Shown: positions 1-64,000 of the stretch, one piece after another
Numbering within the stretch: the first letter of the stretch is position 1
Layout of the letters: every line of letters begins with the position of its first letter
Assembly: GCF_000233695.2 (NCBI RefSeq)
Contig: NZ_CM001488.1
Span: forward strand, 924,792-988,791
Direction of reading: 5' to 3'
Source of the DNA: Desulfobacter postgatei 2ac9
Lineage (GTDB): Bacteria; Desulfobacterota; Desulfobacteria; Desulfobacterales; Desulfobacteraceae
DNA length: 64,000 nucleotides
Notes under the pieces: generated by a model
Told to the model about the DNA's origin: nothing
What the model saw: only the letters and a program-made list of their open reading frames with translations
Databases searched by the model: none
Translations under genes and position numbers: made by a program

Positions 1-227
1 CTTCAACCGACCGACTGTCATCTGACGGATGATGGACACCCTCGGTCTCCGGGCACACCTGGTTGAAACAAACTGGCTACGGATATGGTGTAAATACAAG
101 ATGATCCTAAATTTATAGTTGCCTTTTGGGGCAGGGAATGTTTAATCTCCAATTGATCTTATGAAAATAAGAACCAGTTTTCACAAATTTTCTGAAATTT
201 AAACCGCTTGATTTCTGTAGATGTGCT
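1..227. other. Leader region before the sigma-54 regulator
   Basis: No complete gene is visible. One forward frame is open from the window edge to a stop near 66 and could be the tail of an upstream gene, but it has no recognisable motif. The rest is AT-rich and precedes the regulator start at 228. I see neither a convincing -24/-12 element nor a copy of the palindromes found downstream of the regulator, so autoregulation through them is not supported here. Confidence 0.4.
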
Positions 228-2549
228 ATGAAAACAAAACCCGGCCCGGATCAGGCCAAACATGACATATTGGGTCAAACAGCCCGGATTCCGGCGGATA
301 TGATGTGGTTGTTCACATTTTCCAGTCTATGCCGGCGGGCCATGCTACATACCGCTGATGCCTCCGGACTCCTGGATGAAATTGTGAGTGCGGTGGAAAG
401 CCATACGCCTTATTATACGGTTTGTTTCAAATCTGTTTTCTATCCTGAATCCGGTCTGGAGAGCGGTGACAATTGTACACCCCATAGCGGTATAGACGAT
501 TTATCCCCTTTTCACAGGAGGTGTGTAAACCCAAAAATAAAAAGCCTTAAAAGAGTCACGGATACTGATTTTCCCAAATCCGTGCAAAAACGCCTTGGCA
601 TGAAAAGCGGGACCCTGGCCACGGCGTTGTACTTTCCCATAAATGACCCTTGTGAAAAAGGGGGCCGGTGTCAGGTTTTTTATGCCCCCAGCGGATATGT
701 GCCGCACCCCCTGGAATTTTTGGTTTTAGAAGAGCTTTCGGCAGACCTTGGCAAAACCCTGGACCGGATGCACAGGAACCGGGGCGTTGAAGAACAGATC
801 CTGGAACTGACCCGCCAAAAAGAGATGTACCACAGCGTTTTTGAAAACACGGGAACCGGAACCATCATCATTGATCCGGATATGATGATTCTTCATGTGA
901 ATGCCAAATTTATGGCCCTGGTGGGACTTGAGCGAAATGAAATCGAGAACCGGATGAGGTGGTCCCAGTTCGTGGTGCCCGGCGACAATGAAATGATGCA
1001 AAATTACCATTACGGTCGACGAAAGGGCCTTTCCGGCATTCCCACCGAGTACGAATGCCGGATTTTTGCCACCTCCGGGGATATTCGGTATATCGATATG
1101 AAGGTGGGCATGATTCCCGGAACCGGCAGAAGCATTGCGTCGTTTATGGATATTACAAAAAGAAAACTTGCCGAGAACCGCCTGCGGCAAAGTGAGGCCC
1201 AGCTCAGTGATATCATTCGTACCTTTGAGGGATTGATTTATATTACATCAAAAGATTACAGGGTTGAGTTCATGAATGTCACGCTGCAGGAAAAAGCCGG
1301 TCGAAGCGGGGTGGGTGAAAAATGCTACAGGCTGATTCACGGCCTGGACTCCCCCTGTGTCGGGTGTCGGCTTGAGTCTGTTCTTTCAGGCGAGACCCGC
1401 AGATGGGAGTTGAAAAGTCCCAGGGACGGCCGATGGTACTGGTCTATCCAGTCTCCGGTTTATGACAACCGGGGGCGGATTGTCAAAGCCCAGACCATCC
1501 ATCTGGACATCACCGACAGAAAGCGCCGGGAAGAGCAGATCAGCGAAGATGCGGATCTGCTCAGAAATGAGAACATCGTTCTTCGATCCGCCATGAAAGA
1601 GCGGTACCGGTTCGAAAACATCGTGGGAAAGAGTCCGGCCATGCAGAAGGTGTATGAGCTTGTGGTACGGGCGGCCGCAAGCAACGCGCCTGTTATCATC
1701 TATGGCGAATCCGGAACCGGGAAAGAGCTGGTGGCCCGGGCGATTCACAATTTGAGCAAGCGCAGTAAAAAACAGTTTGTGCCCGTCAACAGCGGTGCCA
1801 TCAGTGAACATATTATAGAAAGTGAATTTTTCGGCTACCGCAAGGGGGCATTCACCGGCGCTGAAAAGGACAAGGAGGGGTTTCTTGGGACGGCTGACGG
1901 CGGCACCCTGTTTTTGGATGAAATCGGAGATGTCGGACCCAATCTTCAAGTGAAATTGCTCCGGGCCATTGAAGGCGGGGGATACACCCCTGTGGGCAGT
2001 ACCCGGGTGATTAAACCCGACCTCAGGATCGTGGCCGCCACCAACAAGAACCTCAAACACCTGGTGGAAAAAGGCGTGATGCGGGAGGATTTTTTCTACC
2101 GGGTACACATCATCCCGATCCGGCTGCCTGCCCTGCGGGAACGCAAGGAGGATATTCCATTGCTGGTGGACTACTTTTTATCCGCCTTTGGTGATCAGGG
2201 GCAGATTCTCCCCATGGGAGGCAAAATTATGGAGGCCTTTTTCCTGCACGACTGGCCCGGAAATGTCCGGGAACTTCAGAACGTCCTTCACCGTTACATG
2301 ACCCTGGGGAAAATTGATTTCATGGAGACTTCGTCTGATTGTGGGGCAGACGCCCAGGAACAGGTCGGTTTTGTCCGGGAATCCCATGATCTTTGCGGGT
2401 CTTTGAATGAGATTGTGGCGGACTTTGAAAAGGGGATTATCCTGAACGCCCTGGAGGAGAACCGCTGGCAAAAGGCCAGGACGGCACTTGCACTGGGAAT
2501 TCACAGAAAGACCCTGTTTACCAAGATGAAAAAACTTGGATTGGAATAG
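228..2549 (+). CDS. PAS-domain sigma-54-dependent transcriptional activator
   Basis: Bacterial enhancer-binding protein expected to bind upstream sites and remodel RNA polymerase-sigma-54. Residues 1-190 are a sensory region I cannot name. Two PAS domains follow (about 200-315 and 326-434), then an AAA+ domain with Walker A GESGTGKE at 493-500, the sigma-54-contacting GAFTGA loop at 540-545, Walker B LDE at 563-565 and arginine-rich sensor segments. The C-terminus has a Fis-type helix-turn-helix (about 748-770). There is no response-regulator receiver domain, so the signal is probably a ligand or redox state sensed by the N-terminal half. The second PAS carries a Cys cluster (C366, C377, C380) that could bind a metal or respond to redox. 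Its place just upstream of acyl-CoA oxidation genes, with a sigma-54-type promoter between them, suggests it controls that cassette. Confidence 0.93.
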   Translation: MKTKPGPDQAKHDILGQTARIPADMMWLFTFSSLCRRAMLHTADASGLLDEIVSAVESHTPYYTVCFKSVFYPESGLESGDNCTPHSGIDDLSPFHRRCVNPKIKSLKRVTDTDFPKSVQKRLGMKSGTLATALYFPINDPCEKGGRCQVFYAPSGYVPHPLEFLVLEELSADLGKTLDRMHRNRGVEEQILELTRQKEMYHSVFENTGTGTIIIDPDMMILHVNAKFMALVGLERNEIENRMRWSQFVVPGDNEMMQNYHYGRRKGLSGIPTEYECRIFATSGDIRYIDMKVGMIPGTGRSIASFMDITKRKLAENRLRQSEAQLSDIIRTFEGLIYITSKDYRVEFMNVTLQEKAGRSGVGEKCYRLIHGLDSPCVGCRLESVLSGETRRWELKSPRDGRWYWSIQSPVYDNRGRIVKAQTIHLDITDRKRREEQISEDADLLRNENIVLRSAMKERYRFENIVGKSPAMQKVYELVVRAAASNAPVIIYGESGTGKELVARAIHNLSKRSKKQFVPVNSGAISEHIIESEFFGYRKGAFTGAEKDKEGFLGTADGGTLFLDEIGDVGPNLQVKLLRAIEGGGYTPVGSTRVIKPDLRIVAATNKNLKHLVEKGVMREDFFYRVHIIPIRLPALRERKEDIPLLVDYFLSAFGDQGQILPMGGKIMEAFFLHDWPGNVRELQNVLHRYMTLGKIDFMETSSDCGADAQEQVGFVRESHDLCGSLNEIVADFEKGIILNALEENRWQKARTALALGIHRKTLFTKMKKLGLE

Positions 2550-2554
2550 CCTCA

Positions 2555-2578
2555 AAACGTGGCTGTATAGCCACGTTT
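2555..2578. promoter_or_regulatory. Palindrome 1, candidate activator-binding site
   Basis: Perfect inverted repeat with arms AAACGTGGCT (2555-2564) and AGCCACGTTT (2569-2578) around GTAT. It lies 6 bases after the regulator's stop codon, so it could be a terminator hairpin, but there is no T-run of the usual kind. The same CGTGGC/GCCACG half-sites recur in a second palindrome whose centre is 80 bases downstream, which favours a protein-binding site. Terminator and binding-site roles are not exclusive. Confidence 0.55.
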
Positions 2579-2637
2579 ATGTAATGCTTTGAAATTTAAA
2601 CAAAATTGGTTATGCTTACATCTGTGATCTTAATTTT

Positions 2638-2655
2638 CGTGGCGTTATCGCCACG
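2638..2655. promoter_or_regulatory. Palindrome 2, candidate activator-binding site
   Basis: Inverted repeat CGTGGCG (2638-2644), TTAT, CGCCACG (2649-2655). It shares the half-site and overall length of the palindrome at 2555-2578. Its centre is about 105 bases upstream of the candidate sigma-54 promoter, a normal distance for an enhancer site of a Fis-type activator. Confidence 0.6.
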
Positions 2656-2743
2656 TATGTCCGTCTGCCTGCTCGCCTGCCAACTATTCAAAAATAGATA
2701 AATACCATTTTAAATCAATTGATTGCCAAATAGTGTGGCGGGC

Positions 2744-2759
2744 TGGTCTGGTTTTTGCT
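2744..2759 (+). promoter_or_regulatory. Candidate sigma-54 (-24/-12) promoter of the acyl-CoA oxidation operon
   Basis: The sequence TGG (2744-2746) is followed by TTGCT (2755-2759), with exactly 10 bases between the GG and GC dinucleotides, the invariant spacing of sigma-54 promoters. The CAC after the GG is replaced by TCT, so the -24 element is imperfect. It lies about 120 bases upstream of the acyl-CoA dehydrogenase start. The 330-base gap 2550-2879 holds only this element and the two palindromes. Confidence 0.6.
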
Positions 2760-2879
2760 GGCCATATCCAAGGCTTTTAGAACAGTCGTTCAGTTTTTTT
2801 GAAGGACCCATGGGTGTGAAAAACTAGTACGCCTGTCACCGCCTGTAACCTTAAACGCTTTGATAGAGGAAAAAGTCTT

Positions 2880-4682
2880 ATGGCACAATTGATTGCAGAT
2901 CGACGGGATGTGGATTTCGTATTACACGAACAACTGGATGTGGACAAATTAAGCAAGGATGAACGCTTTGCCGAGTTCGGGAAAAAGACCGTTGATTTAA
3001 TCGTAAGCGAAGCCAGAAATCTTGCAATTAAAGAGATCCTGCCCCTTCAAACGATAAGTGACGAAGGCTGCACTTTCAATGCCGGTGAAGTAAAAGTACC
3101 CGATGCCTTTCACAGTGTATATGCCGCGTATAATGAAGGTGAGTGGCTGGGAATGACCGATGATCCCGAATGGGGCGGGCAGGGGATGCCACATACCGTT
3201 GCCATGGCAGCCAATGAATATTTTTACGGAGCTTGTAATTCCTTTATGCTTTACAATATGCTCACCCATGGGGCAGCCAAGCTTGTGGAGAAGTTCGGCA
3301 CGGATGATCAAAAGCGGATTTATCTTAAAAATATGCTCTCCGGGAAATGGTCCGGCACCATGCTTTTGACCGAACCGAACGCGGGCTCCGACCTTGCGGC
3401 TGTGGAGGCTACGGCCAAACCAAACGGGGACGGCACCTATTCTCTGTTCGGCAACAAGATTTTCATTTCCGCCGGAGAGCACGATATGGTGGAAAATATC
3501 ATCCATCCGGTTCTGGCCAGGATCGAAGGCGCGCCCGAGGGCATTGCCGGTATTTCCCTGTTCCTGGCACCCAAATTCAGGGTGAATGCTGATGGCAGCC
3601 CGGGGGAATTCAACGATGTGGTGTGTACAGGCATTGAGCACAAAATGGGTCTGCACGGCAATGCGACCTGCTCCTTGACCCTGGGGGGCAAATCAGGGTG
3701 TATCGGCACCCTTTTGGGGCAGGAAAATAAAGGCGTGGCCGCGATGTTCGAGATGATGAACGAAGCCCGCCAGATGGTGGGGCTCCAGGGTTTTGCCAAC
3801 GCGTCGGCCTCATATATGTATGCCCTGAACTATGCCAGGGAACGGATTCAGTCCCGGGAACTCAAAGCCCCGGCCACTTCAAAATCAGTGCCCATCATCC
3901 GTCATCCTGATGTGAAACGCCAGCTGATTACCATGAAGGCCTATGTGGAAGGGTTGCGCAGCCTCAACTACTTTTGCGCCATGTGTCATGACCTGGTTGC
4001 CGTATCCACGGATGAGGAGCACAAAACCCATTATGAATATCTACTGGAGGTCCTGACGCCTATTGTTAAAGGATATGGTACGGACAAGTCCTTTGATGTA
4101 TGCAACCAGGGAATTCAGATTTACGGCGGTTACGGTTTTATTGAGGAGTTCCCCGTGGCCCAGCTGCTCAGGGATTCCAGAATTTTCATGCTGTACGAGG
4201 GAACCAACGGCATCCAGTCCATTGATCTTTTAGGACGCAAACTCTCCATGAAAAAGGGGGCAGCTTTCAACGCCCTACTGGTTGAAATCAAGAAAACCAT
4301 TGCCGATGCCAAAGCAGTCGACGGTCTTGAGGATCTCACGGCCCGGCTGGAAGGGTTTTTCAGTACCTACACCGAGGTGGCTGCGGCACTGCAGGTCAAG
4401 TCCAGGTCGGATGAATTTTTGACTGCGTATGCCTTTTCATACCCCTTCATGGAGGTTACAGGGGACCTTGCCATGGCCTGGATGCTTTTGTGGCGGGCCG
4501 CAACTGCCACAGCCAACAAGGGCAAAAAGAAAAAAGACAACATCTTCTACGACGGACAGATCAAGACTGCCCGCTTTTTTATCAACCAGATCCTCGCGGC
4601 CACCGCTGGAAAAATGGAGGCGCTTAAAGCGTGTGACAATGCTGTGGTTGAGATGGATGAGGCTGCCTTTGGAAGCAAGTAG
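2880..4682 (+). CDS. Acyl-CoA dehydrogenase (600-residue, C-terminally extended type)
   Basis: FAD enzyme that oxidises an acyl-CoA to the trans-2-enoyl-CoA, first step of beta-oxidation. It shows the acyl-CoA dehydrogenase N-terminal, middle and C-terminal domains: WGGQGMP near residue 100, the LLTEPNAGSD flavin/substrate segment near 163, and YEGTNGIQ, which places the catalytic base at E440. The extra C-terminal domain of about 150 residues places it in the 600-residue group that includes FadE-like and methylmercaptopropionyl-CoA-type enzymes, rather than the 380-residue short-chain group. A GAGGA ribosome-binding site precedes the start. Thiolase follows after 27 bases. Chain-length preference cannot be read from the sequence. 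Confidence 0.93.
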   Translation: MAQLIADRRDVDFVLHEQLDVDKLSKDERFAEFGKKTVDLIVSEARNLAIKEILPLQTISDEGCTFNAGEVKVPDAFHSVYAAYNEGEWLGMTDDPEWGGQGMPHTVAMAANEYFYGACNSFMLYNMLTHGAAKLVEKFGTDDQKRIYLKNMLSGKWSGTMLLTEPNAGSDLAAVEATAKPNGDGTYSLFGNKIFISAGEHDMVENIIHPVLARIEGAPEGIAGISLFLAPKFRVNADGSPGEFNDVVCTGIEHKMGLHGNATCSLTLGGKSGCIGTLLGQENKGVAAMFEMMNEARQMVGLQGFANASASYMYALNYARERIQSRELKAPATSKSVPIIRHPDVKRQLITMKAYVEGLRSLNYFCAMCHDLVAVSTDEEHKTHYEYLLEVLTPIVKGYGTDKSFDVCNQGIQIYGGYGFIEEFPVAQLLRDSRIFMLYEGTNGIQSIDLLGRKLSMKKGAAFNALLVEIKKTIADAKAVDGLEDLTARLEGFFSTYTEVAAALQVKSRSDEFLTAYAFSYPFMEVTGDLAMAWMLLWRAATATANKGKKKKDNIFYDGQIKTARFFINQILAATAGKMEALKACDNAVVEMDEAAFGSK

Positions 4683-4709
4683 CAGGGTTTTACAACAAGG
4701 AGAGGTTCT

Positions 4710-6005
4710 ATGAAAGATGTAGTGATTGTCAGCGGCGCCCGAACTGCCATCGGCAGTTTTGGCGGGGTGTTGAAAACTGTTTCATCAGTGGACCTGGGCG
4801 CCGTCGTTATCCGTGCCGCCCTGGAAAGGGCAGGGCTTCGGCCCGAGGTCAGTGATGAGATGATGGCCTTTGCACCGGACAAACTAAGAGACCGGGGCAT
4901 GACCGATCTGGAAAAAGGTTACGCAAACTGGAACACCGATGCCACGCCCATTGCTGTCGACGAGGTGATCATGGGAAATGTGCTGCAGGCAGGACAGGGG
5001 CAAAGCCCCGGCAGGCAGGCCATGATCCGGGCGGGTGTGCCCAAGGAGACCTATGGCTTTACGGTGAATAAAATCTGCGGGTCAGGGCTGAAGTCCATTG
5101 CCATTGGCGCTTCATCCATCATGAGCGGGCAGGCCGAAGTGGTGATTGCCGGCGGCCAGGAGAGTATGAGTAACGCGCCCATGGCCATGACGAGTGCCCG
5201 ATGGGGATACCGCATGGAGGTATCCGGAAAAGGGGAGATCTATGACCTGATGGTGTATGACGGTCTCTTTGAAATTTTTAACGGGTACCATATGGGCGTG
5301 ACAGCTGAGAATATTGCCGAACTTTACAATATTTCCCGGCATGACCAGGACAAGCTCTCCTGCCTCAGCCACGCAAGGGCCCGGGCTGCCATTGCAAACG
5401 GCACGTTCAAAGAGGAGATCGTGCCGGTGATCACCCGTACCCGCAGGGCCGAGGTGATTGTCGACACGGATGAGCGGCCCATGGAAACCTCCATGGAAAA
5501 GATGGCCAAGATGAAACCGGTGTTCAAAAAGGATGGGTCTGTTACGGCGGGCAATGCATCGGGCATCAACGATGGTGGTGCCGCCGTGGTGATGATGAGC
5601 GCTGACAAGGCCAAAGAACTTGGGCTAACGCCCTATGTTAAGATCAAAGGGTTTGCCACAGGCGGTGTGGATCCCGCATATATGGGGCTGGGGCCGATTC
5701 CCGCGGTGCGCCGGGTGTTGAAATCCACGGGCATGTCCATAAGTGACATGGAGATCATTGAGTTGAACGAAGCCTTTGCGGCCCAGGCTCTCGGGTGCAT
5801 GATAGAGTTGAATATTGATCCTGAATTTGCCAATCAGCTGGGCAGCGGCATCTCCCTGGGCCACCCCATCGGTTGCACCGGGGCCCGGCAGATGGTTACC
5901 CTGATCCATGAAATGAAGCGTAAAGGATACGGCACAGGACTTGTGTCCATGTGTATTGGCGGGGGGATGGGGATGGCCATGATCGTGGAAAATATGACTA
6001 AATAA
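4710..6005 (+). CDS. Acetyl-CoA acetyltransferase (thiolase)
   Basis: Cleaves 3-ketoacyl-CoA with CoA to acetyl-CoA and a shortened acyl-CoA, or runs in reverse. The active-site set is complete: nucleophile C123 in NKICGSG, NEAFA, H385 in GHPIGCTG and C415 in CIGGGMG. At 431 residues it is about 35-40 longer than the usual bacterial thiolase. The excess is one insertion at roughly residues 47-81, between the RAGLRP segment and DEVIMGNV. A strong GGAGAGG ribosome-binding site precedes the start. It lies in one operon with the acyl-CoA dehydrogenase before it and the hydroxyacyl-CoA dehydrogenase after it. Confidence 0.95.
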   Translation: MKDVVIVSGARTAIGSFGGVLKTVSSVDLGAVVIRAALERAGLRPEVSDEMMAFAPDKLRDRGMTDLEKGYANWNTDATPIAVDEVIMGNVLQAGQGQSPGRQAMIRAGVPKETYGFTVNKICGSGLKSIAIGASSIMSGQAEVVIAGGQESMSNAPMAMTSARWGYRMEVSGKGEIYDLMVYDGLFEIFNGYHMGVTAENIAELYNISRHDQDKLSCLSHARARAAIANGTFKEEIVPVITRTRRAEVIVDTDERPMETSMEKMAKMKPVFKKDGSVTAGNASGINDGGAAVVMMSADKAKELGLTPYVKIKGFATGGVDPAYMGLGPIPAVRRVLKSTGMSISDMEIIELNEAFAAQALGCMIELNIDPEFANQLGSGISLGHPIGCTGARQMVTLIHEMKRKGYGTGLVSMCIGGGMGMAMIVENMTK

Positions 6006-6034
6006 CAAGTGATTTGATGAAAGCTCATAAGTAT

Positions 6035-6877
6035 ATGAAAAAAATATGTGTAATCGGTGCCGGCACCATGGGGGCCGGAATCGCCCAGGTCTTTGCCGTT
6101 AACGGCTATATGGTGGTGTTGCGGGATATTGAACAAGAATTTGTTAACAAGGGCATTTCGATCATCTCGAAAAATTTGAGCCGCCTGGCATCCAAGGGCA
6201 AATTGGAGGAGGTTATGATCCAGCCGATTCTCTCCCGGATTATCGGCACCACAGATCCTGAAAATGCGCAGGATTGCGATCTTGTGGTGGAAGCTGCCGT
6301 GGAAAATATGAAGATCAAGAAACAGATTTTCAGTGAACTTGACAATATCTGCAAACCTTCAACCATCCTGGCCACCAACACCTCTTCCCTTTCTATTGCC
6401 GAGGTGGCCACGGCCACAAAACGTCCGGATAGAGTGATCGGCATGCACTTTTTCAATCCGGCACCTGTCATGGCGCTAATAGAGATCATCAAAGGGGTTG
6501 CCACGTCTGACGAGACCTTTAACGCTGTAAAGGCATTGGCCCTGGATCTTGGCAAACAGCCGGTACAGGTAGATGAAGCACCTGGGTTTGTGGTGAACCG
6601 AATATTGATTCCAATGATCAACGAAGCCGCCGCCATCTATGCCGAAGGCGTTGCCAGTGCCGAAGATATTGATACGGCCATGAAACTGGGTGCCAATCAT
6701 CCCATAGGCCCCCTTGCCCTGGGAGACCTGGTTGGATTGGACGTCTGTCTGGCGATCATGGATGTTCTTTATGAAGAGTTCAAAGATTCTAAGTACAGGG
6801 CTACTCCACTGCTGCGAAAGTATGTTCGTGCGGGCCGGCTCGGTCGCAAAAGCGGCAAAGGATTTTTTAATTATTAA
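6035..6877 (+). CDS. 3-hydroxyacyl-CoA (3-hydroxybutyryl-CoA) dehydrogenase
   Basis: NAD(P)-dependent oxidation of 3-hydroxyacyl-CoA to 3-ketoacyl-CoA, just before the thiolase step. The protein opens with the Rossmann motif GAGTMGAG, continues with HFFNPAPVM around the catalytic His and ends with the NHPIGPLALGDLVGLD dimerisation segment. At about 280 residues it is the monofunctional HBDH type, not fused to an enoyl-CoA hydratase. The ATG at 6035 gives the usual family N-terminus; upstream TTG and ATG codons at 6014 and 6017 would add a few atypical residues. No hydratase gene sits in this operon; the crotonase-fold gene at 9222 lacks the expected catalytic residues. Confidence 0.94.
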   Translation: MKKICVIGAGTMGAGIAQVFAVNGYMVVLRDIEQEFVNKGISIISKNLSRLASKGKLEEVMIQPILSRIIGTTDPENAQDCDLVVEAAVENMKIKKQIFSELDNICKPSTILATNTSSLSIAEVATATKRPDRVIGMHFFNPAPVMALIEIIKGVATSDETFNAVKALALDLGKQPVQVDEAPGFVVNRILIPMINEAAAIYAEGVASAEDIDTAMKLGANHPIGPLALGDLVGLDVCLAIMDVLYEEFKDSKYRATPLLRKYVRAGRLGRKSGKGFFNY

Positions 6878-6884
6878 AATCCTC

Positions 6885-6958
6885 TTAGGACCGCAGAAAT
6901 AATAAATTGCGCCAAAGGGTAAGTCAGATTATTCAATTTATAAAATTTGCGGTCCTAA
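6885..6958. other. Nested inverted repeats (structured intergenic RNA or operator)
   Basis: An outer 11-base pair of arms, TTAGGACCGCA (6885-6895) and TGCGGTCCTAA (6948-6958), encloses an inner 8-base pair ATAAATTG (6902-6909) and CAATTTAT (6934-6941). The structure begins 7 bases after the hydroxyacyl-CoA dehydrogenase stop and touches the next hairpin. It may be 3'-end processing structure, part of a terminator or a regulatory RNA. No known riboswitch consensus was recognised. Confidence 0.45.
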
Positions 6959-7008
6959 AATAATAGGCGTAAAATCAACTTTAAAATTTGATTTTACGCC
7001 TATTATTT
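6958..7008. terminator. Long hairpin between the acyl-CoA operon and the MBL-fold gene
   Basis: A perfect 21-base inverted repeat (6958-6978 and 6988-7008) with a 9-base loop. It is followed by an AT-rich stretch but no clean T-run, and it stops only 8 bases before the ribosome-binding site of the next gene. It could terminate the upstream operon or act as a 5' leader structure controlling the downstream gene. Confidence 0.5.
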
Positions 7009-7029
7009 ATCAAACAAAGGAGGCTTCAA

Positions 7030-8019
7030 ATGTCCAAAAGAATTTCTCCTGCATGGTGGCCGGTTTTAGGATTAGCCTCTCCGGTTCTTTTTCCCATGCT
7101 TTTCGTTAAGAATCGACGCTATAAACGTAATGTTGAAGAATCGCGGAATTTAAATAAGGCGCGGATAGAAAACGCAAGTTGTCTGGAGCTGCCTGAGCTT
7201 GAGCAGTTTGAGTTGACCGTACTTCTCGAGCATAAAGCCGCCCCAGGTTTTTTGGGGGCACCAGGCGTCTCCTATGTAATCAAAACGAATAAGGGGTCTA
7301 TACTTTTTGATCTGGGATTCGGTTCTGAAATGCCGGCGTTAGCCCACAATGCAGCAAAGCTCAATTTTAAACTTAACCAGGTTGACGCACTGGTAATATC
7401 CCACCTGCATCCGGATCATATGGGGGGATTTAAAGCGTTTCGCAATAATCAGATCGCCATGCCCCCGGCATTTGGTAAAGGTAATGGAATGGCCTGTTTT
7501 GCACCAGCCGAGGTGGGAGCCGACGGATTTGAAACCGAAATTGTTCAAGGCCCCCGGATGCTGCCGGCGGGAATCGCCTCCACCGGTCCCCTGTCAAGGA
7601 GCCTTTTTTTTATGGGATTGACCGAAGAGCAGGCCATTGTGGCCCGGCTTAAGCATAAAGGGATGGTTGTGATTACCGGATGCGGCCATCCAACCATTGA
7701 AACCATTATTCAGATGGCAAAACGCCTTTCAGATGATCCCATATATGCCGTTGGCGGAGGGCTTCACTTTCCTGTTACTGACAGTCCCCTTCGCAAACCC
7801 GGCCTCAAGGTTCAGATGATCTGGGGGACGGGAAAACCGCCATGGCAAAAAATCACGGAACAGGATCTCGAACAAACCATTGAGAATCTGAACGCTGTTT
7901 GCCCCAAACATATATTTCTTTCTCCCCACGATACCTGTGATTATGCATTGCAAAGATTTAAGACTTCTCTGAATTGTCAGACTCATATCCTTGAATCCGG
8001 CGTAACATATTCGTTTTAA
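7030..8019 (+). CDS. Membrane-anchored metallo-beta-lactamase-fold hydrolase
   Basis: The N-terminus has one hydrophobic segment (about residues 4-24) followed by a basic stretch, so the protein is probably anchored in the inner membrane. The metal site is HLHPDH at residues 125-130, with a further His in GCGHP at 220, and LSPHDT near the C-terminus may supply another ligand. This matches the family branch annotated as 7,8-dihydropterin-6-methyl-4-(beta-D-ribofuranosyl)-aminobenzene-5'-phosphate synthase-like or general MBL hydrolases; the substrate is unknown. The ATG at 7030 was chosen because AAAGGAGG stands just before it; an upstream in-frame start would lie inside the hairpin. Confidence 0.8.
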   Translation: MSKRISPAWWPVLGLASPVLFPMLFVKNRRYKRNVEESRNLNKARIENASCLELPELEQFELTVLLEHKAAPGFLGAPGVSYVIKTNKGSILFDLGFGSEMPALAHNAAKLNFKLNQVDALVISHLHPDHMGGFKAFRNNQIAMPPAFGKGNGMACFAPAEVGADGFETEIVQGPRMLPAGIASTGPLSRSLFFMGLTEEQAIVARLKHKGMVVITGCGHPTIETIIQMAKRLSDDPIYAVGGGLHFPVTDSPLRKPGLKVQMIWGTGKPPWQKITEQDLEQTIENLNAVCPKHIFLSPHDTCDYALQRFKTSLNCQTHILESGVTYSF

Positions 8020-8189
8020 AAAGGGGTAGAGACTACGTCAGGAAGGGTTGAAAATTCCGGCACGCATAAAAATCAAACCAGCTGAAAGAGAAACTTGTCC
8101 CGGCCGAACTTTTTGTATAGACTACAACACAAATATTCAAACATGAAAGGCGAAAAACGGCTTGCGACCGTTATAAGGATGACTGACTG

Positions 8190-9092
8190 ATGAAGATATG
8201 GCCCCTGCTGTTCAAGATGCCTAAACATCTTGGTTTTTGGATGCTGGCGGACACTGCATATGTTTTTTTTCTCTTCTTTTTTTTTAACGCATTGATTCCA
8301 TTGAGCTTTTCCAAATTTATGTTTGTCCATTTTCTGGCCATCGGCGTGGGCTCTATGGTGATGTTCACCGGCGTAGGCGGGGGTATTCTCTGGATACCGG
8401 TTCTGACCTTTTTGGAAATCAGGCCTTCGGAGGCTGTTGCCATTTCAATATTTACCCAGATAGCCGGCAAAGGCACCGGCTCATTGACCTATCTTTTTAA
8501 CGGCATGGTAGACGTAAAAGCAGCCACCGCATTTATTCCCATGGCACTTGCAGGTGTGACCCTGGGATTTTTATCCAGTTTTTACATCTCCAGGGGATAC
8601 GAACAGCTTCTGCTGTATATTTTTGTGCTTATTGCCGTCTATCTCTTGATTCGAACCATCCAATCCTTGAGATATCGGATCTCTTTTATTGACACGTCCC
8701 CTGGTATCAACCCGCCGATTACCTATGCCAAAAGTTATCCTGTGGTCATCCTGTCTTCATTTTTCACTGGACTGTTAAGCATCGGCAACACGGACTGGCT
8801 GATTCCCCATATGACGATTAAGCTCAAAATGCCGACCTCCCGGGCCGTGGCCACCAGTCTGCTCATCATGTTTGTCACCATCCTGTTTTACCTTTTTCTG
8901 GCCGGCATCAGTGTCTGGTTAGGGTATGCGTCCTGGCCGCATGGTACCTATCTGCTGTTTGCAACCTGCAGCGGGGTAATCGTGGGCGGGCAGATCGGCA
9001 CCCGCCTGAGTCGCATCCCATGGTTTGAAAGATATCAGAAACATACGTTTATTGTGTTTCTGGGTGTCTCCATTATTCATCTTTTGTGTTGA
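8190..9092 (+). CDS. TauE/SafE family sulfite/organosulfonate-type permease
   Basis: Polytopic inner-membrane protein of 300 residues with about eight hydrophobic segments in two repeated halves. The first half has the glycine-rich FTGVGGGILWIP segment and the second has the matching LLSIGNTDWLIPH region. The TauE/SafE family exports sulfite, sulfoacetate or related C2 compounds, but members also move other anions, so the substrate is not assigned. An export role for sulfur oxyanions would suit a sulfate reducer, which is inference. An AAGGA stands 14 bases before the ATG. The region 8020-8189 before it holds nothing recognisable. Confidence 0.8.
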   Translation: MKIWPLLFKMPKHLGFWMLADTAYVFFLFFFFNALIPLSFSKFMFVHFLAIGVGSMVMFTGVGGGILWIPVLTFLEIRPSEAVAISIFTQIAGKGTGSLTYLFNGMVDVKAATAFIPMALAGVTLGFLSSFYISRGYEQLLLYIFVLIAVYLLIRTIQSLRYRISFIDTSPGINPPITYAKSYPVVILSSFFTGLLSIGNTDWLIPHMTIKLKMPTSRAVATSLLIMFVTILFYLFLAGISVWLGYASWPHGTYLLFATCSGVIVGGQIGTRLSRIPWFERYQKHTFIVFLGVSIIHLLC

Positions 9093-9119
9093 AACCTAAG
9101 ACTCGATTAAGGAAAATTC

Positions 9120-9206
9120 ATGAAAAAAAAATCTAAAAAAGTGCCAAAAGAGATGCAGGATATTTTTTATGAAAAAGGCTTAATCCCTTACATCCCTGAA
9201 AAATAA
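9120..9206 (+). CDS. Possible 28-residue small protein
   Basis: A short reading frame with an AGGA ribosome-binding site 7 bases upstream starts with a very basic stretch (MKKKSKKVPKEM) and ends with the hydrophobic/proline tail LIPYIPEK. It ends 15 bases before the crotonase-fold gene and could be co-translated with it. I recognise no family. It could be a real small protein or a translated leader; chance cannot be excluded at this length. Confidence 0.4.
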   Translation: MKKKSKKVPKEMQDIFYEKGLIPYIPEK

Positions 9207-9221
9207 TAGAGGAGGTCCGTT

Positions 9222-10001
9222 ATGGCATACAACACCATTATTGCACAGACCCTTGACGGCCATGTGGGCTGTGTGACCCTGAACCGCGCTGAGGCGATGA
9301 ACACTTTTTCCAGTCAGATGGCTGAAGAGTTGTATGATGCACTTAAAGGGTTTGAGATTGCCCCCGATGTCAGGGTCATTCTTATCAAAGGTGCAGGCAG
9401 GGCATTTTGTGCCGGTATTGATGTAAATGAACTCAAAGGTAAAACAACGAATCAGTATCGTGAATGGATTGAGAAAATGGAAGCCCCCCTGGTGCTGATA
9501 TCCAAATTAAAGACCCCGGTGATTGCCCAGGTGCAGGGGGTGGCGGCAGCCAACGGCATGGGCCTTGTGGCGGCATCGGACCTGGCCATTGCCGCCGATA
9601 ACATAAAAATGGGACTGACCGCTATTAACGTGGGATTAAACTGCGTGGGGCCGGTGATTCCGGTGGCCAGGTGTGTTGGACAAAAAAAAGCATTGGAACT
9701 GCTGCTTTACGGTGAACTGGTCACGGCAGACCAGGGCTTGGAGTTAGGGCTTATCAACCGGGTGGTACCCAGGGAAGATCTGGATGAGGCAGCCCTTGCC
9801 TGGGCCCGCGATTTGGCAAAAAAGAGTCCGTTGGCTGTTAAAATCGCCAAGTCAGCATTTTATGCATCCCGGGATATGCCCTATGAAGCCCAGTTCGCGT
9901 ACATGAACGAAGCCTTTGCCAGATTGTGCGATACCAGTGATGCCAAGGAGGGTGTGGCGGCTTTTTTTGAAAAGCGTCCGCCGGTATGGCAGGAGAAATA
10001 A
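9222..10001 (+). CDS. Crotonase-fold protein lacking both catalytic glutamates (ECHDC3-like)
   Basis: Member of the enoyl-CoA hydratase/isomerase superfamily, 259 residues, with oxyanion-hole segments AFCAGIDV (61-68) and the VAAANGMGL region (108-115). Aligned by eye to rat crotonase, its two acid/base glutamates (E144 and E164) correspond to G114 and A134, so normal enoyl-CoA hydration is doubtful. The INVGLNC segment and the C-terminal EKRPPVW resemble the ECHDC3 group. It may be an isomerase, hydrolase or binding protein for CoA esters. A strong GAGGAGG ribosome-binding site precedes the start. It is not contiguous with the beta-oxidation operon at 2880-6877. Confidence 0.85.
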   Translation: MAYNTIIAQTLDGHVGCVTLNRAEAMNTFSSQMAEELYDALKGFEIAPDVRVILIKGAGRAFCAGIDVNELKGKTTNQYREWIEKMEAPLVLISKLKTPVIAQVQGVAAANGMGLVAASDLAIAADNIKMGLTAINVGLNCVGPVIPVARCVGQKKALELLLYGELVTADQGLELGLINRVVPREDLDEAALAWARDLAKKSPLAVKIAKSAFYASRDMPYEAQFAYMNEAFARLCDTSDAKEGVAAFFEKRPPVWQEK

Positions 10002-10011
10002 AAAAAGCAGG

Positions 10012-11286
10012 TTATCGGCGGCGATACAGGACAGGAAAGACAAGAACGCCCAATGCCATGACAACGCTTCCGCAGGGAAACGCATAGGAAAGGCTGAAAA
10101 AGTCCATGGCCAGGCCGGCCATGACCGAACCTGTGAACATGCCAAGGGAGTGGGCGGAAGTTAAAATGGCCATCACGGATCCCATGGCCTGCCTTTGTTC
10201 ACCCTTAATCACGGCAAGGGCTGTCAGGGCCGGCATGGCAATCCCCCCGCCCAACCCGAAGAGACAGACACCTGCAAACAGATCCAAAAATGAAGCCGCC
10301 CAGAACGGGTATACAATACCCGCGGCAGACAATATGCCGCCGATAATCACCATGATTTTCCTGTTCCACCGGTCCGAAGCATAGCCCATAGGCACCTGCA
10401 AGAGACCCGAGACAAATACTCCGGCGGTTACAAGCAATCCGATTTTTCCGCCGGCCAGGCCAAAGGTCTTGCCGGCATACAGGGGCATGAAACACCAGAT
10501 AATGCCGATGCAGGCCGTGTAGGCATACCTGAAAACCACCAGACCGGCCAGTTCCCGGTCCCGAATCACCACGGTCAGGGATGCCGGTGCGCGTTTATTG
10601 ATTCGAATCTGCTCTTTGGACAAAGGCGGCAGAAAGATAAGGCACAGGATTGCGCCCAGGGCGGAGAGTACGGACATACAGTAGAATGCCGTGTCCAAAG
10701 ACCAGATTTGTTCTATCACGCCCCCCATCACCGGTCCCAGGGAGAGACTTAAAAACATGGAAAGGTTGAACAGCCCCATGGCATATCCTTCGGTACCTAC
10801 GTTGGAAATCTCCCCCACATAGGCCTGGACCACGGGCATGATCATGGCAGAGCCTGCCCCCTGGATAAAGCGAATGGCGATAAGTCCTTCTACATTGGTG
10901 GTCCAGATAAAGGCGATAGCCACCAGCATGTACGTCAAAAGTCCTGCCAGGATAAAGGGTTTGCGCCCCTTTTTATCTGAAAGCGTGCCGAACCAGGGCA
11001 GAAAAACCGCCCGGGAAAGGGAAAAAGCCCCGAAAATCATGGCCACATAAATGCCTGTCGCACCAAGATCATGGGCGTAGATGGGCAGCAGGGGGACCAC
11101 AATGCCCACCCCGGTAACCGTAATAAAAATAATGAAAAAAAGGGTGATGAAGACCTTTTTGTGGTTCGAAGGGATGGCCCGGCATCCACGGTGTATGATC
11201 CGGGCAACAGCCTGGGACACGGGTTCGCGTATGCCGAAAAACAGATCCATAGTACAAATTTGGCGCCTGGGCCCTAGGCCAGGCAT
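10012..11286 (-). CDS. MFS multidrug/metabolite efflux transporter (DHA1-like)
   Basis: About twelve transmembrane helices. The MFS motif A variant GTLSDKKGRKP lies between helices 2 and 3 and the second-half equivalent GYASDRWNRK between helices 8 and 9, resembling TetA/MdtG-type proton-coupled exporters. The first 45 residues are hydrophilic. The ATG at 11286 overlaps the helicase stop by 13 bases, implying translational coupling; an alternative ATG at 11250 has no better ribosome-binding site. Last gene of the minus-strand group starting with uppP. Substrate unknown. Confidence 0.85.
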   Translation of the reverse strand: MPGLGPRRQICTMDLFFGIREPVSQAVARIIHRGCRAIPSNHKKVFITLFFIIFITVTGVGIVVPLLPIYAHDLGATGIYVAMIFGAFSLSRAVFLPWFGTLSDKKGRKPFILAGLLTYMLVAIAFIWTTNVEGLIAIRFIQGAGSAMIMPVVQAYVGEISNVGTEGYAMGLFNLSMFLSLSLGPVMGGVIEQIWSLDTAFYCMSVLSALGAILCLIFLPPLSKEQIRINKRAPASLTVVIRDRELAGLVVFRYAYTACIGIIWCFMPLYAGKTFGLAGGKIGLLVTAGVFVSGLLQVPMGYASDRWNRKIMVIIGGILSAAGIVYPFWAASFLDLFAGVCLFGLGGGIAMPALTALAVIKGEQRQAMGSVMAILTSAHSLGMFTGSVMAGLAMDFFSLSYAFPCGSVVMALGVLVFPVLYRRR

Positions 11287-13133
11287 TCCTGAACCTGATC
11301 AATGAACCGACTGGGGGTGGCAAAATCGCCTTTGCGGTAATTGGCGTGGCTTAGGTACAAAAAACGTTGGGCCCGGGTCATGGCCACATACATGAGCCTG
11401 CGTTCCTCAAACAGGGCTGTGTCGCCTTCGTCAATGGAGCGCCAGTGCGGAAACAGCCCCTCTTCGCACCCGGCGATGAACACCACGTCAAACTCCAGTC
11501 CCTTGGCCGAGTGAATGGTGAGCAGGCCTACCCCGTTTTCGTTCTGGTCGTCTTCGTCCTTGTCCTCCCGGATCAAAGCCGCCTCTTCCAGGTATTCCAG
11601 CATGGTATCCTTGGCCCGGGCCGTGTGGATCAGCTGTTCGATATTCTCTTTTTTGGAAATGAATTCCCCATCTGTTTTTGTCTTCGTTTTTAAATAGTCA
11701 TAATACCCGGTGCGGTCAATGACGGTTTCCATGGCCATGGCCGGGGCCATGTCATGGATGGTGTCCAGGATATCCAGGGCCTCGGACATGTTTTCATGGA
11801 TCTTTTTGGCCACAAGCCGGTCCTTGACCATGATCCGTGCCGCCCCCTGAAGGCTTGCGCCCTGGGGGCGCAGGTCGGCAAGCTTCTTAATCATGGCAGG
11901 ACCGATCCCCCGCTTGGGCGTATTGATAATCCGCTCAAAGGAGAGGTCATCATTGGGGAAAAACGAGGCACTTAAATAGGAGTTGATGTCCAGGACTTCC
12001 ATGCGTTCAAAAAAGCCCTGGGAGCCCATGAGGCGGTAGGGAATGCGGAAAGCCCGGAAGATCTTTTCAAAGGGCAGGGAGCAGAATTTGGTCCGGTAGA
12101 CCACGGCCATCCTGTCAAAGGGGATTCCCTGACCCTGTTTGTTCAGACCCAGGATACGCCTGGCAGTCCACTCGGCTTCATGGGCATCGGACAAGAAATC
12201 ATAGATCTCCACCACCCCGCCTTTTTTCTGTGAAAAACAGCGTTTCTCCATTTTGTCCGGGTTGTGGTCAATGAGATCATTGGCTGCCTGGACAATCTCG
12301 TCGGCGGATCTGTAGTTTTCCTCCAGTCTGAAAATTTTTGCATCTTTATATTTTTGTGCAAACCGTAAAAAGTGATTCACGTTGGAGCCCCGGAATCCAT
12401 ATACGGCCTGCCAGTCATCGCCTACGCAGAACAGGTTGCGGTGCTCCCCTAACAGAAGCGAGGTCAGCTCCTCCTGCAGGTTGTTGGTATCCTGGTACTC
12501 ATCCACCAGGATGTAGGAAAAAAGATCCTGGTAAAAATTGCGGACATCCGCATTGTCCCGGAGCAGGTCCCGGGTCTTAAGCAGGATGTTGTCAAAATCA
12601 ACACAATTCATTTCCGCCAGGCGTTCTTCAAACTGGGCAAACATATCGGCCATGCGAATGTTGAAGAACCCTGGTTTGCGGTCAAAATATTTGGCAGGAT
12701 CGCCGTCGTTCTTGGCCCGGGAAATGGATGAAAGAATCCGGTTTGCGTATTTTTTGTCAATATTATTTTTTACGCACAGCTCCTTGATCAGCTTGTCCTG
12801 CTGGTACACGGTGAACACCTGCAACGGCGGGGTGTACCCCATGATCTGACAATGGCGTTTCAAGATCATCAGACAGGCGGAATGATAGGTCCTCACCCAT
12901 TCAAAGCGCATTTGGTGAAGACCGGTCATCTCCATAAGGCGGGTTTTCATCTCCTGGGCCGCCTTATTGGTGAAGGTGATGGCCAGAATGCGCTCCGGGG
13001 CATGGCCGGTGGCAATAAGGTGAGAAAATTTAGCGGTGAGCGTCCTGGTTTTACCGGAACCGGCTCCCGCAACCACTAGGGCCGGTGAGCCGGTATGATC
13101 AACAGCGTCCTGCTGGGGCTGGGATAGTTGCAT
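11274..13133 (-). CDS. Rep/UvrD-family superfamily 1A DNA helicase
   Basis: ATP-dependent 3'-5' DNA helicase. Visible motifs: Q-motif LSQPQQDAV at the N-terminus, Walker A GAGSGKT, Walker B DEYQDTN, motif III GDDWQAVYGFRG, motif IV/V region TIHSAKGLEFD and motif VI VAMTRAQ. At 619 residues it is shorter than UvrD or PcrA (about 720) and nearer Rep, lacking the extended C-terminal tail. It likely acts in replication restart or repair. It starts 10 bases after the phosphomannomutase stop, in the same operon. Confidence 0.92.
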   Translation of the reverse strand: MQLSQPQQDAVDHTGSPALVVAGAGSGKTRTLTAKFSHLIATGHAPERILAITFTNKAAQEMKTRLMEMTGLHQMRFEWVRTYHSACLMILKRHCQIMGYTPPLQVFTVYQQDKLIKELCVKNNIDKKYANRILSSISRAKNDGDPAKYFDRKPGFFNIRMADMFAQFEERLAEMNCVDFDNILLKTRDLLRDNADVRNFYQDLFSYILVDEYQDTNNLQEELTSLLLGEHRNLFCVGDDWQAVYGFRGSNVNHFLRFAQKYKDAKIFRLEENYRSADEIVQAANDLIDHNPDKMEKRCFSQKKGGVVEIYDFLSDAHEAEWTARRILGLNKQGQGIPFDRMAVVYRTKFCSLPFEKIFRAFRIPYRLMGSQGFFERMEVLDINSYLSASFFPNDDLSFERIINTPKRGIGPAMIKKLADLRPQGASLQGAARIMVKDRLVAKKIHENMSEALDILDTIHDMAPAMAMETVIDRTGYYDYLKTKTKTDGEFISKKENIEQLIHTARAKDTMLEYLEEAALIREDKDEDDQNENGVGLLTIHSAKGLEFDVVFIAGCEEGLFPHWRSIDEGDTALFEERRLMYVAMTRAQRFLYLSHANYRKGDFATPSRFIDQVQECLA

Positions 13134-13142
13134 AAAGCTTAA

Positions 13143-14495
13143 TTACATGTCCTCAATGATTTTTTTCAAATCCGTTTCAATTTCTGTTTTAATCTCTTGC
13201 AGACGGGGCTGGGTCAGGGCCTCAAAGCGAAGCACCAGGGCCGGCTGGGTATTGGAGGCCCGCACAAGGCCCCATCCGTCTTCATAGACGGCCCGCATCC
13301 CGTCAATGTCAATGACCTTTTGCCGGGCTTTATACAATGCCACTATTTTTTCCACAACCTTGAACTTGACCGCGTCCGGACAGTCAACCCGGATCTCCGG
13401 CGTGGTAAAGGTTTTGGGCAGATCCTTAATTAACTCGTCCACACCAAGGCCGGTGCTGTCCATGATTTCCAGAAGGCGGCAGGAGGCATACAGGGCATCG
13501 TCATATCCGTAGTAGCGGTCCTTGAAAAACATGTGTCCACTCATTTCTCCGGCCAGGGCCGCATTCTCTTCCTTCATTTTCTGTTTGATCAGGGAGTGGC
13601 CTGTACGCCACATGATCGCGTTGCCGCCCATCTTTGCAATCTGATCATACATAACCATGGAGCACTTGACTTCGGAGATAAAGGTGGCACCGGGATGGCG
13701 GGACAAAATCTCTTTGGCATAAATCACCATGAGCTGATCCCCGTAAATGATGTTGCCGAATCTGTCCACTACACCAATGCGGTCGGCATCCCCGTCATAG
13801 CCGATGCCAAGGTCCAGATTATATTTTTTCACCAGGTCGATCAGGTCTGTCATATTTTTTTTCTGGGTGGGATCGGCCTCGTGGTTGGGAAAGGTGCCGT
13901 CCGGATCGCAGTAAATCTCATGGACCTGGCAGCCCAGTCCCCGCAGTACCGGTAACGCAGTGATGCCGCCGGTGCCGTTGCCGGCATCAATGCCGACCCG
14001 GATGGTCTTTTTCAGCGTGATGTTCTCCTGGATCATGGCTATGTATGGAGAAATTACATCTGCTTTTGTCAGCGTGCCCTGGCCCCGGGTATATGCCTTG
14101 TTTTCAATGATCTTGCGTATATCCTGCAGCCCGTGGCTGTGGATGGAATCCAGCCCGCTCATCAGTTTGAACCCGTTGTATTCCGGTGGATTGTGGCTGG
14201 CCGTAATCATGGCACCGCCTTCAAGATCAAGTTGATGAATAGAATAGTAGAGAACCGGGGTGGGGCAGACACCGATCTCCACCACATCGCATCCTGCGGA
14301 CAATACCCCGTTAATAAATGCCTTTGAATAGGCTTCAGAAGTGATGCGGCAGTCCCGACCAACAGATACTTTTTTTCGGCCCTGTCCCATGAGCATTGAT
14401 CCATACGCCTTTCCTACAGCATGTGCGTCCTGTTCGGAAATCTCTTCTCCTGCAATGCCGCGGATGTCATATTCCCTGAATATTCCAGGATGCAT
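13143..14495 (-). CDS. Phosphomannomutase/phosphoglucomutase
   Basis: Alpha-D-phosphohexomutase, 450 residues, interconverting hexose 1- and 6-phosphates for surface polysaccharide and glycogen metabolism. Four family landmarks are present in order: phosphoserine loop TASHNPP, metal loop DGDADR, sugar-binding GEMSGH and phosphate-binding RASNTQP. The start at 14495 is supported by GGGAGG at the right spacing and by the family N-terminus MHPGIFREYDIRG; an in-frame ATG at 14552 would add 19 atypical residues and overlap uppP. It begins 11 bases after the uppP stop. Confidence 0.93.
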   Translation of the reverse strand: MHPGIFREYDIRGIAGEEISEQDAHAVGKAYGSMLMGQGRKKVSVGRDCRITSEAYSKAFINGVLSAGCDVVEIGVCPTPVLYYSIHQLDLEGGAMITASHNPPEYNGFKLMSGLDSIHSHGLQDIRKIIENKAYTRGQGTLTKADVISPYIAMIQENITLKKTIRVGIDAGNGTGGITALPVLRGLGCQVHEIYCDPDGTFPNHEADPTQKKNMTDLIDLVKKYNLDLGIGYDGDADRIGVVDRFGNIIYGDQLMVIYAKEILSRHPGATFISEVKCSMVMYDQIAKMGGNAIMWRTGHSLIKQKMKEENAALAGEMSGHMFFKDRYYGYDDALYASCRLLEIMDSTGLGVDELIKDLPKTFTTPEIRVDCPDAVKFKVVEKIVALYKARQKVIDIDGMRAVYEDGWGLVRASNTQPALVLRFEALTQPRLQEIKTEIETDLKKIIEDM

Positions 14496-14506
14496 AGTAA
14501 CCTCCC

Positions 14507-15310
14507 TTATATAAAATTTGAAACAAGCGCCAGAATCCCGGCCAGCCAGCAATAGGGCGCAAAAAGATGAAACTTTCCGGTATTCACCAGCTTTAATAAG
14601 AGTTTTAATGCTGCCAGCCCAACAATGAATGAAGCGATTGTACCATAAATGGTGGCGGGGTCAATGTGGCCCCCGGATTCTACCAGGTCTTTTACGCTGA
14701 TCACCTGGGCGCCGAGAATGGCGGGGATGGATAAAAGAAAGGAGAACCGGGCTGCTGTTTTTCTTTCCAGTCCAGTAAAAAGTCCGGTGGCAATGGTGGA
14801 TCCGGACCGGGAAATGCCGGGAATAACGGCAAGCCCCTGGACTATGCCGATGATAAAGGCCCTTGAAATGGTCAATTGTTCACCCTTTTCGATTCTGTAG
14901 TAACGTCTGGATACCCACAAAAGGCCCCCGGTTACGATAAGCATGGTCCCCACCAGTAAAGAAGAGGTAAACAGAACGTCTTCAAATTTCTTCAGGGAGA
15001 ATCCGATAATTGCCGTGGGTACTGAACCAACGACAATGGCGGCGGCCAGGGCCAGATTTGTTTCATGCCCGGAAGTGTTCCGGGTTCCGGCGTAGTATAG
15101 CAGGCTTTTTAAAATTCCTTTGATATCTTTAAAATATACAATAAAAATTGCAAGCAGTGTTCCCATATGTACGGATATATCAAAAATAAGGCTGTTCTCA
15201 GTAATGTTGAAATAGATTTGTCCAAGAACCAGATGGCCTGAACTGCTTACCGGCAGGAACTCTGTAAGCCCCTGAAGGATACCTAAAATTATACCTTGAT
15301 AAATCTCCAT
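14507..15310 (-). CDS. uppP: Undecaprenyl-diphosphatase
   Basis: Integral membrane phosphatase that recycles undecaprenyl diphosphate to the monophosphate lipid carrier for peptidoglycan and polysaccharide synthesis; it can raise bacitracin tolerance. The two signature segments are clear: GLTEFLPVSSSGHL near the N-terminus and PGISRSGSTIATG in the second half. Eight or so membrane helices and 267 residues are normal. First gene of the minus-strand group, with AGGA before the ATG. Confidence 0.95.
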   Translation of the reverse strand: MEIYQGIILGILQGLTEFLPVSSSGHLVLGQIYFNITENSLIFDISVHMGTLLAIFIVYFKDIKGILKSLLYYAGTRNTSGHETNLALAAAIVVGSVPTAIIGFSLKKFEDVLFTSSLLVGTMLIVTGGLLWVSRRYYRIEKGEQLTISRAFIIGIVQGLAVIPGISRSGSTIATGLFTGLERKTAARFSFLLSIPAILGAQVISVKDLVESGGHIDPATIYGTIASFIVGLAALKLLLKLVNTGKFHLFAPYCWLAGILALVSNFI

Positions 15311-15543
15311 ATTCTTATCCTGACTTGAGTGTTGTCGTAAATTAGAAAGTTATGAACCAAGCCTGGACGTATATAATTGTTTGCTTGAAATTGCAAGGTT
15401 ATAGGGGCTTCACATTTACCTCATATTGAAAAAGAACAGTTGATTTCATTTGTTTTCTTTTGTAGAATATTCCAAATTCTTTGTACGGGTAATCACCAGT
15501 TCTAACAAGAATTTAACACTAATTCTGAAAAAAAGGAGATCAG

Positions 15544-16698
15544 ATGAACAAGAAACGTTTCGTGCAAACCTTTTTAACCATTACCGCCGTCCTTTTTCTG
15601 TTTGGTTGTGCGGCTAAGGAACCTGTAGGGCTTCCTTCATTTTCCGCCAAACAATTTGATGCGTCCATGTATCGGTCCAAAGTGGATAATTTTGTTATTA
15701 TTTTGGATGCCTCCAGCTCCATGGAAGACGACTGCATGGGTAATCCCAAATTCATGGTTGCCAAAGCCATTGTAGAACGTATGAACATGACCCTTCCTGA
15801 ACTCGGACAGATTGCGGGTTTGAGAAGTTTTGGGCATGCAGATTCCATCTCTAAAAACGAGACTGAACTGCTGTACGGCATGGAAGAGTACAACTCTGCA
15901 GCCCTGGCTGAAAAACTCGGTGCGATCTCAAAAGCCGGCGGCTACAGCCCCTTTGGTTCTGCCATGTTGGCCATGGGCACTGACCTCGAAAGCCTTTCCG
16001 GAAAAACAGCCGTTATTATTGTTTCCGACGGTCTGGACATGAAAGCTGACGCAGCACAGGCCACTTCCGTTAAAGAACAGTATGGCGATGCTATCTGCTA
16101 TTACCCCATTCAGGTTGGCAATGATGAAGAAGGTACTGCATTCCTTTCTCAGATTGCAAGTATTGGCGGTTGCGCGAGTCTGATGAACGCCGGTGATCTG
16201 ATGGATCCCGAAGCAATGGCTGCTTTTGTTGAAAAGGTTTTCCTGGAAAGAGGCATTGCTGCTCCTGCTGCTCCTAAACCCATGGACAGCGACGGTGACG
16301 GCGTACTTGATCCCGATGATCAGTGCCCCGGAACGCCCGCAGGTGCAAAAGTCAATGCAGTTGGCTGCTGGATTCTTGATAATGTATTGTTTGATTTTGA
16401 CAAAGACGTGATCAAACCTGCAGCGTTTGCACAGCTTGATGCCGTTTATGAAATTTTGGAAAAAAATCCTGCAATGAGTATTGAACTCCAGGGCCACACC
16501 GATAATATCGGTACCAAGAAATACAACATGGGCCTCTCCCTGAGACGTGCGAACTCCGTTGCCAAATACCTGCAAGACAAAGGTATTTCTCGCGACCGCC
16601 TGGCCACCACAGGTTTTGGTTTTGATAAACCTGTTGCCCTGAACAGTACAGACTTTGGCCGTTCTCTGAACAGAAGGGTTGAAATTCATCCCTACTAA
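15544..16698 (+). CDS. OmpA-family outer-membrane lipoprotein with a von Willebrand A domain
   Basis: A lipoprotein signal peptide ends at LFLFGC, predicting lipidated C22. A VWA domain follows (about 48-215) with the metal-binding start LDASSSMED. After an Ala/Pro linker comes a thrombospondin type-3-like calcium motif (DSDGDGVLDPDDQCP) and then the peptidoglycan-binding OmpA domain (about 275-384) with ELQGHTDN and LNRRVEI. It would sit in the outer membrane and bind the cell wall, presenting the VWA domain to a partner. AAAAAGGAG precedes the ATG. It appears monocistronic, with a strong terminator at 16735-16780. Confidence 0.88.
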   Translation: MNKKRFVQTFLTITAVLFLFGCAAKEPVGLPSFSAKQFDASMYRSKVDNFVIILDASSSMEDDCMGNPKFMVAKAIVERMNMTLPELGQIAGLRSFGHADSISKNETELLYGMEEYNSAALAEKLGAISKAGGYSPFGSAMLAMGTDLESLSGKTAVIIVSDGLDMKADAAQATSVKEQYGDAICYYPIQVGNDEEGTAFLSQIASIGGCASLMNAGDLMDPEAMAAFVEKVFLERGIAAPAAPKPMDSDGDGVLDPDDQCPGTPAGAKVNAVGCWILDNVLFDFDKDVIKPAAFAQLDAVYEILEKNPAMSIELQGHTDNIGTKKYNMGLSLRRANSVAKYLQDKGISRDRLATTGFGFDKPVALNSTDFGRSLNRRVEIHPY

Positions 16699-16734
16699 AC
16701 GCTAAGATTCAGCGGTTAAATCCCATACTTAAGT

Positions 16735-16780
16735 AAGCAAAAATCCCTGCCGGACATTGGTTCGGCAGGGATTTTTGCTT
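16735..16780. terminator. Intrinsic terminator after the OmpA/VWA lipoprotein gene
   Basis: Perfect 18-base inverted repeat (16735-16752 and 16763-16780) with a 10-base loop. It has a GC-rich core (CCCTGCCG/CGGCAGGG) and ends with TTTTTGCTT. The A-rich left arm would make it work in both directions, so it may also stop the convergent DksA-like gene. Confidence 0.85.
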
Positions 16781-16836
16781 GATTTTGCTCGTGCTCAATT
16801 CATAGTTTGGCGCAAGAGCAGGGGTACGATTAAGTA

Positions 16837-17265
16837 TCAATTTGTGAGAAACATATTTCCCCGTCCGGCTTCAAACTCTTCCAGCGCCTTGATGGACATG
16901 CTGGCAAAGGGTATCGCTTCCAGCCGCGGCAACCCGATCTCATCGCCGGTCAGTTCACAGTATCCGAAACTTCCGTCATCAATACGCTCTAATGCGTGAT
17001 CCACCTGCACAATCATATCCGAATGGCGTTTAAAATTTTTGAACTCAAGTTCCAGGTCAATATATGAGTTACTCCGGTCAAGGATATCGGCCTGGGTGGC
17101 TTCAAAGGTTTTAATTTTTTTTATGGATTTGGTAATTCTGTTGTGCAGCTCATTCTTTCGCTGCATCAGTTTGCCCTTAAAATAAGAGAGTTGTTCCTTG
17201 TTCATATAGGGTTCATTGTCCAAAGGAATATAGCTGTCCGAAAATACTTGCGAAACCTGTGCCAT
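16837..17265 (-). CDS. DksA-like RNA polymerase-binding protein with a degenerate zinc site
   Basis: 142 residues with a predicted coiled-coil hairpin (about 25-95) and C-terminal globular region, like DksA. The tip has DILDRS (60-65), keeping both aspartates of the DksA tip DxxDxA but with Ser for Ala. The zinc motif C-x2-C-x17-C-x2-C of E. coli DksA reads C103-x2-T106-x17-S124-x2-A127, so three of four ligands are missing and zinc binding is not expected. Pseudomonas aeruginosa DksA2 is a known zinc-independent paralogue with a comparable C-x2-T start. The start has GGAGGT 11 bases upstream. Likely role: stringent-response control of transcription initiation, possibly under zinc limitation. 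Confidence 0.85.
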   Translation of the reverse strand: MAQVSQVFSDSYIPLDNEPYMNKEQLSYFKGKLMQRKNELHNRITKSIKKIKTFEATQADILDRSNSYIDLELEFKNFKRHSDMIVQVDHALERIDDGSFGYCELTGDEIGLPRLEAIPFASMSIKALEEFEAGRGNMFLTN

Positions 17266-17359
17266 TTTCTGTATTTACCTCCATGACAAAAGAATTTAGG
17301 AAACTTACAGAAAAAAATTTGCCAGGCAAGGGTTAAAAAGCCATTATAACCCTGTTAGA

Positions 17360-18592
17360 TTATCGTTTTTTTAAAACGTCTTTTACACGGGCCATGGCCT
17401 TGGCTACATTTTCAGGACTGTTAAATGCAGAAATTCTTATGTACTGGGCCCCACACCGGCCAAACCCCTGGCCCGGAGTGCAGACCACGCCCGCCTTGTC
17501 GAGCAGGAGATCAAAGAATTCCCAGGAATCGCGGCCATTGCCGTCAATCCAGATGTATGGGGCATTTTCGCCGCCTACATGGTCAAACCCAAGCTCTGTC
17601 ATGGTCTGGCGGACCACCCGGGCATTGGCCAGATAATAATCAATGTTTGCCTTGATCTGGGCTTGCCCTTCCTGGCTGTAAACGGCTTCGGCTGCCTTCT
17701 GCACCGGATAGGAGACGCCGTTGAACTTGGTGGACTGCCGACGGTTCCACATGTCGTGCAAAGAGAGCTTGGAGCCGTTGGCCGTATAGATCATGCAAGC
17801 TTTGGGCACCACCGTAAACCCGCATCGGGTGCCTGTAAAACCGGCTGTCTTGGACAAGCTTCTGAATTCCACGGCAACCTCTTTGGCTCCGGGGATTTCA
17901 TAAATGCTTCTGGGAAGATTCTCATCCCGGATAAAGGCTTCATAGGCGGCATCAAAGAGGATCAGGGCTTTATTTTCCCGGGCATAATCCACCCAGGCGG
18001 CAAGTTGATCCCGGGTGGCAGTGGCGCCTGTGGGGTTGTTGGGAAAACAAAGATAGATCAGATCCACGGGGGCGTCGGGCAGATCCGGCATAAACGCCTT
18101 TTCTTTCAGGCAATCCATATAAACAATGCCCTGGTACCGTCCGTCCTTGAACCCACCGGTTCTGCCGGCCATCACATTGGTATCCAGATACACCGGATAG
18201 ACCGGATCCGGAATGGCAATGGTAATATTATTGGAGAACAGTTCCTGGAAATTGCCGGTATCGCATTTGGCCCCGTCGGACACAAAAATTTCATCGGCAT
18301 CGATATCTGCACCCCTGGACTGGAAATCAACGGCTGCAATCGCCTGTCTTAAAAACAGATATCCCTGCTCCGGCCCATACCCTCTGAATGTGGCATCTTG
18401 GGACATTTCATCCACACCTCTTTTAAAGCCTTGAATAACAGCAGGGGGCAGCGGCAAGGTAACATCACCAATGCCAAGCCGAATCACCTCTTTGTCGGGA
18501 TTGCTCTCCTGGTATAGTTGAACCCGTTTGGCTATGTCGGCAAATAAATATGATGCATTCAGTTTGTTGTAATTCTCATTGGCTGTGATCAC
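17360..18592 (-). CDS. dapL: LL-diaminopimelate aminotransferase
   Basis: PLP enzyme converting tetrahydrodipicolinate directly to LL-diaminopimelate, the short lysine/peptidoglycan route. The N-terminus (NKLNASYLFADIAKR, then RLGIGDVTLPLP) is characteristic of DapL rather than other class I aminotransferases. CFPNNPTGAT, DAAYEAFI and the PLP lysine in SLSKTAGFTGTR are present. 410 residues is normal. It starts with GTG preceded by AAGGA. It is monocistronic here; Asd at 50868 serves the same pathway. Confidence 0.95.
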   Translation of the reverse strand: MITANENYNKLNASYLFADIAKRVQLYQESNPDKEVIRLGIGDVTLPLPPAVIQGFKRGVDEMSQDATFRGYGPEQGYLFLRQAIAAVDFQSRGADIDADEIFVSDGAKCDTGNFQELFSNNITIAIPDPVYPVYLDTNVMAGRTGGFKDGRYQGIVYMDCLKEKAFMPDLPDAPVDLIYLCFPNNPTGATATRDQLAAWVDYARENKALILFDAAYEAFIRDENLPRSIYEIPGAKEVAVEFRSLSKTAGFTGTRCGFTVVPKACMIYTANGSKLSLHDMWNRRQSTKFNGVSYPVQKAAEAVYSQEGQAQIKANIDYYLANARVVRQTMTELGFDHVGGENAPYIWIDGNGRDSWEFFDLLLDKAGVVCTPGQGFGRCGAQYIRISAFNSPENVAKAMARVKDVLKKR

Positions 18593-18745
18593 GTGTCAAT
18601 TCCTTATTTTGTTTATATGAAAGGTTCAATTAAATTGTATTGTGTTTGTCAATTTGTGTCTATTTAAGATAATATCTGGTTTTATTCAAAACAGACACTG
18701 ATGTCAATTTAATGCAAACGAAAACATCCTTAATATAGAGATACG

Positions 18746-19315
18746 ATGAATATTAATCCTTTCCCATTTTTGTTCAGTGCCCTTGGCAAATTTATTTATG
18801 CAAGGATGGGCTGGACTTACGATCCGTTGCCTGCCTATTGGGAATCCAGATGTGTGGTCATTGGTTTTCCCCATACAACCAACATGGACACGGTCCGTGC
18901 CCTTACCTATATCAAAATTGCCGGGATTAATGCAAAACTGCTGATCAAATCCAAGTGGTTCTTTTTTCCCATGTCAATTTTTTTAAAAAGTCTTGGGGGC
19001 ATTCCGGTAAAGCGAGACAAGTCCTGCGGATTTGTGGACGGCGTGATTAAGAAATATGAAAAAAATGAGGATCTGGTGGTGGCACTGGTGCCCGAAGGTA
19101 CCCGAAAGTCGGTCTCCACAATCAAGACCGGATTCTGGTATGTTGCCAAAGGTGCCAATGTTCCTATTATCTGCTGGTATCTGGATAACCAGATGAAAAG
19201 AACCAGATGGCTGGGCAAAATACACCCTGGTGAGAGACTGGAGCAGGACCTTCACAAAATAGATTCAATTTATAAACGTGCCGGATTTTCAATTCCCTCT
19301 AAAATTAAAAATTAG
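18746..19315 (+). CDS. Small PlsC-like 1-acyl-glycerol-3-phosphate acyltransferase family protein
   Basis: 189 residues. The acyltransferase motif HTTNMD fits H-x4-D, and PEGTRK supplies the phosphate-binding block. It lacks the N-terminal membrane helices of full PlsC and is shorter than the usual 240 residues, like the group of small acyltransferases in many anaerobes. Probably acylates a lysophospholipid or another lipid at the inner membrane face; substrate not determinable. It is divergent from dapL across a 153-base AT-rich gap. Confidence 0.75.
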   Translation: MNINPFPFLFSALGKFIYARMGWTYDPLPAYWESRCVVIGFPHTTNMDTVRALTYIKIAGINAKLLIKSKWFFFPMSIFLKSLGGIPVKRDKSCGFVDGVIKKYEKNEDLVVALVPEGTRKSVSTIKTGFWYVAKGANVPIICWYLDNQMKRTRWLGKIHPGERLEQDLHKIDSIYKRAGFSIPSKIKN

Positions 19316-19367
19316 GTAATTTTCTATGGCTCTATTTGTGTGTAAAAAATACATAACAACGAGTTTA

Positions 19368-19416
19368 TTTCATATTTGTATTTTATAAATAGTGAAATTT
19401 TTTCATATTTGTATTT
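19368..19416. repeat. Pair of 16-base direct repeats upstream of glutamate synthase
   Basis: TTTCATATTTGTATTT occurs at 19368-19383 and again at 19401-19416, offset by 33 bases (about three helical turns). They lie within the 317-base AT-rich gap 19316-19632 between the acyltransferase and glutamate synthase. The spacing suits two binding sites on the same DNA face, but AT-rich sequence makes chance repeats more likely. Confidence 0.4.
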
Positions 19417-19534
19417 AATGGAATATAGGTGTGTTTCTATGGGTAAAATATAATTTTTTAAATATTTATTTGACGTCGTCGGTATTCCTGCATGGCACCC
19501 TGTCCACAAACATTTTTTGTTGGGAAAATAAAGA

Positions 19535-19563
19535 TTGACAGTCGTAATAAGTGTCTTTAATCT
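19535..19563 (+). promoter_or_regulatory. Candidate sigma-70 promoter of the glutamate synthase operon
   Basis: Consensus -35 TTGACA (19535-19540), 17-base spacer, weak -10 TAATCT (19558-19563), with the gene start 70 bases downstream. No -24/-12 element was found in this gap. Confidence 0.5.
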
Positions 19564-19632
19564 TTTATTTTCGAAATTTTGACCCGCAGTCTTTTGGCTG
19601 CTTAAAGATAAAGACCATAAGGAGTTAAAAAT

Positions 19633-20763
19633 ATGTGTCGTCTGTTTGCAATCACCAGCAAGGAACCTCAGTCGCCCATGCTGGCCATCAAAGCCCTTGA
19701 CGTGATGAAGGAAGGGCACGATGGCTCCGGCGTGGGGCTTTTGCTCCAGGGCCTTGGTGGCACCTTTGAAGAGATGAAAGATGCCCCGATCCTGTCGGGG
19801 ATCTTTACTGAAGAAGGCATCCGCCGTCTGGACCTTTTCATGATGGATCTTGGTTTCATGACCAAGCATAAAGTCTCTTTGAAACCACCGAAAACCCGGA
19901 TAGAAGGTATTCCCAGACGACATGTCTATCTGATCAGGGCCTATGAACTTCCCGAAGGCTGGGATGCATTGACCCAGGAAGACTTGGCCGTAAAACTTCT
20001 GGAGGTACGACTTAAGATTCGGGAGATGGGTGAAGAGAAAAATGACATGATCGTGTTTTCCTTTTGGCCGGATACCATCATGATCAAAGAGATCGGAGAT
20101 CCCATGAAACTGGCCGAATACCTGGGCCTTGACAGAAAAGAACTTCAAGCAAGGATTATCATGGCCCAGGGGCGGCAGAACACCAACTACGCCATTAATC
20201 TTTACGCCTGCCACCCCTTTTTTATCAAGGGGTACTGCACCATGACCAATGGTGAAAACACGGCGTTTATCCCCATCAAGGATTTTCTCTCCTCACGGGA
20301 CGTCCCTGGTTATACGGGCTATCAGTCCGATTCCGAGGTGTTTGCCCATATCCTTCACTTTGCCATGGAAGAGCTGGGCTTAGGCATTGACGGGTATAAA
20401 CATGTGATCACACCACTCCAGCGCGATGCCCTTGAGAGGCATCCCAATTTCGAATTTCTGAATCATTTGAAAAAAACCTGCCGCCCCTTAATTATCGACG
20501 GCCCCAATATGGTTATCGGCACCCTGCCGGATCACTCCATGTTTATGGTTCAGGACCGCAAGAAACTGCGGCCCGGCGTGGTGGGAGGCAAGCCGGGTAT
20601 GTTTGCCTTTTCATCGGAGATCTGCGGACTGGACGTCGTTATACCTGACAGAGACAAAACCATGGATATTCAACCCATGCACCTTGATACAGCCATTGTA
20701 AGCCCTGAGCGGCAGGAGGTAAATATATGTCGTCAAACAGAACCCTTGAACCTTCCTCTTTAA
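19633..20763 (+). CDS. Glutamate synthase glutaminase subunit (class II amidotransferase)
   Basis: Releases ammonia from glutamine for transfer to 2-oxoglutarate. The protein begins Met-Cys-Arg, exposing Cys2 as N-terminal nucleophile after Met removal, as in class II (Ntn) glutamine amidotransferases. At 376 residues it equals the N-terminal domain of GltB as a separate polypeptide, the archaeal-type split arrangement. AAGGAG precedes the start. It overlaps the next gene by 37 bases, so the two are probably translationally coupled. Confidence 0.88.
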   Translation: MCRLFAITSKEPQSPMLAIKALDVMKEGHDGSGVGLLLQGLGGTFEEMKDAPILSGIFTEEGIRRLDLFMMDLGFMTKHKVSLKPPKTRIEGIPRRHVYLIRAYELPEGWDALTQEDLAVKLLEVRLKIREMGEEKNDMIVFSFWPDTIMIKEIGDPMKLAEYLGLDRKELQARIIMAQGRQNTNYAINLYACHPFFIKGYCTMTNGENTAFIPIKDFLSSRDVPGYTGYQSDSEVFAHILHFAMEELGLGIDGYKHVITPLQRDALERHPNFEFLNHLKKTCRPLIIDGPNMVIGTLPDHSMFMVQDRKKLRPGVVGGKPGMFAFSSEICGLDVVIPDRDKTMDIQPMHLDTAIVSPERQEVNICRQTEPLNLPL

Positions 20764-22361
20764 GTCTGAACGATCTGCCCTGGCAGATTGAATATAATAA
20801 TGACCGGTGTACCCTGTGTGGTCAGTGTACCGCTGTGTGTCCGGTCAAGGCCATCTCCCTTCATCCGTTCCAGAAACGGATTATAAAGACGTCTGTGGGC
20901 AAAAATGCCGAGCAAAGTAATGCCTATGATACTTTTTACGGTATCCGGCAGGACACCCGGGTTGAAAATGCCTGCATCGGCTGCGCCATGTGCACTTTGG
21001 TCTGTCCCAATGATGCCATCCGGCCCAAGAAAAATCCGGGCCTGGACAGGATGAAATTTCATATTAACCAGCATGGTGTTCCCCGGCGCAGGGGTGGACG
21101 GCGCAACGACTCGGGATCGGTACTCGATAGAATCAAGTTTACCAGAATTTCCATGCTCACGGATCCGGCCCTGGATGCCGGGCGTCATGAATTTGAGATG
21201 CGTACCCTGTTAGGACGGGTGCTTCCCCCCAGGGAAAATATGAAACAACTGCGGGAAAAGGGCTGGATTCCACCGGTCAGGGAGATTTATCCTTTGATCA
21301 TCGGCGGCATGTCCTTTGGCGCACTCTCCCCGACCATGTGGGAAGGCTTGCAGATGGGGGTTGCCTACCTGAACGAAGAGATGGGCATGCCCGTCCGCAT
21401 CTGTACCGGCGAAGGGGGTTGTCCGCCGCGGTTACTGCGCTCCCGTTTTCTTAAATATGTCATCCTGCAGATTGCTTCGGGCTATTTTGGCTGGGATGAG
21501 ATCATTCACGCCATCCCTCACATGAAGGAAGATCCCTGCGCCATTGAGATCAAATACGGTCAGGGTGCAAAACCCGGTGACGGCGGCCTTTTGATGTGGC
21601 ATAAAGTCAATAAGTTAATTGCCGCTATCCGGGGGGTACCCCAGGGTGTCAGTCTGCCCAGTCCTCCGACCCATCAGACCCAGTACTCCATTGAAGAGTC
21701 CGTGGCCAAGATGATCCTGTCCATGTCCATGGCATGGGGGTTCAGGGTTCCGGTATATCCAAAAATTTCCGCCTCATCCACCTCCCTTGCAGTTATGAAC
21801 AACCTGACGCGTAACGAATATGCGGCAGGACTTGCCATTGATGGCGAAGATGGCGGCACCGGTGCTGCATACGCCGTTTCCATGGACCATATGGGGCACC
21901 CCATCGCCAGCAGTGTCCGGGACAACTACCTGAATCTGATATCCATCGGCAAACAGAATGAGGTCCCGATCTTTGCCGGCGGTGGTATTGGTAAAAACGG
22001 GAACATTGCCGCGAATGCAGCAGCCCTGATTATGCTCGGGGCATCCGGGGTCCAGATCGGAAAGTATGTGATGCAGGCCGCAGCCGGCTGTGTAGGCACG
22101 GAAGAAGACCGGTGCAATGTATGCAACCTGGGCATCTGTCCCAAGGGGATCACCTCCCAGGATCCAAGGCTATACCGCCGCCTTGATCCCGAAGATGTGG
22201 CCCAGCGTCTGGTGGATATTTTTGTCTCTTTTGACACGCAGCTCAAAAAAATTGTAGCACCCCTGGGACGCTCCACCTCCCTTCCCATCGGCATGTCCGA
22301 TGCACTGGGAATTGATGATAAAAACATTGCTGACCGCCTCAGTATCAAGTACGTGGTGTAA
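20727..22361 (+). CDS. Glutamate synthase FMN/3Fe-4S subunit with N-terminal ferredoxin domain
   Basis: Reductive amination of 2-oxoglutarate to glutamate on FMN. Residues about 25-90 hold two [4Fe-4S] motifs (CTLCGQCTAVCP and CIGCAMCTLVCP). The FMN barrel follows, with GEGG, IKYGQGAKPGDGG and the GGGIGKNGN phosphate loop, and then the 3Fe-4S segment CNVCNLGICPKG. 544 residues matches the archaeal-type GltB core. The ferredoxin domain suggests electrons can come from reduced ferredoxin as well as the NAD(P)H-linked partner next door. AGGAGG lies before the ATG. Confidence 0.93.
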   Translation: MSSNRTLEPSSLSLNDLPWQIEYNNDRCTLCGQCTAVCPVKAISLHPFQKRIIKTSVGKNAEQSNAYDTFYGIRQDTRVENACIGCAMCTLVCPNDAIRPKKNPGLDRMKFHINQHGVPRRRGGRRNDSGSVLDRIKFTRISMLTDPALDAGRHEFEMRTLLGRVLPPRENMKQLREKGWIPPVREIYPLIIGGMSFGALSPTMWEGLQMGVAYLNEEMGMPVRICTGEGGCPPRLLRSRFLKYVILQIASGYFGWDEIIHAIPHMKEDPCAIEIKYGQGAKPGDGGLLMWHKVNKLIAAIRGVPQGVSLPSPPTHQTQYSIEESVAKMILSMSMAWGFRVPVYPKISASSTSLAVMNNLTRNEYAAGLAIDGEDGGTGAAYAVSMDHMGHPIASSVRDNYLNLISIGKQNEVPIFAGGGIGKNGNIAANAAALIMLGASGVQIGKYVMQAAAGCVGTEEDRCNVCNLGICPKGITSQDPRLYRRLDPEDVAQRLVDIFVSFDTQLKKIVAPLGRSTSLPIGMSDALGIDDKNIADRLSIKYVV

Positions 22362-22374
22362 AGGAGGACGGGAT

Positions 22375-24705
22375 ATGAAAAGAAGCGACTATATTTTTGT
22401 AGCAGGTAAACGAGACGAAAAACGGATCTCCTCGCGGGTTCTTGAAGAGATTATTCAACAGCACGCCAAAAAGGGCAACAGAAAGCTTGAAATCCAGGCT
22501 TTTGGTCAGCACGGCATTGGCGGACGACTCTGGGAGTCAGCCCCCGACACGATGGAGATCCGTATCATTGGTCACTCCGGCCAGCGCACAGGCTCTCTGG
22601 GCACACCCTATACCAGAATAGAGGTCATGGGTCCAGCCTCGGATGATATTGGCTGGCTCAATGCCGGTGCTGAAATTATTGTCCATGGATCGGCCTCCAA
22701 CGGAGCCATGAACGGCGCAGCCCAGGGCAAGGTCTTTGTGGGCGGCTGTATTGGCGCCCGTGGTATGACCATGACCAAGCGTAACCCCAGATTTGAACCC
22801 CCCGAGTTGTGGGTACTGGGGGCGGCAGGCGATTATTTCGGTGAATTTATGGCAGGCGGCATTGCTGTTATCTGTGGTGTAAACGCCCCTAATCCGGATC
22901 AGCTTCTGGGCTACAGGCCTCTGGTAGGCATGGTGGGCGGAAAGGTTTTTGTGCGTGGCCAGGCCCAAAGTTATTCCGACAAGGATGCCAAGGAAGTGGA
23001 CCTTGATGATAAGGAGTGGGAATGGCTGACCCTGGGTCTTAAGGATTTTTTGAAGAAAATCAAACAGCCGGATCTGTTTAAAGAGTTGGCTGTACGAAAA
23101 GCGTGGCGGTTGTTTGAAGCCAAAAATCCCCAGGAAAAGGCAGATGGGCCGGATCGAAAGTCCATGTCGTGGTTCAGGGAGCAGATCTGGGATATGGAGC
23201 TTGGCCGCGGCGGTCTGATAGGAGATCTTCAGGAAACGCAAAAGGGTACCATACCGGTTATTACCAGAGGTGAGTATAGAAGATATGTCCCGGTCTGGGA
23301 ACAGGGAAAATATATCTCGCCCTGTCAGGCATCCTGTCCCACCGGAATTCCGGTCCAGCAGCGCTGGGCCATGGTCCGGGCTGATAATATTGACGAAGCC
23401 ATATCCATGGGTCTTGAGTACTCCCCGTTTCCGGCCACTGTGTGCGGTCACCTGTGTCCCAGCCCGTGTATGGCATCCTGTACCCGAAATATGTCCTATA
23501 TGGCACCCATCAATGTTCGTCTTCTGGGGCAGGCTGCCCAGAATATCAAACCGCCAAAACCGGCCCAAGAAACCCATAAAAAAGTGGCTGTCATCGGTGG
23601 CGGCCCGGGTGGTATTTCTGCTGCCTGGCAACTTACCATGAAAGGACACACCGTCACGATATTTGAAGCCGGTAAGACCATTGGCGGAAAAATTTCTGCT
23701 GTAATTCCTGAATCCCGAATTCCTGCCGATACCCTGAATGCGGAACTTGACCGGATAAAGTCTTATATAAAGGATATAAGACTGGGAGAGAAAATTGATG
23801 CGGAAAAGTTCAATGAGATAAAAAACAGCCATGACTATGTTGTGGTGGCTGCCGGTGCAAAAAAACCCAGATCCCTTCCCATCAAGGGGGTGGAGCGGGC
23901 CCTCTTTGCCAATGATTTCCTTGAGCAGGCCAAGGCGGACAAGATAAAACCAGGCAAAAAGATCGTGGTCATCGGTGCCGGTAATGTGGGTTGTGATGTG
24001 GCCACTGAAGCCCATCGACTGGGTGCTGTTGATATAACCCTTATTGATGTCCAGAAACCGGCTGCATTCGGCAAGGAAAGAGAGGATGCCGAAAAATGCG
24101 GTGCTCAATTCCGCTGGCCGTTATTCACCAAAGAGATTAATGCCAAAGGGGTTGAACTTCAGAGTGGAGAAATTCTGCCGGCCGATACAGTGGTGATCTC
24201 CATTGGAGATGTGCCTGATCTCTCCTTCCTTGGGGAAGGGATTGAGCTTAATAGAGGATTTGTCAAGGTGGATGAAGCCGGTCGGTCTTCGGATGAAAAG
24301 GTTTTTGCGATTGGGGATGCTGTAGGTCCCGGACTTATCACCGATGCCATCGGGGCAGGCAGACGGACAGCTACGGTCATTGATCAGCTCCTCAAGGGCC
24401 AGGTGCCGGATATCGAAAGCCTTGCCCCCATGATCGATACCCGGCGTGTAAGTCTGACCTATTATAACCCCAGGCAGGATGCCGACAATATAGAATCGTG
24501 CGGTGAGGACTGTGCCTCCTGTGGAAATTGCAGGGATTGCGGTATCTGCGTGGCAGTTTGTCCAGAAGCGGCCATCAGCCGGAAGGAAAAGGAAACCGGT
24601 TTTGAATACGTGGTCGATGAATCCAAATGCATTGGATGCGGATTTTGCAAAGGGGCCTGCCCCTGCGGTATATGGGAACTTATACCCAACACGCCTCTGA
24701 TGTAA
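22375..24705 (+). CDS. Glutamate synthase GXGXG domain fused to a GltD-like FAD oxidoreductase with C-terminal ferredoxin
   Basis: 776 residues joining two functions. The first 250 form the GXGXG beta-helix domain that ends a normal GltB. After a linker comes a GltD-like module: Cys-rich N-terminus (CQASCPTGIPVQQ, CGHLCPSPCMASC), FAD-binding GGGPGGISAAW, NAD(P)-binding GAGNVGCDVATEA and the FAD-closing GDAVGPG. The end carries two [4Fe-4S] motifs (CGNCRDCGICVAVCP and CIGCGFCKGACP). It would pass NAD(P)H or ferredoxin electrons to the FMN subunit. The ATG at 22375 follows AAAGGAGG; an upstream in-frame ATG at 22300 would overlap the previous gene. Confidence 0.9.
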   Translation: MKRSDYIFVAGKRDEKRISSRVLEEIIQQHAKKGNRKLEIQAFGQHGIGGRLWESAPDTMEIRIIGHSGQRTGSLGTPYTRIEVMGPASDDIGWLNAGAEIIVHGSASNGAMNGAAQGKVFVGGCIGARGMTMTKRNPRFEPPELWVLGAAGDYFGEFMAGGIAVICGVNAPNPDQLLGYRPLVGMVGGKVFVRGQAQSYSDKDAKEVDLDDKEWEWLTLGLKDFLKKIKQPDLFKELAVRKAWRLFEAKNPQEKADGPDRKSMSWFREQIWDMELGRGGLIGDLQETQKGTIPVITRGEYRRYVPVWEQGKYISPCQASCPTGIPVQQRWAMVRADNIDEAISMGLEYSPFPATVCGHLCPSPCMASCTRNMSYMAPINVRLLGQAAQNIKPPKPAQETHKKVAVIGGGPGGISAAWQLTMKGHTVTIFEAGKTIGGKISAVIPESRIPADTLNAELDRIKSYIKDIRLGEKIDAEKFNEIKNSHDYVVVAAGAKKPRSLPIKGVERALFANDFLEQAKADKIKPGKKIVVIGAGNVGCDVATEAHRLGAVDITLIDVQKPAAFGKEREDAEKCGAQFRWPLFTKEINAKGVELQSGEILPADTVVISIGDVPDLSFLGEGIELNRGFVKVDEAGRSSDEKVFAIGDAVGPGLITDAIGAGRRTATVIDQLLKGQVPDIESLAPMIDTRRVSLTYYNPRQDADNIESCGEDCASCGNCRDCGICVAVCPEAAISRKEKETGFEYVVDESKCIGCGFCKGACPCGIWELIPNTPLM

Positions 24706-24711
24706 ACAAAG

Positions 24712-24757
24712 CAATAATTAGGATCAAATCAACGCGTTGATTTGATCCTAATTATTG
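24712..24757. terminator. Perfect 46-base palindrome after the glutamate synthase operon
   Basis: Two 23-base arms (24712-24734 and 24735-24757) with no spacer: the left runs from CAATAATTAGG to TCAACG and the right is its exact complement. It starts 6 bases after the last stop codon, so an intrinsic terminator or 3' stabiliser is the simplest reading. The arms are AT-rich and no T-run follows. The region 24758-24906 holds nothing recognisable. Confidence 0.65.
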
Positions 24758-24906
24758 ATAACTGCAGAATTATTTTTACCAGAATAGCAATGCTGCCGTG
24801 GACCGAATGGACAGCGTGAACGCCTAAATCCGTTATTCAGGTTGATTTCATGTTTTGTTGTGGGCTGAATCCGGGGTGTCCGATGGACCAGATCAGCCCG
24901 TGGCGG

Positions 24907-25125
24907 TTATACCCAAATTCCTTTCTTTGGCGGATTGCCATACGAATCGAAAGAATCTCCATTCGTCTTCAATACTGCTTGGAGGTCTTCCACAGTAAAT
25001 TCAAAACCATCTTCCTTTGCCATGGCACAAAATTTTTCCATTGAAAAACAGTTGTCGTACTTTACACGGAATTTGCGGTCATCTGCACCTTTATCTAAAA
25101 AAGCCTGAACGTTTTCTTCTGACAT
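24907..25125 (-). CDS. Nif11-family small protein (Nif11-type leader peptide)
   Basis: 72 residues with the Nif11 signature: MSEENVQAFL at the start, then an acidic/hydrophobic helix (FCAMAKEDGFEFTVEDL, about 32-48). Such proteins occur near nitrogen-fixation genes and as leader parts of ribosomally made peptides. The tail after residue 52 (about 20 residues, ending GNPPKKGIWV) has no Gly-Gly cleavage site and is not Cys-, Ser- or Thr-rich, and no maturase or peptidase-exporter lies in the window. GGAGAAG precedes the ATG. It is divergent from modABC. Function unknown; a role tied to molybdenum or nitrogen metabolism is only a guess from position. Confidence 0.8.
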   Translation of the reverse strand: MSEENVQAFLDKGADDRKFRVKYDNCFSMEKFCAMAKEDGFEFTVEDLQAVLKTNGDSFDSYGNPPKKGIWV

Positions 25126-25443
25126 TTTACTTCTCCATTAATTAATTGGTTAAATAACTACAAAAAGAATGCAAACAGTGTTCCATTATTAATAAAAAAT
25201 ACCCGTATTTTTTATATCTTTGGAGTATCATTGTAAAAATTCTTTTTTTTATCTGTTTTTAAAACGGCAATAGTCGCTTGAAAATATGGCTTGACATTGT
25301 TTTGGCGTCGATGCTAATCGTAGCCATGCGCTGATCTTGGATATTGATACCCCGGTTCGACCCAAAATAACACATAAAAGTAATGAAATTGCGCCTTTTG
25401 ACTTTCATTTAAAACATATAAATACAAAAAAGGAGTATTTGAT
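25126..25443. promoter_or_regulatory. Divergent intergenic region between the Nif11 gene and modABC
   Basis: 318 AT-rich bases. A hairpin with 11-base arms ATAAAAAATAC (25192-25202) and GTATTTTTTAT (25205-25215) lies nearer the Nif11 gene. A possible modA promoter has -35 TTGACA at 25291-25296 with a poor -10 CTAATC at 25314-25319. I looked for the ModE-box pattern (paired TATAT half-sites) and did not see it. Confidence 0.35.
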
Positions 25444-26199
25444 GTGAAAAAGATATGTGGAATTAACATTTTTGTTCTTTTTATAGTGATGGTGTTCATT
25501 GCCCAGGCCTACGCCGACCAAGTGCGTGTTTCAGTGGCAAAAAGTATGAGTAATTTGTGCAATAATTTGATCGTAAAGTTTCAGGCGCAGCATCCGGATG
25601 TCAAAATTGTTCCAAATTTTGCGTCATCCGGCGCTTTGGCAAAGCAAATAGAGCAGGGGGCGCCTGCAGATATCTATATTTCCGCCAACCCGAAGTGGAT
25701 GACATATTTGATTGAAAAGGGTAAGATTAAGACAGATACCGAAAAAATATTTGCCCACAATGCGTTGGTTTTTGTGGGTAAGTCAAGTACGAACGCCCAT
25801 TCCATAGGCGATTTGCGGAAATTGACGCGTGTTGCGATAGGTAGTCCCAGCAGCGTGCCGGCCGGGCAGTATGCAAAGCAGGCGATGGATAAAGAGGGGA
25901 TATATGATGAAATGCTCAAGAACGGACAACTGATCATGGCAAAAGACGTTCGCCAGGCGCTGATCTATGCCGATCGGGGAGAGACCGATGGTGCGTTTGT
26001 TTACAAAACAGATGCGATGCTCGCCAGCAGTGCCAAGATTCTGTTTGAAGTGCCCCGTGAGCTTTATAATCAGGTAACCTATCCGGCTGCAATGACAAAG
26101 GCGAGTGACGGGAACGCCGATGCCAAGCTGTTTTATGACTATATTGTTTCTGAAGCGGCCCATCCGGAAATGGTCCGGCTTGGTTTTACATTGCCCTGA
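25444..26199 (+). CDS. modA: Molybdate ABC transporter, periplasmic binding protein
   Basis: Binds molybdate or tungstate in the periplasm and delivers it to ModB. A Sec signal peptide (hydrophobic to about residue 24, cleavage near QAYA) is followed by the ModA fold with NFASSGALAKQIEQGAPADIY and ISANPKWM. The start is GTG at 25444, because the overlapping ATG two bases upstream is followed at once by a stop; AAAGGAG stands at the correct distance. 251 residues is normal. modB begins 8 bases after its stop. Confidence 0.92.
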   Translation: MKKICGINIFVLFIVMVFIAQAYADQVRVSVAKSMSNLCNNLIVKFQAQHPDVKIVPNFASSGALAKQIEQGAPADIYISANPKWMTYLIEKGKIKTDTEKIFAHNALVFVGKSSTNAHSIGDLRKLTRVAIGSPSSVPAGQYAKQAMDKEGIYDEMLKNGQLIMAKDVRQALIYADRGETDGAFVYKTDAMLASSAKILFEVPRELYNQVTYPAAMTKASDGNADAKLFYDYIVSEAAHPEMVRLGFTLP

Positions 26200-26207
26200 T
26201 ATTGGTT

Positions 26208-26906
26208 ATGGCAAGTGAGATTGCGATGTTGTCATTTTCTTCCCAGGATCTGTCTGCCATTGTGCTTTCCCTGAAGGTCGCCTGTTCGGCGACCTTGATT
26301 TCCACCCCCTTTGGTATTGCTTGCGGGTATTTTCTTGCCTTCGGCAAAACCAGAGGGAAAGCGTTGCTGGAAGGGATTATCAGTCTGCCGTTGGTTTTGC
26401 CGCCGGTTGTGGTCGGATATTTGTTGCTGCTCTCCTTCGGGTCCAACGGTATCATTGGTAAATTTTTGAACATGTTGGGTATCCAGGTGGTTTTTTCTCT
26501 TACCGGTGCGGTCATTGCCTCGGCGGTTGTCGGGTTCCCCCTGATGGTCCGTTCGATCCGTATCGGTATGGAGGCGGTGGACCAATCCTATGTTTCCGTG
26601 TCACGAACCCTTGGTGCGGGATGGTGGGACAGTTTTTTTACCATTGTCCTGCCATTGAGCGGCCGGGCGATTTTTGCCGGGATGTCGTTGATGTTTGCCA
26701 GAAATCTCGGTGAGTTCGGGGCAACCGTTATCCTTGCCGGCAATATCCCGGGGGTGACACAGACAATTCCCCTGGCAATCTATGAATATACCTCTGTTCC
26801 GGGTGGCGATCGGATGGCGCTGACGCTTTGTCTGGTCTCCATCAGCCTTTCTTTTGCCATCCTGCTTGTTAGTGAGGGCATAAACAGCAGGTTTGGGAGA
26901 CGATAG
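26208..26906 (+). CDS. modB: Molybdate ABC transporter permease
   Basis: Inner-membrane permease with about five helices. The EAA loop that docks on the ATPase is visible as VDQSYVSVSRTLGAGWWDSF and ends in the typical LP turn. LPLVLPPVVVGYLLL and FARNLGEFGATVILAGNIPG are ModB hallmarks. ATG at 26208 is preferred; a TTG two codons earlier is also possible. modC follows after 2 bases. Confidence 0.93.
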   Translation: MASEIAMLSFSSQDLSAIVLSLKVACSATLISTPFGIACGYFLAFGKTRGKALLEGIISLPLVLPPVVVGYLLLLSFGSNGIIGKFLNMLGIQVVFSLTGAVIASAVVGFPLMVRSIRIGMEAVDQSYVSVSRTLGAGWWDSFFTIVLPLSGRAIFAGMSLMFARNLGEFGATVILAGNIPGVTQTIPLAIYEYTSVPGGDRMALTLCLVSISLSFAILLVSEGINSRFGRR

Positions 26907-26908
26907 CG

Positions 26909-27964
26909 GTGCAGTTGGATGTTGAGTTGAAAAAAAGTTTTAAGAATTTTACCCTTGATGTTGCCTTTCACCTCTCCTCACCAAGGACTGGAATTTTTGG
27001 CCCGTCAGGGAGCGGAAAATCAACGATTATGAATTTGCTGTCCGGTCTGGAGTTGCCGGACAGCGGTTATATTCGATTGGGTGATGCCGTTCTTTTTGAT
27101 GCAAAAAAAAAGATTAATTTGAAGCCGGATCAGCGTAACGTTGGTGTTGTGTTTCAGCATGCCCATTTATTTCCGCACATGAGCGTTAAAAGAAATATCT
27201 TCTATGGATATAAACGGGTCAAGCTGGAAAATAGACGAATTGATCCTGATGGTCTTTTTAAGGTGCTTGGTATTACACAGCTTTTGTCACGAGATGTTTC
27301 TACACTGTCAGGTGGGGAGCGGCAGCGCATTGCCCTGGCAAGGACGGTTCTGTCAAATCCTCAGCTTATCCTCATGGATGAGCCGCTTTCGGCTTTGGAC
27401 GAGGGGCATAAATTCCAGATTATTCCTTACTTGAAAAATGTCTTCGACAACTACGGTATTCCCATGATTTTCATCAGTCATTCGGTGCTGGAGATGCGGA
27501 TGATGACCGATGAGGTTCTGATGATTCAAAAGGGTCGTGTTCTGCAGCACGGTGCGACTGAGGAACTGGTGAAAAAATCCTGGGGCAGGGGGCTTGAAAG
27601 TTATGTCAATTTGATTCATCTGGGTGGCGCGTCACCCTATAAGGATCTTTTTTTATATAAATGGGGTGACGCGCGTCTCATTCTCACTGAACCGGCAGAA
27701 GGTGAAAATAATCTTTTTGAACTCGATTCTCGTGATATTCTTCTGTTTAAACGGCATCCGGAAGCAACAAGTGCCAGAAACCTTTTGGAGTGCACTGTGA
27801 CCGATATCTATAGCAGCGGAAATCGTGTGCGTGTTGAGCTTGTCTGTGGTAATGAACACCTGATTGCCCAGATCGTTCCCGAATCCGTACATGAATTGGG
27901 GATTGAAGAAGGCGCACTGGTGGTGGCGGCAATAAAGGCATCGGCGTTTAAGAAAATATTCTAA
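26909..27964 (+). CDS. modC: Molybdate ABC transporter ATPase
   Basis: ATPase powering molybdate uptake. Walker A is GPSGSGKST, the ABC signature LSGGERQRIALART, Walker B LILMDEPLSALD and the switch His in ISHS. The C-terminus (about 285-350) is one molybdate-binding TOBE domain with SARNLLECTVTDIY. 351 residues is usual. It starts with GTG, with GGGAG upstream. Its stop is only 6 bases from the stop of the convergent gene, with no terminator between them. Confidence 0.94.
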   Translation: MQLDVELKKSFKNFTLDVAFHLSSPRTGIFGPSGSGKSTIMNLLSGLELPDSGYIRLGDAVLFDAKKKINLKPDQRNVGVVFQHAHLFPHMSVKRNIFYGYKRVKLENRRIDPDGLFKVLGITQLLSRDVSTLSGGERQRIALARTVLSNPQLILMDEPLSALDEGHKFQIIPYLKNVFDNYGIPMIFISHSVLEMRMMTDEVLMIQKGRVLQHGATEELVKKSWGRGLESYVNLIHLGGASPYKDLFLYKWGDARLILTEPAEGENNLFELDSRDILLFKRHPEATSARNLLECTVTDIYSSGNRVRVELVCGNEHLIAQIVPESVHELGIEEGALVVAAIKASAFKKIF

Positions 27965-27970
27965 GTGTCC

Positions 27971-30900
27971 TTAGGACGAATTCCAACACCGGAAATTTCC
28001 CTTTCCGGGTGCCCCTGGTGTCAGGTTTGACAGATAGGTATCGATAATATCACAATTGCTGTGTTCGCCATCAAAAAACAGATTGATGACCGGTGTTGCG
28101 TACTGTTTCTGTATGGATTGGAATATTCCGGCGGTAATATTGCCGGGCATACAACCGAACGGTGCACAGTTAACCACCAGATCCGCCCCGGATTTCATGA
28201 ATTCAATGGCCCTGCCCAATGTGATAATGGCTTCACCTTTAAAATCAATGGACAGATATCTTGATCCCTGGTTAATGGTCGTTTCGATATCCGGCTCCTC
28301 CCGTTCATCCAGAATCGGGCAGACCAGACGGGTCCAGACCAGCTCATGCTGGTGCAGATATCGATTCTGGAAAAAACTGTTGATCTGGCTCAGCCGGTTT
28401 TGGTGCCGGCTTGCCAGAAACGCCATATGGGAGGTGTACTGCAGCCATTCGCAGATGGGGGTAAGCCAGACTTCTGCACCGGCCTGTTCGATCCTCCGGA
28501 CCAGATCCTTGTTAATGAACCGGTTATTTCTGACATATATTTCCCCCACAATGCCGACTAAAGGCTTTTGACCGGTTTTGACCGGTATGTCCAGGAATTC
28601 ATCCCTGGCCTTTTTCATCATTCTTTTAATATCAAGCCCGTTTTCAAAGGCGTGGGCCAGATTCCGGGCATGTTTTTGATACATGGCTTCAGTCTGCCCC
28701 TCTTTTCTTTCATAGGGTTTGATCCGGCAGCGCATTTTAAACAGGATGTCGCTGATCACGGTTCCCAGCCACATCTTTCGGCGGATATTATCGCTCATAT
28801 ACTGATAATTGTCCACGCTGCTCCATGATACGATGGGGATATCTGTGTATCCCATCTTGTTCAAAACGATCCTGTCCAGCAGGCAATACTGGCCGAAACG
28901 ACACGGGCCGCTGGCCGTGGGCATAAACAGTGCGTGTCCGCGGGTTGTGTCTTCTCCGTTATCCTTAAGCATTGCCATTAATGCACCGATGGTTGCCGGA
29001 TAGGGCGCGCACTCACCGCCGCGGGTCAGGGATCGACCTAAAAGAAATGAATGATTGTTTTCCATGGGCAAGACGTCTGCACAGATGCCTGAATTCCGGA
29101 AAATGGCTGCAATCATCTCAGGATGCGCTTCACCCATGCGGGAGATCCATAATGTTCTGTGCCTGATCGCATCCGGAGAGTTATCCGGCAGGTTCAGGAC
29201 ATATCTTGGCACCTGTCGGACCTGGTTGGCTGCCAGAACATCGGCAAAGGCTTCAAGACGGGTCATATATCCTGTGTCTGCCCCATGTTCATCCATCTCC
29301 AGGGTGAGCATGGGCTTATCCCCCATGATTTCTTCAACATATGTCTGAATGAAAGAATCCGGACCGCAGCCAAAATTACTCAAATACACTGCAAACAGAT
29401 TGGGTGTACGGGCAATGATCCGGGCTGCCTCCAGTATCTTTCTGCCTTCATTCCAGAACATATTGTTGAACTCTTTGCCTAAATCTTCCTCATCCAGATT
29501 CAGGTATTCCAGGGGCAGAACCGTAAAGCCGAGCGTGGAGAGCTTTTCCGGCAGAGACAGGTTGGCGCCGGCATCAAAGACGTTATAGGGCCGTCCAAGG
29601 ATGACAATGGCCGGAGCACCATCCGAGTTGATTTGAGTCATGGCGTGCTGCCCGGCTTTATTGACTTCTGTTTCAAACGCATGTTTGGTTTCCCAAGCCT
29701 GCTCCCAGGCCAGGCTTATCTGATCTTTACTTTTTTTCAAAGTGTGCCCGATATCTGAAACCAGGCGGTCAACCGCGGTTTTTTTATCCCATCTGAAATC
29801 GATGGTGGCGGTCAGCAGTCGATCGGTGTCCAGGCCGTTCATGTGAAATGCCGATCGTATCAGTCCCGGCAGGGCCATATTGTATGGGCAGAAATAGGCC
29901 TGGCTGCTTTTGTGCGTTATATTGCGTTCACTGATGCTGCAAGGTACAAATACCCGATTTGCATGTTGTCTGGTCAGCAGATACTGGATATGTCCATGGG
30001 CCAATTTGACCGGTTGACAATAGTCTGCACCCACCCAGTTTGCAGCCATCCGGATAATCTGGGGCGAGGTGGGCCTGGAAAGAACGAGCCTGTAACCCAG
30101 TGCGGCAAAAAAACGCTGCCAGAACGGATAATAACTGTAACTTAGCAGCGCATTGGGCAAATGTATTACTGGCGCATCTTCGGGCAACTGAGGGTCGTTT
30201 CCGATGGTTTTCCAGATATGCTCCCGCTGTCTGAAAAATTTGAATTCCGCATTCGTTTTGGCCTTGATATCGTTGCTCTCCCTGCCGCACAGATATCCCC
30301 AGGCTTGGGTTTTTTCTGAACCTTTTATGCGTAAATGGCTGATATTGCAGTTATTGGTACATAACCGGCAGGTATCAGAGGTCAAAAAGAGATCTTTTTC
30401 AGAAAACCGCAGACCGGTGAATTGAGATGGGCAGCCCCGCTGCGCCATCTTCTGTTTGGTTAAAATAGCAACGCCTAAACTTCCCATGACATGACAGTAG
30501 GGAGACACGACGATCCTGGTGTTCAAGAGGGCTTCAAATGCCGCCACCAGCCCCTTGTTTTTTGCGGTTGCACCCTGGAAGAGTATCTTTTTTGTCGAGC
30601 AGTACCGGTTGCCGACAACCTTATTCAGATAGTTCTGGGCCACAGAATAGAGGATGCCGCCCATGACCTCGGTGGGTGAAAACCCCTGTTGAAGAAGCCT
30701 TGTAATATCCTGTCCCATAAAAACCGTACATCTGTCTGATGTGACAGGTGCCCTTACGCCAACCACCCGGTCGCCGATGGAACGAAGATCGAGTCCGGTC
30801 TTGTGACTGACCTCTTCAATAAAGGAACCTGTGCCGGCCGCGCAGACGTAATTCATGTTCATCTCGTGAAGATGCCCATTTACGGCATGAATGTATTTTG

Positions 30901-32185
30901 AATCCTGTCCTCCGATCTCAAAAATTGTATCAATTTCGGGGTCAACCTTCATTGCCCCTTTGAGGTGGGCGGTGATTTCGTTGGTGATGTTATCTGCCTT
31001 GATAACCATCCCCACCAGTTTCCGGCCGGATCCGGTGGTGCCTGCGCCTAAGATTTCAATGGATCCTTTCCGGCGCTCCACCAGTTCACGCAGGGCAGAA
31101 AAGAGTTTTGCCGTTGCTTTTAGAGGGTTGCCGCCGGTTTTTCTGTAAATGTCCAGAATCACGTTTTCGTTCCGGTCAATCATCACCAGCTTGGTGGAGG
31201 TGGAACCGACATCTATCCCAAGAAAACCGCTCAGCTGACCATTGCCCGGCCATCTGGTAATTCTGACCTCATTGCCGTCTCTGTCCGTATACCCGTATTC
31301 AACCTTGAAAGTCGGATAAACGGAACGTTCAATCACCAGAGGCGGCCGGGTCGCCTGGAGTGGCGCCTGAATGTCTTGAGTATCTTTAGACCAGTCAATG
31401 GTCTTGCTGACGGGTTTTGCCAGCAAAGCCGCGCCATGGGCACCGATTTCCTGGGGATTGTCCACATAAACCATCCCGTGGTCTGATAATTCCTGTCCCA
31501 GCCAGTGCATCACATGGGGGTTTTGAGCCACCCCGCCGATTACCGCGGTCTTTCCAACCGGTTTCTTTCCTTTAAACAGGGTCGAGATGATGGTGCGGGC
31601 TATGCTTTTGCAGATACCGTTCCACATGTCCGCCGGCGGATATCCTTCCTGCTGTCTGTGAATAAGATCACTTTTGGCAAATACGGCGCAACGGGTTGCC
31701 ATTGAGGGCGGATCAGCAATGAAGGGCAATTTTGCAGCATCACTGGCGCTGATGCCCATGCGAACAGCCTGTTCGTCCAGGAAAGAGCCGGTTCCTGCAG
31801 CACACAGGGTGTTGGTCTGATAGTCAAGCAGCCGGCCTGTAGTATCCATTTGAATCAGGGAAAGCGAACTGCTGCCGATATTGATGATCTGATGGATTGA
31901 TCCGATTTTTTTGCGGACACCACAGAGGACGGCCGTTAACTCATTTTCGACCTGGATGCCCATCAAACCGGCAACAGGCCCGGCATACCTCCCGATAACG
32001 GCCAGGGACAATGTCTGATTGGGCACTATATGGTATTGGGTCAATTCCCGGGTTGTTTTCAAGATGTCACCCTGATGGGGCAGGCTTTTTTCCAATACGG
32101 GTTTTTCATATTCATCAAGGATAACTAATTTCACAAATGCAGACCCGATATCAAGTCCCATGCTCATCCCGGGTTTTCGCGCCAT
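27971..32185 (-). CDS. Giant acyl-CoA dehydratase activase-related protein (duplicated ASKHA plus HgdB-like regions)
   Basis: 1404 residues. It starts with two consecutive activase-type ASKHA ATPase domains. The first (about 1-260) has GLDIGSAFVKLV, CAAGTGSFLDEQ and TRCAVFAKSD; the second (about 325-600) has GIDVGSTSTKLV, CAAGTGSFIEE and SDRCTVFMGQD. In ordinary activases the conserved Cys of each protomer bridges a shared [4Fe-4S] cluster, so the two domains may form an internal dimer. A C-x2-C-x3-C motif (CRLCTNNC) follows, then about 750 residues with DUF2229- and HgdB/BcrB-like segments. The family occurs in strict anaerobes and is usually annotated CoA-substrate-specific activase; its reaction is not established. 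AGGGGAGC precedes the ATG. No separate dehydratase subunits lie nearby. Confidence 0.85.
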   Translation of the reverse strand: MARKPGMSMGLDIGSAFVKLVILDEYEKPVLEKSLPHQGDILKTTRELTQYHIVPNQTLSLAVIGRYAGPVAGLMGIQVENELTAVLCGVRKKIGSIHQIINIGSSSLSLIQMDTTGRLLDYQTNTLCAAGTGSFLDEQAVRMGISASDAAKLPFIADPPSMATRCAVFAKSDLIHRQQEGYPPADMWNGICKSIARTIISTLFKGKKPVGKTAVIGGVAQNPHVMHWLGQELSDHGMVYVDNPQEIGAHGAALLAKPVSKTIDWSKDTQDIQAPLQATRPPLVIERSVYPTFKVEYGYTDRDGNEVRITRWPGNGQLSGFLGIDVGSTSTKLVMIDRNENVILDIYRKTGGNPLKATAKLFSALRELVERRKGSIEILGAGTTGSGRKLVGMVIKADNITNEITAHLKGAMKVDPEIDTIFEIGGQDSKYIHAVNGHLHEMNMNYVCAAGTGSFIEEVSHKTGLDLRSIGDRVVGVRAPVTSDRCTVFMGQDITRLLQQGFSPTEVMGGILYSVAQNYLNKVVGNRYCSTKKILFQGATAKNKGLVAAFEALLNTRIVVSPYCHVMGSLGVAILTKQKMAQRGCPSQFTGLRFSEKDLFLTSDTCRLCTNNCNISHLRIKGSEKTQAWGYLCGRESNDIKAKTNAEFKFFRQREHIWKTIGNDPQLPEDAPVIHLPNALLSYSYYPFWQRFFAALGYRLVLSRPTSPQIIRMAANWVGADYCQPVKLAHGHIQYLLTRQHANRVFVPCSISERNITHKSSQAYFCPYNMALPGLIRSAFHMNGLDTDRLLTATIDFRWDKKTAVDRLVSDIGHTLKKSKDQISLAWEQAWETKHAFETEVNKAGQHAMTQINSDGAPAIVILGRPYNVFDAGANLSLPEKLSTLGFTVLPLEYLNLDEEDLGKEFNNMFWNEGRKILEAARIIARTPNLFAVYLSNFGCGPDSFIQTYVEEIMGDKPMLTLEMDEHGADTGYMTRLEAFADVLAANQVRQVPRYVLNLPDNSPDAIRHRTLWISRMGEAHPEMIAAIFRNSGICADVLPMENNHSFLLGRSLTRGGECAPYPATIGALMAMLKDNGEDTTRGHALFMPTASGPCRFGQYCLLDRIVLNKMGYTDIPIVSWSSVDNYQYMSDNIRRKMWLGTVISDILFKMRCRIKPYERKEGQTEAMYQKHARNLAHAFENGLDIKRMMKKARDEFLDIPVKTGQKPLVGIVGEIYVRNNRFINKDLVRRIEQAGAEVWLTPICEWLQYTSHMAFLASRHQNRLSQINSFFQNRYLHQHELVWTRLVCPILDEREEPDIETTINQGSRYLSIDFKGEAIITLGRAIEFMKSGADLVVNCAPFGCMPGNITAGIFQSIQKQYATPVINLFFDGEHSNCDIIDTYLSNLTPGAPGKGNFRCWNSS

Positions 32186-32296
32186 CAGTGCTCCCCTGTT
32201 TCAATAAAATTCATATGCTGCGAAATATTCTAATATCACTGGAATTAAAATAAACGCTCATGATGCTATGATGCTTAATACCTGTCAATAGAATTA

Positions 32297-33469
32297 TCAC
32301 CCCCCAAAGGAGTGCAGGATATGCTCCTTGAATCCCGCGGGTGAAATCTTTAGAAATCCGGTCCGGTTTCCACCGTCTTTCGGATTGATATGTCCCAGGG
32401 GCAGGGTCGTCAGATGCTTGATGAGCCCTGGATCGGATCGGTGTGCGTTGAATTCCGGATTTGAGACCTCCGTTGCCTTGAGGTTTGATTTTTCAATCAG
32501 AAAATATCTGGCCGTATGGGTATGGGATGACACAAGGGCGATATTTTTCCGGGTATCCCTCAAGATCTTTAATAGCCCGCCGCCGTTATTGAGAATGGTG
32601 CTGTAACATAGTTTTTGTTCCCTTCTGAGCCGGTCAAAGGTATCAATGGAAAGATGGTATGTCTTTCCGAGCCGGCTTTTTTTCGGATTGATCAGCGGGG
32701 TATGCTGAAACAGAAGAATATCCTGGCTGTCACACGTTGACAGCATCCCTTGCAGGATTTTGAGTTCCTCGTTGTCAAAGCCTTCTGAATCATAGGAAAT
32801 CATACGGGCACCTACCACCTGCCTGATATATTTCAGCCAGTTAACGGCTCGTGCAAACGCATCACAACCACTGTCCATGAAAATGCAGTGATAATTTCCT
32901 ATGGTTAAACCCTGGCTTGTTCTGATGCCACGGTGTAATGTATCAAAACCGTGCCCTTTTTTATTGACCATGATGGATGACAGTTCCCATGGTCCTCTGA
33001 AGGCATGGTGACCGATATCGTGTTTGTGTTTGTTTCTGAGCGATTTGGGAAGATTGATATGATCTGTTCCCCAAATGGCATAGTTATATGCTTCCCTGCG
33101 GTAATCATGGTTTCCTGGAATAGCGTGGTACGGCTTTTTCAGACGGTAGATCATCTGGTTGAACAGATCCAGATTTGAAGGCCGCCTATTATGAGGCCTG
33201 TTTTTAAACAGGTCGACAAGGCAAAGAAAGTCGCTAAAATAATAATCAATTGAATCCCCGTTGTTAATGACCGCTTTTACATGCGGACTCCGGTTGATCC
33301 AGTCAATGAACCGGTTCAATTCCCTGTTCGGGTTCAGGAAAGGAGTCTTGTGGGCGGCTGCTTGTCCCAGGCATTGAGCAATGTGATCCCAGCTTTTTGA
33401 AACATGGGTATCACTGAACACAACAATCTGTTGGTTTGAGGTGTCCATATTTGATGACGGTTCAACCAT
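32297..33469 (-). CDS. Calcineurin-like metallophosphoesterase
   Basis: 390-residue phosphoesterase with the dinuclear metal set in order: FSDTHVS, NNGDSIDYY, GNHDYRR and SSHTHTARY. No signal peptide is seen, so it is probably cytoplasmic. Substrate unknown: the family includes nucleotide, phosphoprotein and lipid-headgroup phosphatases. Its ATG overlaps the end of the MMPL exporter gene by 8 bases, so the two are translationally coupled, which hints at a shared envelope-lipid role. The 111 bases between it and the activase gene hold no clear terminator. Confidence 0.85.
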   Translation of the reverse strand: MVEPSSNMDTSNQQIVVFSDTHVSKSWDHIAQCLGQAAAHKTPFLNPNRELNRFIDWINRSPHVKAVINNGDSIDYYFSDFLCLVDLFKNRPHNRRPSNLDLFNQMIYRLKKPYHAIPGNHDYRREAYNYAIWGTDHINLPKSLRNKHKHDIGHHAFRGPWELSSIMVNKKGHGFDTLHRGIRTSQGLTIGNYHCIFMDSGCDAFARAVNWLKYIRQVVGARMISYDSEGFDNEELKILQGMLSTCDSQDILLFQHTPLINPKKSRLGKTYHLSIDTFDRLRREQKLCYSTILNNGGGLLKILRDTRKNIALVSSHTHTARYFLIEKSNLKATEVSNPEFNAHRSDPGLIKHLTTLPLGHINPKDGGNRTGFLKISPAGFKEHILHSFGG

Positions 33470-35768
33470 GAAGCCGCTGCTGCGGAGATCTGATACAAAG
33501 GCGAGATGAGAAAATGATGGCGGACGCCGGCAGGAGCAAGGTGTCTCCTAAAAGGGCAAGGATCATGATCACGGCGCTTAACGCGCCAAAATTCATGGTG
33601 GGCACGAACCTGCTGAACACCATCACGCCGAATCCCATGGCAAGGATTAATGAAGACAGAATAATGGCCCGGCCCTTTACCTGGAGTGTGTTAAAAACAG
33701 CCTGCCTGATATCCGCACCCCAGGCCAGATGGGTCTTAAATTCCGTGAGAAAATGGATGGTATCGTCTACGGCAATACACACAGCCATCGTTGCAATGAG
33801 TGCGGTTGCCGTATTTAAAGGGATGTTGAACAACCCCATGATGCCGAAATTCAATACAATGGGAAACAGGTTGGGAAGAATACTCAGCATCCCAAGGGGA
33901 AAGGATCTGAGTACAAAAAATATAATCAGTATAATAATAACTGCCGTTATGGTCAGGCTTAACACCTGACCGCGGACCAGGGCGCTGATGGTATTGACCT
34001 CCTGCAGAACCAGGCCGGAAATTTGTATTTGCAGGCCTCTGGTATCCATGGTTTGCGTCTGATTTTTGATCAATTTGATGAGTTCAGCCTGATCCCGGGT
34101 GGAGTGAAGGCCTATCCTGACGGACATTCGCGCATGATCAAAGGATGGGTTTATTAAATTTTGAATGTCGTCGGGATTGCCGATCAACAATAGCTGGGAG
34201 ATCAGGTTTGCGTTTTTAGGAATCCGGTAGAACTCCGGCGCGTTATTATGAAAGCAGCGGTTGAGATCTTTTATAAAATCAACAAGGGAGAGTGTCTTGT
34301 CCACGCCTGCCATGCGGGCAATATGCAGCTGCAGGGTCTGGATAACTTCCAGGGTTTCAGGCTGCTTAAATGCATCCGGCTCAACGGCCTTAAAAGATAT
34401 ATCAATGGTATTGGTACCGGCAAGCTCCTTTTCCACAAACCGGGTAGATTGGTACACCGGGCTGTCTGAACGGAAATATGCCAGAAGGTTGGTATCCACA
34501 GTAATGGTTGACGCCAGCCATATTGACACAAGGATCAGGAGGATACCGGTAGTAAGGATCATGCGGTAATGCCTGAATATCGATTCTGAAAGGTGTGAGA
34601 AAAAACCGGGGAGATTCAGTCGGTTCGAGGGGCATCGGTTATGGATTCCGACAATTTTTTGTTGATTAAACAAAAGCATGAACGCCGGTATAAAGGTAAA
34701 CGCGAAACAAAATTCAAACAGGATGCCCATTGAGGAGACAATAGCAAATTCCCTGATCGGCGGGATATCACTCACGTACAAAGATAAAAAACCGATAAAA
34801 GTCGTCAGGGTGGTCAAAAAACAGGGACGGATCAGCGCTAAAAGAACTTTCGCATAGACCTTTTCCACCTTATGATGAGGTTCATACCGGTGTCGGATCA
34901 GGTGGGAAAAAATATGGACCGTATCGCAAAGGGCCAAGGCCATGACCACCGGCGGCACCATGGTAGTGACATTGTTCAGCGTAATATCCAGCATGGGAAA
35001 CAGTCCCATGGTGCATCCAACACAAAGGGATGTATAGACCATGGCAACCAGTGTCAAACGGATGTTTCTGAAAAATAGAAACACGGCCAGGGCAATGAAG
35101 CCATAAGAGACCGGAATAAAGAGGGCGAGATCCTGTTTCATATACCGGGCAAGCACGGTATTGGTCACGGTCCATCCGGCAATATGAACAGGGCCGGTTT
35201 TATCCTTATACCGTTCAAGTACGGCCCGGGTTCCGGCAATGATCCGGTTTCTAAACCCTGAATGATCCGGTTGGTTATGGAGAAAGATCACGATGGCTGC
35301 TGTGTTTCCGTCCGAAGACAACAGGTTTTTCAGGTATAAAGGGTTCTGGATTGCCCGCTGCCTTAATTTTTCAAGAAGATGGGGCGCTTCAGGGATGGTT
35401 TCCAGAAACTGGCGGATGACAACATTATCTTCTTCACCAATGGTTTCGCTCACATTGGCAAGACTTTTAATCTCCCGTATACCGTCAATACCGGCCAGAT
35501 CATTGGTGATTGATTTTAATAAGCCCAGATTGGCAGCCGTAAAAAGATTCTGTTTTTTAAACGCGACAATGAAAAATTCGTCATTGCCAAAAATTGATTT
35601 TAACGCCTTGTAAAAAATGACATCCCGGTGATTTTCATTAGCGAAATAATCGACATTTTCAACAATTCTAAGGTCAGGAATCCGGATCAGAAAGGGAATG
35701 GCAATCAGAACGGACAAAAACAGCACAGTATTTTTACGGGCAAGCATCCGGCTTATCAGCTGTGCCAT
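33462..35768 (-). CDS. MMPL/RND-superfamily exporter
   Basis: 768 residues in two repeated halves, each with one helix, a large periplasmic loop and a bundle of five helices: the RND plan in the shorter MMPL form used for lipids and hydrophobic compounds. Helices after the first loop include FIPVSYGFIALAVFLFF and MVPPVVMALALCDTVHIFSHL; the second half repeats this with VCIAVDDTIHFLTEF, whose acidic residues mark the proton relay. Substrate unknown; hopanoid and lipid exporters (HpnN-like) share this form. No outer-membrane or adaptor gene lies beside it. Confidence 0.85.
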   Translation of the reverse strand: MAQLISRMLARKNTVLFLSVLIAIPFLIRIPDLRIVENVDYFANENHRDVIFYKALKSIFGNDEFFIVAFKKQNLFTAANLGLLKSITNDLAGIDGIREIKSLANVSETIGEEDNVVIRQFLETIPEAPHLLEKLRQRAIQNPLYLKNLLSSDGNTAAIVIFLHNQPDHSGFRNRIIAGTRAVLERYKDKTGPVHIAGWTVTNTVLARYMKQDLALFIPVSYGFIALAVFLFFRNIRLTLVAMVYTSLCVGCTMGLFPMLDITLNNVTTMVPPVVMALALCDTVHIFSHLIRHRYEPHHKVEKVYAKVLLALIRPCFLTTLTTFIGFLSLYVSDIPPIREFAIVSSMGILFEFCFAFTFIPAFMLLFNQQKIVGIHNRCPSNRLNLPGFFSHLSESIFRHYRMILTTGILLILVSIWLASTITVDTNLLAYFRSDSPVYQSTRFVEKELAGTNTIDISFKAVEPDAFKQPETLEVIQTLQLHIARMAGVDKTLSLVDFIKDLNRCFHNNAPEFYRIPKNANLISQLLLIGNPDDIQNLINPSFDHARMSVRIGLHSTRDQAELIKLIKNQTQTMDTRGLQIQISGLVLQEVNTISALVRGQVLSLTITAVIIILIIFFVLRSFPLGMLSILPNLFPIVLNFGIMGLFNIPLNTATALIATMAVCIAVDDTIHFLTEFKTHLAWGADIRQAVFNTLQVKGRAIILSSLILAMGFGVMVFSRFVPTMNFGALSAVIMILALLGDTLLLPASAIIFSSRLCIRSPQQRLHG

Positions 35769-35881
35769 AGATCTCTTTTCATTCTTGTCAGCAGCAGGTG
35801 AGATCCATGTAGAATGGAAACCTGCGTTTTGTCAAGGCGAGTCATTATTTTATCGGAATTTTTTACGCATGAATACTTTGT

Positions 35882-36361
35882 CTATGACTCTTCTTCCGGC
35901 TTATGAAGTACCACCAAAGCATCTGGGTCACGGTCTGCTATTTTCCGGGCAACGTTAGCCGGAACTATTTCGTAAACACTATTCAGCGTCACAATAGCAA
36001 GCTCTCCTTGGCCAAGTTTTTTGGTGATTTCATCGTTAACGTAGAGTTTTTTTATCTTATTGCCGACCTTGAAATAGTATGGATTTTCGTACTTCCTCAG
36101 GTCCAGGTGGTTTTCCTCTATTAATTGCTTGACCTGAGCCAATTTCTCTTGTTTTTCTTTTTCCCGGTTGAACTGGCGGTTGAGTTCTGCGCTTCGTTTG
36201 GCCTGGGCTAACTGCTCTTGCCGGGTTTTGTTGATTTCAGGCGTGTTGTTCTTGCCTTTATTTTCTTTCCGCTGAGCCCGTTTCTCTTTGTTGGCTTTGT
36301 TCGCCTGCTTTTTATCAGCTACCCCGGCTTTCAGTAGCTGATCTTGTAAAGATAATCCCAT
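35882..36361 (-). CDS. DUF2058 (YaiL-type) protein
   Basis: 159 residues, highly charged. It begins MGLSLQDQLLKAGVADKKQAN and has a long Lys/Glu-rich helical middle (about 20-90, likely coiled coil). The C-terminal conserved block has FKVGNKIKKLYVNDEI and ends near LHKPEEES. This is the DUF2058/YaiL family of nucleoprotein/polynucleotide-associated proteins; its biochemical role is not established. GGGAGG precedes the start. Confidence 0.85.
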   Translation of the reverse strand: MGLSLQDQLLKAGVADKKQANKANKEKRAQRKENKGKNNTPEINKTRQEQLAQAKRSAELNRQFNREKEKQEKLAQVKQLIEENHLDLRKYENPYYFKVGNKIKKLYVNDEITKKLGQGELAIVTLNSVYEIVPANVARKIADRDPDALVVLHKPEEES

Positions 36362-36937
36362 TTATTCCCTCCCCCGTTGTAATTATCTTCACAATAATAT
36401 AGCCAGCAGGACAGTAGTTCAACCATAATTGATTTTTGAAGTCAGGGCCATCTCGGGTTTCATCTCTTCTTCCCCAAATTTTTTTGTCAATAGTCCGGCT
36501 ATAAACTAAAAATTTGTTCTTAAAAATTTCTAAATACTTCAAGGTTGCCGAGTCTCTAAAGCGCGGCAGCGACTGAAAGTGACATAGGATGATTTCTGCC
36601 ACGAGTCGGCCGATCCCACCTATAAATCGGTCACGGGAGCTGATCCTCTTTTACTGCGACCACCGGTTGTTTATCTCTGAAAAAAACAGTTCGGCTCCAA
36701 AAGAAAAAATTCTGATGGAGCCCTGCCACTGCCGGCAAATGTGGGTTTCAATTCAAAAACAGAAAAAAAAGTACAAAAAGCCCGGCAAATCTCCTGTGTG
36801 TAAAGATGGTAGGATAGTTGCGGCTGCCTTTTGGATTGAATCTTAACCCATTTTTACAGACGTCATGAGGATTTCTGCTTCAAGGTATCAAGATTGCCTC
36901 TGTAGTAGACTGCCGCTTTGCCCAGACATTTGTTGTC
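36362..36937. other. Intergenic region between DUF2058 gene and alpha/beta hydrolase
   Basis: 576 bases with little visible content: AT-rich promoter-like sequence near the DUF2058 start, one doubtful small frame (36589-36846) and a further 91 bases with no recognisable motif. No hairpin with a T-run was seen. Confidence 0.4.
36589..36846 (+). CDS. Doubtful 85-residue small protein with Cys/His pairs
   Basis: The frame contains FYCDHR, EPCHCRQMW and a later PVC, a pattern that could be a small zinc-binding fold, plus a Lys-rich middle. No convincing ribosome-binding site and no family recognised. It may be a decayed or chance frame. Confidence 0.25.
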   Translation: MISATSRPIPPINRSRELILFYCDHRLFISEKNSSAPKEKILMEPCHCRQMWVSIQKQKKKYKKPGKSPVCKDGRIVAAAFWIES

Positions 36938-37720
36938 TCATAAGAAATCAAGTAGCGCAGCATTAAATGCTTCCGATTGCTCAATGTTTGCCATATGACC
37001 GGCAGCGGACAACATGCAAAGTTGCGCGCCGGGAATCCGCTCGGCCAAATCCGTTGATTTTTCCGGCGGAATCGCCTTATCCTCGCGGGCGCCGATGACC
37101 AATACCGGGATACTCAGCTGAGGCAGCAACGACGATGAATCGCCCCGATCCCGAATCGACTCTAACCCCAAAACCAGACCGGAGGCAGAGGTCGCCGCCA
37201 TCCAGCCGCGCACCTCCTCTACCAACTCAGGATGGGCAGCAACAGTCCCGTCCGCGAAAAGAAGCGGGGTAAAAGCATTTGACACCGCTTCCGGCCGACC
37301 TGCTTTAATCTCGGCGATCAGATGGTTGCGCTTGCCCCGGGCGGTTTCATCGTCCGCGTCAGCACGGGTGACGATAAAACAGGCAGCGGAAAATCGTTGA
37401 GGATAACGGGCCAGTAAGTTGAGCATCACATACCCGCCCATAGACATGCCGCCGACCACGGCTTTTTCGATACCGAGATAATCCAGCAGCGCGATCAGAT
37501 CATCGGCCAACAGATCCGTCGAACCGACCTGGGTGCCCGACTCACTCTCCCCGAACCCCCTCAGGTCGGGAGTGACAGCCCGGAAACCGGCTGCGGCCAA
37601 AGCCTTCGCCTGGGGGCGCCACATTTGACGGCAAAGAGGAAATCCGTGAATCAACAATACTGCGGGACCTTCCCCTGCTTCATCATAAGCTAATTTAATA
37701 CCGTTAAGCTCCGTTTGCAT
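36938..37720 (-). CDS. Alpha/beta-fold hydrolase
   Basis: 260 residues with the complete hydrolase set: oxyanion segment LIHGFPL (23-29), nucleophile S93 in GGMSMGG, an acidic residue in GAREDKAIPPE and the catalytic His in AAGHMANIEQ near 241. It resembles 3-oxoadipate enol-lactonase and general esterase branches, with no context to fix a substrate. GGGAGG precedes the ATG. By eye its codons are more GC-rich than its neighbours, which may indicate later acquisition. Confidence 0.85.
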   Translation of the reverse strand: MQTELNGIKLAYDEAGEGPAVLLIHGFPLCRQMWRPQAKALAAAGFRAVTPDLRGFGESESGTQVGSTDLLADDLIALLDYLGIEKAVVGGMSMGGYVMLNLLARYPQRFSAACFIVTRADADDETARGKRNHLIAEIKAGRPEAVSNAFTPLLFADGTVAAHPELVEEVRGWMAATSASGLVLGLESIRDRGDSSSLLPQLSIPVLVIGAREDKAIPPEKSTDLAERIPGAQLCMLSAAGHMANIEQSEAFNAALLDFL

Positions 37721-37875
37721 ATAACCTCCCGAATAAGATTAAGATCAACAAGCATATCAGTTTTCTTCAGAACCATCATAACAGCTCCCTCTCCGCACAA
37801 CAAGCCTTCAAAAAAAAGACGGTTTTTATTTAAACAAGATCGTATGGTATAAATTGATTATTCTGATCATGTGAA

Positions 37876-37903
37876 TTGATTTTTTTGCCATAGGATTTAT
37901 ATT
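37876..37903 (+). promoter_or_regulatory. Candidate promoter of htpX
   Basis: TTGATT (37876-37881), 16-base spacer, TATATT (37898-37903), 71 bases before the htpX start. Moderate match to the sigma-70 consensus; no sigma-32-type element was evident. Confidence 0.4.
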
Positions 37904-37973
37904 CTTTTCACGTATTGGCAAAGACGCATTTCAAGTGAATAGAACAAAACAAATATGAGTGTGGAGGAAAAAT

Positions 37974-38924
37974 ATGGCAAATCACTTTAAGACCGGCATG
38001 CTGCTGATCATGATGACCGGTTTGTTTCTGGTGCTCGGATATCTTTTGGCAGGACAGACCGGCATGTTTATTGCCCTGATTTTTGCCGGCGCCATGAATG
38101 TTTTTAGTTATTGGTATTCCGACAAGGTGGTTTTAAAAATGTACCGGGCTCAGCCCCTGGAGCGCTCCCAGGCCCCGGGTCTGTTTGATACCGTGGCCCG
38201 TCTTGCCCGTCAGGCGGGTTTGCCCATGCCCAAGATTTATCTTATTCCCGAATCAGCGCCCAATGCTTTTGCCACGGGCCGGAACCCGGAACACGCTGTT
38301 GTCGCCGTGACCCAGGGGCTGATGAACATGATGAATCAGGATGAGCTTGAAGGGGTGCTGGCCCATGAGCTGGGCCATGTAAAAAACCGCGACATCCTTA
38401 TTTCTACAATTGTGGCTACCCTGGCCGGAGCCATCATGTGGATTGCCTCGATTGCCAGGTTTTCAGCTTTTTTCGGCGGCAGAGATGATGACGAGGGCGG
38501 CCTTGGAATTATTGGCGTGCTTGTGGTCTCCATGGTGGCCCCCATTGCCGCAATGATCGTTCAGATGGCCGTGTCCAGATCCAGGGAATACCTGGCAGAT
38601 GCAACGGCCGCAAGTATTACCGGAAATCCCCATGGCCTGGCATCAGCGTTGTCAAAGCTGGGGGGCTTCAGCCGCAGCCGGACTCAGGTTGATGCCAGCC
38701 CCGCAACCGCGCATATGTTTATTGTCAATCCCTTGACCGGAAAGCAGATGATGAATCTGTTCTCCACCCATCCGCCTATTGAAGACCGTGTGGCCCGGCT
38801 CGTGGGATCGCAACCCCGGGGCCGGAATTTTTCCGGCAATTTCCGTCAGGAAGACAACAATACCCATTCTTCCGGCACAACCATGGAGGACCGGAGTCGA
38901 TCATTCTGGGACAACATGTCCTGA
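37974..38924 (+). CDS. htpX: HtpX-type membrane zinc metalloprotease
   Basis: M48 peptidase in membrane-protein quality control. Two N-terminal helices (about 9-50) are followed by the zinc site HELGH at 131-135, a second hydrophobic pair (about 145-205) and the third ligand region SREYLADATA. The ATG at 37974 follows GGAGGA and gives the usual N-terminus; an in-frame start 15 bases upstream has none. The last 30 residues are a hydrophilic tail (DNNTHSSGT) beyond the usual HtpX end. Its 3' end overlaps a decayed thioesterase frame on the opposite strand. Confidence 0.92.
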   Translation: MANHFKTGMLLIMMTGLFLVLGYLLAGQTGMFIALIFAGAMNVFSYWYSDKVVLKMYRAQPLERSQAPGLFDTVARLARQAGLPMPKIYLIPESAPNAFATGRNPEHAVVAVTQGLMNMMNQDELEGVLAHELGHVKNRDILISTIVATLAGAIMWIASIARFSAFFGGRDDDEGGLGIIGVLVVSMVAPIAAMIVQMAVSRSREYLADATAASITGNPHGLASALSKLGGFSRSRTQVDASPATAHMFIVNPLTGKQMMNLFSTHPPIEDRVARLVGSQPRGRNFSGNFRQEDNNTHSSGTTMEDRSRSFWDNMS

Positions 38925-39078
38925 TAAAAAGGAGCATCATGTGCTTCTACATTAAAGACCAGTTTTTTCCCTTTGACCTTCCGTTAATTCAACGGTAACG
39001 GTGATTTTCAGGCCCGGGGGCGTTGCCGCTTCATGGCTGACGTCACTGTGTATACCCACGGTCTGCTCCTGGGGGAGT
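38901..39078 (-). pseudogene. Frameshifted remnant of an FlK-like thioesterase
   Basis: The opposite strand reads QTVGIHSDVSHEAATPPG then KITVTVELTE, the core of fluoroacetyl-CoA-thioesterase-like hot-dog proteins (pattern TVG-H---SH-AATP-G, then ELTE). After this the frame breaks near 38977; dropping one base restores VKGKKLVFNVEAHD, the next conserved strand. An in-frame stop at 39079-39081 cuts the 5' side and the frame ends inside htpX. Only about 55 of some 130 residues remain, so this is a decayed gene. Confidence 0.65.
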
Positions 39079-39105
39079 CATTTTGTTCTTCCCCTTCCGA
39101 ATCCC

Positions 39106-39573
39106 TTAAGACGGGGCGATTTTAAAAAATTTGGAATCCGAGTGAAGCATGATATGCGTTTCAGTGGCCTCTACCCCCTCAATATTGCTCAACCCCTCTT
39201 CAAATATAAAAACATTGAGTTCCTTGATTGAATCGGCCAGTACCTCAACAAAAATATCATATTTCCCTGTGGAGACCCATACGGCGTTGACATTGGAGAG
39301 GGCCATGATTTCCTTAACGGCCTTGGCATGGTGGCTGCGCTTGATGTTGATGCCGAGAATGGCCGCCACTTTATTGGACATGGCAAAGGGGTTGACCCGG
39401 GCTTCAAGCTTGAGAATGCCCTGCTGGATCAGTCGGTTGACGCGGTTGCTCACTGTGCCTTCGGCCACACCCAGGTCTTTAGCAATACTTTTATATGATT
39501 TGCGGGCATCTTCCTGAAGTGCCAGTATAATCTGAATTTCAAGTTCATCCAGGCTCCCGTCTACCAATGTCAT
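39106..39573 (-). CDS. Lrp/AsnC-family transcriptional regulator
   Basis: 155 residues. The N-terminal winged helix (LDELEIQIILALQEDARKS then AEGTVSNRVNRLI) is followed by the RAM ligand-binding domain (about 70-150) with VWVSTGKYDIFVEV. The start at 39573 has GAAGGAG 10 bases upstream; the in-frame ATG at 39630 gives an atypical N-terminus. It lies divergent from the glycogen phosphorylase operon, so control of that operon is possible. Effector unknown. Confidence 0.88.
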   Translation of the reverse strand: MTLVDGSLDELEIQIILALQEDARKSYKSIAKDLGVAEGTVSNRVNRLIQQGILKLEARVNPFAMSNKVAAILGINIKRSHHAKAVKEIMALSNVNAVWVSTGKYDIFVEVLADSIKELNVFIFEEGLSNIEGVEATETHIMLHSDSKFFKIAPS

Positions 39574-39761
39574 GATATTGTCGCTCCTTCGCAGCATGTT
39601 GATGAATCCGTATCTATATAATAGAAACATTGGCCGTGATCAAGGCGCTTGTTTCCCATTCACTGCCGGATTTGATGTAAGATGAAAATGCAGCAATGGT
39701 TTAATTAAGCGCCCAGAATTTAAAAAGTAAAAGGATCAACTCAGGATTTAAATACAAACTG

Positions 39762-39790
39762 TTGACACTGCGATTTTAAAAAATTAGAAT
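39762..39790 (+). promoter_or_regulatory. Strong sigma-70-type promoter of the CBM48-phosphorylase operon
   Basis: TTGACA (39762-39767), 17-base spacer, TAGAAT (39785-39790), 59 bases before the CBM48 gene start. It lies within the divergent gap shared with the AsnC-family regulator. Confidence 0.65.
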
Positions 39791-39849
39791 AAATACGTTA
39801 TCTTAGCTTTCAATGTGATATGTCATCTAAAATCATTTCGGAGGTTGTC

Positions 39850-40155
39850 ATGTTTACAAAACAGTATCTTAAAACCAAAGATGTGTGCAGAGTCAGATTT
39901 AAAGTACGGAAAAAAGTGATTGGAACGGCAGAAACGGTGAATCTGGTTGGTGATTTCAACAATTGGGATGAAAAGGCCGGGGCCATGAAAAAACTCAAAA
40001 ACGGTGATTTTTCTACGGTACTTGACCTTGAGCCGGAACGTTCCTACCAATTCCGTTATCTGGTGGATGATACCCGCTGGATCAATGATGAAAGCGCGGA
40101 TATTTATCTGCCGTCTCCCTTTCATGGAGAAGACAACTCAGTTATCACGATATAG
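39850..40155 (+). CDS. Free-standing glycogen-binding (CBM48) domain protein
   Basis: 101 residues that are essentially one CBM48/AMPK-beta-like domain: VRFKVRKKV, then NLVGDFNNWD with the conserved glucan-binding Trp, and the YQFRYLVDD strand. Such domains normally sit at the N-terminus of branching or debranching enzymes; here it is alone, 48 bases before the phosphorylase gene. GGAGG before the ATG at 39850 fixes the start. It probably targets the phosphorylase or another enzyme to glycogen, which is inferred from position. Confidence 0.85.
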   Translation: MFTKQYLKTKDVCRVRFKVRKKVIGTAETVNLVGDFNNWDEKAGAMKKLKNGDFSTVLDLEPERSYQFRYLVDDTRWINDESADIYLPSPFHGEDNSVITI

Positions 40156-40202
40156 GTTTATCTGGCAATTAACGGCCTCAGGGCCCAGTATGGAGTCAGC
40201 GC

Positions 40203-42641
40203 ATGTCATATTTTGATTTTTCAAATTTTGAGACCTCCTTTAATAATTACATTAAGTACATTCTGGGCAAGCAATTTGAGCATGCTTCAAAAAATGATCA
40301 GTTGAACGCCGTTTCCTATGCCGTTGGCAAGTACCTTATCGATATCAGTTATGATACGCAGAAGCGTTACCAGGAAAATGATGTCAAACGCCTGCATTAC
40401 CTCTCTCTAGAATTTCTTATCGGCAGGCTTTTAAACAACAATCTGTTAAACTTAGGCATTTATAAGCGATGTAAAAGATTTCTTGAAACAAAGGGCATTG
40501 ACCTTGATCTTTTGGTGGAGGAAGAACGGGACCCGGCTCTGGGAAATGGCGGCCTTGGGCGTCTGGCTGCTTGTTTTCTTGATTCTTTGGCCTGCCTGAA
40601 TATGCCGGGATTTGGTTACGGGATCAACTATGATTACGGCTTGTTCAAACAAGTGATTGTTAACGGATACCAGAAGGAAAAACCCGATTACTGGCCCAAC
40701 CGTAGGTCGCCCTGGCTGATTCGCAGAACAGAAGAGCGATATATGGTCCCCATTTACGGCCGGGTAGAGGGCAGTGTGGACAGAGACGGGGAATATAATC
40801 CCACATGGACGAACTGGTCCCTGCTTATTGGTCGCCCCCATGATATTCTGGTTGCCGGTTTCGAAGGCCGTACCGTTAATTATTTGCGGCTGTTCACGGC
40901 TGAGGCGTCCGAGGATTTTGATATCGATATTTTCAATGACGGGGACTATTTTAAAGCCGTGGGCCGGAAAATTAAATCCGAGACCATTTCCAAAATTCTT
41001 TATCCGTCGGATTCCAAAGAGGTGGGAAAAGAACTTAGGCTGGTCCAGGAGTATTTTCTTGTGGCCTGCTCCTTAAAGGATATTATCCGCAAGTATGAAA
41101 TGGACCATCACACCTTTGACCATTTTCATAATAAAGTGGCCATTCAACTCAACGATACCCATCCGGCTCTGGCGGTGGCCGAATTGATGCGTATCCTGGT
41201 GGATGAAAAAGGCATACAATGGGAAACGGCCTGGGAGATCACTAAAAAAACCCTTGGGTATACCAACCACACCCTGCTGCCCGAAGCCCTGGAAACCTGG
41301 CCGGTGACTATCCTGGAGCGGGTGGTGCCCCGGCATATGCAGCTGATCTATGAAATCAACCAGCGCTTCCTGGAATATTTGACCGTGCGTGATCCTGATA
41401 TCACTATTGAAAGCATTGCAAAGATGTCCATCATCCAGGAAGGCCCTGTCAAGCAGGTTCGCATGGCGAATCTTGCCATTATCGGCAGCCATTCGATAAA
41501 TGGAGTGGCAAGGGTTCACTCCGATCTGGTCAAAACACAACTTGTTCCCGAATTTTACAGGTTGTGGCCGGAAAGATTCAACAATAAGACCAACGGGGTC
41601 TCTCCCAGGCGGTGGATCGCAGCCTGCAACCCCGGCCTTGCAGATTTTATCACCGAAGCCATCGGCCGCCGTTGGGTAGGGGACTTGTCGCGGATTTGGG
41701 AATTGGAAACCTTTGAAAATGATCCGGGATTCCTGGACCGGCTGGGTGAGATCAAGCTGGCCAACAAAGAGGCTTTGGCCACGTTAATTCGTAAAAAATT
41801 GTTCCTGAACGTGGATCCCCAATCCATTTTTGACATTCACGCCAAGCGGATTCATGAATACAAGCGCCAGCTGCTCAATGTGATTCATATCATTCATCTG
41901 TATCTTTCCATCAAGGAGGACGGTAAGGATATCGGGCATCCCCGGACCTTTATTTTTTCCGGTAAAGCAGCTCCTGGTTACCACTTTGCCAAACTGATCA
42001 TCAAACTGATCCATTCGGTTGCCAACGTGATAAATAAGGACCCGGATATCCATGACATGATCAAGGTAGCCTTTCTGCCGGACTACCGGGTAACCCTGGC
42101 TGAAAGGATTATTCCGGCGGCAGACGTCAGCGAACAGATCTCCACCGCCGGCATGGAAGCCTCGGGAACGGGAAACATGAAATTTGCCATGAACGGTGCA
42201 TTGACCATCGGGACCCTGGATGGGGCCAATATAGAGATTGCAGAACAGGTGGGGGGTGAGAATATCTATATTTTTGGCCTCACCGTAGACGAAGTGGAGG
42301 CATTTCGGCCAAATTATGAGCCCAAAACCTTTTACGATGAGGACCCGGACCTGAAACGGGTTCTCAAGGCGATTTATTCCAATCTGTTCTGTTCCGACGA
42401 ACCCGGTATCTTCAAACCTGTTTTCAGCCAGCTCATGGGCAATGGGGAACATTATCTTCACCTGGCGGATTTCAGGTCCTATGTTGCAACCCAACTCAAG
42501 ATAGGGAACGATTATAAAGACCGTGCCAAATGGCTCTCCATGTCTTTGAAAAATATTGCTCGCACCGGGATGTTTTCCAGTGATCGGGCTATTCAGGAAT
42601 ATGCGGACGGGATCTGGGGGATTCGTTCTTTTCGGGGGTAG
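40203..42641 (+). CDS. glgP: Glycogen/alpha-glucan phosphorylase
   Basis: Phosphorolysis of alpha-1,4-glucan ends to glucose 1-phosphate. 812 residues, full length. The PLP lysine is K660 in GTGNMKFAMNG; YLSLEFLIGR and ERDPALGNGGLGRLAACF near the N-terminus and KRIHEYKRQLLN are family hallmarks. GGAG precedes the ATG. It probably shares a transcript with the CBM48 gene. The inverted repeat at 42677-42734 may end it. Confidence 0.96.
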   Translation: MSYFDFSNFETSFNNYIKYILGKQFEHASKNDQLNAVSYAVGKYLIDISYDTQKRYQENDVKRLHYLSLEFLIGRLLNNNLLNLGIYKRCKRFLETKGIDLDLLVEEERDPALGNGGLGRLAACFLDSLACLNMPGFGYGINYDYGLFKQVIVNGYQKEKPDYWPNRRSPWLIRRTEERYMVPIYGRVEGSVDRDGEYNPTWTNWSLLIGRPHDILVAGFEGRTVNYLRLFTAEASEDFDIDIFNDGDYFKAVGRKIKSETISKILYPSDSKEVGKELRLVQEYFLVACSLKDIIRKYEMDHHTFDHFHNKVAIQLNDTHPALAVAELMRILVDEKGIQWETAWEITKKTLGYTNHTLLPEALETWPVTILERVVPRHMQLIYEINQRFLEYLTVRDPDITIESIAKMSIIQEGPVKQVRMANLAIIGSHSINGVARVHSDLVKTQLVPEFYRLWPERFNNKTNGVSPRRWIAACNPGLADFITEAIGRRWVGDLSRIWELETFENDPGFLDRLGEIKLANKEALATLIRKKLFLNVDPQSIFDIHAKRIHEYKRQLLNVIHIIHLYLSIKEDGKDIGHPRTFIFSGKAAPGYHFAKLIIKLIHSVANVINKDPDIHDMIKVAFLPDYRVTLAERIIPAADVSEQISTAGMEASGTGNMKFAMNGALTIGTLDGANIEIAEQVGGENIYIFGLTVDEVEAFRPNYEPKTFYDEDPDLKRVLKAIYSNLFCSDEPGIFKPVFSQLMGNGEHYLHLADFRSYVATQLKIGNDYKDRAKWLSMSLKNIARTGMFSSDRAIQEYADGIWGIRSFRG

Positions 42642-42644
42642 AGC

Positions 42645-42670
42645 TTGGACGTAAAGTCACCCATCTGCGG
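42645..42670. repeat. Copy 1 of a dispersed 26-base intergenic motif
   Basis: This stretch, with the core CCCATCTGCGG, matches 22 of 26 bases of 54705-54730. Both copies are in short intergenic gaps just after or near a gene end. It could be the end of a small repeat family; with only two copies in the window this is weak. Confidence 0.3.
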
Positions 42671-42676
42671 TTGTTT

Positions 42677-42734
42677 TTTACCACGAAGTTCACGAAGATA
42701 TTATAGCGCAAAACGTCCTGTTCTTCGTGGTAAA
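42677..42734. terminator. Inverted repeat between convergent phosphorylase and branching-enzyme genes
   Basis: Arms TTTACCACGAAG (42677-42688) and CTTCGTGGTAAA (42723-42734) enclose a 34-base loop containing another CACGAAG copy. Position between convergent genes fits a bidirectional terminator, though the loop is long and no T-run follows. Confidence 0.45.
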
Positions 42735-42747
42735 TTAAAAGATGGGG

Positions 42748-44817
42748 TTAAACCCGGGCCAGGACCAGGGCGCAGCGACTGGGCAGGTAAAGGCTCAGGG
42801 CATGGCGGTTTTCAATCAGATCTCCTATGGGGCTGGTAAAATGCACCTGGTCCGGATTCAGACGTCCCAATCCGCCGAACCGGGATTCATCCGTGTCCAG
42901 GCGCATTTCATATTTGCCTGCCGGCGCATGAATCAGGTAGTCGGAAAAAGAGTGTTCCGGGTGGAAATTGAACACAAAAATAAGCTTGGACCGCTCAAAT
43001 GCCAGAATTTTGTCATCTTCGTGGATATGCAAAAGCGTTGGGTAATCCCATGCAAACAATTGCGTTTGTTTTGCCAGACCAATCATCTGTTTGTCAAATG
43101 CGAACAGGTCCGGGAAATAGAGATTTTTGTCATACTTCAGGGACCACAAGCGTCTGGCGTGGTGGTAGGAATATCCATTGGCAGGCGATGGGAAATCAAT
43201 CCATTCCGGATGCCCGAACTCATTGCCCATGAAATTGAGATACCCTTTGTGGGCACAGGCCAGGGTGACAAGGCGTATCATCTTGTGAAGGGCTACGGCC
43301 CGACGTGTGGTGATGTTTGTGTTGGACTTTTCCATGGATGTATAGATTTCTGCGCCCATCAGGCGCATCATCACGGTCTGATCCCCCACCAGGGCCTGGT
43401 CATGACACTCCACATAACTGATTGTGCGCTCCTCATCCCTGTGCCGGGTCAGTTCATACCACAAACCTCCCATGTGCCACGCTTCATCTCGAACTTCCTT
43501 GAGCAGTTTGATCCAGTAATCAGGGACCCCCATGGAAAACCTGAAATCAAAGCCTGTACCGCATAAGGTTGCCGGCGCAGCAAGCCCGGGATATCCGCTC
43601 ACATCTTCTGCAATGGTTACCGCACCTGGATGGATTTCATGCACCAGGTCACTGGCTGCATAAAGATAACTTAAGGCATCTTCATCCACATCATCGCCAA
43701 AATAATCCTGGTACCCTGTAAAGGCACGTCCTAATCCGTGATCGGCAAACAGCATGGAGGTTATGCCGTCAAACCGGAATCCATCCACCCGGAACTGTTC
43801 AAGAAAATACCTTAGATTTGAGAGCAGAAAAATTAGTACCTCTTGTTTGCCATAGTCAAAACACCGGGAATCCCAGAGTGTATGTTCCCCTCTGTGATTG
43901 TCGTGGAAAAATTGGTACAGGGAACCGTCAAAACGTGAAAGACCCTCCACCTCATTTTTTACGCTGTGGGAGTGTACAATATCCATGAGTACACGGATGC
44001 CGGCCTGATGTGCCGTGTCGACCAGATACCTGAAATCATCCGGGGTGCCGAACCGGGAGGAGGGGGCAAAAAAAGAGGACACATGATACCCAAAGGAGCC
44101 ATAATAGGGGTGCTCCTGAATCGCCATCATCTGCAGGGTATTGTATCCTGCATCAATGACCTTGGGCAGGATGTAATCGGCAAATTCCCGCCAGGTACCG
44201 ACCCTGCCTTCCTCTAAGGCCATGCCTGCATGGGCTTCATAGATCAAAAGAGGAGCTGTGGACAACTTGGGGTTTTCTGACTGCCACCGGTATGGCTGGT
44301 CCGGTGCCCATACCTGGGCATTAAAAATATAGGTGGTATCGTCCTGAATGACCCGGGTGGCTGCCGTGGGGATACGGTCGCCCTCGCCGCCGTCCCACAC
44401 CACCTTGAGCCGGTAAAGTTGTTCATGGCAAAAAAATGAATTAGGGAACCGGGCCTCAAATATGCCTTTGGGGTCCGGTCCTTTCACTTCCCAGGCCGAA
44501 TGTTTTTCCCAGTTATTGGCCGGCGTGAGGATAAACATGGCGGTTGCATTGGGTGCCCATTCCCTGAACACCCAGCCTTTTTTATCCCTGTGCAGGCCGA
44601 AAATTTCATGGTAGTTGGCTATTTTAGCCCAGGGGTTTTTGTTTTTAAGTTTTTCTGCCGCTGCCAGGGCTTTTTCAAACCGTGACCGGATAATGGGTTT
44701 AAAAGGTGACAGATACGGATCATTTGTCCATGAAGGATCAGACCAGAAAAGGTCTTTGGAGCATTTTTTCATATAGTTTAATATAGCTTTCAGCGCATCG
44801 GCTGTGGTTGAATTCAA
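42748..44817 (-). CDS. 1,4-alpha-glucan branching enzyme, eukaryote-like GH13 type
   Basis: Makes alpha-1,6 branches in glycogen. About 690 residues with a CBM48-like N-terminal region (FREWAPNATAM), then the GH13 barrel: MDIVHSHSV, nucleophile Asp in VDGFRFDGI, acid Glu in IAEDVSG, and the third carboxylate region ECHDQALVGDQ. The match is to the eukaryotic-type branching enzymes (HSVKN, SYVECHDQ) rather than classical E. coli GlgB. The 44817 start is a TTG and overlaps glycogen synthase by 80 bases; an ATG at 44772 is an alternative, and neither has a clear ribosome-binding site. Confidence 0.9.
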   Translation of the reverse strand: MNSTTADALKAILNYMKKCSKDLFWSDPSWTNDPYLSPFKPIIRSRFEKALAAAEKLKNKNPWAKIANYHEIFGLHRDKKGWVFREWAPNATAMFILTPANNWEKHSAWEVKGPDPKGIFEARFPNSFFCHEQLYRLKVVWDGGEGDRIPTAATRVIQDDTTYIFNAQVWAPDQPYRWQSENPKLSTAPLLIYEAHAGMALEEGRVGTWREFADYILPKVIDAGYNTLQMMAIQEHPYYGSFGYHVSSFFAPSSRFGTPDDFRYLVDTAHQAGIRVLMDIVHSHSVKNEVEGLSRFDGSLYQFFHDNHRGEHTLWDSRCFDYGKQEVLIFLLSNLRYFLEQFRVDGFRFDGITSMLFADHGLGRAFTGYQDYFGDDVDEDALSYLYAASDLVHEIHPGAVTIAEDVSGYPGLAAPATLCGTGFDFRFSMGVPDYWIKLLKEVRDEAWHMGGLWYELTRHRDEERTISYVECHDQALVGDQTVMMRLMGAEIYTSMEKSNTNITTRRAVALHKMIRLVTLACAHKGYLNFMGNEFGHPEWIDFPSPANGYSYHHARRLWSLKYDKNLYFPDLFAFDKQMIGLAKQTQLFAWDYPTLLHIHEDDKILAFERSKLIFVFNFHPEHSFSDYLIHAPAGKYEMRLDTDESRFGGLGRLNPDQVHFTSPIGDLIENRHALSLYLPSRCALVLARV

Positions 44818-46240
44818 GTACGGATTCGGTCATGATTCTGCGGATCTGCTGTTCTTTTTCATCCGCATCCAGGCGGAAAAAATCCATAGCGCGGTCCACG
44901 GCCCAGTTTAGGCCCTGGGCATCGTGAACATTGAAAAGAAATCCATTGCCCGTTGAATGGTCCGCATCCAGTTGTCTGACCGTGTCATGCAGACCACCTG
45001 TGTCAAATACAATGGGCAGGCTGCCGTAAATACCCCCGATCATCTGGGGCAATCCGCACGGCTCAAAGGAGGACGGCATGATAATAAAATCACTGGCAGC
45101 GAACGCCTGGTGAGACAGCTGTTCGTTGAACCCCCAGATACTGATCCTCTGGTGCAGGCCATGGAAATCAACAATATCGTGGAAGTGTTTCAGATATGCC
45201 CCGTCCGCTACGGATACGATTTGAATGCCGGTATCCCAGTACCGGGAAATAATATCATACATGGTTTCTGCCAGAAGCTGACAACCTTTCTGCACAGGAT
45301 CAAGACGGGAGGGCCAGAAAAACATAGGCGCATCGGGATTGATCTCAAGGCCCACGGATTTTTGCAGAAAATTTTTATTCTGTTTTTTTTTGGCACGGTG
45401 GTTCTTGGGCCCGTAATTGAACTGAACCATTTCATCCACGGCTGGATTGAATTCTGGCTCAGGCGCATTTAAAATGCCGGTGGCGCATTCGGCCTCCCAC
45501 TTATGGGTTAGCTCTCTTCTAAGATCCGGTTCCACAAACGGATGGCGGTTTTCAACAATTTCACGAAGGAACGTGGGACTTACCGTGTTCACATAATGGG
45601 CGGAAAACACCCCTGACACCAGAAAATCCACCCGGTTGGTATTCCGGCTCTCCTCGTAATTAACGGGCGGATGTTTGAAGTAGAGCCAATGCCAGAAGGC
45701 TGCCGCATCAATCCCTCTGTCCTCAATTGTGGCCAGGGTTGAGGTCATGGTATGGATGTTGTGAATGGTGAACAGGCAAGGGATTTCGTATCGCCTTGCC
45801 ATGGCCGGAATCAGTCCGGTCATCCAGTCGTTGCAATGGATGATGTCCGGATTCACCCTTGGGATGATGTTGTTGATCACCTCGCGCTGGAAAGCCAGGG
45901 ATACTTTGAGATCCTTATCCGAATAGCCGGAATAAACACCATCTTTGTAAAGAAACACCCGGTCTACTGCAAAATGAATGCGTTCCTCATGCAGGCGTCG
46001 GCGGATTTTTTCCACCTCCCGGTGATGCCGTGGTTCATCATTGCCATGATAGATCGACCTGTAATCGGGTATGGCCACATGAACATCGCAGCTTAAATCA
46101 TACAATGCGGAGATCAGTGCCGCCGACACATCTGCCAGACCTCCGGCCTTGGCTGAGTAATCCTCGGCGCCAGGGCTTATACCTTCCGGAAGATAGGTGA
46201 CTTCAGGGGTTACAATAAGAATTCTTGGTCTAGTGGGCAT
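44738..46240 (-). CDS. glgA: Glycogen synthase (GT5)
   Basis: Transfers glucose from ADP- or UDP-glucose to the growing glucan. GT5 hallmarks: SAKAGGLADV near the N-terminus (the KxGGL nucleotide-binding loop) and the C-terminal PSSFEPCGLPQMIGG with the catalytic Glu. 500 residues. An insert with a KKKQNKN segment lies between the two Rossmann domains. The start at 46240 follows GGAAGG; an in-frame start at 46312 adds 24 residues without support. It overlaps the branching-enzyme frame at its end. Confidence 0.92.
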   Translation of the reverse strand: MPTRPRILIVTPEVTYLPEGISPGAEDYSAKAGGLADVSAALISALYDLSCDVHVAIPDYRSIYHGNDEPRHHREVEKIRRRLHEERIHFAVDRVFLYKDGVYSGYSDKDLKVSLAFQREVINNIIPRVNPDIIHCNDWMTGLIPAMARRYEIPCLFTIHNIHTMTSTLATIEDRGIDAAAFWHWLYFKHPPVNYEESRNTNRVDFLVSGVFSAHYVNTVSPTFLREIVENRHPFVEPDLRRELTHKWEAECATGILNAPEPEFNPAVDEMVQFNYGPKNHRAKKKQNKNFLQKSVGLEINPDAPMFFWPSRLDPVQKGCQLLAETMYDIISRYWDTGIQIVSVADGAYLKHFHDIVDFHGLHQRISIWGFNEQLSHQAFAASDFIIMPSSFEPCGLPQMIGGIYGSLPIVFDTGGLHDTVRQLDADHSTGNGFLFNVHDAQGLNWAVDRAMDFFRLDADEKEQQIRRIMTESVLEFNHSRCAESYIKLYEKMLQRPFLV

Positions 46241-46351
46241 AACAACCTTCCATTTCCTGGTTTTCGGAGTGCTGCCGGCACTGTCCGTAATAGGTTGACA
46301 GGGCGCAAACAATTGATTTTGGATGATATAACATTTTTTGTGCCGACAATG

Positions 46352-49300
46352 TTACGTTTTATTCTTAATTCGGTTCAGTTTATGGGCAACCCTGGCAATT
46401 TCGCTGCATCCCCAGGCCTGGGCATCGCATCCTCTGGGGGTGTGCGGGAAATTACCATCAAGGATTTCAGGTACGAAACCTGCCGCACCCGTGCGCATCA
46501 ATGGCAGAGAACTGCCCAGCCAGGCCAGGGCTGTCGGAATACCCGAAGGGCCGAAGGCTGTGGCCCAGGCCTCGCAGAATATCGGAAATTGCCATGTCCA
46601 GGCTGTTCCGTTGTGGTAAGCCGGTTTTCTTTGGGTGTCTTCATCTCCCTGGTAATATCCGGCATAGGGGGTATGGGGATTTACCAGATGCCGGCCGTTT
46701 CGTTCAATGAATAGCGGCACGGTAAGAGGCCGGTCCGCAAGGCTTCTGATGGCGCCCGGCACCAGAAGTTCCCTGCAGGTTTCCACCACCCGGGCCATGA
46801 TGTTTGGGGCGTCGATGACCCCTAAGGTGATCAGCAGCAGCTGATTGGGCCGAAGTGCATCATCAGGGATTGCATGTCCGGCGTCAACCGGTCCATTGCA
46901 GTGCAGGCAGTCGCTGAAAAAACCATCGTTCTCGCGCCAGAACAGATTCATGATGGCGCGTTTTACCGTGTCTGCATGTTTTTGCCATTGCGCTTGCGTG
47001 TCCAAATCATCAACCTGGGATAAAAACTCAAGGGCATGACACCACAACGCCTGGATCTCAATGGGATATCCCTGGCGGGGGGTGCCTGCCGGGAAATTGG
47101 TATCCATCCAGGTAAAATGGGCCGGGCTATAGAGCAGCATGGATTCAGGGTCTGCCTTGACCCCGGTGGGCGTGCCGTTGATCATGGATGATGCCATATC
47201 TTTGAGTATCTGTATCATGGTGCGCTGGCCGATGTTTTGGGTGAGTACCACCTCTTTGCTAAGGGCTTGGGTCAGTTGGCGGCAGCAGGCAAAAAACCAC
47301 AGGGGGGCATCCGAAGTCTCGATGTTCCTTGCATCATCACAGCATATCATATTGGGCAGGGTACCGTCTTTTTCAAATTTTCCGAAAAGGGTGAGTATGT
47401 CAAAGGCATCCCGGGTTCGGCCAAGCTCTATCAGGGCACGGCAGAAGATCAGGCTGTCCCTTCCCCAGTCCAGGAACCAGGGGTATCCTGCCACCACGCT
47501 TTTTTCCTCTCCCCGGTCCACGATGAATGCATCAAGGCTTGCCTTGATTGCCTGAGAAAACGGTACGGTTGAATGAAACGGACCGGGCAGGGAGATCTCT
47601 TTGCCGTCTGATTTGATGTCTGGGAGTTCAGGCATTGATTCTTTATCAATGACACAGGCTTTCAGACTCACGGTGTCTCCGCCCTTGACATTGATGCTGA
47701 AATAGCCCGGGCTGAAAAGATCTGAGTTGGCATCCAGTCCCCGGGTGGCTTCAACATTTCTGTGGACCATATATTGCCATTCCGGTTTCAGGAAAAATGC
47801 ACCCCGGCTGCTGGACAGCCGAAGTATCTGTCTTGTTTGGGAATGAAAGAAAAATCCGTTTTCAAATGCCGAAATTCGTAACGGCCATTGCTGTTCAGGT
47901 CCGGTAAAGGCCTTAACCGTATCATGGAAACTTCTGTCTTCAATGTCTGGACGGATGATAAGCGTGACCTCACGTTGAGGATTAAGGCGCAGGGGATTAT
48001 CCGTCGGTGGGTTTTCCCGGTACAGGGTCAGGGTCACGGTGTTGGTTTTTCGGTCCATCTCCAGGAACAGGTCAATGACATAATGCCTGCCTTCGGCTGA
48101 GGGTATCCTGAACCGCCATTTCCCGCCCTGGTCATGGGAGGCCCAGAATGTCTCCAGATAATCCAGCCCAAGTTCCCTGGAATGGCCCTGGAATACCCCC
48201 CATATTTTGAACCGGGACAGGAGCATCCACCGGTTTTCAGGCATGAGAGGATTCAGGTTCGCACCCAAAAGGCCATCATAACGGCTTTCCAGGTGGCTGA
48301 AATTCGCACCTGCCCGCATCATTGCACCCAGGCAGGTGGTGGACAACTGTTTGATGGACGGGTCTTGTGCAATCTCCCTGCGGGTAAATAAGAGACGCAG
48401 ATTAAGGGTGTTAAATGGCGGTAGATATCGGATATTGCCGGTTATTATTTTGGTCCCTTCGGGTCCGGATATGCGCAGTTTGAGCAGGCAGTCCCTGTGA
48501 CTCTCTTTTATCTCCATGGGCATGAAAATTGCCTGGTATGCAGAATTCCCCTCTACGGGAAGGCTTTCACAGAATCCCAGACACTGTTTGTCCGACCCTG
48601 CTTCTTCAAGCTGAACCCTGAAATGCTTTTTGGACCGGACCAGCAGGAAAAACCCCGGGGGAACCATTACCCTGCGGTTGATGTCCCTGTGGACATCAAA
48701 CAGGATGACACGGCTTTGTCGCTTGTCCGGGTAGAGTGCGCGGATAAAGGTTTCAGGATTTCGTGCCAGATCCATGGCTGCCCGGTCTACATCCAGGTCG
48801 GCCAGATCCATGTGGCCGTTCACCGCAGTGAACACCTCAAGGGCCAGTGCTCTTCGTTTCTGCATCAGAACCCTGCCCGGCATGGATAGCTTGCCCGCCG
48901 GCTGGGACTCAAGCAGGTTCAGATCACCCTTTTCAGGACTTAAAGCCAACACTGCGCCTGGTTTCAGGGGAATGCGGTATTTTCCTTCTCTGCTTTCTGC
49001 CTGAACCGTGTTGCCTGAAATCAGGTCTGTCCATGGAAAGGCCGCACCACCTTCCGCGCCAACCGGCCACACTGCCATGCCCTGACCGTCGCAGTCCAGG
49101 TTGATCAACACCAGCATCCGCGAATTATAATGGGGATTGAATCTTAGCAGTGCCAGGGCCTGGCTCTCTTTTTCATGGATAAGGTTTAATTGCGTGCCAC
49201 TGAAAAAGGCAGGGTGTTCCCGTAAAATAAGATGCAGCCGGGTGATATAATCCACCTGGTTGACTGGATTTCCCCAATTCAGTCCCGGGGAGTTGTGAAC

Positions 49301-50695
49301 ATTGATTTTCTCCTTGGCAAACCATTCTACACCGTTGGTAAATCCGAATCCCCCGCAGATACTGAAAAGCGCGCAGAGTCCGGTCCTCATTTTCGCATAG
49401 GTATGGGAGACCTTGGCCAGGCGTTCATTATCATGGGTCTCCGCAAAATGGATTAAGTGGCCGCAGGTCTCCGAAATGTTTACGGCATGGGGTAAGTACC
49501 GGGATATCTGTTCAAGGGAGTATTCCTGGAAAAGTTCTGAATAAGCCCAGTTAAAATTTGCGCGCTGGAGCAGGTAAAGGGTTGCATCTGGTGGTCCTCC
49601 CAGTCCTTCAAGAAAAAAAATCGTGTCGGGGTAATGGCGTCTTACCTTGGCAATGATATATTCCCAGGCCCGTTCCGGGATCATGTATCCGGCATCGCAT
49701 CGGAATCCGTCTACACCCCGGCGGCACCAGAGCTGAAAAATATCAGCCATGTACTGCCACAGATCCGTGTGTCGGTAGTCCAGCTTGGTCAGGTCCGCCC
49801 ATACAACACCCCAGGCACCGGGCATACGGATTTTGCCGTCATCCTCCCGGTCCAGCCATTCGGGGTGGGATTCATGAAGGCTGGCTGCCCAGCCCGTATG
49901 GTTGATGGCAATGTCAAGGATTACATAGCCGTCGTGATCATGCACGGCATCCACCAGCTCTATGAATTGTTCAAGGGGGGTCGCTGCCGGGTCAAACTGG
50001 GCCTGGGCCGGGTCCACATCCGAAAAGTCCAGGGCGGCATAGGGACTTCCAAACCGGCCCATCCGGGCATAGGTAGTGGGCGTGGGGTGAATGGGCAGAA
50101 GGTGAAGCCCCCGGCAGCCCATTCTGGAAAAGATAAAGTTTAACTGTTCCTTTAAATCCCTGAATTTTCCGGATTTGGGAATCACTGTGAATCCCTGGTC
50201 ATCCAGCTTCTTGATCACGGCATCCAGATTGGGGGCCTCGAATTTTGCATCTTTGGTAGGGCCGAACTGCCGCACAAAAGCGTTATAAATGATATTGGCA
50301 CAGCAGGAACCTGCCGGTTCAACACAGATTTTGGTGTTCTCGCCTTCGGGCCATACCGGGGTATCACTGCCCCGGGGAATAAAAAAACATTTGGCCTGGA
50401 ATGATCCGGTTTGGGTCAGGGGAAGGCGGATGGAAAACGTTCCATCACCATCCGCTTTCATGGGCAGGTCATGCCAGGCCTCGCCCAGTTTGATTTCGTT
50501 TTTTTCCACCCGACGAATAATTTCCCTGCGAATGGCATTTGCATTACCCAGATTGGTTCTGATAAAGGCCCGGCCCGGCCGGTCAGGGGATATGCAAAGC
50601 TCGAAAATGGCAACATCTCCGCAGAATAAGATCCGGGCTGCTCCGGGAGCCGGATTTTGGGTAAGCAAAAGTATTTCCTGATTTTCTGTTACCAT
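46352..50695 (-). CDS. Bifunctional-type glycogen debranching enzyme (GH13-like plus GH133)
   Basis: 1447 residues. The N-terminal third holds a GH13-like barrel with ILDIAINHTGW, nucleophile Asp in GFRCDAGY, Glu in FLEGLGG and ETHDNERLA, suited to glucanotransferase action. The C-terminal part (about 1030-1440) is the GDE/amylo-alpha-1,6-glucosidase domain with WFLDWGRDSLIF and GTLPNMI. The layout parallels the eukaryotic two-activity debrancher, whereas many bacteria have only the isoamylase-type GlgX. A beta-rich region of unknown role lies between. No clear ribosome-binding site precedes the ATG at 50695. The gap to glgA (46241-46351) is featureless. Confidence 0.88.
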   Translation of the reverse strand: MVTENQEILLLTQNPAPGAARILFCGDVAIFELCISPDRPGRAFIRTNLGNANAIRREIIRRVEKNEIKLGEAWHDLPMKADGDGTFSIRLPLTQTGSFQAKCFFIPRGSDTPVWPEGENTKICVEPAGSCCANIIYNAFVRQFGPTKDAKFEAPNLDAVIKKLDDQGFTVIPKSGKFRDLKEQLNFIFSRMGCRGLHLLPIHPTPTTYARMGRFGSPYAALDFSDVDPAQAQFDPAATPLEQFIELVDAVHDHDGYVILDIAINHTGWAASLHESHPEWLDREDDGKIRMPGAWGVVWADLTKLDYRHTDLWQYMADIFQLWCRRGVDGFRCDAGYMIPERAWEYIIAKVRRHYPDTIFFLEGLGGPPDATLYLLQRANFNWAYSELFQEYSLEQISRYLPHAVNISETCGHLIHFAETHDNERLAKVSHTYAKMRTGLCALFSICGGFGFTNGVEWFAKEKINVHNSPGLNWGNPVNQVDYITRLHLILREHPAFFSGTQLNLIHEKESQALALLRFNPHYNSRMLVLINLDCDGQGMAVWPVGAEGGAAFPWTDLISGNTVQAESREGKYRIPLKPGAVLALSPEKGDLNLLESQPAGKLSMPGRVLMQKRRALALEVFTAVNGHMDLADLDVDRAAMDLARNPETFIRALYPDKRQSRVILFDVHRDINRRVMVPPGFFLLVRSKKHFRVQLEEAGSDKQCLGFCESLPVEGNSAYQAIFMPMEIKESHRDCLLKLRISGPEGTKIITGNIRYLPPFNTLNLRLLFTRREIAQDPSIKQLSTTCLGAMMRAGANFSHLESRYDGLLGANLNPLMPENRWMLLSRFKIWGVFQGHSRELGLDYLETFWASHDQGGKWRFRIPSAEGRHYVIDLFLEMDRKTNTVTLTLYRENPPTDNPLRLNPQREVTLIIRPDIEDRSFHDTVKAFTGPEQQWPLRISAFENGFFFHSQTRQILRLSSSRGAFFLKPEWQYMVHRNVEATRGLDANSDLFSPGYFSINVKGGDTVSLKACVIDKESMPELPDIKSDGKEISLPGPFHSTVPFSQAIKASLDAFIVDRGEEKSVVAGYPWFLDWGRDSLIFCRALIELGRTRDAFDILTLFGKFEKDGTLPNMICCDDARNIETSDAPLWFFACCRQLTQALSKEVVLTQNIGQRTMIQILKDMASSMINGTPTGVKADPESMLLYSPAHFTWMDTNFPAGTPRQGYPIEIQALWCHALEFLSQVDDLDTQAQWQKHADTVKRAIMNLFWRENDGFFSDCLHCNGPVDAGHAIPDDALRPNQLLLITLGVIDAPNIMARVVETCRELLVPGAIRSLADRPLTVPLFIERNGRHLVNPHTPYAGYYQGDEDTQRKPAYHNGTAWTWQFPIFCEAWATAFGPSGIPTALAWLGSSLPLMRTGAAGFVPEILDGNFPHTPRGCDAQAWGCSEIARVAHKLNRIKNKT

Positions 50696-50867
50696 GGTTT
50701 TATTTTAATAAGAGGTTGGACTGTAAAAGAGTTTGATTTTTAGGTATTTATTATAACATATAATTACAAAGAGTAAATAATAAAAAACTGGCTTTTTTAA
50801 AAAAAAGCAGCTATGCAGTAAGACTCAAATTTTAAATTACATACTTGTAGCTGAAAGGACAAGGGAG

Positions 50868-51974
50868 ATGAAAAAAGTCGGAATAGTTGGCTGGCGGGGG
50901 ATGGTAGGTTCCGTGCTTATGGAAAGAATGTCTGCACAGAATGATTTTCAAAAATTTACACCGGTTTTTTTCACCACCTCCCAGGCCGGACATGCTGCGC
51001 CTGATGTGGGGCAGGGTGCTTCGGAACTCATTGACGCTTTTGATATTGATACACTCATGGAAATGGATATATTGGTGACCTGTCAGGGCGGCGCTTACAC
51101 AGAAGCCGTACGTCCCAAAATGACCGAACGGGGCTGGGACGGATACTGGATTGATGCGGCATCCACCTTAAGAATGGATGATCAAAGCATTATTGTTCTG
51201 GATCCGGTCAACCTGCCGGTCATTGAAAAGGCCATATCCACGGGCATTAAAAACTTTATCGGCGGCAACTGCACGGTATCATTGATGCTGATGGCCCTGG
51301 GCGGACTTTTTGAAAACGACTGGGTGGAGTGGATGACTTCGATGACCTATCAGGCGGCTTCCGGTGCCGGTGCCAAAAACATGAGAGAGCTTGTAGCCCA
51401 GATGCGAACCATTGGTGACAAGGCGGCCCCGATTCTGGATGACCCTGCTTCAGCGATTCTTGATCTTGATAGGAAGGTTACCGATACCTTGCGGTCCGAT
51501 GCCTATCCCGTTGAAAACTGGGGGGTTCCCCTGGGTGCCAGCCTTATCCCCTGGATTGACCGGGCCATGGAGAACGGCCAGACCCGGGAGGAGTGGAAAG
51601 GATTTGTGGAAACCAACAAAATTCTGGGCCGCTCGGACAATCCTATCCCCATTGACGGCCAGTGCATCCGCATTGGGGCCATGCGATGCCATTCCCAGGC
51701 GTTCACCATCAAGTTGAAAAAAGATGTCCCTTTAGACGAGATCAATGCCGCCCTGGCTGCCAATAATGATTGGGTCCGGGTAATACCCAACAATAAGGAA
51801 GATTCCATCAGGGAGCTGACCCCCGCCGCAGTGACAGGTACCCTGAATGTACCCGTGGGCAGAATCCGGAAAATGAATATCGGTGAAAATTTTCTCACTG
51901 CATTTTCCGTGGGGGATCAGTTGCTCTGGGGCGCGGCCGAACCTTTGCGGCGAATTTTAAATATCATTCTTTAA
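50868..51974 (+). CDS. asd: Aspartate-semialdehyde dehydrogenase
   Basis: NADPH-dependent reduction of aspartyl phosphate to the semialdehyde for lysine/diaminopimelate, threonine and methionine. NADP-binding [10 protein letters not shown] at 5-14, catalytic C135 in GGNCTVSLM and the substrate/acid-base segment [12 protein letters not shown] are present. 368 residues matches the long Gram-negative type. GGGAG precedes the ATG. The U32 gene starts 11 bases after its stop, so they may be cotranscribed. Confidence 0.95.
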
Positions 51975-51985
51975 AACCAGAGAGT

Positions 51986-53860
51986 ATGTCCTGCCTGGAA
52001 CTTTTGGCGCCGGCGAAAAATATGGCATTTGGCAAGGCCGCCGTTGATCACGGTGCCGATGCCGTGTATATCGGCCCTGAGCGGTTCGGCGCAAGGGCTG
52101 CCGCCGGCAACAGTGTGGCCGATATTGAGGCATTGTGTACCTATGCCCATCGCTATTTCGCCCGGGTGTATGCAGCCTTTAACACCCTGCTTTTCGACCA
52201 TGAACTTGAACCGGCAGGGCGTTTGATCCAACAGCTTTACCATGCCGGGGTGGATGCCCTGATCATCCAGGATATGGGGCTTTTAGAGATGGATTTGCCC
52301 CCCATCCCCTTATTTGCCAGTACCCAGACCGATAACCGGACCCCGGAAAAGATCAGATTCCTTGAACAGTCGGGATTTTCCCGTGTTATTCTTGCCCGGG
52401 AACTCTCTTTATCCGCCATCAGGCAGATCCGGGAGGTCACGGGTGTGGAGCTTGAAGCCTTTGTCCACGGGGCTTTGTGTGTGTGTTATTCCGGACAATG
52501 TTACATGAGTGCGGCCATTGGCGGCAGAAGCGCCAACCGGGGCGCCTGCGGCCAGCCCTGCCGGCTTGCCTGGAACCTTGAAGATAAAAAAGGAACGGTT
52601 CTTTGTGAAAACAGGCATCTGCTCTCTTTAAAAGACATGAACCGCGCTGATTTCCTGGGGGATCTGGTCCGGGCCGGAGTCACCTCTTTTAAGATCGAGG
52701 GCAGGCTTAAGGATCTGGATTATGTAAAAAACATCACGGGATTTTACCGCCAGAGGCTTGATGCCCTGATAGAAACCGATTTATCCCGGTCCCCCGCTTC
52801 TTCGGGCCGTACAACGTTTTTTTTCACACCCGATCCCTACAAAACCTTTAACCGGAGATTTACCGATTATTTTCTTTCCGGTTCGCCAGATTCTCCAACG
52901 AGCTCAATTGATGCATTTGATACGCCAAAATCAGTGGGAGAGCCTGTGGGAAAGGTGAAGCAAATTAAAAATCAGTCCCTGGTACTGGACCGGCCCCATG
53001 ACCTGCGCGCCGGGGACGGAATCTGTTTTCCCAACGCACCGGGCAGGCTCAAAGGGTTTTATGTGAACCGGGTGGATGAAAATGCGTTTGTATTTCCGTC
53101 CGGAAAAACACTAATTCATAAACATGATCTGCCTAAGGGCACCATGGTATTCAGGAATCATGACCTTGGGTTTGCACGCTTGATGGCTGGCATGACCGCC
53201 CAAAGAAAGATATCCCTGGATATGACCTTTTGCGAACATCCCCAAGGGTTTGAGCTTTCCTGTGTGGATGAGAACAATATCCGGGCCCGGGCACTGCTTC
53301 GTGTTTCAGGCGATCCGGCCCGTAATCCCGACACGGCCAGGGCAGCCATTGAAAAGCAGTTGGGCAAACTGGGCAATACCTGTTTTGAGTTGAACCGTCT
53401 TGAAATCCTTTCAAAGCCGGTGTTTCTGTCTGCAGCTGATCTGAACTGTCTGCGCCGGGATCTTGTGGCCTGCCTGGAAAATAACCGGTTAACCGCCTAT
53501 GCGCGAATGACAGCCGGGCCCAGGCCGGCACCGGTTCCTTTTTACCGGGAACACCTTGATTTCCGGGCCAATGCTGCCAATCATCTGGCGGTTCAGTTTT
53601 ATAAGAACAGGGGCGTAAAATCCATTGACCCTGCCTTTGAATGTGCTCCGCCAGGGCCGGGAACCCCGGTCATGACCACAAAACACTGTATTCGCCGCAG
53701 CCTTGGGTGGTGTTCCGGAAAGACAGAGAAAAAACCGAACAATGCCCCGCAGTCTTGTTTGGGGCCGTTGTTTCTGACCCATGGCAAACTCCGGTTTGAA
53801 GTGGTTTTTAACTGCCGGGAATGTGAAATGCAGATTTACACCTTTTTCCACAGCGCATAA
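51986..53860 (+). CDS. Peptidase U32-family protein (RlhA/TrhP-like)
   Basis: 624 residues. The U32 signature is clear: EAFVHGALCVCYSGQC near 155-170, then RSANRGACGQPCR, whose four cysteines probably hold an Fe-S cluster. Despite the name, the best-studied members (RlhA and TrhP/YegQ) hydroxylate rRNA or tRNA, so an RNA-modification role is more likely than collagenase activity. The C-terminus has a further Cys set ending FNCRECEMQ. It overlaps the convergent thiD gene by 25 bases. Confidence 0.85.
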   Translation: MSCLELLAPAKNMAFGKAAVDHGADAVYIGPERFGARAAAGNSVADIEALCTYAHRYFARVYAAFNTLLFDHELEPAGRLIQQLYHAGVDALIIQDMGLLEMDLPPIPLFASTQTDNRTPEKIRFLEQSGFSRVILARELSLSAIRQIREVTGVELEAFVHGALCVCYSGQCYMSAAIGGRSANRGACGQPCRLAWNLEDKKGTVLCENRHLLSLKDMNRADFLGDLVRAGVTSFKIEGRLKDLDYVKNITGFYRQRLDALIETDLSRSPASSGRTTFFFTPDPYKTFNRRFTDYFLSGSPDSPTSSIDAFDTPKSVGEPVGKVKQIKNQSLVLDRPHDLRAGDGICFPNAPGRLKGFYVNRVDENAFVFPSGKTLIHKHDLPKGTMVFRNHDLGFARLMAGMTAQRKISLDMTFCEHPQGFELSCVDENNIRARALLRVSGDPARNPDTARAAIEKQLGKLGNTCFELNRLEILSKPVFLSAADLNCLRRDLVACLENNRLTAYARMTAGPRPAPVPFYREHLDFRANAANHLAVQFYKNRGVKSIDPAFECAPPGPGTPVMTTKHCIRRSLGWCSGKTEKKPNNAPQSCLGPLFLTHGKLRFEVVFNCRECEMQIYTFFHSA

Positions 53861-54651
53861 AAATGGTGGACCGGTCCATGCCCCGAGCCGGTTTGGATAT
53901 CGGCACCGGCCTTTAATGCCTCGGTGATATAGGTTTTGGCCCCGGCAACGGCTGTTTTCAGGTCAAGCCCGAGGGCAAGGCCTGCGGCAATGGCCGATGA
54001 CAGGGTGCACCCCGTACCGTGGCTGTTTTTTGTGTTCACGCGGTCTTTTGTATAGCGTGTTGTCTGTCCGGATGCGGTTTCATAGAGCAGATCAATACCC
54101 GGGCCGGAAGTCAGATGTCCGCCTTTGAGCAGCACATTGGCTGCGCCAAGATCTGCAAGGTCTGCGGCGGCATCTTCCATTTTCTCCGGGGTGTCGATGG
54201 TTCTGCCTAAAAGCACGGAGGCCTCGGGCAGATTCGGGGTGATTACCGTGGCCAGGGGCAGCAGGTGGTTCGTCAGTGCGGCCACGGCATCGTCCTGCAA
54301 CAGCTTGTCGCCGGACTTGGAGATCATCACCGGGTCCAGCACCACATTGGGACAGTGCCATTGTTTGAGTTTTTCGGCCACTATTTTAATAACTTCAGGT
54401 GAATGGAGCATGCCGATTTTTACGGCATTGGTGCCGATATCCGACATTACGGCATCAATCTGTTCCCCGATAAATGCCGGGGGAACCGGAAAAATACCTG
54501 TGACACTGTGGGTGTTCTGGGCCGTGAGTGCCGTGATGGCGGACATGCCGAAGACCCCAAGGGCACTGAAGGTTTTCAAGTCTGCCTGGACACCGGCCCC
54601 GCCGCCGCTGTCAGAACCTGCGATGGTTAATGCACGATAGTATGTTTTCAT
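53836..54651 (-). CDS. thiD: Hydroxymethylpyrimidine/phosphomethylpyrimidine kinase
   Basis: Phosphorylates HMP and HMP-phosphate in thiamine synthesis. The N-terminus ALTIAGSDSGGGAGVQADLKTF, LDPVMISKSGDKLL, the ITPNLPEA segment and KNSHGTGCTLSSAIAA (ATP/anion hole) are canonical. 271 residues. The start at 54651 has GAAAGG upstream; an in-frame ATG at 54666 lacks one. I saw no TPP-riboswitch core upstream. A permease fragment resembling HMP transporters lies just upstream. Confidence 0.94.
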   Translation of the reverse strand: MKTYYRALTIAGSDSGGGAGVQADLKTFSALGVFGMSAITALTAQNTHSVTGIFPVPPAFIGEQIDAVMSDIGTNAVKIGMLHSPEVIKIVAEKLKQWHCPNVVLDPVMISKSGDKLLQDDAVAALTNHLLPLATVITPNLPEASVLLGRTIDTPEKMEDAAADLADLGAANVLLKGGHLTSGPGIDLLYETASGQTTRYTKDRVNTKNSHGTGCTLSSAIAAGLALGLDLKTAVAGAKTYITEALKAGADIQTGSGHGPVHHFYALWKKV

Positions 54652-54704
54652 AAATGTACCTTTCAATTAGTATATATATTTCATGCCTTAACTAAAATCC
54701 CTGT

Positions 54705-54730
54705 TTGAACGGAAAGTTGCCCATCTGCGG
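54705..54730. repeat. Copy 2 of a dispersed 26-base intergenic motif
   Basis: Matches 22 of 26 bases of 42645-42670, with core CCCATCTGCGG. It lies between thiD and a decayed permease fragment. Possible repeat-family end; weak on two copies alone. Confidence 0.3.
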
Positions 54731-54758
54731 CGTTGCGTTCAAATACTATTTTTCCATG

Positions 54759-54998
54759 TTACCATTCGTTGGACCAGATGCCGTACCCCAGCCAGATCAC
54801 AAGCAGCGGAGCCAGGGCAAATACCGGTACCGCCTCGGATGCAACCAGAAAGGGAGCCAACCCTTTTTCAATGCCGGGCCGGGCAAACATGAATATTGCC
54901 AAAGGTATCGATGTCACAAAGGCAAGTACAATGCCCAGGATGATCTCCAGGGCTGTGGCCAGACCCAGGACCTCAAGCATAGGTTGCTTCCAGTCTTG
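54759..54998 (-). pseudogene. Fragment of an ABC transporter permease (ThiX-like)
   Basis: Roughly 80 codons are readable: QDWKQPMLEVLGLATALEI, then the segment ASEAVPVFALAPLLVIW and GYGIWSNEW before a stop. These are the membrane segment and EAA-like region of a NitT/TauT/HMP-type permease normally about 250 residues. The frame is closed upstream by a stop at 54999-55001 and ends early, so both ends of the gene are lost. Proximity to thiD suggests a former thiamine-precursor transporter, which is inference. Confidence 0.65.
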
Positions 54999-55071
54999 TT
55001 GTTAAGCAATGCCGCAGGGGGAATGGGATAATTCTTACCTCATGAAAGTGCTTGGCGTCAATACAATTTAA

Positions 55072-55506
55072 ATGCGTTTGCCCTGGCTTTGCCAGGGGAT
55101 TGATCCTTATAAGGACTTTTCAAAGCTGGAATTTGGCGGGAAACACGACAACGTTGTTCTGGCGGTTCAGAACGGTTTGGTGGAGGCAGGAACGGTTCGG
55201 ACAGACACCCTGGAAAGAATGGCTGCTGAAGGCGTTGTTGAAATGTCGGAATTTAGAATCATTGATCAAAAAAAGTATGATGATTTCCCGTTTGTCTGCA
55301 GTACCGCACTCTACCCGGAATGGCCGATTGCAAAAACCAAAGCCACCGCTGACGATCTGGCCGCAGAAGTCGTCGCTGCATTAAAGTTGTTGAAGGTCAC
55401 AGACAAGGCCGCCACGGATGCAAAGGTTGTGGGCTGGTCAGATGCTCTTGACTATGCCGTTGTTGAAGATCTGCAAAAAAAGTTGAAGATTGAGGCATAT
55501 AAATAA
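55072..55506 (+). pseudogene. C-terminal fragment of a PhnD-like periplasmic binding protein
   Basis: The 144 codons contain GGKHDNVVLAVQNGLVEAGT and RTDTLERMAAEG, then DYAVVEDLQKKL near the end: the C-terminal lobe of phosphate/phosphonate-type (PhnD) binding domains, normally about 300 residues and preceded by a signal peptide. The N-terminal lobe is absent and no signal peptide or ribosome-binding site is seen. It may be the remnant of a transporter or of a sensor protein with a PhnD domain. Confidence 0.65.
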
Positions 55507-55520
55507 AAACAGCTGATCCT

Positions 55521-55602
55521 GGTAAGGCGGTTTTGCCTTGCCGGAGAATCCTTCTGGTGAAATTGAGACGGCTGATTCCCATTTCGCGTCTCAATTTCAC
55601 CA
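55521..55602. terminator. Two consecutive hairpins before the chemotaxis receptor gene
   Basis: First hairpin: 8-base arms GGTAAGGC (55521-55528) and GCCTTGCC (55535-55542) with one G-U pair. Second: perfect 16-base arms TGGTGAAATTGAGACG (55555-55570) and its complement (55587-55602) with a 16-base loop. They could end the decayed upstream frame or be an upstream leader structure of the receptor gene; neither has a T-run. Confidence 0.5.
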
Positions 55603-55677
55603 CAAATATCAGGGTAAACTATACCCTTAATGAAGATTCCCTTTCTTTTTTACGCGTCCTAAATACAGGAGAGGCAT

Positions 55678-57756
55678 ATGATGCAACCCCAGGCGGATAA
55701 AAAAAATAAAGGCCAAACAAGCCTTGTCATAAAAATTCTGGTGCCCCTGACCATTGTACTTGCCATGTCACTCATGGGTCTTTCAGTGGTTATCATCAAG
55801 TCCCAGAACGCGTTGTTGAATAAAATGGGAGGACAGATCAACCGGTTGCTGTCCGAGTCCAACAAGACCATTGGGCAGGATCTCAATGCAATGAATGCTG
55901 ATGTCAATAAGACAATGGCGGGCATGTCTGATACCGCTTCTAATTTGCTGACCGAATCCACAAGCGCTGCCCTGTCGCAGGAAAAACAAAAAATTGATAA
56001 AGAATGGATGGCTTCCCTGGAGGACAGCACCCGGTCTCTGGCAGACCTGTTGGCCCAGGTCGCACCGCCCGCCATTTTAAATAACGATCTGACCACACTG
56101 ATATCTTATATCAAGTCAGCCGGTTCAAATGAAAATGTTGTCTATGCCCTGTACGTTAAGCCGGATGATATCCCCTATGTCAAATACTTTGATTCCAATA
56201 AAGAGAAAATCAAAACGTATATTAAGACCGGTATCGGCGATAAAAAGCATGAAAAAATAATGTCAGCGTCAAAAAATGACCCTGAGACGTTTATTATCAA
56301 GAAAAAAATGGAGATTGATGGAAAAGAGCTGGGATATCTGATGCTTTGCATGAGCAAGGCAACCGTGAATCAAAAGATAGAAGAGATGTCCTCAAGCTTT
56401 AATGCTCTGATCAAGGAAAATTCAGGTAAGATAAAATCAATCCTGGGAAATGAATCCCTGAAAGTAGAAGGCAGTATCGGCGAAATCATTGCCCAGGTAT
56501 CCCAAAAAAATGAAACCGCTGTTCAGCAAATTAGATCCAGTATGGTGGAATTCACTGATCAGGTCAAAGGTCAGACAAAGAACAGGATATTGTTATTGGG
56601 GGCTCTCTGCTGCTTCCTTATTTTCATCAGCAGCTGGTTTCTGTTCAAAATTCTTGTGTTCAAACCCTTAAGACAAATCACATCCGGATTAAAAGGGATT
56701 GCCTCTGGTGAAGGAGATCTGACCCAGCGGCTGGAAATCAAGTCAAGGGATGAGCTTGGAGAGTTGGCATCCTGGTTTAATGCCTTTATTGAACGGCTGA
56801 ACAATATTATTGTGGATATCGGTGCCAATGCCGAGACCGTGACCGCAGCATCCAGCGAACTTCTCTCTGTTTCGGAACAGATGTCCAACGGTGCCGAGGA
56901 ATTATCTCACAAAGCCAATGGGGTTGCTGCCTCTTCCGAGGAAATGAGTTCAAACATGAATTCTGTTGCAGCCGCCAGTGAACAGGCATCAACCAATATC
57001 AGTGTGGTTGCGGATTCCGCGGCTCAAATGAAGGCCACCCTTGGTGAAGTGGCGACAAATTGCGACAGGGCAAGAAACATCTCCGGCGATGCCGCCACAC
57101 AGGTTGACAAAGCTTCACAGCGGGTCACCCTTTTGGGCAGCGCAGCAAAGGAGATCTCCAAGGTCACCGAGGTTATTACGGATATTGCCGAGCAGACCAA
57201 TCTTCTGGCCCTCAATGCCACTATTGAAGCAGCCAGGGCCGGCCAGGCAGGTAAGGGGTTTGCCGTTGTGGCCGGTGAAATTAAAAATCTTGCCGCTCAA
57301 ACCGCCCAGGCCACCAAGGATATTAAAGAAAAAATCGCCGGGATACAAAGCTCCACTGAGCATACGGTTCTGGATGTCACCAAGATCGCTGATGTGATCG
57401 CTGATGTAAATGAGATTGTGACCGCCATTGCCGCAGCGGTGGAAGAACAGTCTGCCAGTGCAACGGACGTTGCACAAAATATCGAACAGGCGTCAACCGG
57501 AATCGGTGAAGTCAATGAGAACGTTGTGCAGAGTTCCCAGGTGTCTTCGGAAATTGCAAAAGACATATCTGATGTTAATTCTGTGGCAAAAGAGATGACC
57601 AGGCGAAGCGTCCAGGTAAATCAAAGCGCCGTGGAACTGTCCGGGTTATCATCAAAACTCCGGGACATGATCAGCGTTTTCAAAGTTTCTGTGAAAGATG
57701 CCCACTATGATACAACTTCCGGGATCTTGGAAAATGATATCCCCACCTCGGTTTGA
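55678..57756 (+). CDS. Methyl-accepting chemotaxis protein
   Basis: 692 residues. A first membrane helix (about 18-40), a periplasmic ligand-binding region (about 41-300, Ser/Lys-rich and largely helical), a second helix (about 303-326, [11 protein letters not shown]), a HAMP domain and the signalling helices. The CheA/CheW-contact hairpin tip reads [16 protein letters not shown]. No C-terminal receptor-methyltransferase pentapeptide is present. Signal unknown. AGGAGAGG precedes the ATG. Confidence 0.93.
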
Positions 57757-58016
57757 CCGGGAACCACAGATCAGCTTGTTGGCCGGCTAAAAATACCGAT
57801 GATGAAAAAATATTATATTATTGTTTTATTGACCTACCCGGCTTCCGTGATATCTGTTTCAAATTTTTCTGGACCTCAACAACCCACCAGGACGGACCCG
57901 TGCCCGCGTCAGACGCGGCCTATGTCTCCTTTGGCAGGACCATGCGCCAAATAAGGCAAAGGATTATGGATGTACACGGGGCCCGCCCCCGAAAAGAATT
58001 CAATATTGAAGTGTAA
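57753..58016 (+). CDS. Doubtful 87-residue frame after the chemotaxis receptor
   Basis: It opens with a TTG overlapping the receptor stop and ends in the basic sequence [20 protein letters not shown]. The second half (from [14 protein letters not shown]) looks protein-like, the first half does not, so this may be the 3' end of a decayed gene. No family recognised. The rest of the gap to 58093 holds nothing recognisable. Confidence 0.25.
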
Positions 58017-58093
58017 CGCAATAAGCGGTTCAGTTACTTTCTTGGTTTGTTGCGGGCCCAGGATATCCTGTCACAATAATACGCTTTAAACGG

Positions 58094-59089
58094 TCACACC
58101 TCGAGAATAATCTTACCGACATGCGTTGCGCTTTCCATAAGCCGATGGGCCTCTGCAGCCTGCTCCAGGGGAAATGTTTTGTGGACAGCCGGTTTGATTT
58201 TTCCCGCCTCAATGAGCGGCCATACCTTTTCCCTGAGCTGTGCCGCAATTTCAGATTTGGAGGCATCCGGACGGCTGCGCAAGGTGGAGCCCGTGTAAAG
58301 GAGACGTTTCAGCATAATGGGCATCAGATTGATGTCGACTTTGGAGCCCTTGTTAAATGCAATCTGAACAATGCGTCCATCCGGCGCTGCAGCCTTGATA
58401 TTGCGTGCAATGTAGTCTCCACCGACAATATCAAGAATGACATCGGCACCCTTGATTTCATCTCTGACAACTTCAACAAAATCTTCCGTGTTGTAGTCAA
58501 TAACCCGATCGGCACCGAAACTTTTACAGGCTTCACATCGTTCTGCAGGGCTGTCGGTGGCATACACCTTTGCGCCGAAAGCTTTTCCAAGCATGATGGC
58601 CGTTGAGCCGATACCACCGGAACCGCCGTGGACAAGAAAGTTTTCCCCTTCTTTAAGTCCTGCCCCCATGAATATATTGCTCCAGACCGTGAAGAACGTT
58701 TCGGGAATGCCCGCGGCTTCCAGCAAACTCAAGCCTTTTGGAATCGGCAGACAATGGGGCGCCAGAACGGCACAATACTCGGCATAACCGCCGCCGTTGG
58801 TCAGGGCACAGACTTGGTCTCCCACAGACCACTCTTTGACATCGCTGCCGATGGCAACAATGGTTCCTGTGATCTCCAGACCCAGAAGGTCCGATGCGCC
58901 CTTTGGCGGCGGATAAAGCCCTTTACGCTGAACTATATCGGGCCCGTTTACACCGGTGGCCACCACCTTGATCAACACCTCTTGCGGTTTAGGCTGGGGC
59001 ACAGGCCTGCTTCCCACACAAAGGGCCTCGGGACCGCCCGGTTCGGTAATTTCAATCACTTTCATCTGTTCGGGTAATGTGGATGTCAT
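58094..59089 (-). CDS. NAD(P)H:quinone oxidoreductase, zinc-independent MDR family (PIG3-like)
   Basis: 331 residues of the medium-chain dehydrogenase/reductase superfamily. ATGVNGPDIVQRKGLYPPP near residue 45 is typical of the PIG3/TP53I3 quinone-oxidoreductase branch, with no structural zinc lobe. NADPH-binding VHGGSGGIGSTAIML lies near 150 and the closing EAAEAHRLMESATHVGKIIL matches the family. It likely reduces quinones or enals. GGAGG precedes the ATG. It is divergent from the permease gene at 59490. Confidence 0.9.
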   Translation of the reverse strand: MTSTLPEQMKVIEITEPGGPEALCVGSRPVPQPKPQEVLIKVVATGVNGPDIVQRKGLYPPPKGASDLLGLEITGTIVAIGSDVKEWSVGDQVCALTNGGGYAEYCAVLAPHCLPIPKGLSLLEAAGIPETFFTVWSNIFMGAGLKEGENFLVHGGSGGIGSTAIMLGKAFGAKVYATDSPAERCEACKSFGADRVIDYNTEDFVEVVRDEIKGADVILDIVGGDYIARNIKAAAPDGRIVQIAFNKGSKVDINLMPIMLKRLLYTGSTLRSRPDASKSEIAAQLREKVWPLIEAGKIKPAVHKTFPLEQAAEAHRLMESATHVGKIILEV

Positions 59090-59489
59090 CGCTGATTTCC
59101 TCCATCGTAAATGATTATGAATTTACGTCCATTAAATATCGTCAGGGTTTTTGTAAAACAGCCATGGTCTGACCTGATATATCAACTGCCAGGCCATAGC
59201 CCACAACAAAGCTTGAAAGATCTTAGTAACTTACCCAGACTTTCTTATAAAAGTTACGAGGATTAAACTTCTTCCGTTCACACTATAATTTAACTTAACT
59301 ATCAGGTCAAATCATAAAAAGGTGAGCAGATCAACTCGTCGTAGCGTTTATCCAGGGCAACGCTTTGGATGAGTCTTTTAATTAAGTTGGTGACCCGGAT
59401 TGTTTTGGTTATTTACCTTCGTTTAATAGTATAGTAATTTCCAATCAGCTATCAGCCTGCCCAAAGGGCAATCATTTAAGGAAAAGTCG
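59090..59489. other. Divergent intergenic region before the SLC12-like permease
   Basis: 400 AT-rich bases without a gene. A 10-base inverted pair TGACCTGATA (59170-59179) and TATCAGGTCA (59300-59309) spans 140 bases and could be operator halves, though the distance is long. A short pair around GCGTTTATCCAGGGCAACGC (59344-59363) forms a small hairpin. No convincing -35/-10 pair was found. Confidence 0.35.
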
Positions 59490-62009
59490 ATGTCATCAGA
59501 TAACAATGAGTCTGTTTCCGGCCGGCTGGGCACTTTTGCCGGTGTTTTTACGCCAAGTGTTTTAACCATTCTCGGGATCATTCTTTTCCTGCGTTTAGGA
59601 TATGTGGTGGGCGCTGCAGGGCTTGGAAAATCCCTGATGATTATTTCGGTGGCCAACCTGATTTCCGTTCTGACCAGCTTTTCCCTGGCCGCCATTGCCA
59701 CCAATATGAAGGTTGGCGGCGGCGGTGACTACTATCTGATTTCCAGGACCCTTGGCATAGAGTTCGGCGGGGCCATCGGCATTGTGCTGTTTTTAGCACA
59801 GTCCGTGTCCATTGCCTTTTACTGCATTGGTTTCGGAGAAGCCCTGACTGCTATCCTCGGCCTGGCCGGCCATGTGACGGTACAGCTTATTGCAGGTGCC
59901 GCGCTGTTGTTTCTTTTTTTGCTGGCATGGATCGGGGCGGATCTGGCCACCAAGTTCCAGTATGTGGTCATGGCGTTTTTAACCCTGGCGCTTTTATCCT
60001 TTTATATTGGCGGTATTCGTCAGTGGGATACCGGGCTTTTTATGGAGAATTGGGTCGCCAGGGAAGGCTCGCCCTCTTTCTGGATTCTTTTTGCCCTGTT
60101 TTTTCCGGCGGTGACCGGGTTCACCCAGGGGGTGAGCATGTCCGGCGATCTTGAAGATCCCGGTAAAAGCCTGCCGAAAGGCACCTTTGCCGCAGTCTTT
60201 CTCTCCATATTGGTCTATTTTTCCGTAGCTGTCTTGTTTGCCGGTTCCACGACATTGAAAACACTCGCCGGCGACTACGGCGCCATGAAGCAGATTTCCT
60301 TGTACGGCTGGCTGATTAATGCCGGTGTCATTGCCGCCACCCTCTCTTCTGCCATGGCCTCGTTTCTTGGGGCACCCAGGATTTTGCAGTCCCTGGCATC
60401 GGATAAGATATTTCCCTTTCTTGTGCCCTTTGCCAAAGGCCATGGGCCGTCCGGTAATCCCCGTCGGGGTGTGCTGCTTTCATTCGGAATTGCCGTGGCA
60501 ATTGTTTTTATCGGTCAACTGGATTTGATTGCAGGGGTAGTCTCCATGTTTTTCCTGATCTCCTATGGGTTGCTCAACTATGCCACCTATTTTGAGGCAT
60601 CGGCCGAGAGCCCCTCTTTCAGGCCCCGGTTCAGGTGGTACAATAAAAAGACCAGTCTTGTGGGCGCGTTGATCTGCCTGGGCGTGATGCTGGCCATTGA
60701 TTTTAAAACCGGAATTGCTGCCGTGGCCATCCTGTTTGCCGTTTTTCAGTATCTTAAACAGGTATCTGCCCCGGCCAGGTGGGCGGACAGTCGGCGGTCC
60801 TATCACCTTAAACTGGTCAGGGACAATCTGATTCGTGCACAAAAGGATCACGAGCATCCCAGGGACTGGCGGCCCTATGTCCTTGTATTGTCCAATGACG
60901 AAGAACATATGAAACAGTTACTGGATTTTTCCTCTATGATCGAGGGAAAAAGCGGTATTACAACGGCCGTACGGATTGTCCAGGCCCGGGGATACCGTGC
61001 TGTAAAATTTAAGGCAGAGGCGGAAAAGGATCTGGCCCGGATTCTTTCCGAGAAAGAAAGTTCAGCATTTTCCCTTGTACTCTCTTCCGAGTATACGGCC
61101 AACGCCCTGTCCGTGCTCTGCCAGAGCTTTGGACTTGGGCCGGTCAAGGCCAATACGGTGCTCTTGAGCTGGAATGAGCAGTATGGCAAGAGTGATGACC
61201 CTGTAGGGTTCGACAATTACCGGGATATGGTGCGGCCGGCAGTTCAGTCCGGGTGCAATATCATTCTGTGGGACCACAAGGAAATGCCTCAAATCGCTGA
61301 AGGTTACGACAAAAATAGAACCATTGATGTCTGGTGGAAGGATGACGATACCAGCCGGCTCATGATTCTTCTTGCCTATCTGATCACAAGAGACGATCAT
61401 TGGAAAGATGCCAAAATCAGGCTTTTAGCCTATTATCTGGACCGGGACAATGCGCAGATCATGCAGATGCTTTTCGATACTCTGAGTGAGTTCCGTATCC
61501 AGGCTGAACCCAAGATTATCCTTGGAATCAATGAAGAGGTGTTTTTTAAAACATCCGGGCAGACAGATCTGGTTTTTATCCCTGTCTCCCTGAAAAAAGA
61601 TGATGCCCTGATGTTTGGTGAGCTGCCGGTAGATCAGCTTTTGCCGGGCCTGAAAACGGTGGCCATGGTCATGGCAACCCAGAAAATTGATCTGGATTCA
61701 TCCCCGGAAGACGGCAGGGCCGGTGAACTTGCGCTTTTGTTTGATGAACTCAAGCATGCGGAAAAAAGGGTGGAGATGGCAAAGAAAATAGCCCTGCAGG
61801 CCGCAAAATCGGCCACGGATTTTATCAAAGATGCCCATGAAATAGAGATCAATGACCCGAATCTCTTAACTCATCTTAAAGAAAAGATTGCATTGCAGGA
61901 AAAAACCGAAGAAGCCAATAAAAAGGTGCTTAAAGAACAGGCCAAGCTCAACGCGATCTCACAGCGGGCCAAGGAAGAAGGGCTTTTTGTGGATAACGAA
62001 GTCCCGTAA
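59490..62009 (+). CDS. SLC12-like (APC superfamily) cation-chloride cotransporter/permease with large C-terminal domain
   Basis: 839 residues. The first 430 hold about twelve helices beginning with GTFAGVFTPSVLTILGIILFLRLGYVVG, closely following the SLC12/Na-K-Cl cotransporter start. The remaining 400 are soluble: a regulatory region like that of cotransporters, then a Lys/Glu-rich coiled coil to the end. Most bacterial amino-acid permeases lack such a tail. Substrate is inferred only from family: ions or amino acids. AAGGA precedes the ATG. The efflux adaptor starts 14 bases after its stop. Confidence 0.87.
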   Translation: MSSDNNESVSGRLGTFAGVFTPSVLTILGIILFLRLGYVVGAAGLGKSLMIISVANLISVLTSFSLAAIATNMKVGGGGDYYLISRTLGIEFGGAIGIVLFLAQSVSIAFYCIGFGEALTAILGLAGHVTVQLIAGAALLFLFLLAWIGADLATKFQYVVMAFLTLALLSFYIGGIRQWDTGLFMENWVAREGSPSFWILFALFFPAVTGFTQGVSMSGDLEDPGKSLPKGTFAAVFLSILVYFSVAVLFAGSTTLKTLAGDYGAMKQISLYGWLINAGVIAATLSSAMASFLGAPRILQSLASDKIFPFLVPFAKGHGPSGNPRRGVLLSFGIAVAIVFIGQLDLIAGVVSMFFLISYGLLNYATYFEASAESPSFRPRFRWYNKKTSLVGALICLGVMLAIDFKTGIAAVAILFAVFQYLKQVSAPARWADSRRSYHLKLVRDNLIRAQKDHEHPRDWRPYVLVLSNDEEHMKQLLDFSSMIEGKSGITTAVRIVQARGYRAVKFKAEAEKDLARILSEKESSAFSLVLSSEYTANALSVLCQSFGLGPVKANTVLLSWNEQYGKSDDPVGFDNYRDMVRPAVQSGCNIILWDHKEMPQIAEGYDKNRTIDVWWKDDDTSRLMILLAYLITRDDHWKDAKIRLLAYYLDRDNAQIMQMLFDTLSEFRIQAEPKIILGINEEVFFKTSGQTDLVFIPVSLKKDDALMFGELPVDQLLPGLKTVAMVMATQKIDLDSSPEDGRAGELALLFDELKHAEKRVEMAKKIALQAAKSATDFIKDAHEIEINDPNLLTHLKEKIALQEKTEEANKKVLKEQAKLNAISQRAKEEGLFVDNEVP

Positions 62010-62023
62010 TAAGGAGAGGTTTA

Positions 62024-63166
62024 ATGGTAAAGGCAATCGGAAAAGTGGTTATCGCGATCATTCTGATCGGCGTGGGGTATTCTATCAGTCTGTTTATCCC
62101 GTCAGGCGGACCGCCGCCGGGCATGATGGGAATGGGAGAAATGCCGCCGCCCGCGGTGATCGCCGTTGAACTGAAGGAACGGCCCCTGGATGTGCTTGCC
62201 GACCATATTGCAACGGTCGAGCCGGTGCAGGAGGTCATGGTCCGCTCGGAAGTTGCGGGCTACATTGACGATGTTCATTTCACTGAAGGTTCTTTTGTGA
62301 AATCGGGCGACCTGCTCTTCACCATTGACCAGAAACAATATCAGGCAATGGTTGACGTGCGTCAGGCCGAGCTGGCCCGTGCAAAAGCCGAACTGAACCG
62401 CGCCGAAAAATTTTTCAAGCGTATGCGTGATGTCAATAGACGCAGCGTTTCGCAGTCGGATCTCGACACTGCGGAAAGCGAGCAATTGCAGGCCGTGGCC
62501 AATCTGAGACAGGCTGCGGCCAACCTGAATTTGGCCAAAATTGATTTGGGTTATGCGAAGGTGCGCGCGCCGATCAGCGGCCGCATCGGCATGGCAAACG
62601 TAACCAAGGGCAACTATGTCACCTCCGCCTCCAACGAACTCGCCCGCATTGTGCAGATCAGTCCGATCCGTGTCGTCTTTTCCATGACCGACCGCGCTTA
62701 CCTGGATTTTCGTGCCCAGGAGCTGGCGGGCACTTCCGACGGTCTGGTTGCCCGCATTCGTCTGCCCAACGGAACCCAGCTTCCGCTGATTGGTAAGAAA
62801 GAGTTTGACGACAACGTTATGAATGTCGAAACCGGCACCATGGCGGTCCGTTACCTGTTCGATAATCCCGACGGGCGATTGATCCCCGGCGGCTACGTCA
62901 ACATTCTGCTCGGATCCGGGCAGCGACCCATGGGCATCCGTGTTCCCCAGCGGGCGGTACTGCTTGATCCCCAGGGATCCTATGTGCTGACGGTCAACGG
63001 GGAGGGACGAGTCGATACCGCCCGCGTTGAAATCGGGAAATCCGTTGAAGGTGACTTCGTAGTGCTTTCCGGATTGAAGGCCGGTGACCGTATCGTGGTT
63101 GATGGTGTGCAGAAAGTGCGGCCGGGCATGACTGCCCAGGTCTCTTTGCAGGAGGCCGGGAAATGA
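62024..63166 (+). CDS. RND efflux periplasmic adaptor (membrane-fusion protein)
   Basis: 380 residues, AcrA-like. An N-terminal hydrophobic anchor is followed by a Pro/Gly/Met-rich linker (PSGGPPPGMMGMGEMPPPA) and the lipoyl half VRSEVAGYIDDVHFTEGSFVKSGDLLFTID. A coiled-coil hairpin (about 100-165) follows, then the second lipoyl half APISGRIGMANVTKGNYV and the beta-barrel/membrane-proximal domain. It links the inner-membrane pump to an outer-membrane channel. Its stop overlaps the pump ATG by 4 bases. GGAGAGG precedes the start. Confidence 0.93.
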   Translation: MVKAIGKVVIAIILIGVGYSISLFIPSGGPPPGMMGMGEMPPPAVIAVELKERPLDVLADHIATVEPVQEVMVRSEVAGYIDDVHFTEGSFVKSGDLLFTIDQKQYQAMVDVRQAELARAKAELNRAEKFFKRMRDVNRRSVSQSDLDTAESEQLQAVANLRQAAANLNLAKIDLGYAKVRAPISGRIGMANVTKGNYVTSASNELARIVQISPIRVVFSMTDRAYLDFRAQELAGTSDGLVARIRLPNGTQLPLIGKKEFDDNVMNVETGTMAVRYLFDNPDGRLIPGGYVNILLGSGQRPMGIRVPQRAVLLDPQGSYVLTVNGEGRVDTARVEIGKSVEGDFVVLSGLKAGDRIVVDGVQKVRPGMTAQVSLQEAGK

Positions 63167-64000
63167 TTTCACGGGTATTCATTGATCGCCCGCGTCTGGC
63201 GGGTGTGGTTTCTATCGTCCTGATGCTGGCGGGGATTCTTTCAATCACCGCGCTGCCCATCACCCAGTATCCCCAGGTCACACCGCCGCAGATCGTTGTG
63301 CGCGCAAGCTACCCCGGTGCGAGCGCGGAAGTCATGTCCGACATCGTGGCAGGGCCCATTGAAGATGCCGTGAACGGTGTACAGGACATGATCTACATGT
63401 CGTCCACGTCCGACAATTCGGGAAGCTACTCGCTCACCGTAACCTTTGCCGTGGGCACCGATCCGGACATGGCGCAGGTGAAGGTACAGAACCGTGTATC
63501 CCAGGCCGAACCGATGCTGCCCACCGAAGTGGTGCAGCAGGGCGTAACGGTTGAAACCGAGTCAGCCGACATGCTTGGTTTCCTGATTGTCCGCTCGCCT
63601 GACCACAGCCTTGATGAACAGTTGATGAGCGACTATACCTATAAAATCATCCAGCCGGCCATTGAACGGATCCCAGGCGTCAGCCGTGCACAGGTTTATG
63701 GCCCCAAATACAGCATGCGCGTCTGGCTTGATTCCGACCGCATCTCCGCCCTCGGCATCGGCGTCGACGAAGTTACGGCGGCCATCCGCAACCAGAATGT
63801 GCAGGCCTCCATCGGCGCCATCGGCTCCACACCGGACGACGGCTCCGGACAGGTCGCCTTCACCCTGACCGCGCAAGGACGGCTGAACGATACCGAATCC
63901 TTCGGCAATATCGTGGTGCGCACCGGTGCCGACGGTGCGGTGGTCTACCTCAAGGACGTTGCACGAATAGAAAAAGGCTCGGATAACTATCTTTTTTCCG
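63163..64000 (+). CDS. RND multidrug efflux pump (AcrB/HAE1 type), partial
   Basis: Only the first 279 or so residues are in the window; the gene runs off the end. It begins MISRVFIDRPRLAGVVSIV, with the first membrane helix. The porter-domain segments PITQYPQVTPPQI, YPGASAEVMSDIVAGPIEDAVNGV and MSSTSDNSGSYSLTVTF match AcrB closely. The ATG overlaps the adaptor's stop (ATGA). Proton-driven export of drugs, bile-salt-like compounds or solvents is expected; substrate unknown. Confidence 0.94.
   Translation, partial: MISRVFIDRPRLAGVVSIVLMLAGILSITALPITQYPQVTPPQIVVRASYPGASAEVMSDIVAGPIEDAVNGVQDMIYMSSTSDNSGSYSLTVTFAVGTDPDMAQVKVQNRVSQAEPMLPTEVVQQGVTVETESADMLGFLIVRSPDHSLDEQLMSDYTYKIIQPAIERIPGVSRAQVYGPKYSMRVWLDSDRISALGIGVDEVTAAIRNQNVQASIGAIGSTPDDGSGQVAFTLTAQGRLNDTESFGNIVVRTGADGAVVYLKDVARIEKGSDNYLFS

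Follow-up and report, generated by a model that had tools for sequence, protein, structure and literature searches.

The window is the whole 64,000-nucleotide stretch of the Desulfobacter postgatei 2ac9 genome that was analysed. Near its start, the gene of a predicted one-component regulator is followed by a 330-bp intergenic region and then by genes for an acyl-CoA dehydrogenase, a thiolase and a 3-hydroxybutyryl-CoA dehydrogenase (Table 1). The intergenic region contains two palindromes, a likely IHF site, a sigma-54 promoter and a conserved leader element.

Table 1. Features of the regulator-operon locus, in window coordinates
Feature	Position	Strand	Basis or remarks
One-component sigma-54 activator (predicted)	228..2549	+	PAS, PAS, AAA+ with GAFTGA, Fis-type HTH; helix GIHRKTLFTKM
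Predicted upstream activator site 1	2555..2578	.	motif unique exact in genome; conserved in 9/9 readable Desulfobacter loci
Predicted upstream activator site 2	2638..2655	.	as site 1; site 1-site 2 spacing 79-81 bp in genus, 70-73 bp outside
Likely IHF site, AATCAATTGATTG (exact WATCAANNNNTTR)	2713..2725	+	exact consensus match
Sigma-54 promoter, TGGTCTGGTTTTTGCT	2744..2759	+	-24 GG 2745-2746, -12 GC 2757-2758; predicted start near 2770
Leader element, GAACAGTCGTTCAG	2780..2793	+	conserved in place, with small changes, in 9 aligned Desulfobacter loci and G012
Acyl-CoA dehydrogenase, first gene of operon here	2880..4682	+	Pfam Acyl-CoA_dh domains
Acetyl-CoA C-acyltransferase (thiolase)	4710..6005	+	Pfam Thiolase_N, Thiolase_C; TIGR01930 over cut-off
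3-Hydroxybutyryl-CoA dehydrogenase	6014..6877	+	Pfam 3HCDH domains; NF004474 over cut-off

The regulator is predicted to be an enhancer-binding protein by its AAA+ domain (PF00158, 211.9 bits, E 6.3e-63) and by the GAFTGA loop in its translation. Its C-terminal Fis-type HTH matches PF02954 (HTH_8, E 3.2e-11, residues 730-770), its PAS domains match Pfam PAS_4 and PAS_3, and residues 1-195 have no Pfam match. The second PAS domain (residues ~336-433) holds a Cys-rich stretch, GEKCYRLIHGLDSPCVGCRL, that might serve in metal binding or redox sensing. There are about 35 sigma-54 activators encoded in the genome, and one rpoN gene for sigma-54 itself (PF04552, one match, E 1.7e-61).

Palindrome 1 reads AAACGTGGCT-GTAT-AGCCACGTTT, with perfect arms of 10 bp each, and palindrome 2 reads CGTGGCG-TTAT-CGCCACG; their centres lie exactly 80 bp apart. 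The shared motif CGTGGC-N6-GCCACG occurs twice in the 3,974,658-bp genome (a single contig), both times in this intergenic region. When the 330-bp region was simulated 200,000 times under a Markov-1 model, at least one GTGGC-N6-GCCAC appeared in 0.0175% of trials and two appeared in none (0/200,000). With centres at about -203 (site 1) and -123 (site 2) relative to the predicted transcript start, the inverted repeats are placed as upstream activator sites are, roughly 100-200 bp upstream, where variation in the distance to the promoter is tolerated.

The promoter sequence TGGTCTGGTTTTTGCT has the form GG-N10-GC and is near the -24/-12 consensus TGGCACG-N4-TTGCW, with 3 departures from TGGCACG. 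The -24 GG of this promoter is 98-99 bp away from the palindrome 2 centre. Across the nine Desulfobacter loci TGGT and TTG are invariant, and the last C is changed in G009 and G008; distant loci have near-consensus promoters of the TGGCAC type. The first-pass annotation had described the two palindromes with their 80-base distance, a GG-N10-GC promoter downstream and a sigma-54 activator with a Fis-type domain upstream. The coordinates and the distance are correct, the promoter sequence is as described and is kept in all nine loci, and the domains of the activator were recovered.

Between the palindromes and the promoter, positions 2713-2725 are likely an IHF site, judging by consensus. The consensus recurs at the equal offset as an exact match in G003, G006, G009 and G044, and with one mismatch in G004 and G016; there are 6 exact matches on both strands of the 64-kb window. 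Downstream, a run of T follows GAACAGTCGTTCAG just past the predicted transcript start. We considered the leader element as the mark of a repressor regulon and rejected this, as the four other copies of GAACANNCGTTCAG examined all lie inside coding genes.

The scan of orthologous loci proposed in the first-pass annotation was carried out, and the pair is conserved throughout the genus wherever the locus can be read. All nine Desulfobacter species with a readable locus (the window genome, G003, G004, G005, G006, G008, G009, G015 and G016) have two GTGGC-N6-GCCAC palindromes with at most one base altered; G004 and G008 each have one arm base changed in one site. The palindromes begin a few bases past the regulator stop codon, they are 79-81 bp apart, and a sigma-54-type promoter follows 88-90 bp past the second. 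The DNA between the conserved elements has diverged: in the nine-locus alignment, the arms keep 18 of 20 columns unchanged, versus 29 of 136 in the spacer (Fisher p = 3e-9). A tenth species, G012, only appears to have lost the sites, as a run of N covers this part of its scaffold. The pair is absent from the seven Desulfobacter genomes that have no close regulator orthologue (G002, G007, G010, G013, G014, G017 and G018).

A wider regulon in the window genome was rejected. No third exact copy of the motif was found there, and sites with up to two mismatches were not above background (85, versus 146 for a reversed-pattern control). The remaining exact matches across the genus, taken by themselves, revealed no evident common second locus. 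By this genome-wide count, the motif marks only one operon in the window genome.

Across the order, a relaxed pattern for the pair matched in 23 of 389 genomes; 17 of them have the pair next to the regulator, a CoA-transferase or both, and the other 6 matches are repeats or unrelated. The pair reaches other genera and families, usually ahead of a gene resembling butyryl-CoA:acetate CoA-transferase; in G049 the gene that follows is not a fatty-acid gene. Because the loci of G031, G044 and G049 were found by the regulator search first, the motif was not selected for in them, while GTGG/CCAC formed part of the search for the remaining loci of the order. A search of 395 genomes of the phylum returned the pair in the window genome and three unrelated matches only. 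The two sites sit closer together in genomes outside Desulfobacter: their spacing there, 70-73 bp, is less by about one helical turn. All of the compared pair loci have a sigma-54 promoter, and the gap from the second site to it ranges over 77-112 bp. Site spacing is thus tight and the distance to the promoter loose, the pattern that an enhancer should show. A helical-phase reading of the two spacing classes is suggestive only, because the spacing difference may be a single evolutionary change.

It could be argued that one palindrome is functional and the other a chance or relic copy, since three further pair loci (G033, G025 and G052) have one or two altered bases in one site. The retention of both sites and of their spacing across nine Desulfobacter species and at distant loci makes this very improbable.

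A second possibility is that palindrome 1 is the terminator of the regulator gene and that palindrome 2 is a hairpin, unrelated to it, in the RNA of that intergenic region. Palindrome 1 does start only a few bases past the regulator stop codon, both palindromes fold well as RNA (-16.3 and -12.5 kcal/mol), and a run of T follows the first one in G016. However, a scan of 2300-3000 found no terminator-like site, the RNA stems are weak in G044, and neither identical arms at both sites nor a fixed spacing is needed for termination. In G020, G033 and G025 the pair comes first, followed by the genes for CoA-transferase and acyl-CoA dehydrogenase, in two of them also 3-hydroxybutyryl-CoA dehydrogenase, and finally the regulator. 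The regulator gene is thus at the opposite end of the operon and yet the pair is at the promoter, so the pair tracks the target promoter rather than the regulator 3′ end. We consider the terminator and hairpin reading extremely improbable, and the scan, the loci with a downstream regulator and the weak G044 stems rule it out as the main explanation. The concern in the first-pass annotation that the first palindrome might be merely a terminator is likewise answered, although palindrome 1 could have a double role in some species, as the run of T in G016 illustrates.

The pair would be bound by the regulator encoded beside it. We infer this from the co-occurrence of the pair with one clade of regulators and from one correlated change of helix and site. 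All 21 of the compared pair-bearing regulators have HRKTLF in the HTH, preceded by I, V or L. INRKTLF, IGRKTLY, IDRKTLF or other sequences are found instead in neighbouring regulators that lack the pair. The correlated change is a single swapped case, G055, whose regulator has the helix IHRKTLFEKI (IHRKTLFEKIKK) and was the one IHRKTLF protein that at first appeared to have no sites. There, GTAAC-N6-GTTAC occurs twice, 72 bp apart (L159, G055:C3:7904-7991), with TGGCACAGATCCTGCA 90 bp after the pair and thiolase genes adjoining it. Paired GTAAC-N6-GTTAC was found in 1 of the 389 genomes, namely G055.

A different protein, either a repressor or another sigma-54 activator, might instead bind the palindromes while the adjacent regulator acts elsewhere. 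The genome has many candidate activators, and in G379 the pair lies on a 4-kb contig that has no regulator. Against this stand the co-occurrence of the pair with the regulator clade and its recognition helix, the relative in which helix and site changed together, and the joint absence of pair and close orthologue from seven Desulfobacter genomes. The positions of the sites, so far upstream of the predicted start, fit an enhancer better than a repressor operator. Binding by another protein therefore has little probability.

On sequence evidence, then, the palindromes are very probably the paired enhancer sites of the adjacent PAS-type activator and would drive the acyl-CoA dehydrogenase/thiolase/hydroxybutyryl-CoA dehydrogenase operon via sigma-54. 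Fis-type HTH dimers of the regulator would bind each GTGGC-N6-GCCAC site, and two dimers held at a fixed distance would aid assembly of the AAA+ oligomer. The oligomer would reach sigma-54 polymerase at 2744-2759 through DNA looping, to which an IHF bend at 2713-2725 possibly contributes. Once its PAS-containing N-terminal region senses a signal, the regulator would in this way open the promoter of the operon, with transcription starting near 2770. The proposal of the first-pass annotation that this is a self-contained regulatory unit of an acyl-CoA oxidation operon is largely supported by the architecture and by its conservation in orthologous loci.

The target operon appears to have changed while its control region was kept. 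The acyl-CoA dehydrogenase is 92-96% identical to those of other Desulfobacter. At most pair loci the first gene is a CoA-transferase near butyryl-CoA:acetate CoA-transferase, which scores 564 bits on TIGR03948, under the cut-off of 675. In the window genome, G003, G006 and G009, no CoA-transferase was found at the operon start and acyl-CoA dehydrogenase comes first. Elsewhere in the window genome, the best CoA-transferase homologue has 35% identity. In G008 (L118:4929-5215) only about the first 51 CoA-transferase residues are left ahead of acyl-CoA dehydrogenase, an apparent intermediate toward the window arrangement, in which the CoA-transferase is gone (2793-2880). Read most simply, the regulatory unit outlived its first target gene, the CoA-transferase. 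The other end of the operon also differs between loci. MBL-fold and TauE-like genes follow it directly in the window, and in several Desulfobacter species (L113, L114, L115 and L119) a cluster that looks hydrogenase-like by eye (MGKRIIVDPITRIEGHL...) comes after 3-hydroxybutyryl-CoA dehydrogenase and separates the operon from them.

Several known systems resemble this one. In E. coli, the response regulator AtoC controls atoDAEB through one 40-bp inverted palindrome of two 20-bp sites (PMC3118216). The window system would work like this one, in which a sigma-54 activator acts from a palindrome upstream of CoA-transferase and thiolase genes for the breakdown of short-chain fatty acids (PMC3118216). 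Unlike AtoC, the window regulator carries PAS domains and lacks a receiver domain, and its two predicted sites are distinct palindromes of 16-18 bp, set 80 bp apart, with another motif. It is not AtoC, because Pfam finds no receiver domain, the motif is different, and its score of 296.9 bits on the AtoC model (NCBIfam PRK11361) is far under the cut-off of 714. In Clostridiales, CrbR, AhcR and XcgR have TGT...ACA sites with a 10-12 bp spacer, in a pathway assigned to butyrate and butanol synthesis (PMC6615313). They share with the window system sigma-54 promoters with upstream sites and butyryl-CoA pathway genes, but the half-sites here are GTGGC..GCCAC rather than TGT..ACA (PMC6615313).

The one-component PAS/GAF sigma-54 activators of Desulfovibrio vulgaris have local regulons, and their sites were found by comparative genomics (PMC4641369). 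As in those cases, the regulator gene here lies beside its own sigma-54 promoter, the regulon is small, the HTH is of the Fis type and the site comes from comparative genomics (PMC4641369). This likeness, one of layout, regulon size, HTH type and approach, is to a study of Desulfovibrionales with a text that names neither Desulfobacter nor fatty acids (PMC4641369). The window system is one more case of this established class, in which a one-component sigma-54 activator serves a local regulon. Desulfobacterales have very large numbers of sigma-54 activators (PMC12316311), and a literature search for papers naming this regulon found none.

Pairs with other half-sites occur beside more distant regulators. 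They were found at 2 of 18 loci, versus 0.01 expected from shuffles. L044 has GGGA..TCCC (TGGGA..TCCCA) palindromes 69 bp apart, just past the stop near 5827, and a near-consensus sigma-54 promoter, TGGCACAACCCTTGCT; the gene after this pair resembles, by eye, an acetate-type membrane transporter. L050 has CGGGT..CCCG with a spacing of 72 bp, and no clear promoter was found at that locus. An exact palindrome pair was present at only 1 of 30 other activator loci of the window genome, so the arrangement is not universal. At L171:924-1015 of that genome, next to the gene of another sigma-54 activator, two identical GTTCAAAATTTTGAAC palindromes are spaced by 76 bp, and this pair has no clear promoter match.

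We tentatively suggest, as a possibility that may well prove wrong, that a rigid enhancer code of two sites governs this activator family, with spacing classes of 70-73 and 79-81 bp and with half-sites exchanged through minor changes to the recognition helix. In such a code HRKTLF followed by T, R or L would go with GTGGC and HRKTLFE with GTAAC, and the distant regulators would use GGGA (69 bp) and CGGGT (72 bp). If true, DNA recognition by Fis-type activators could be read as a code, and the way in which dimers nucleate the hexamer would follow a geometric rule.

For the oxidation of short-chain fatty acids in Desulfobacterales, the locus yields a regulator, a motif, a promoter and an operon that can be tested. 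Its natural variants, two spacing classes and a swapped half-site with a matching helix change, make the rules of Fis-type DNA recognition directly testable.
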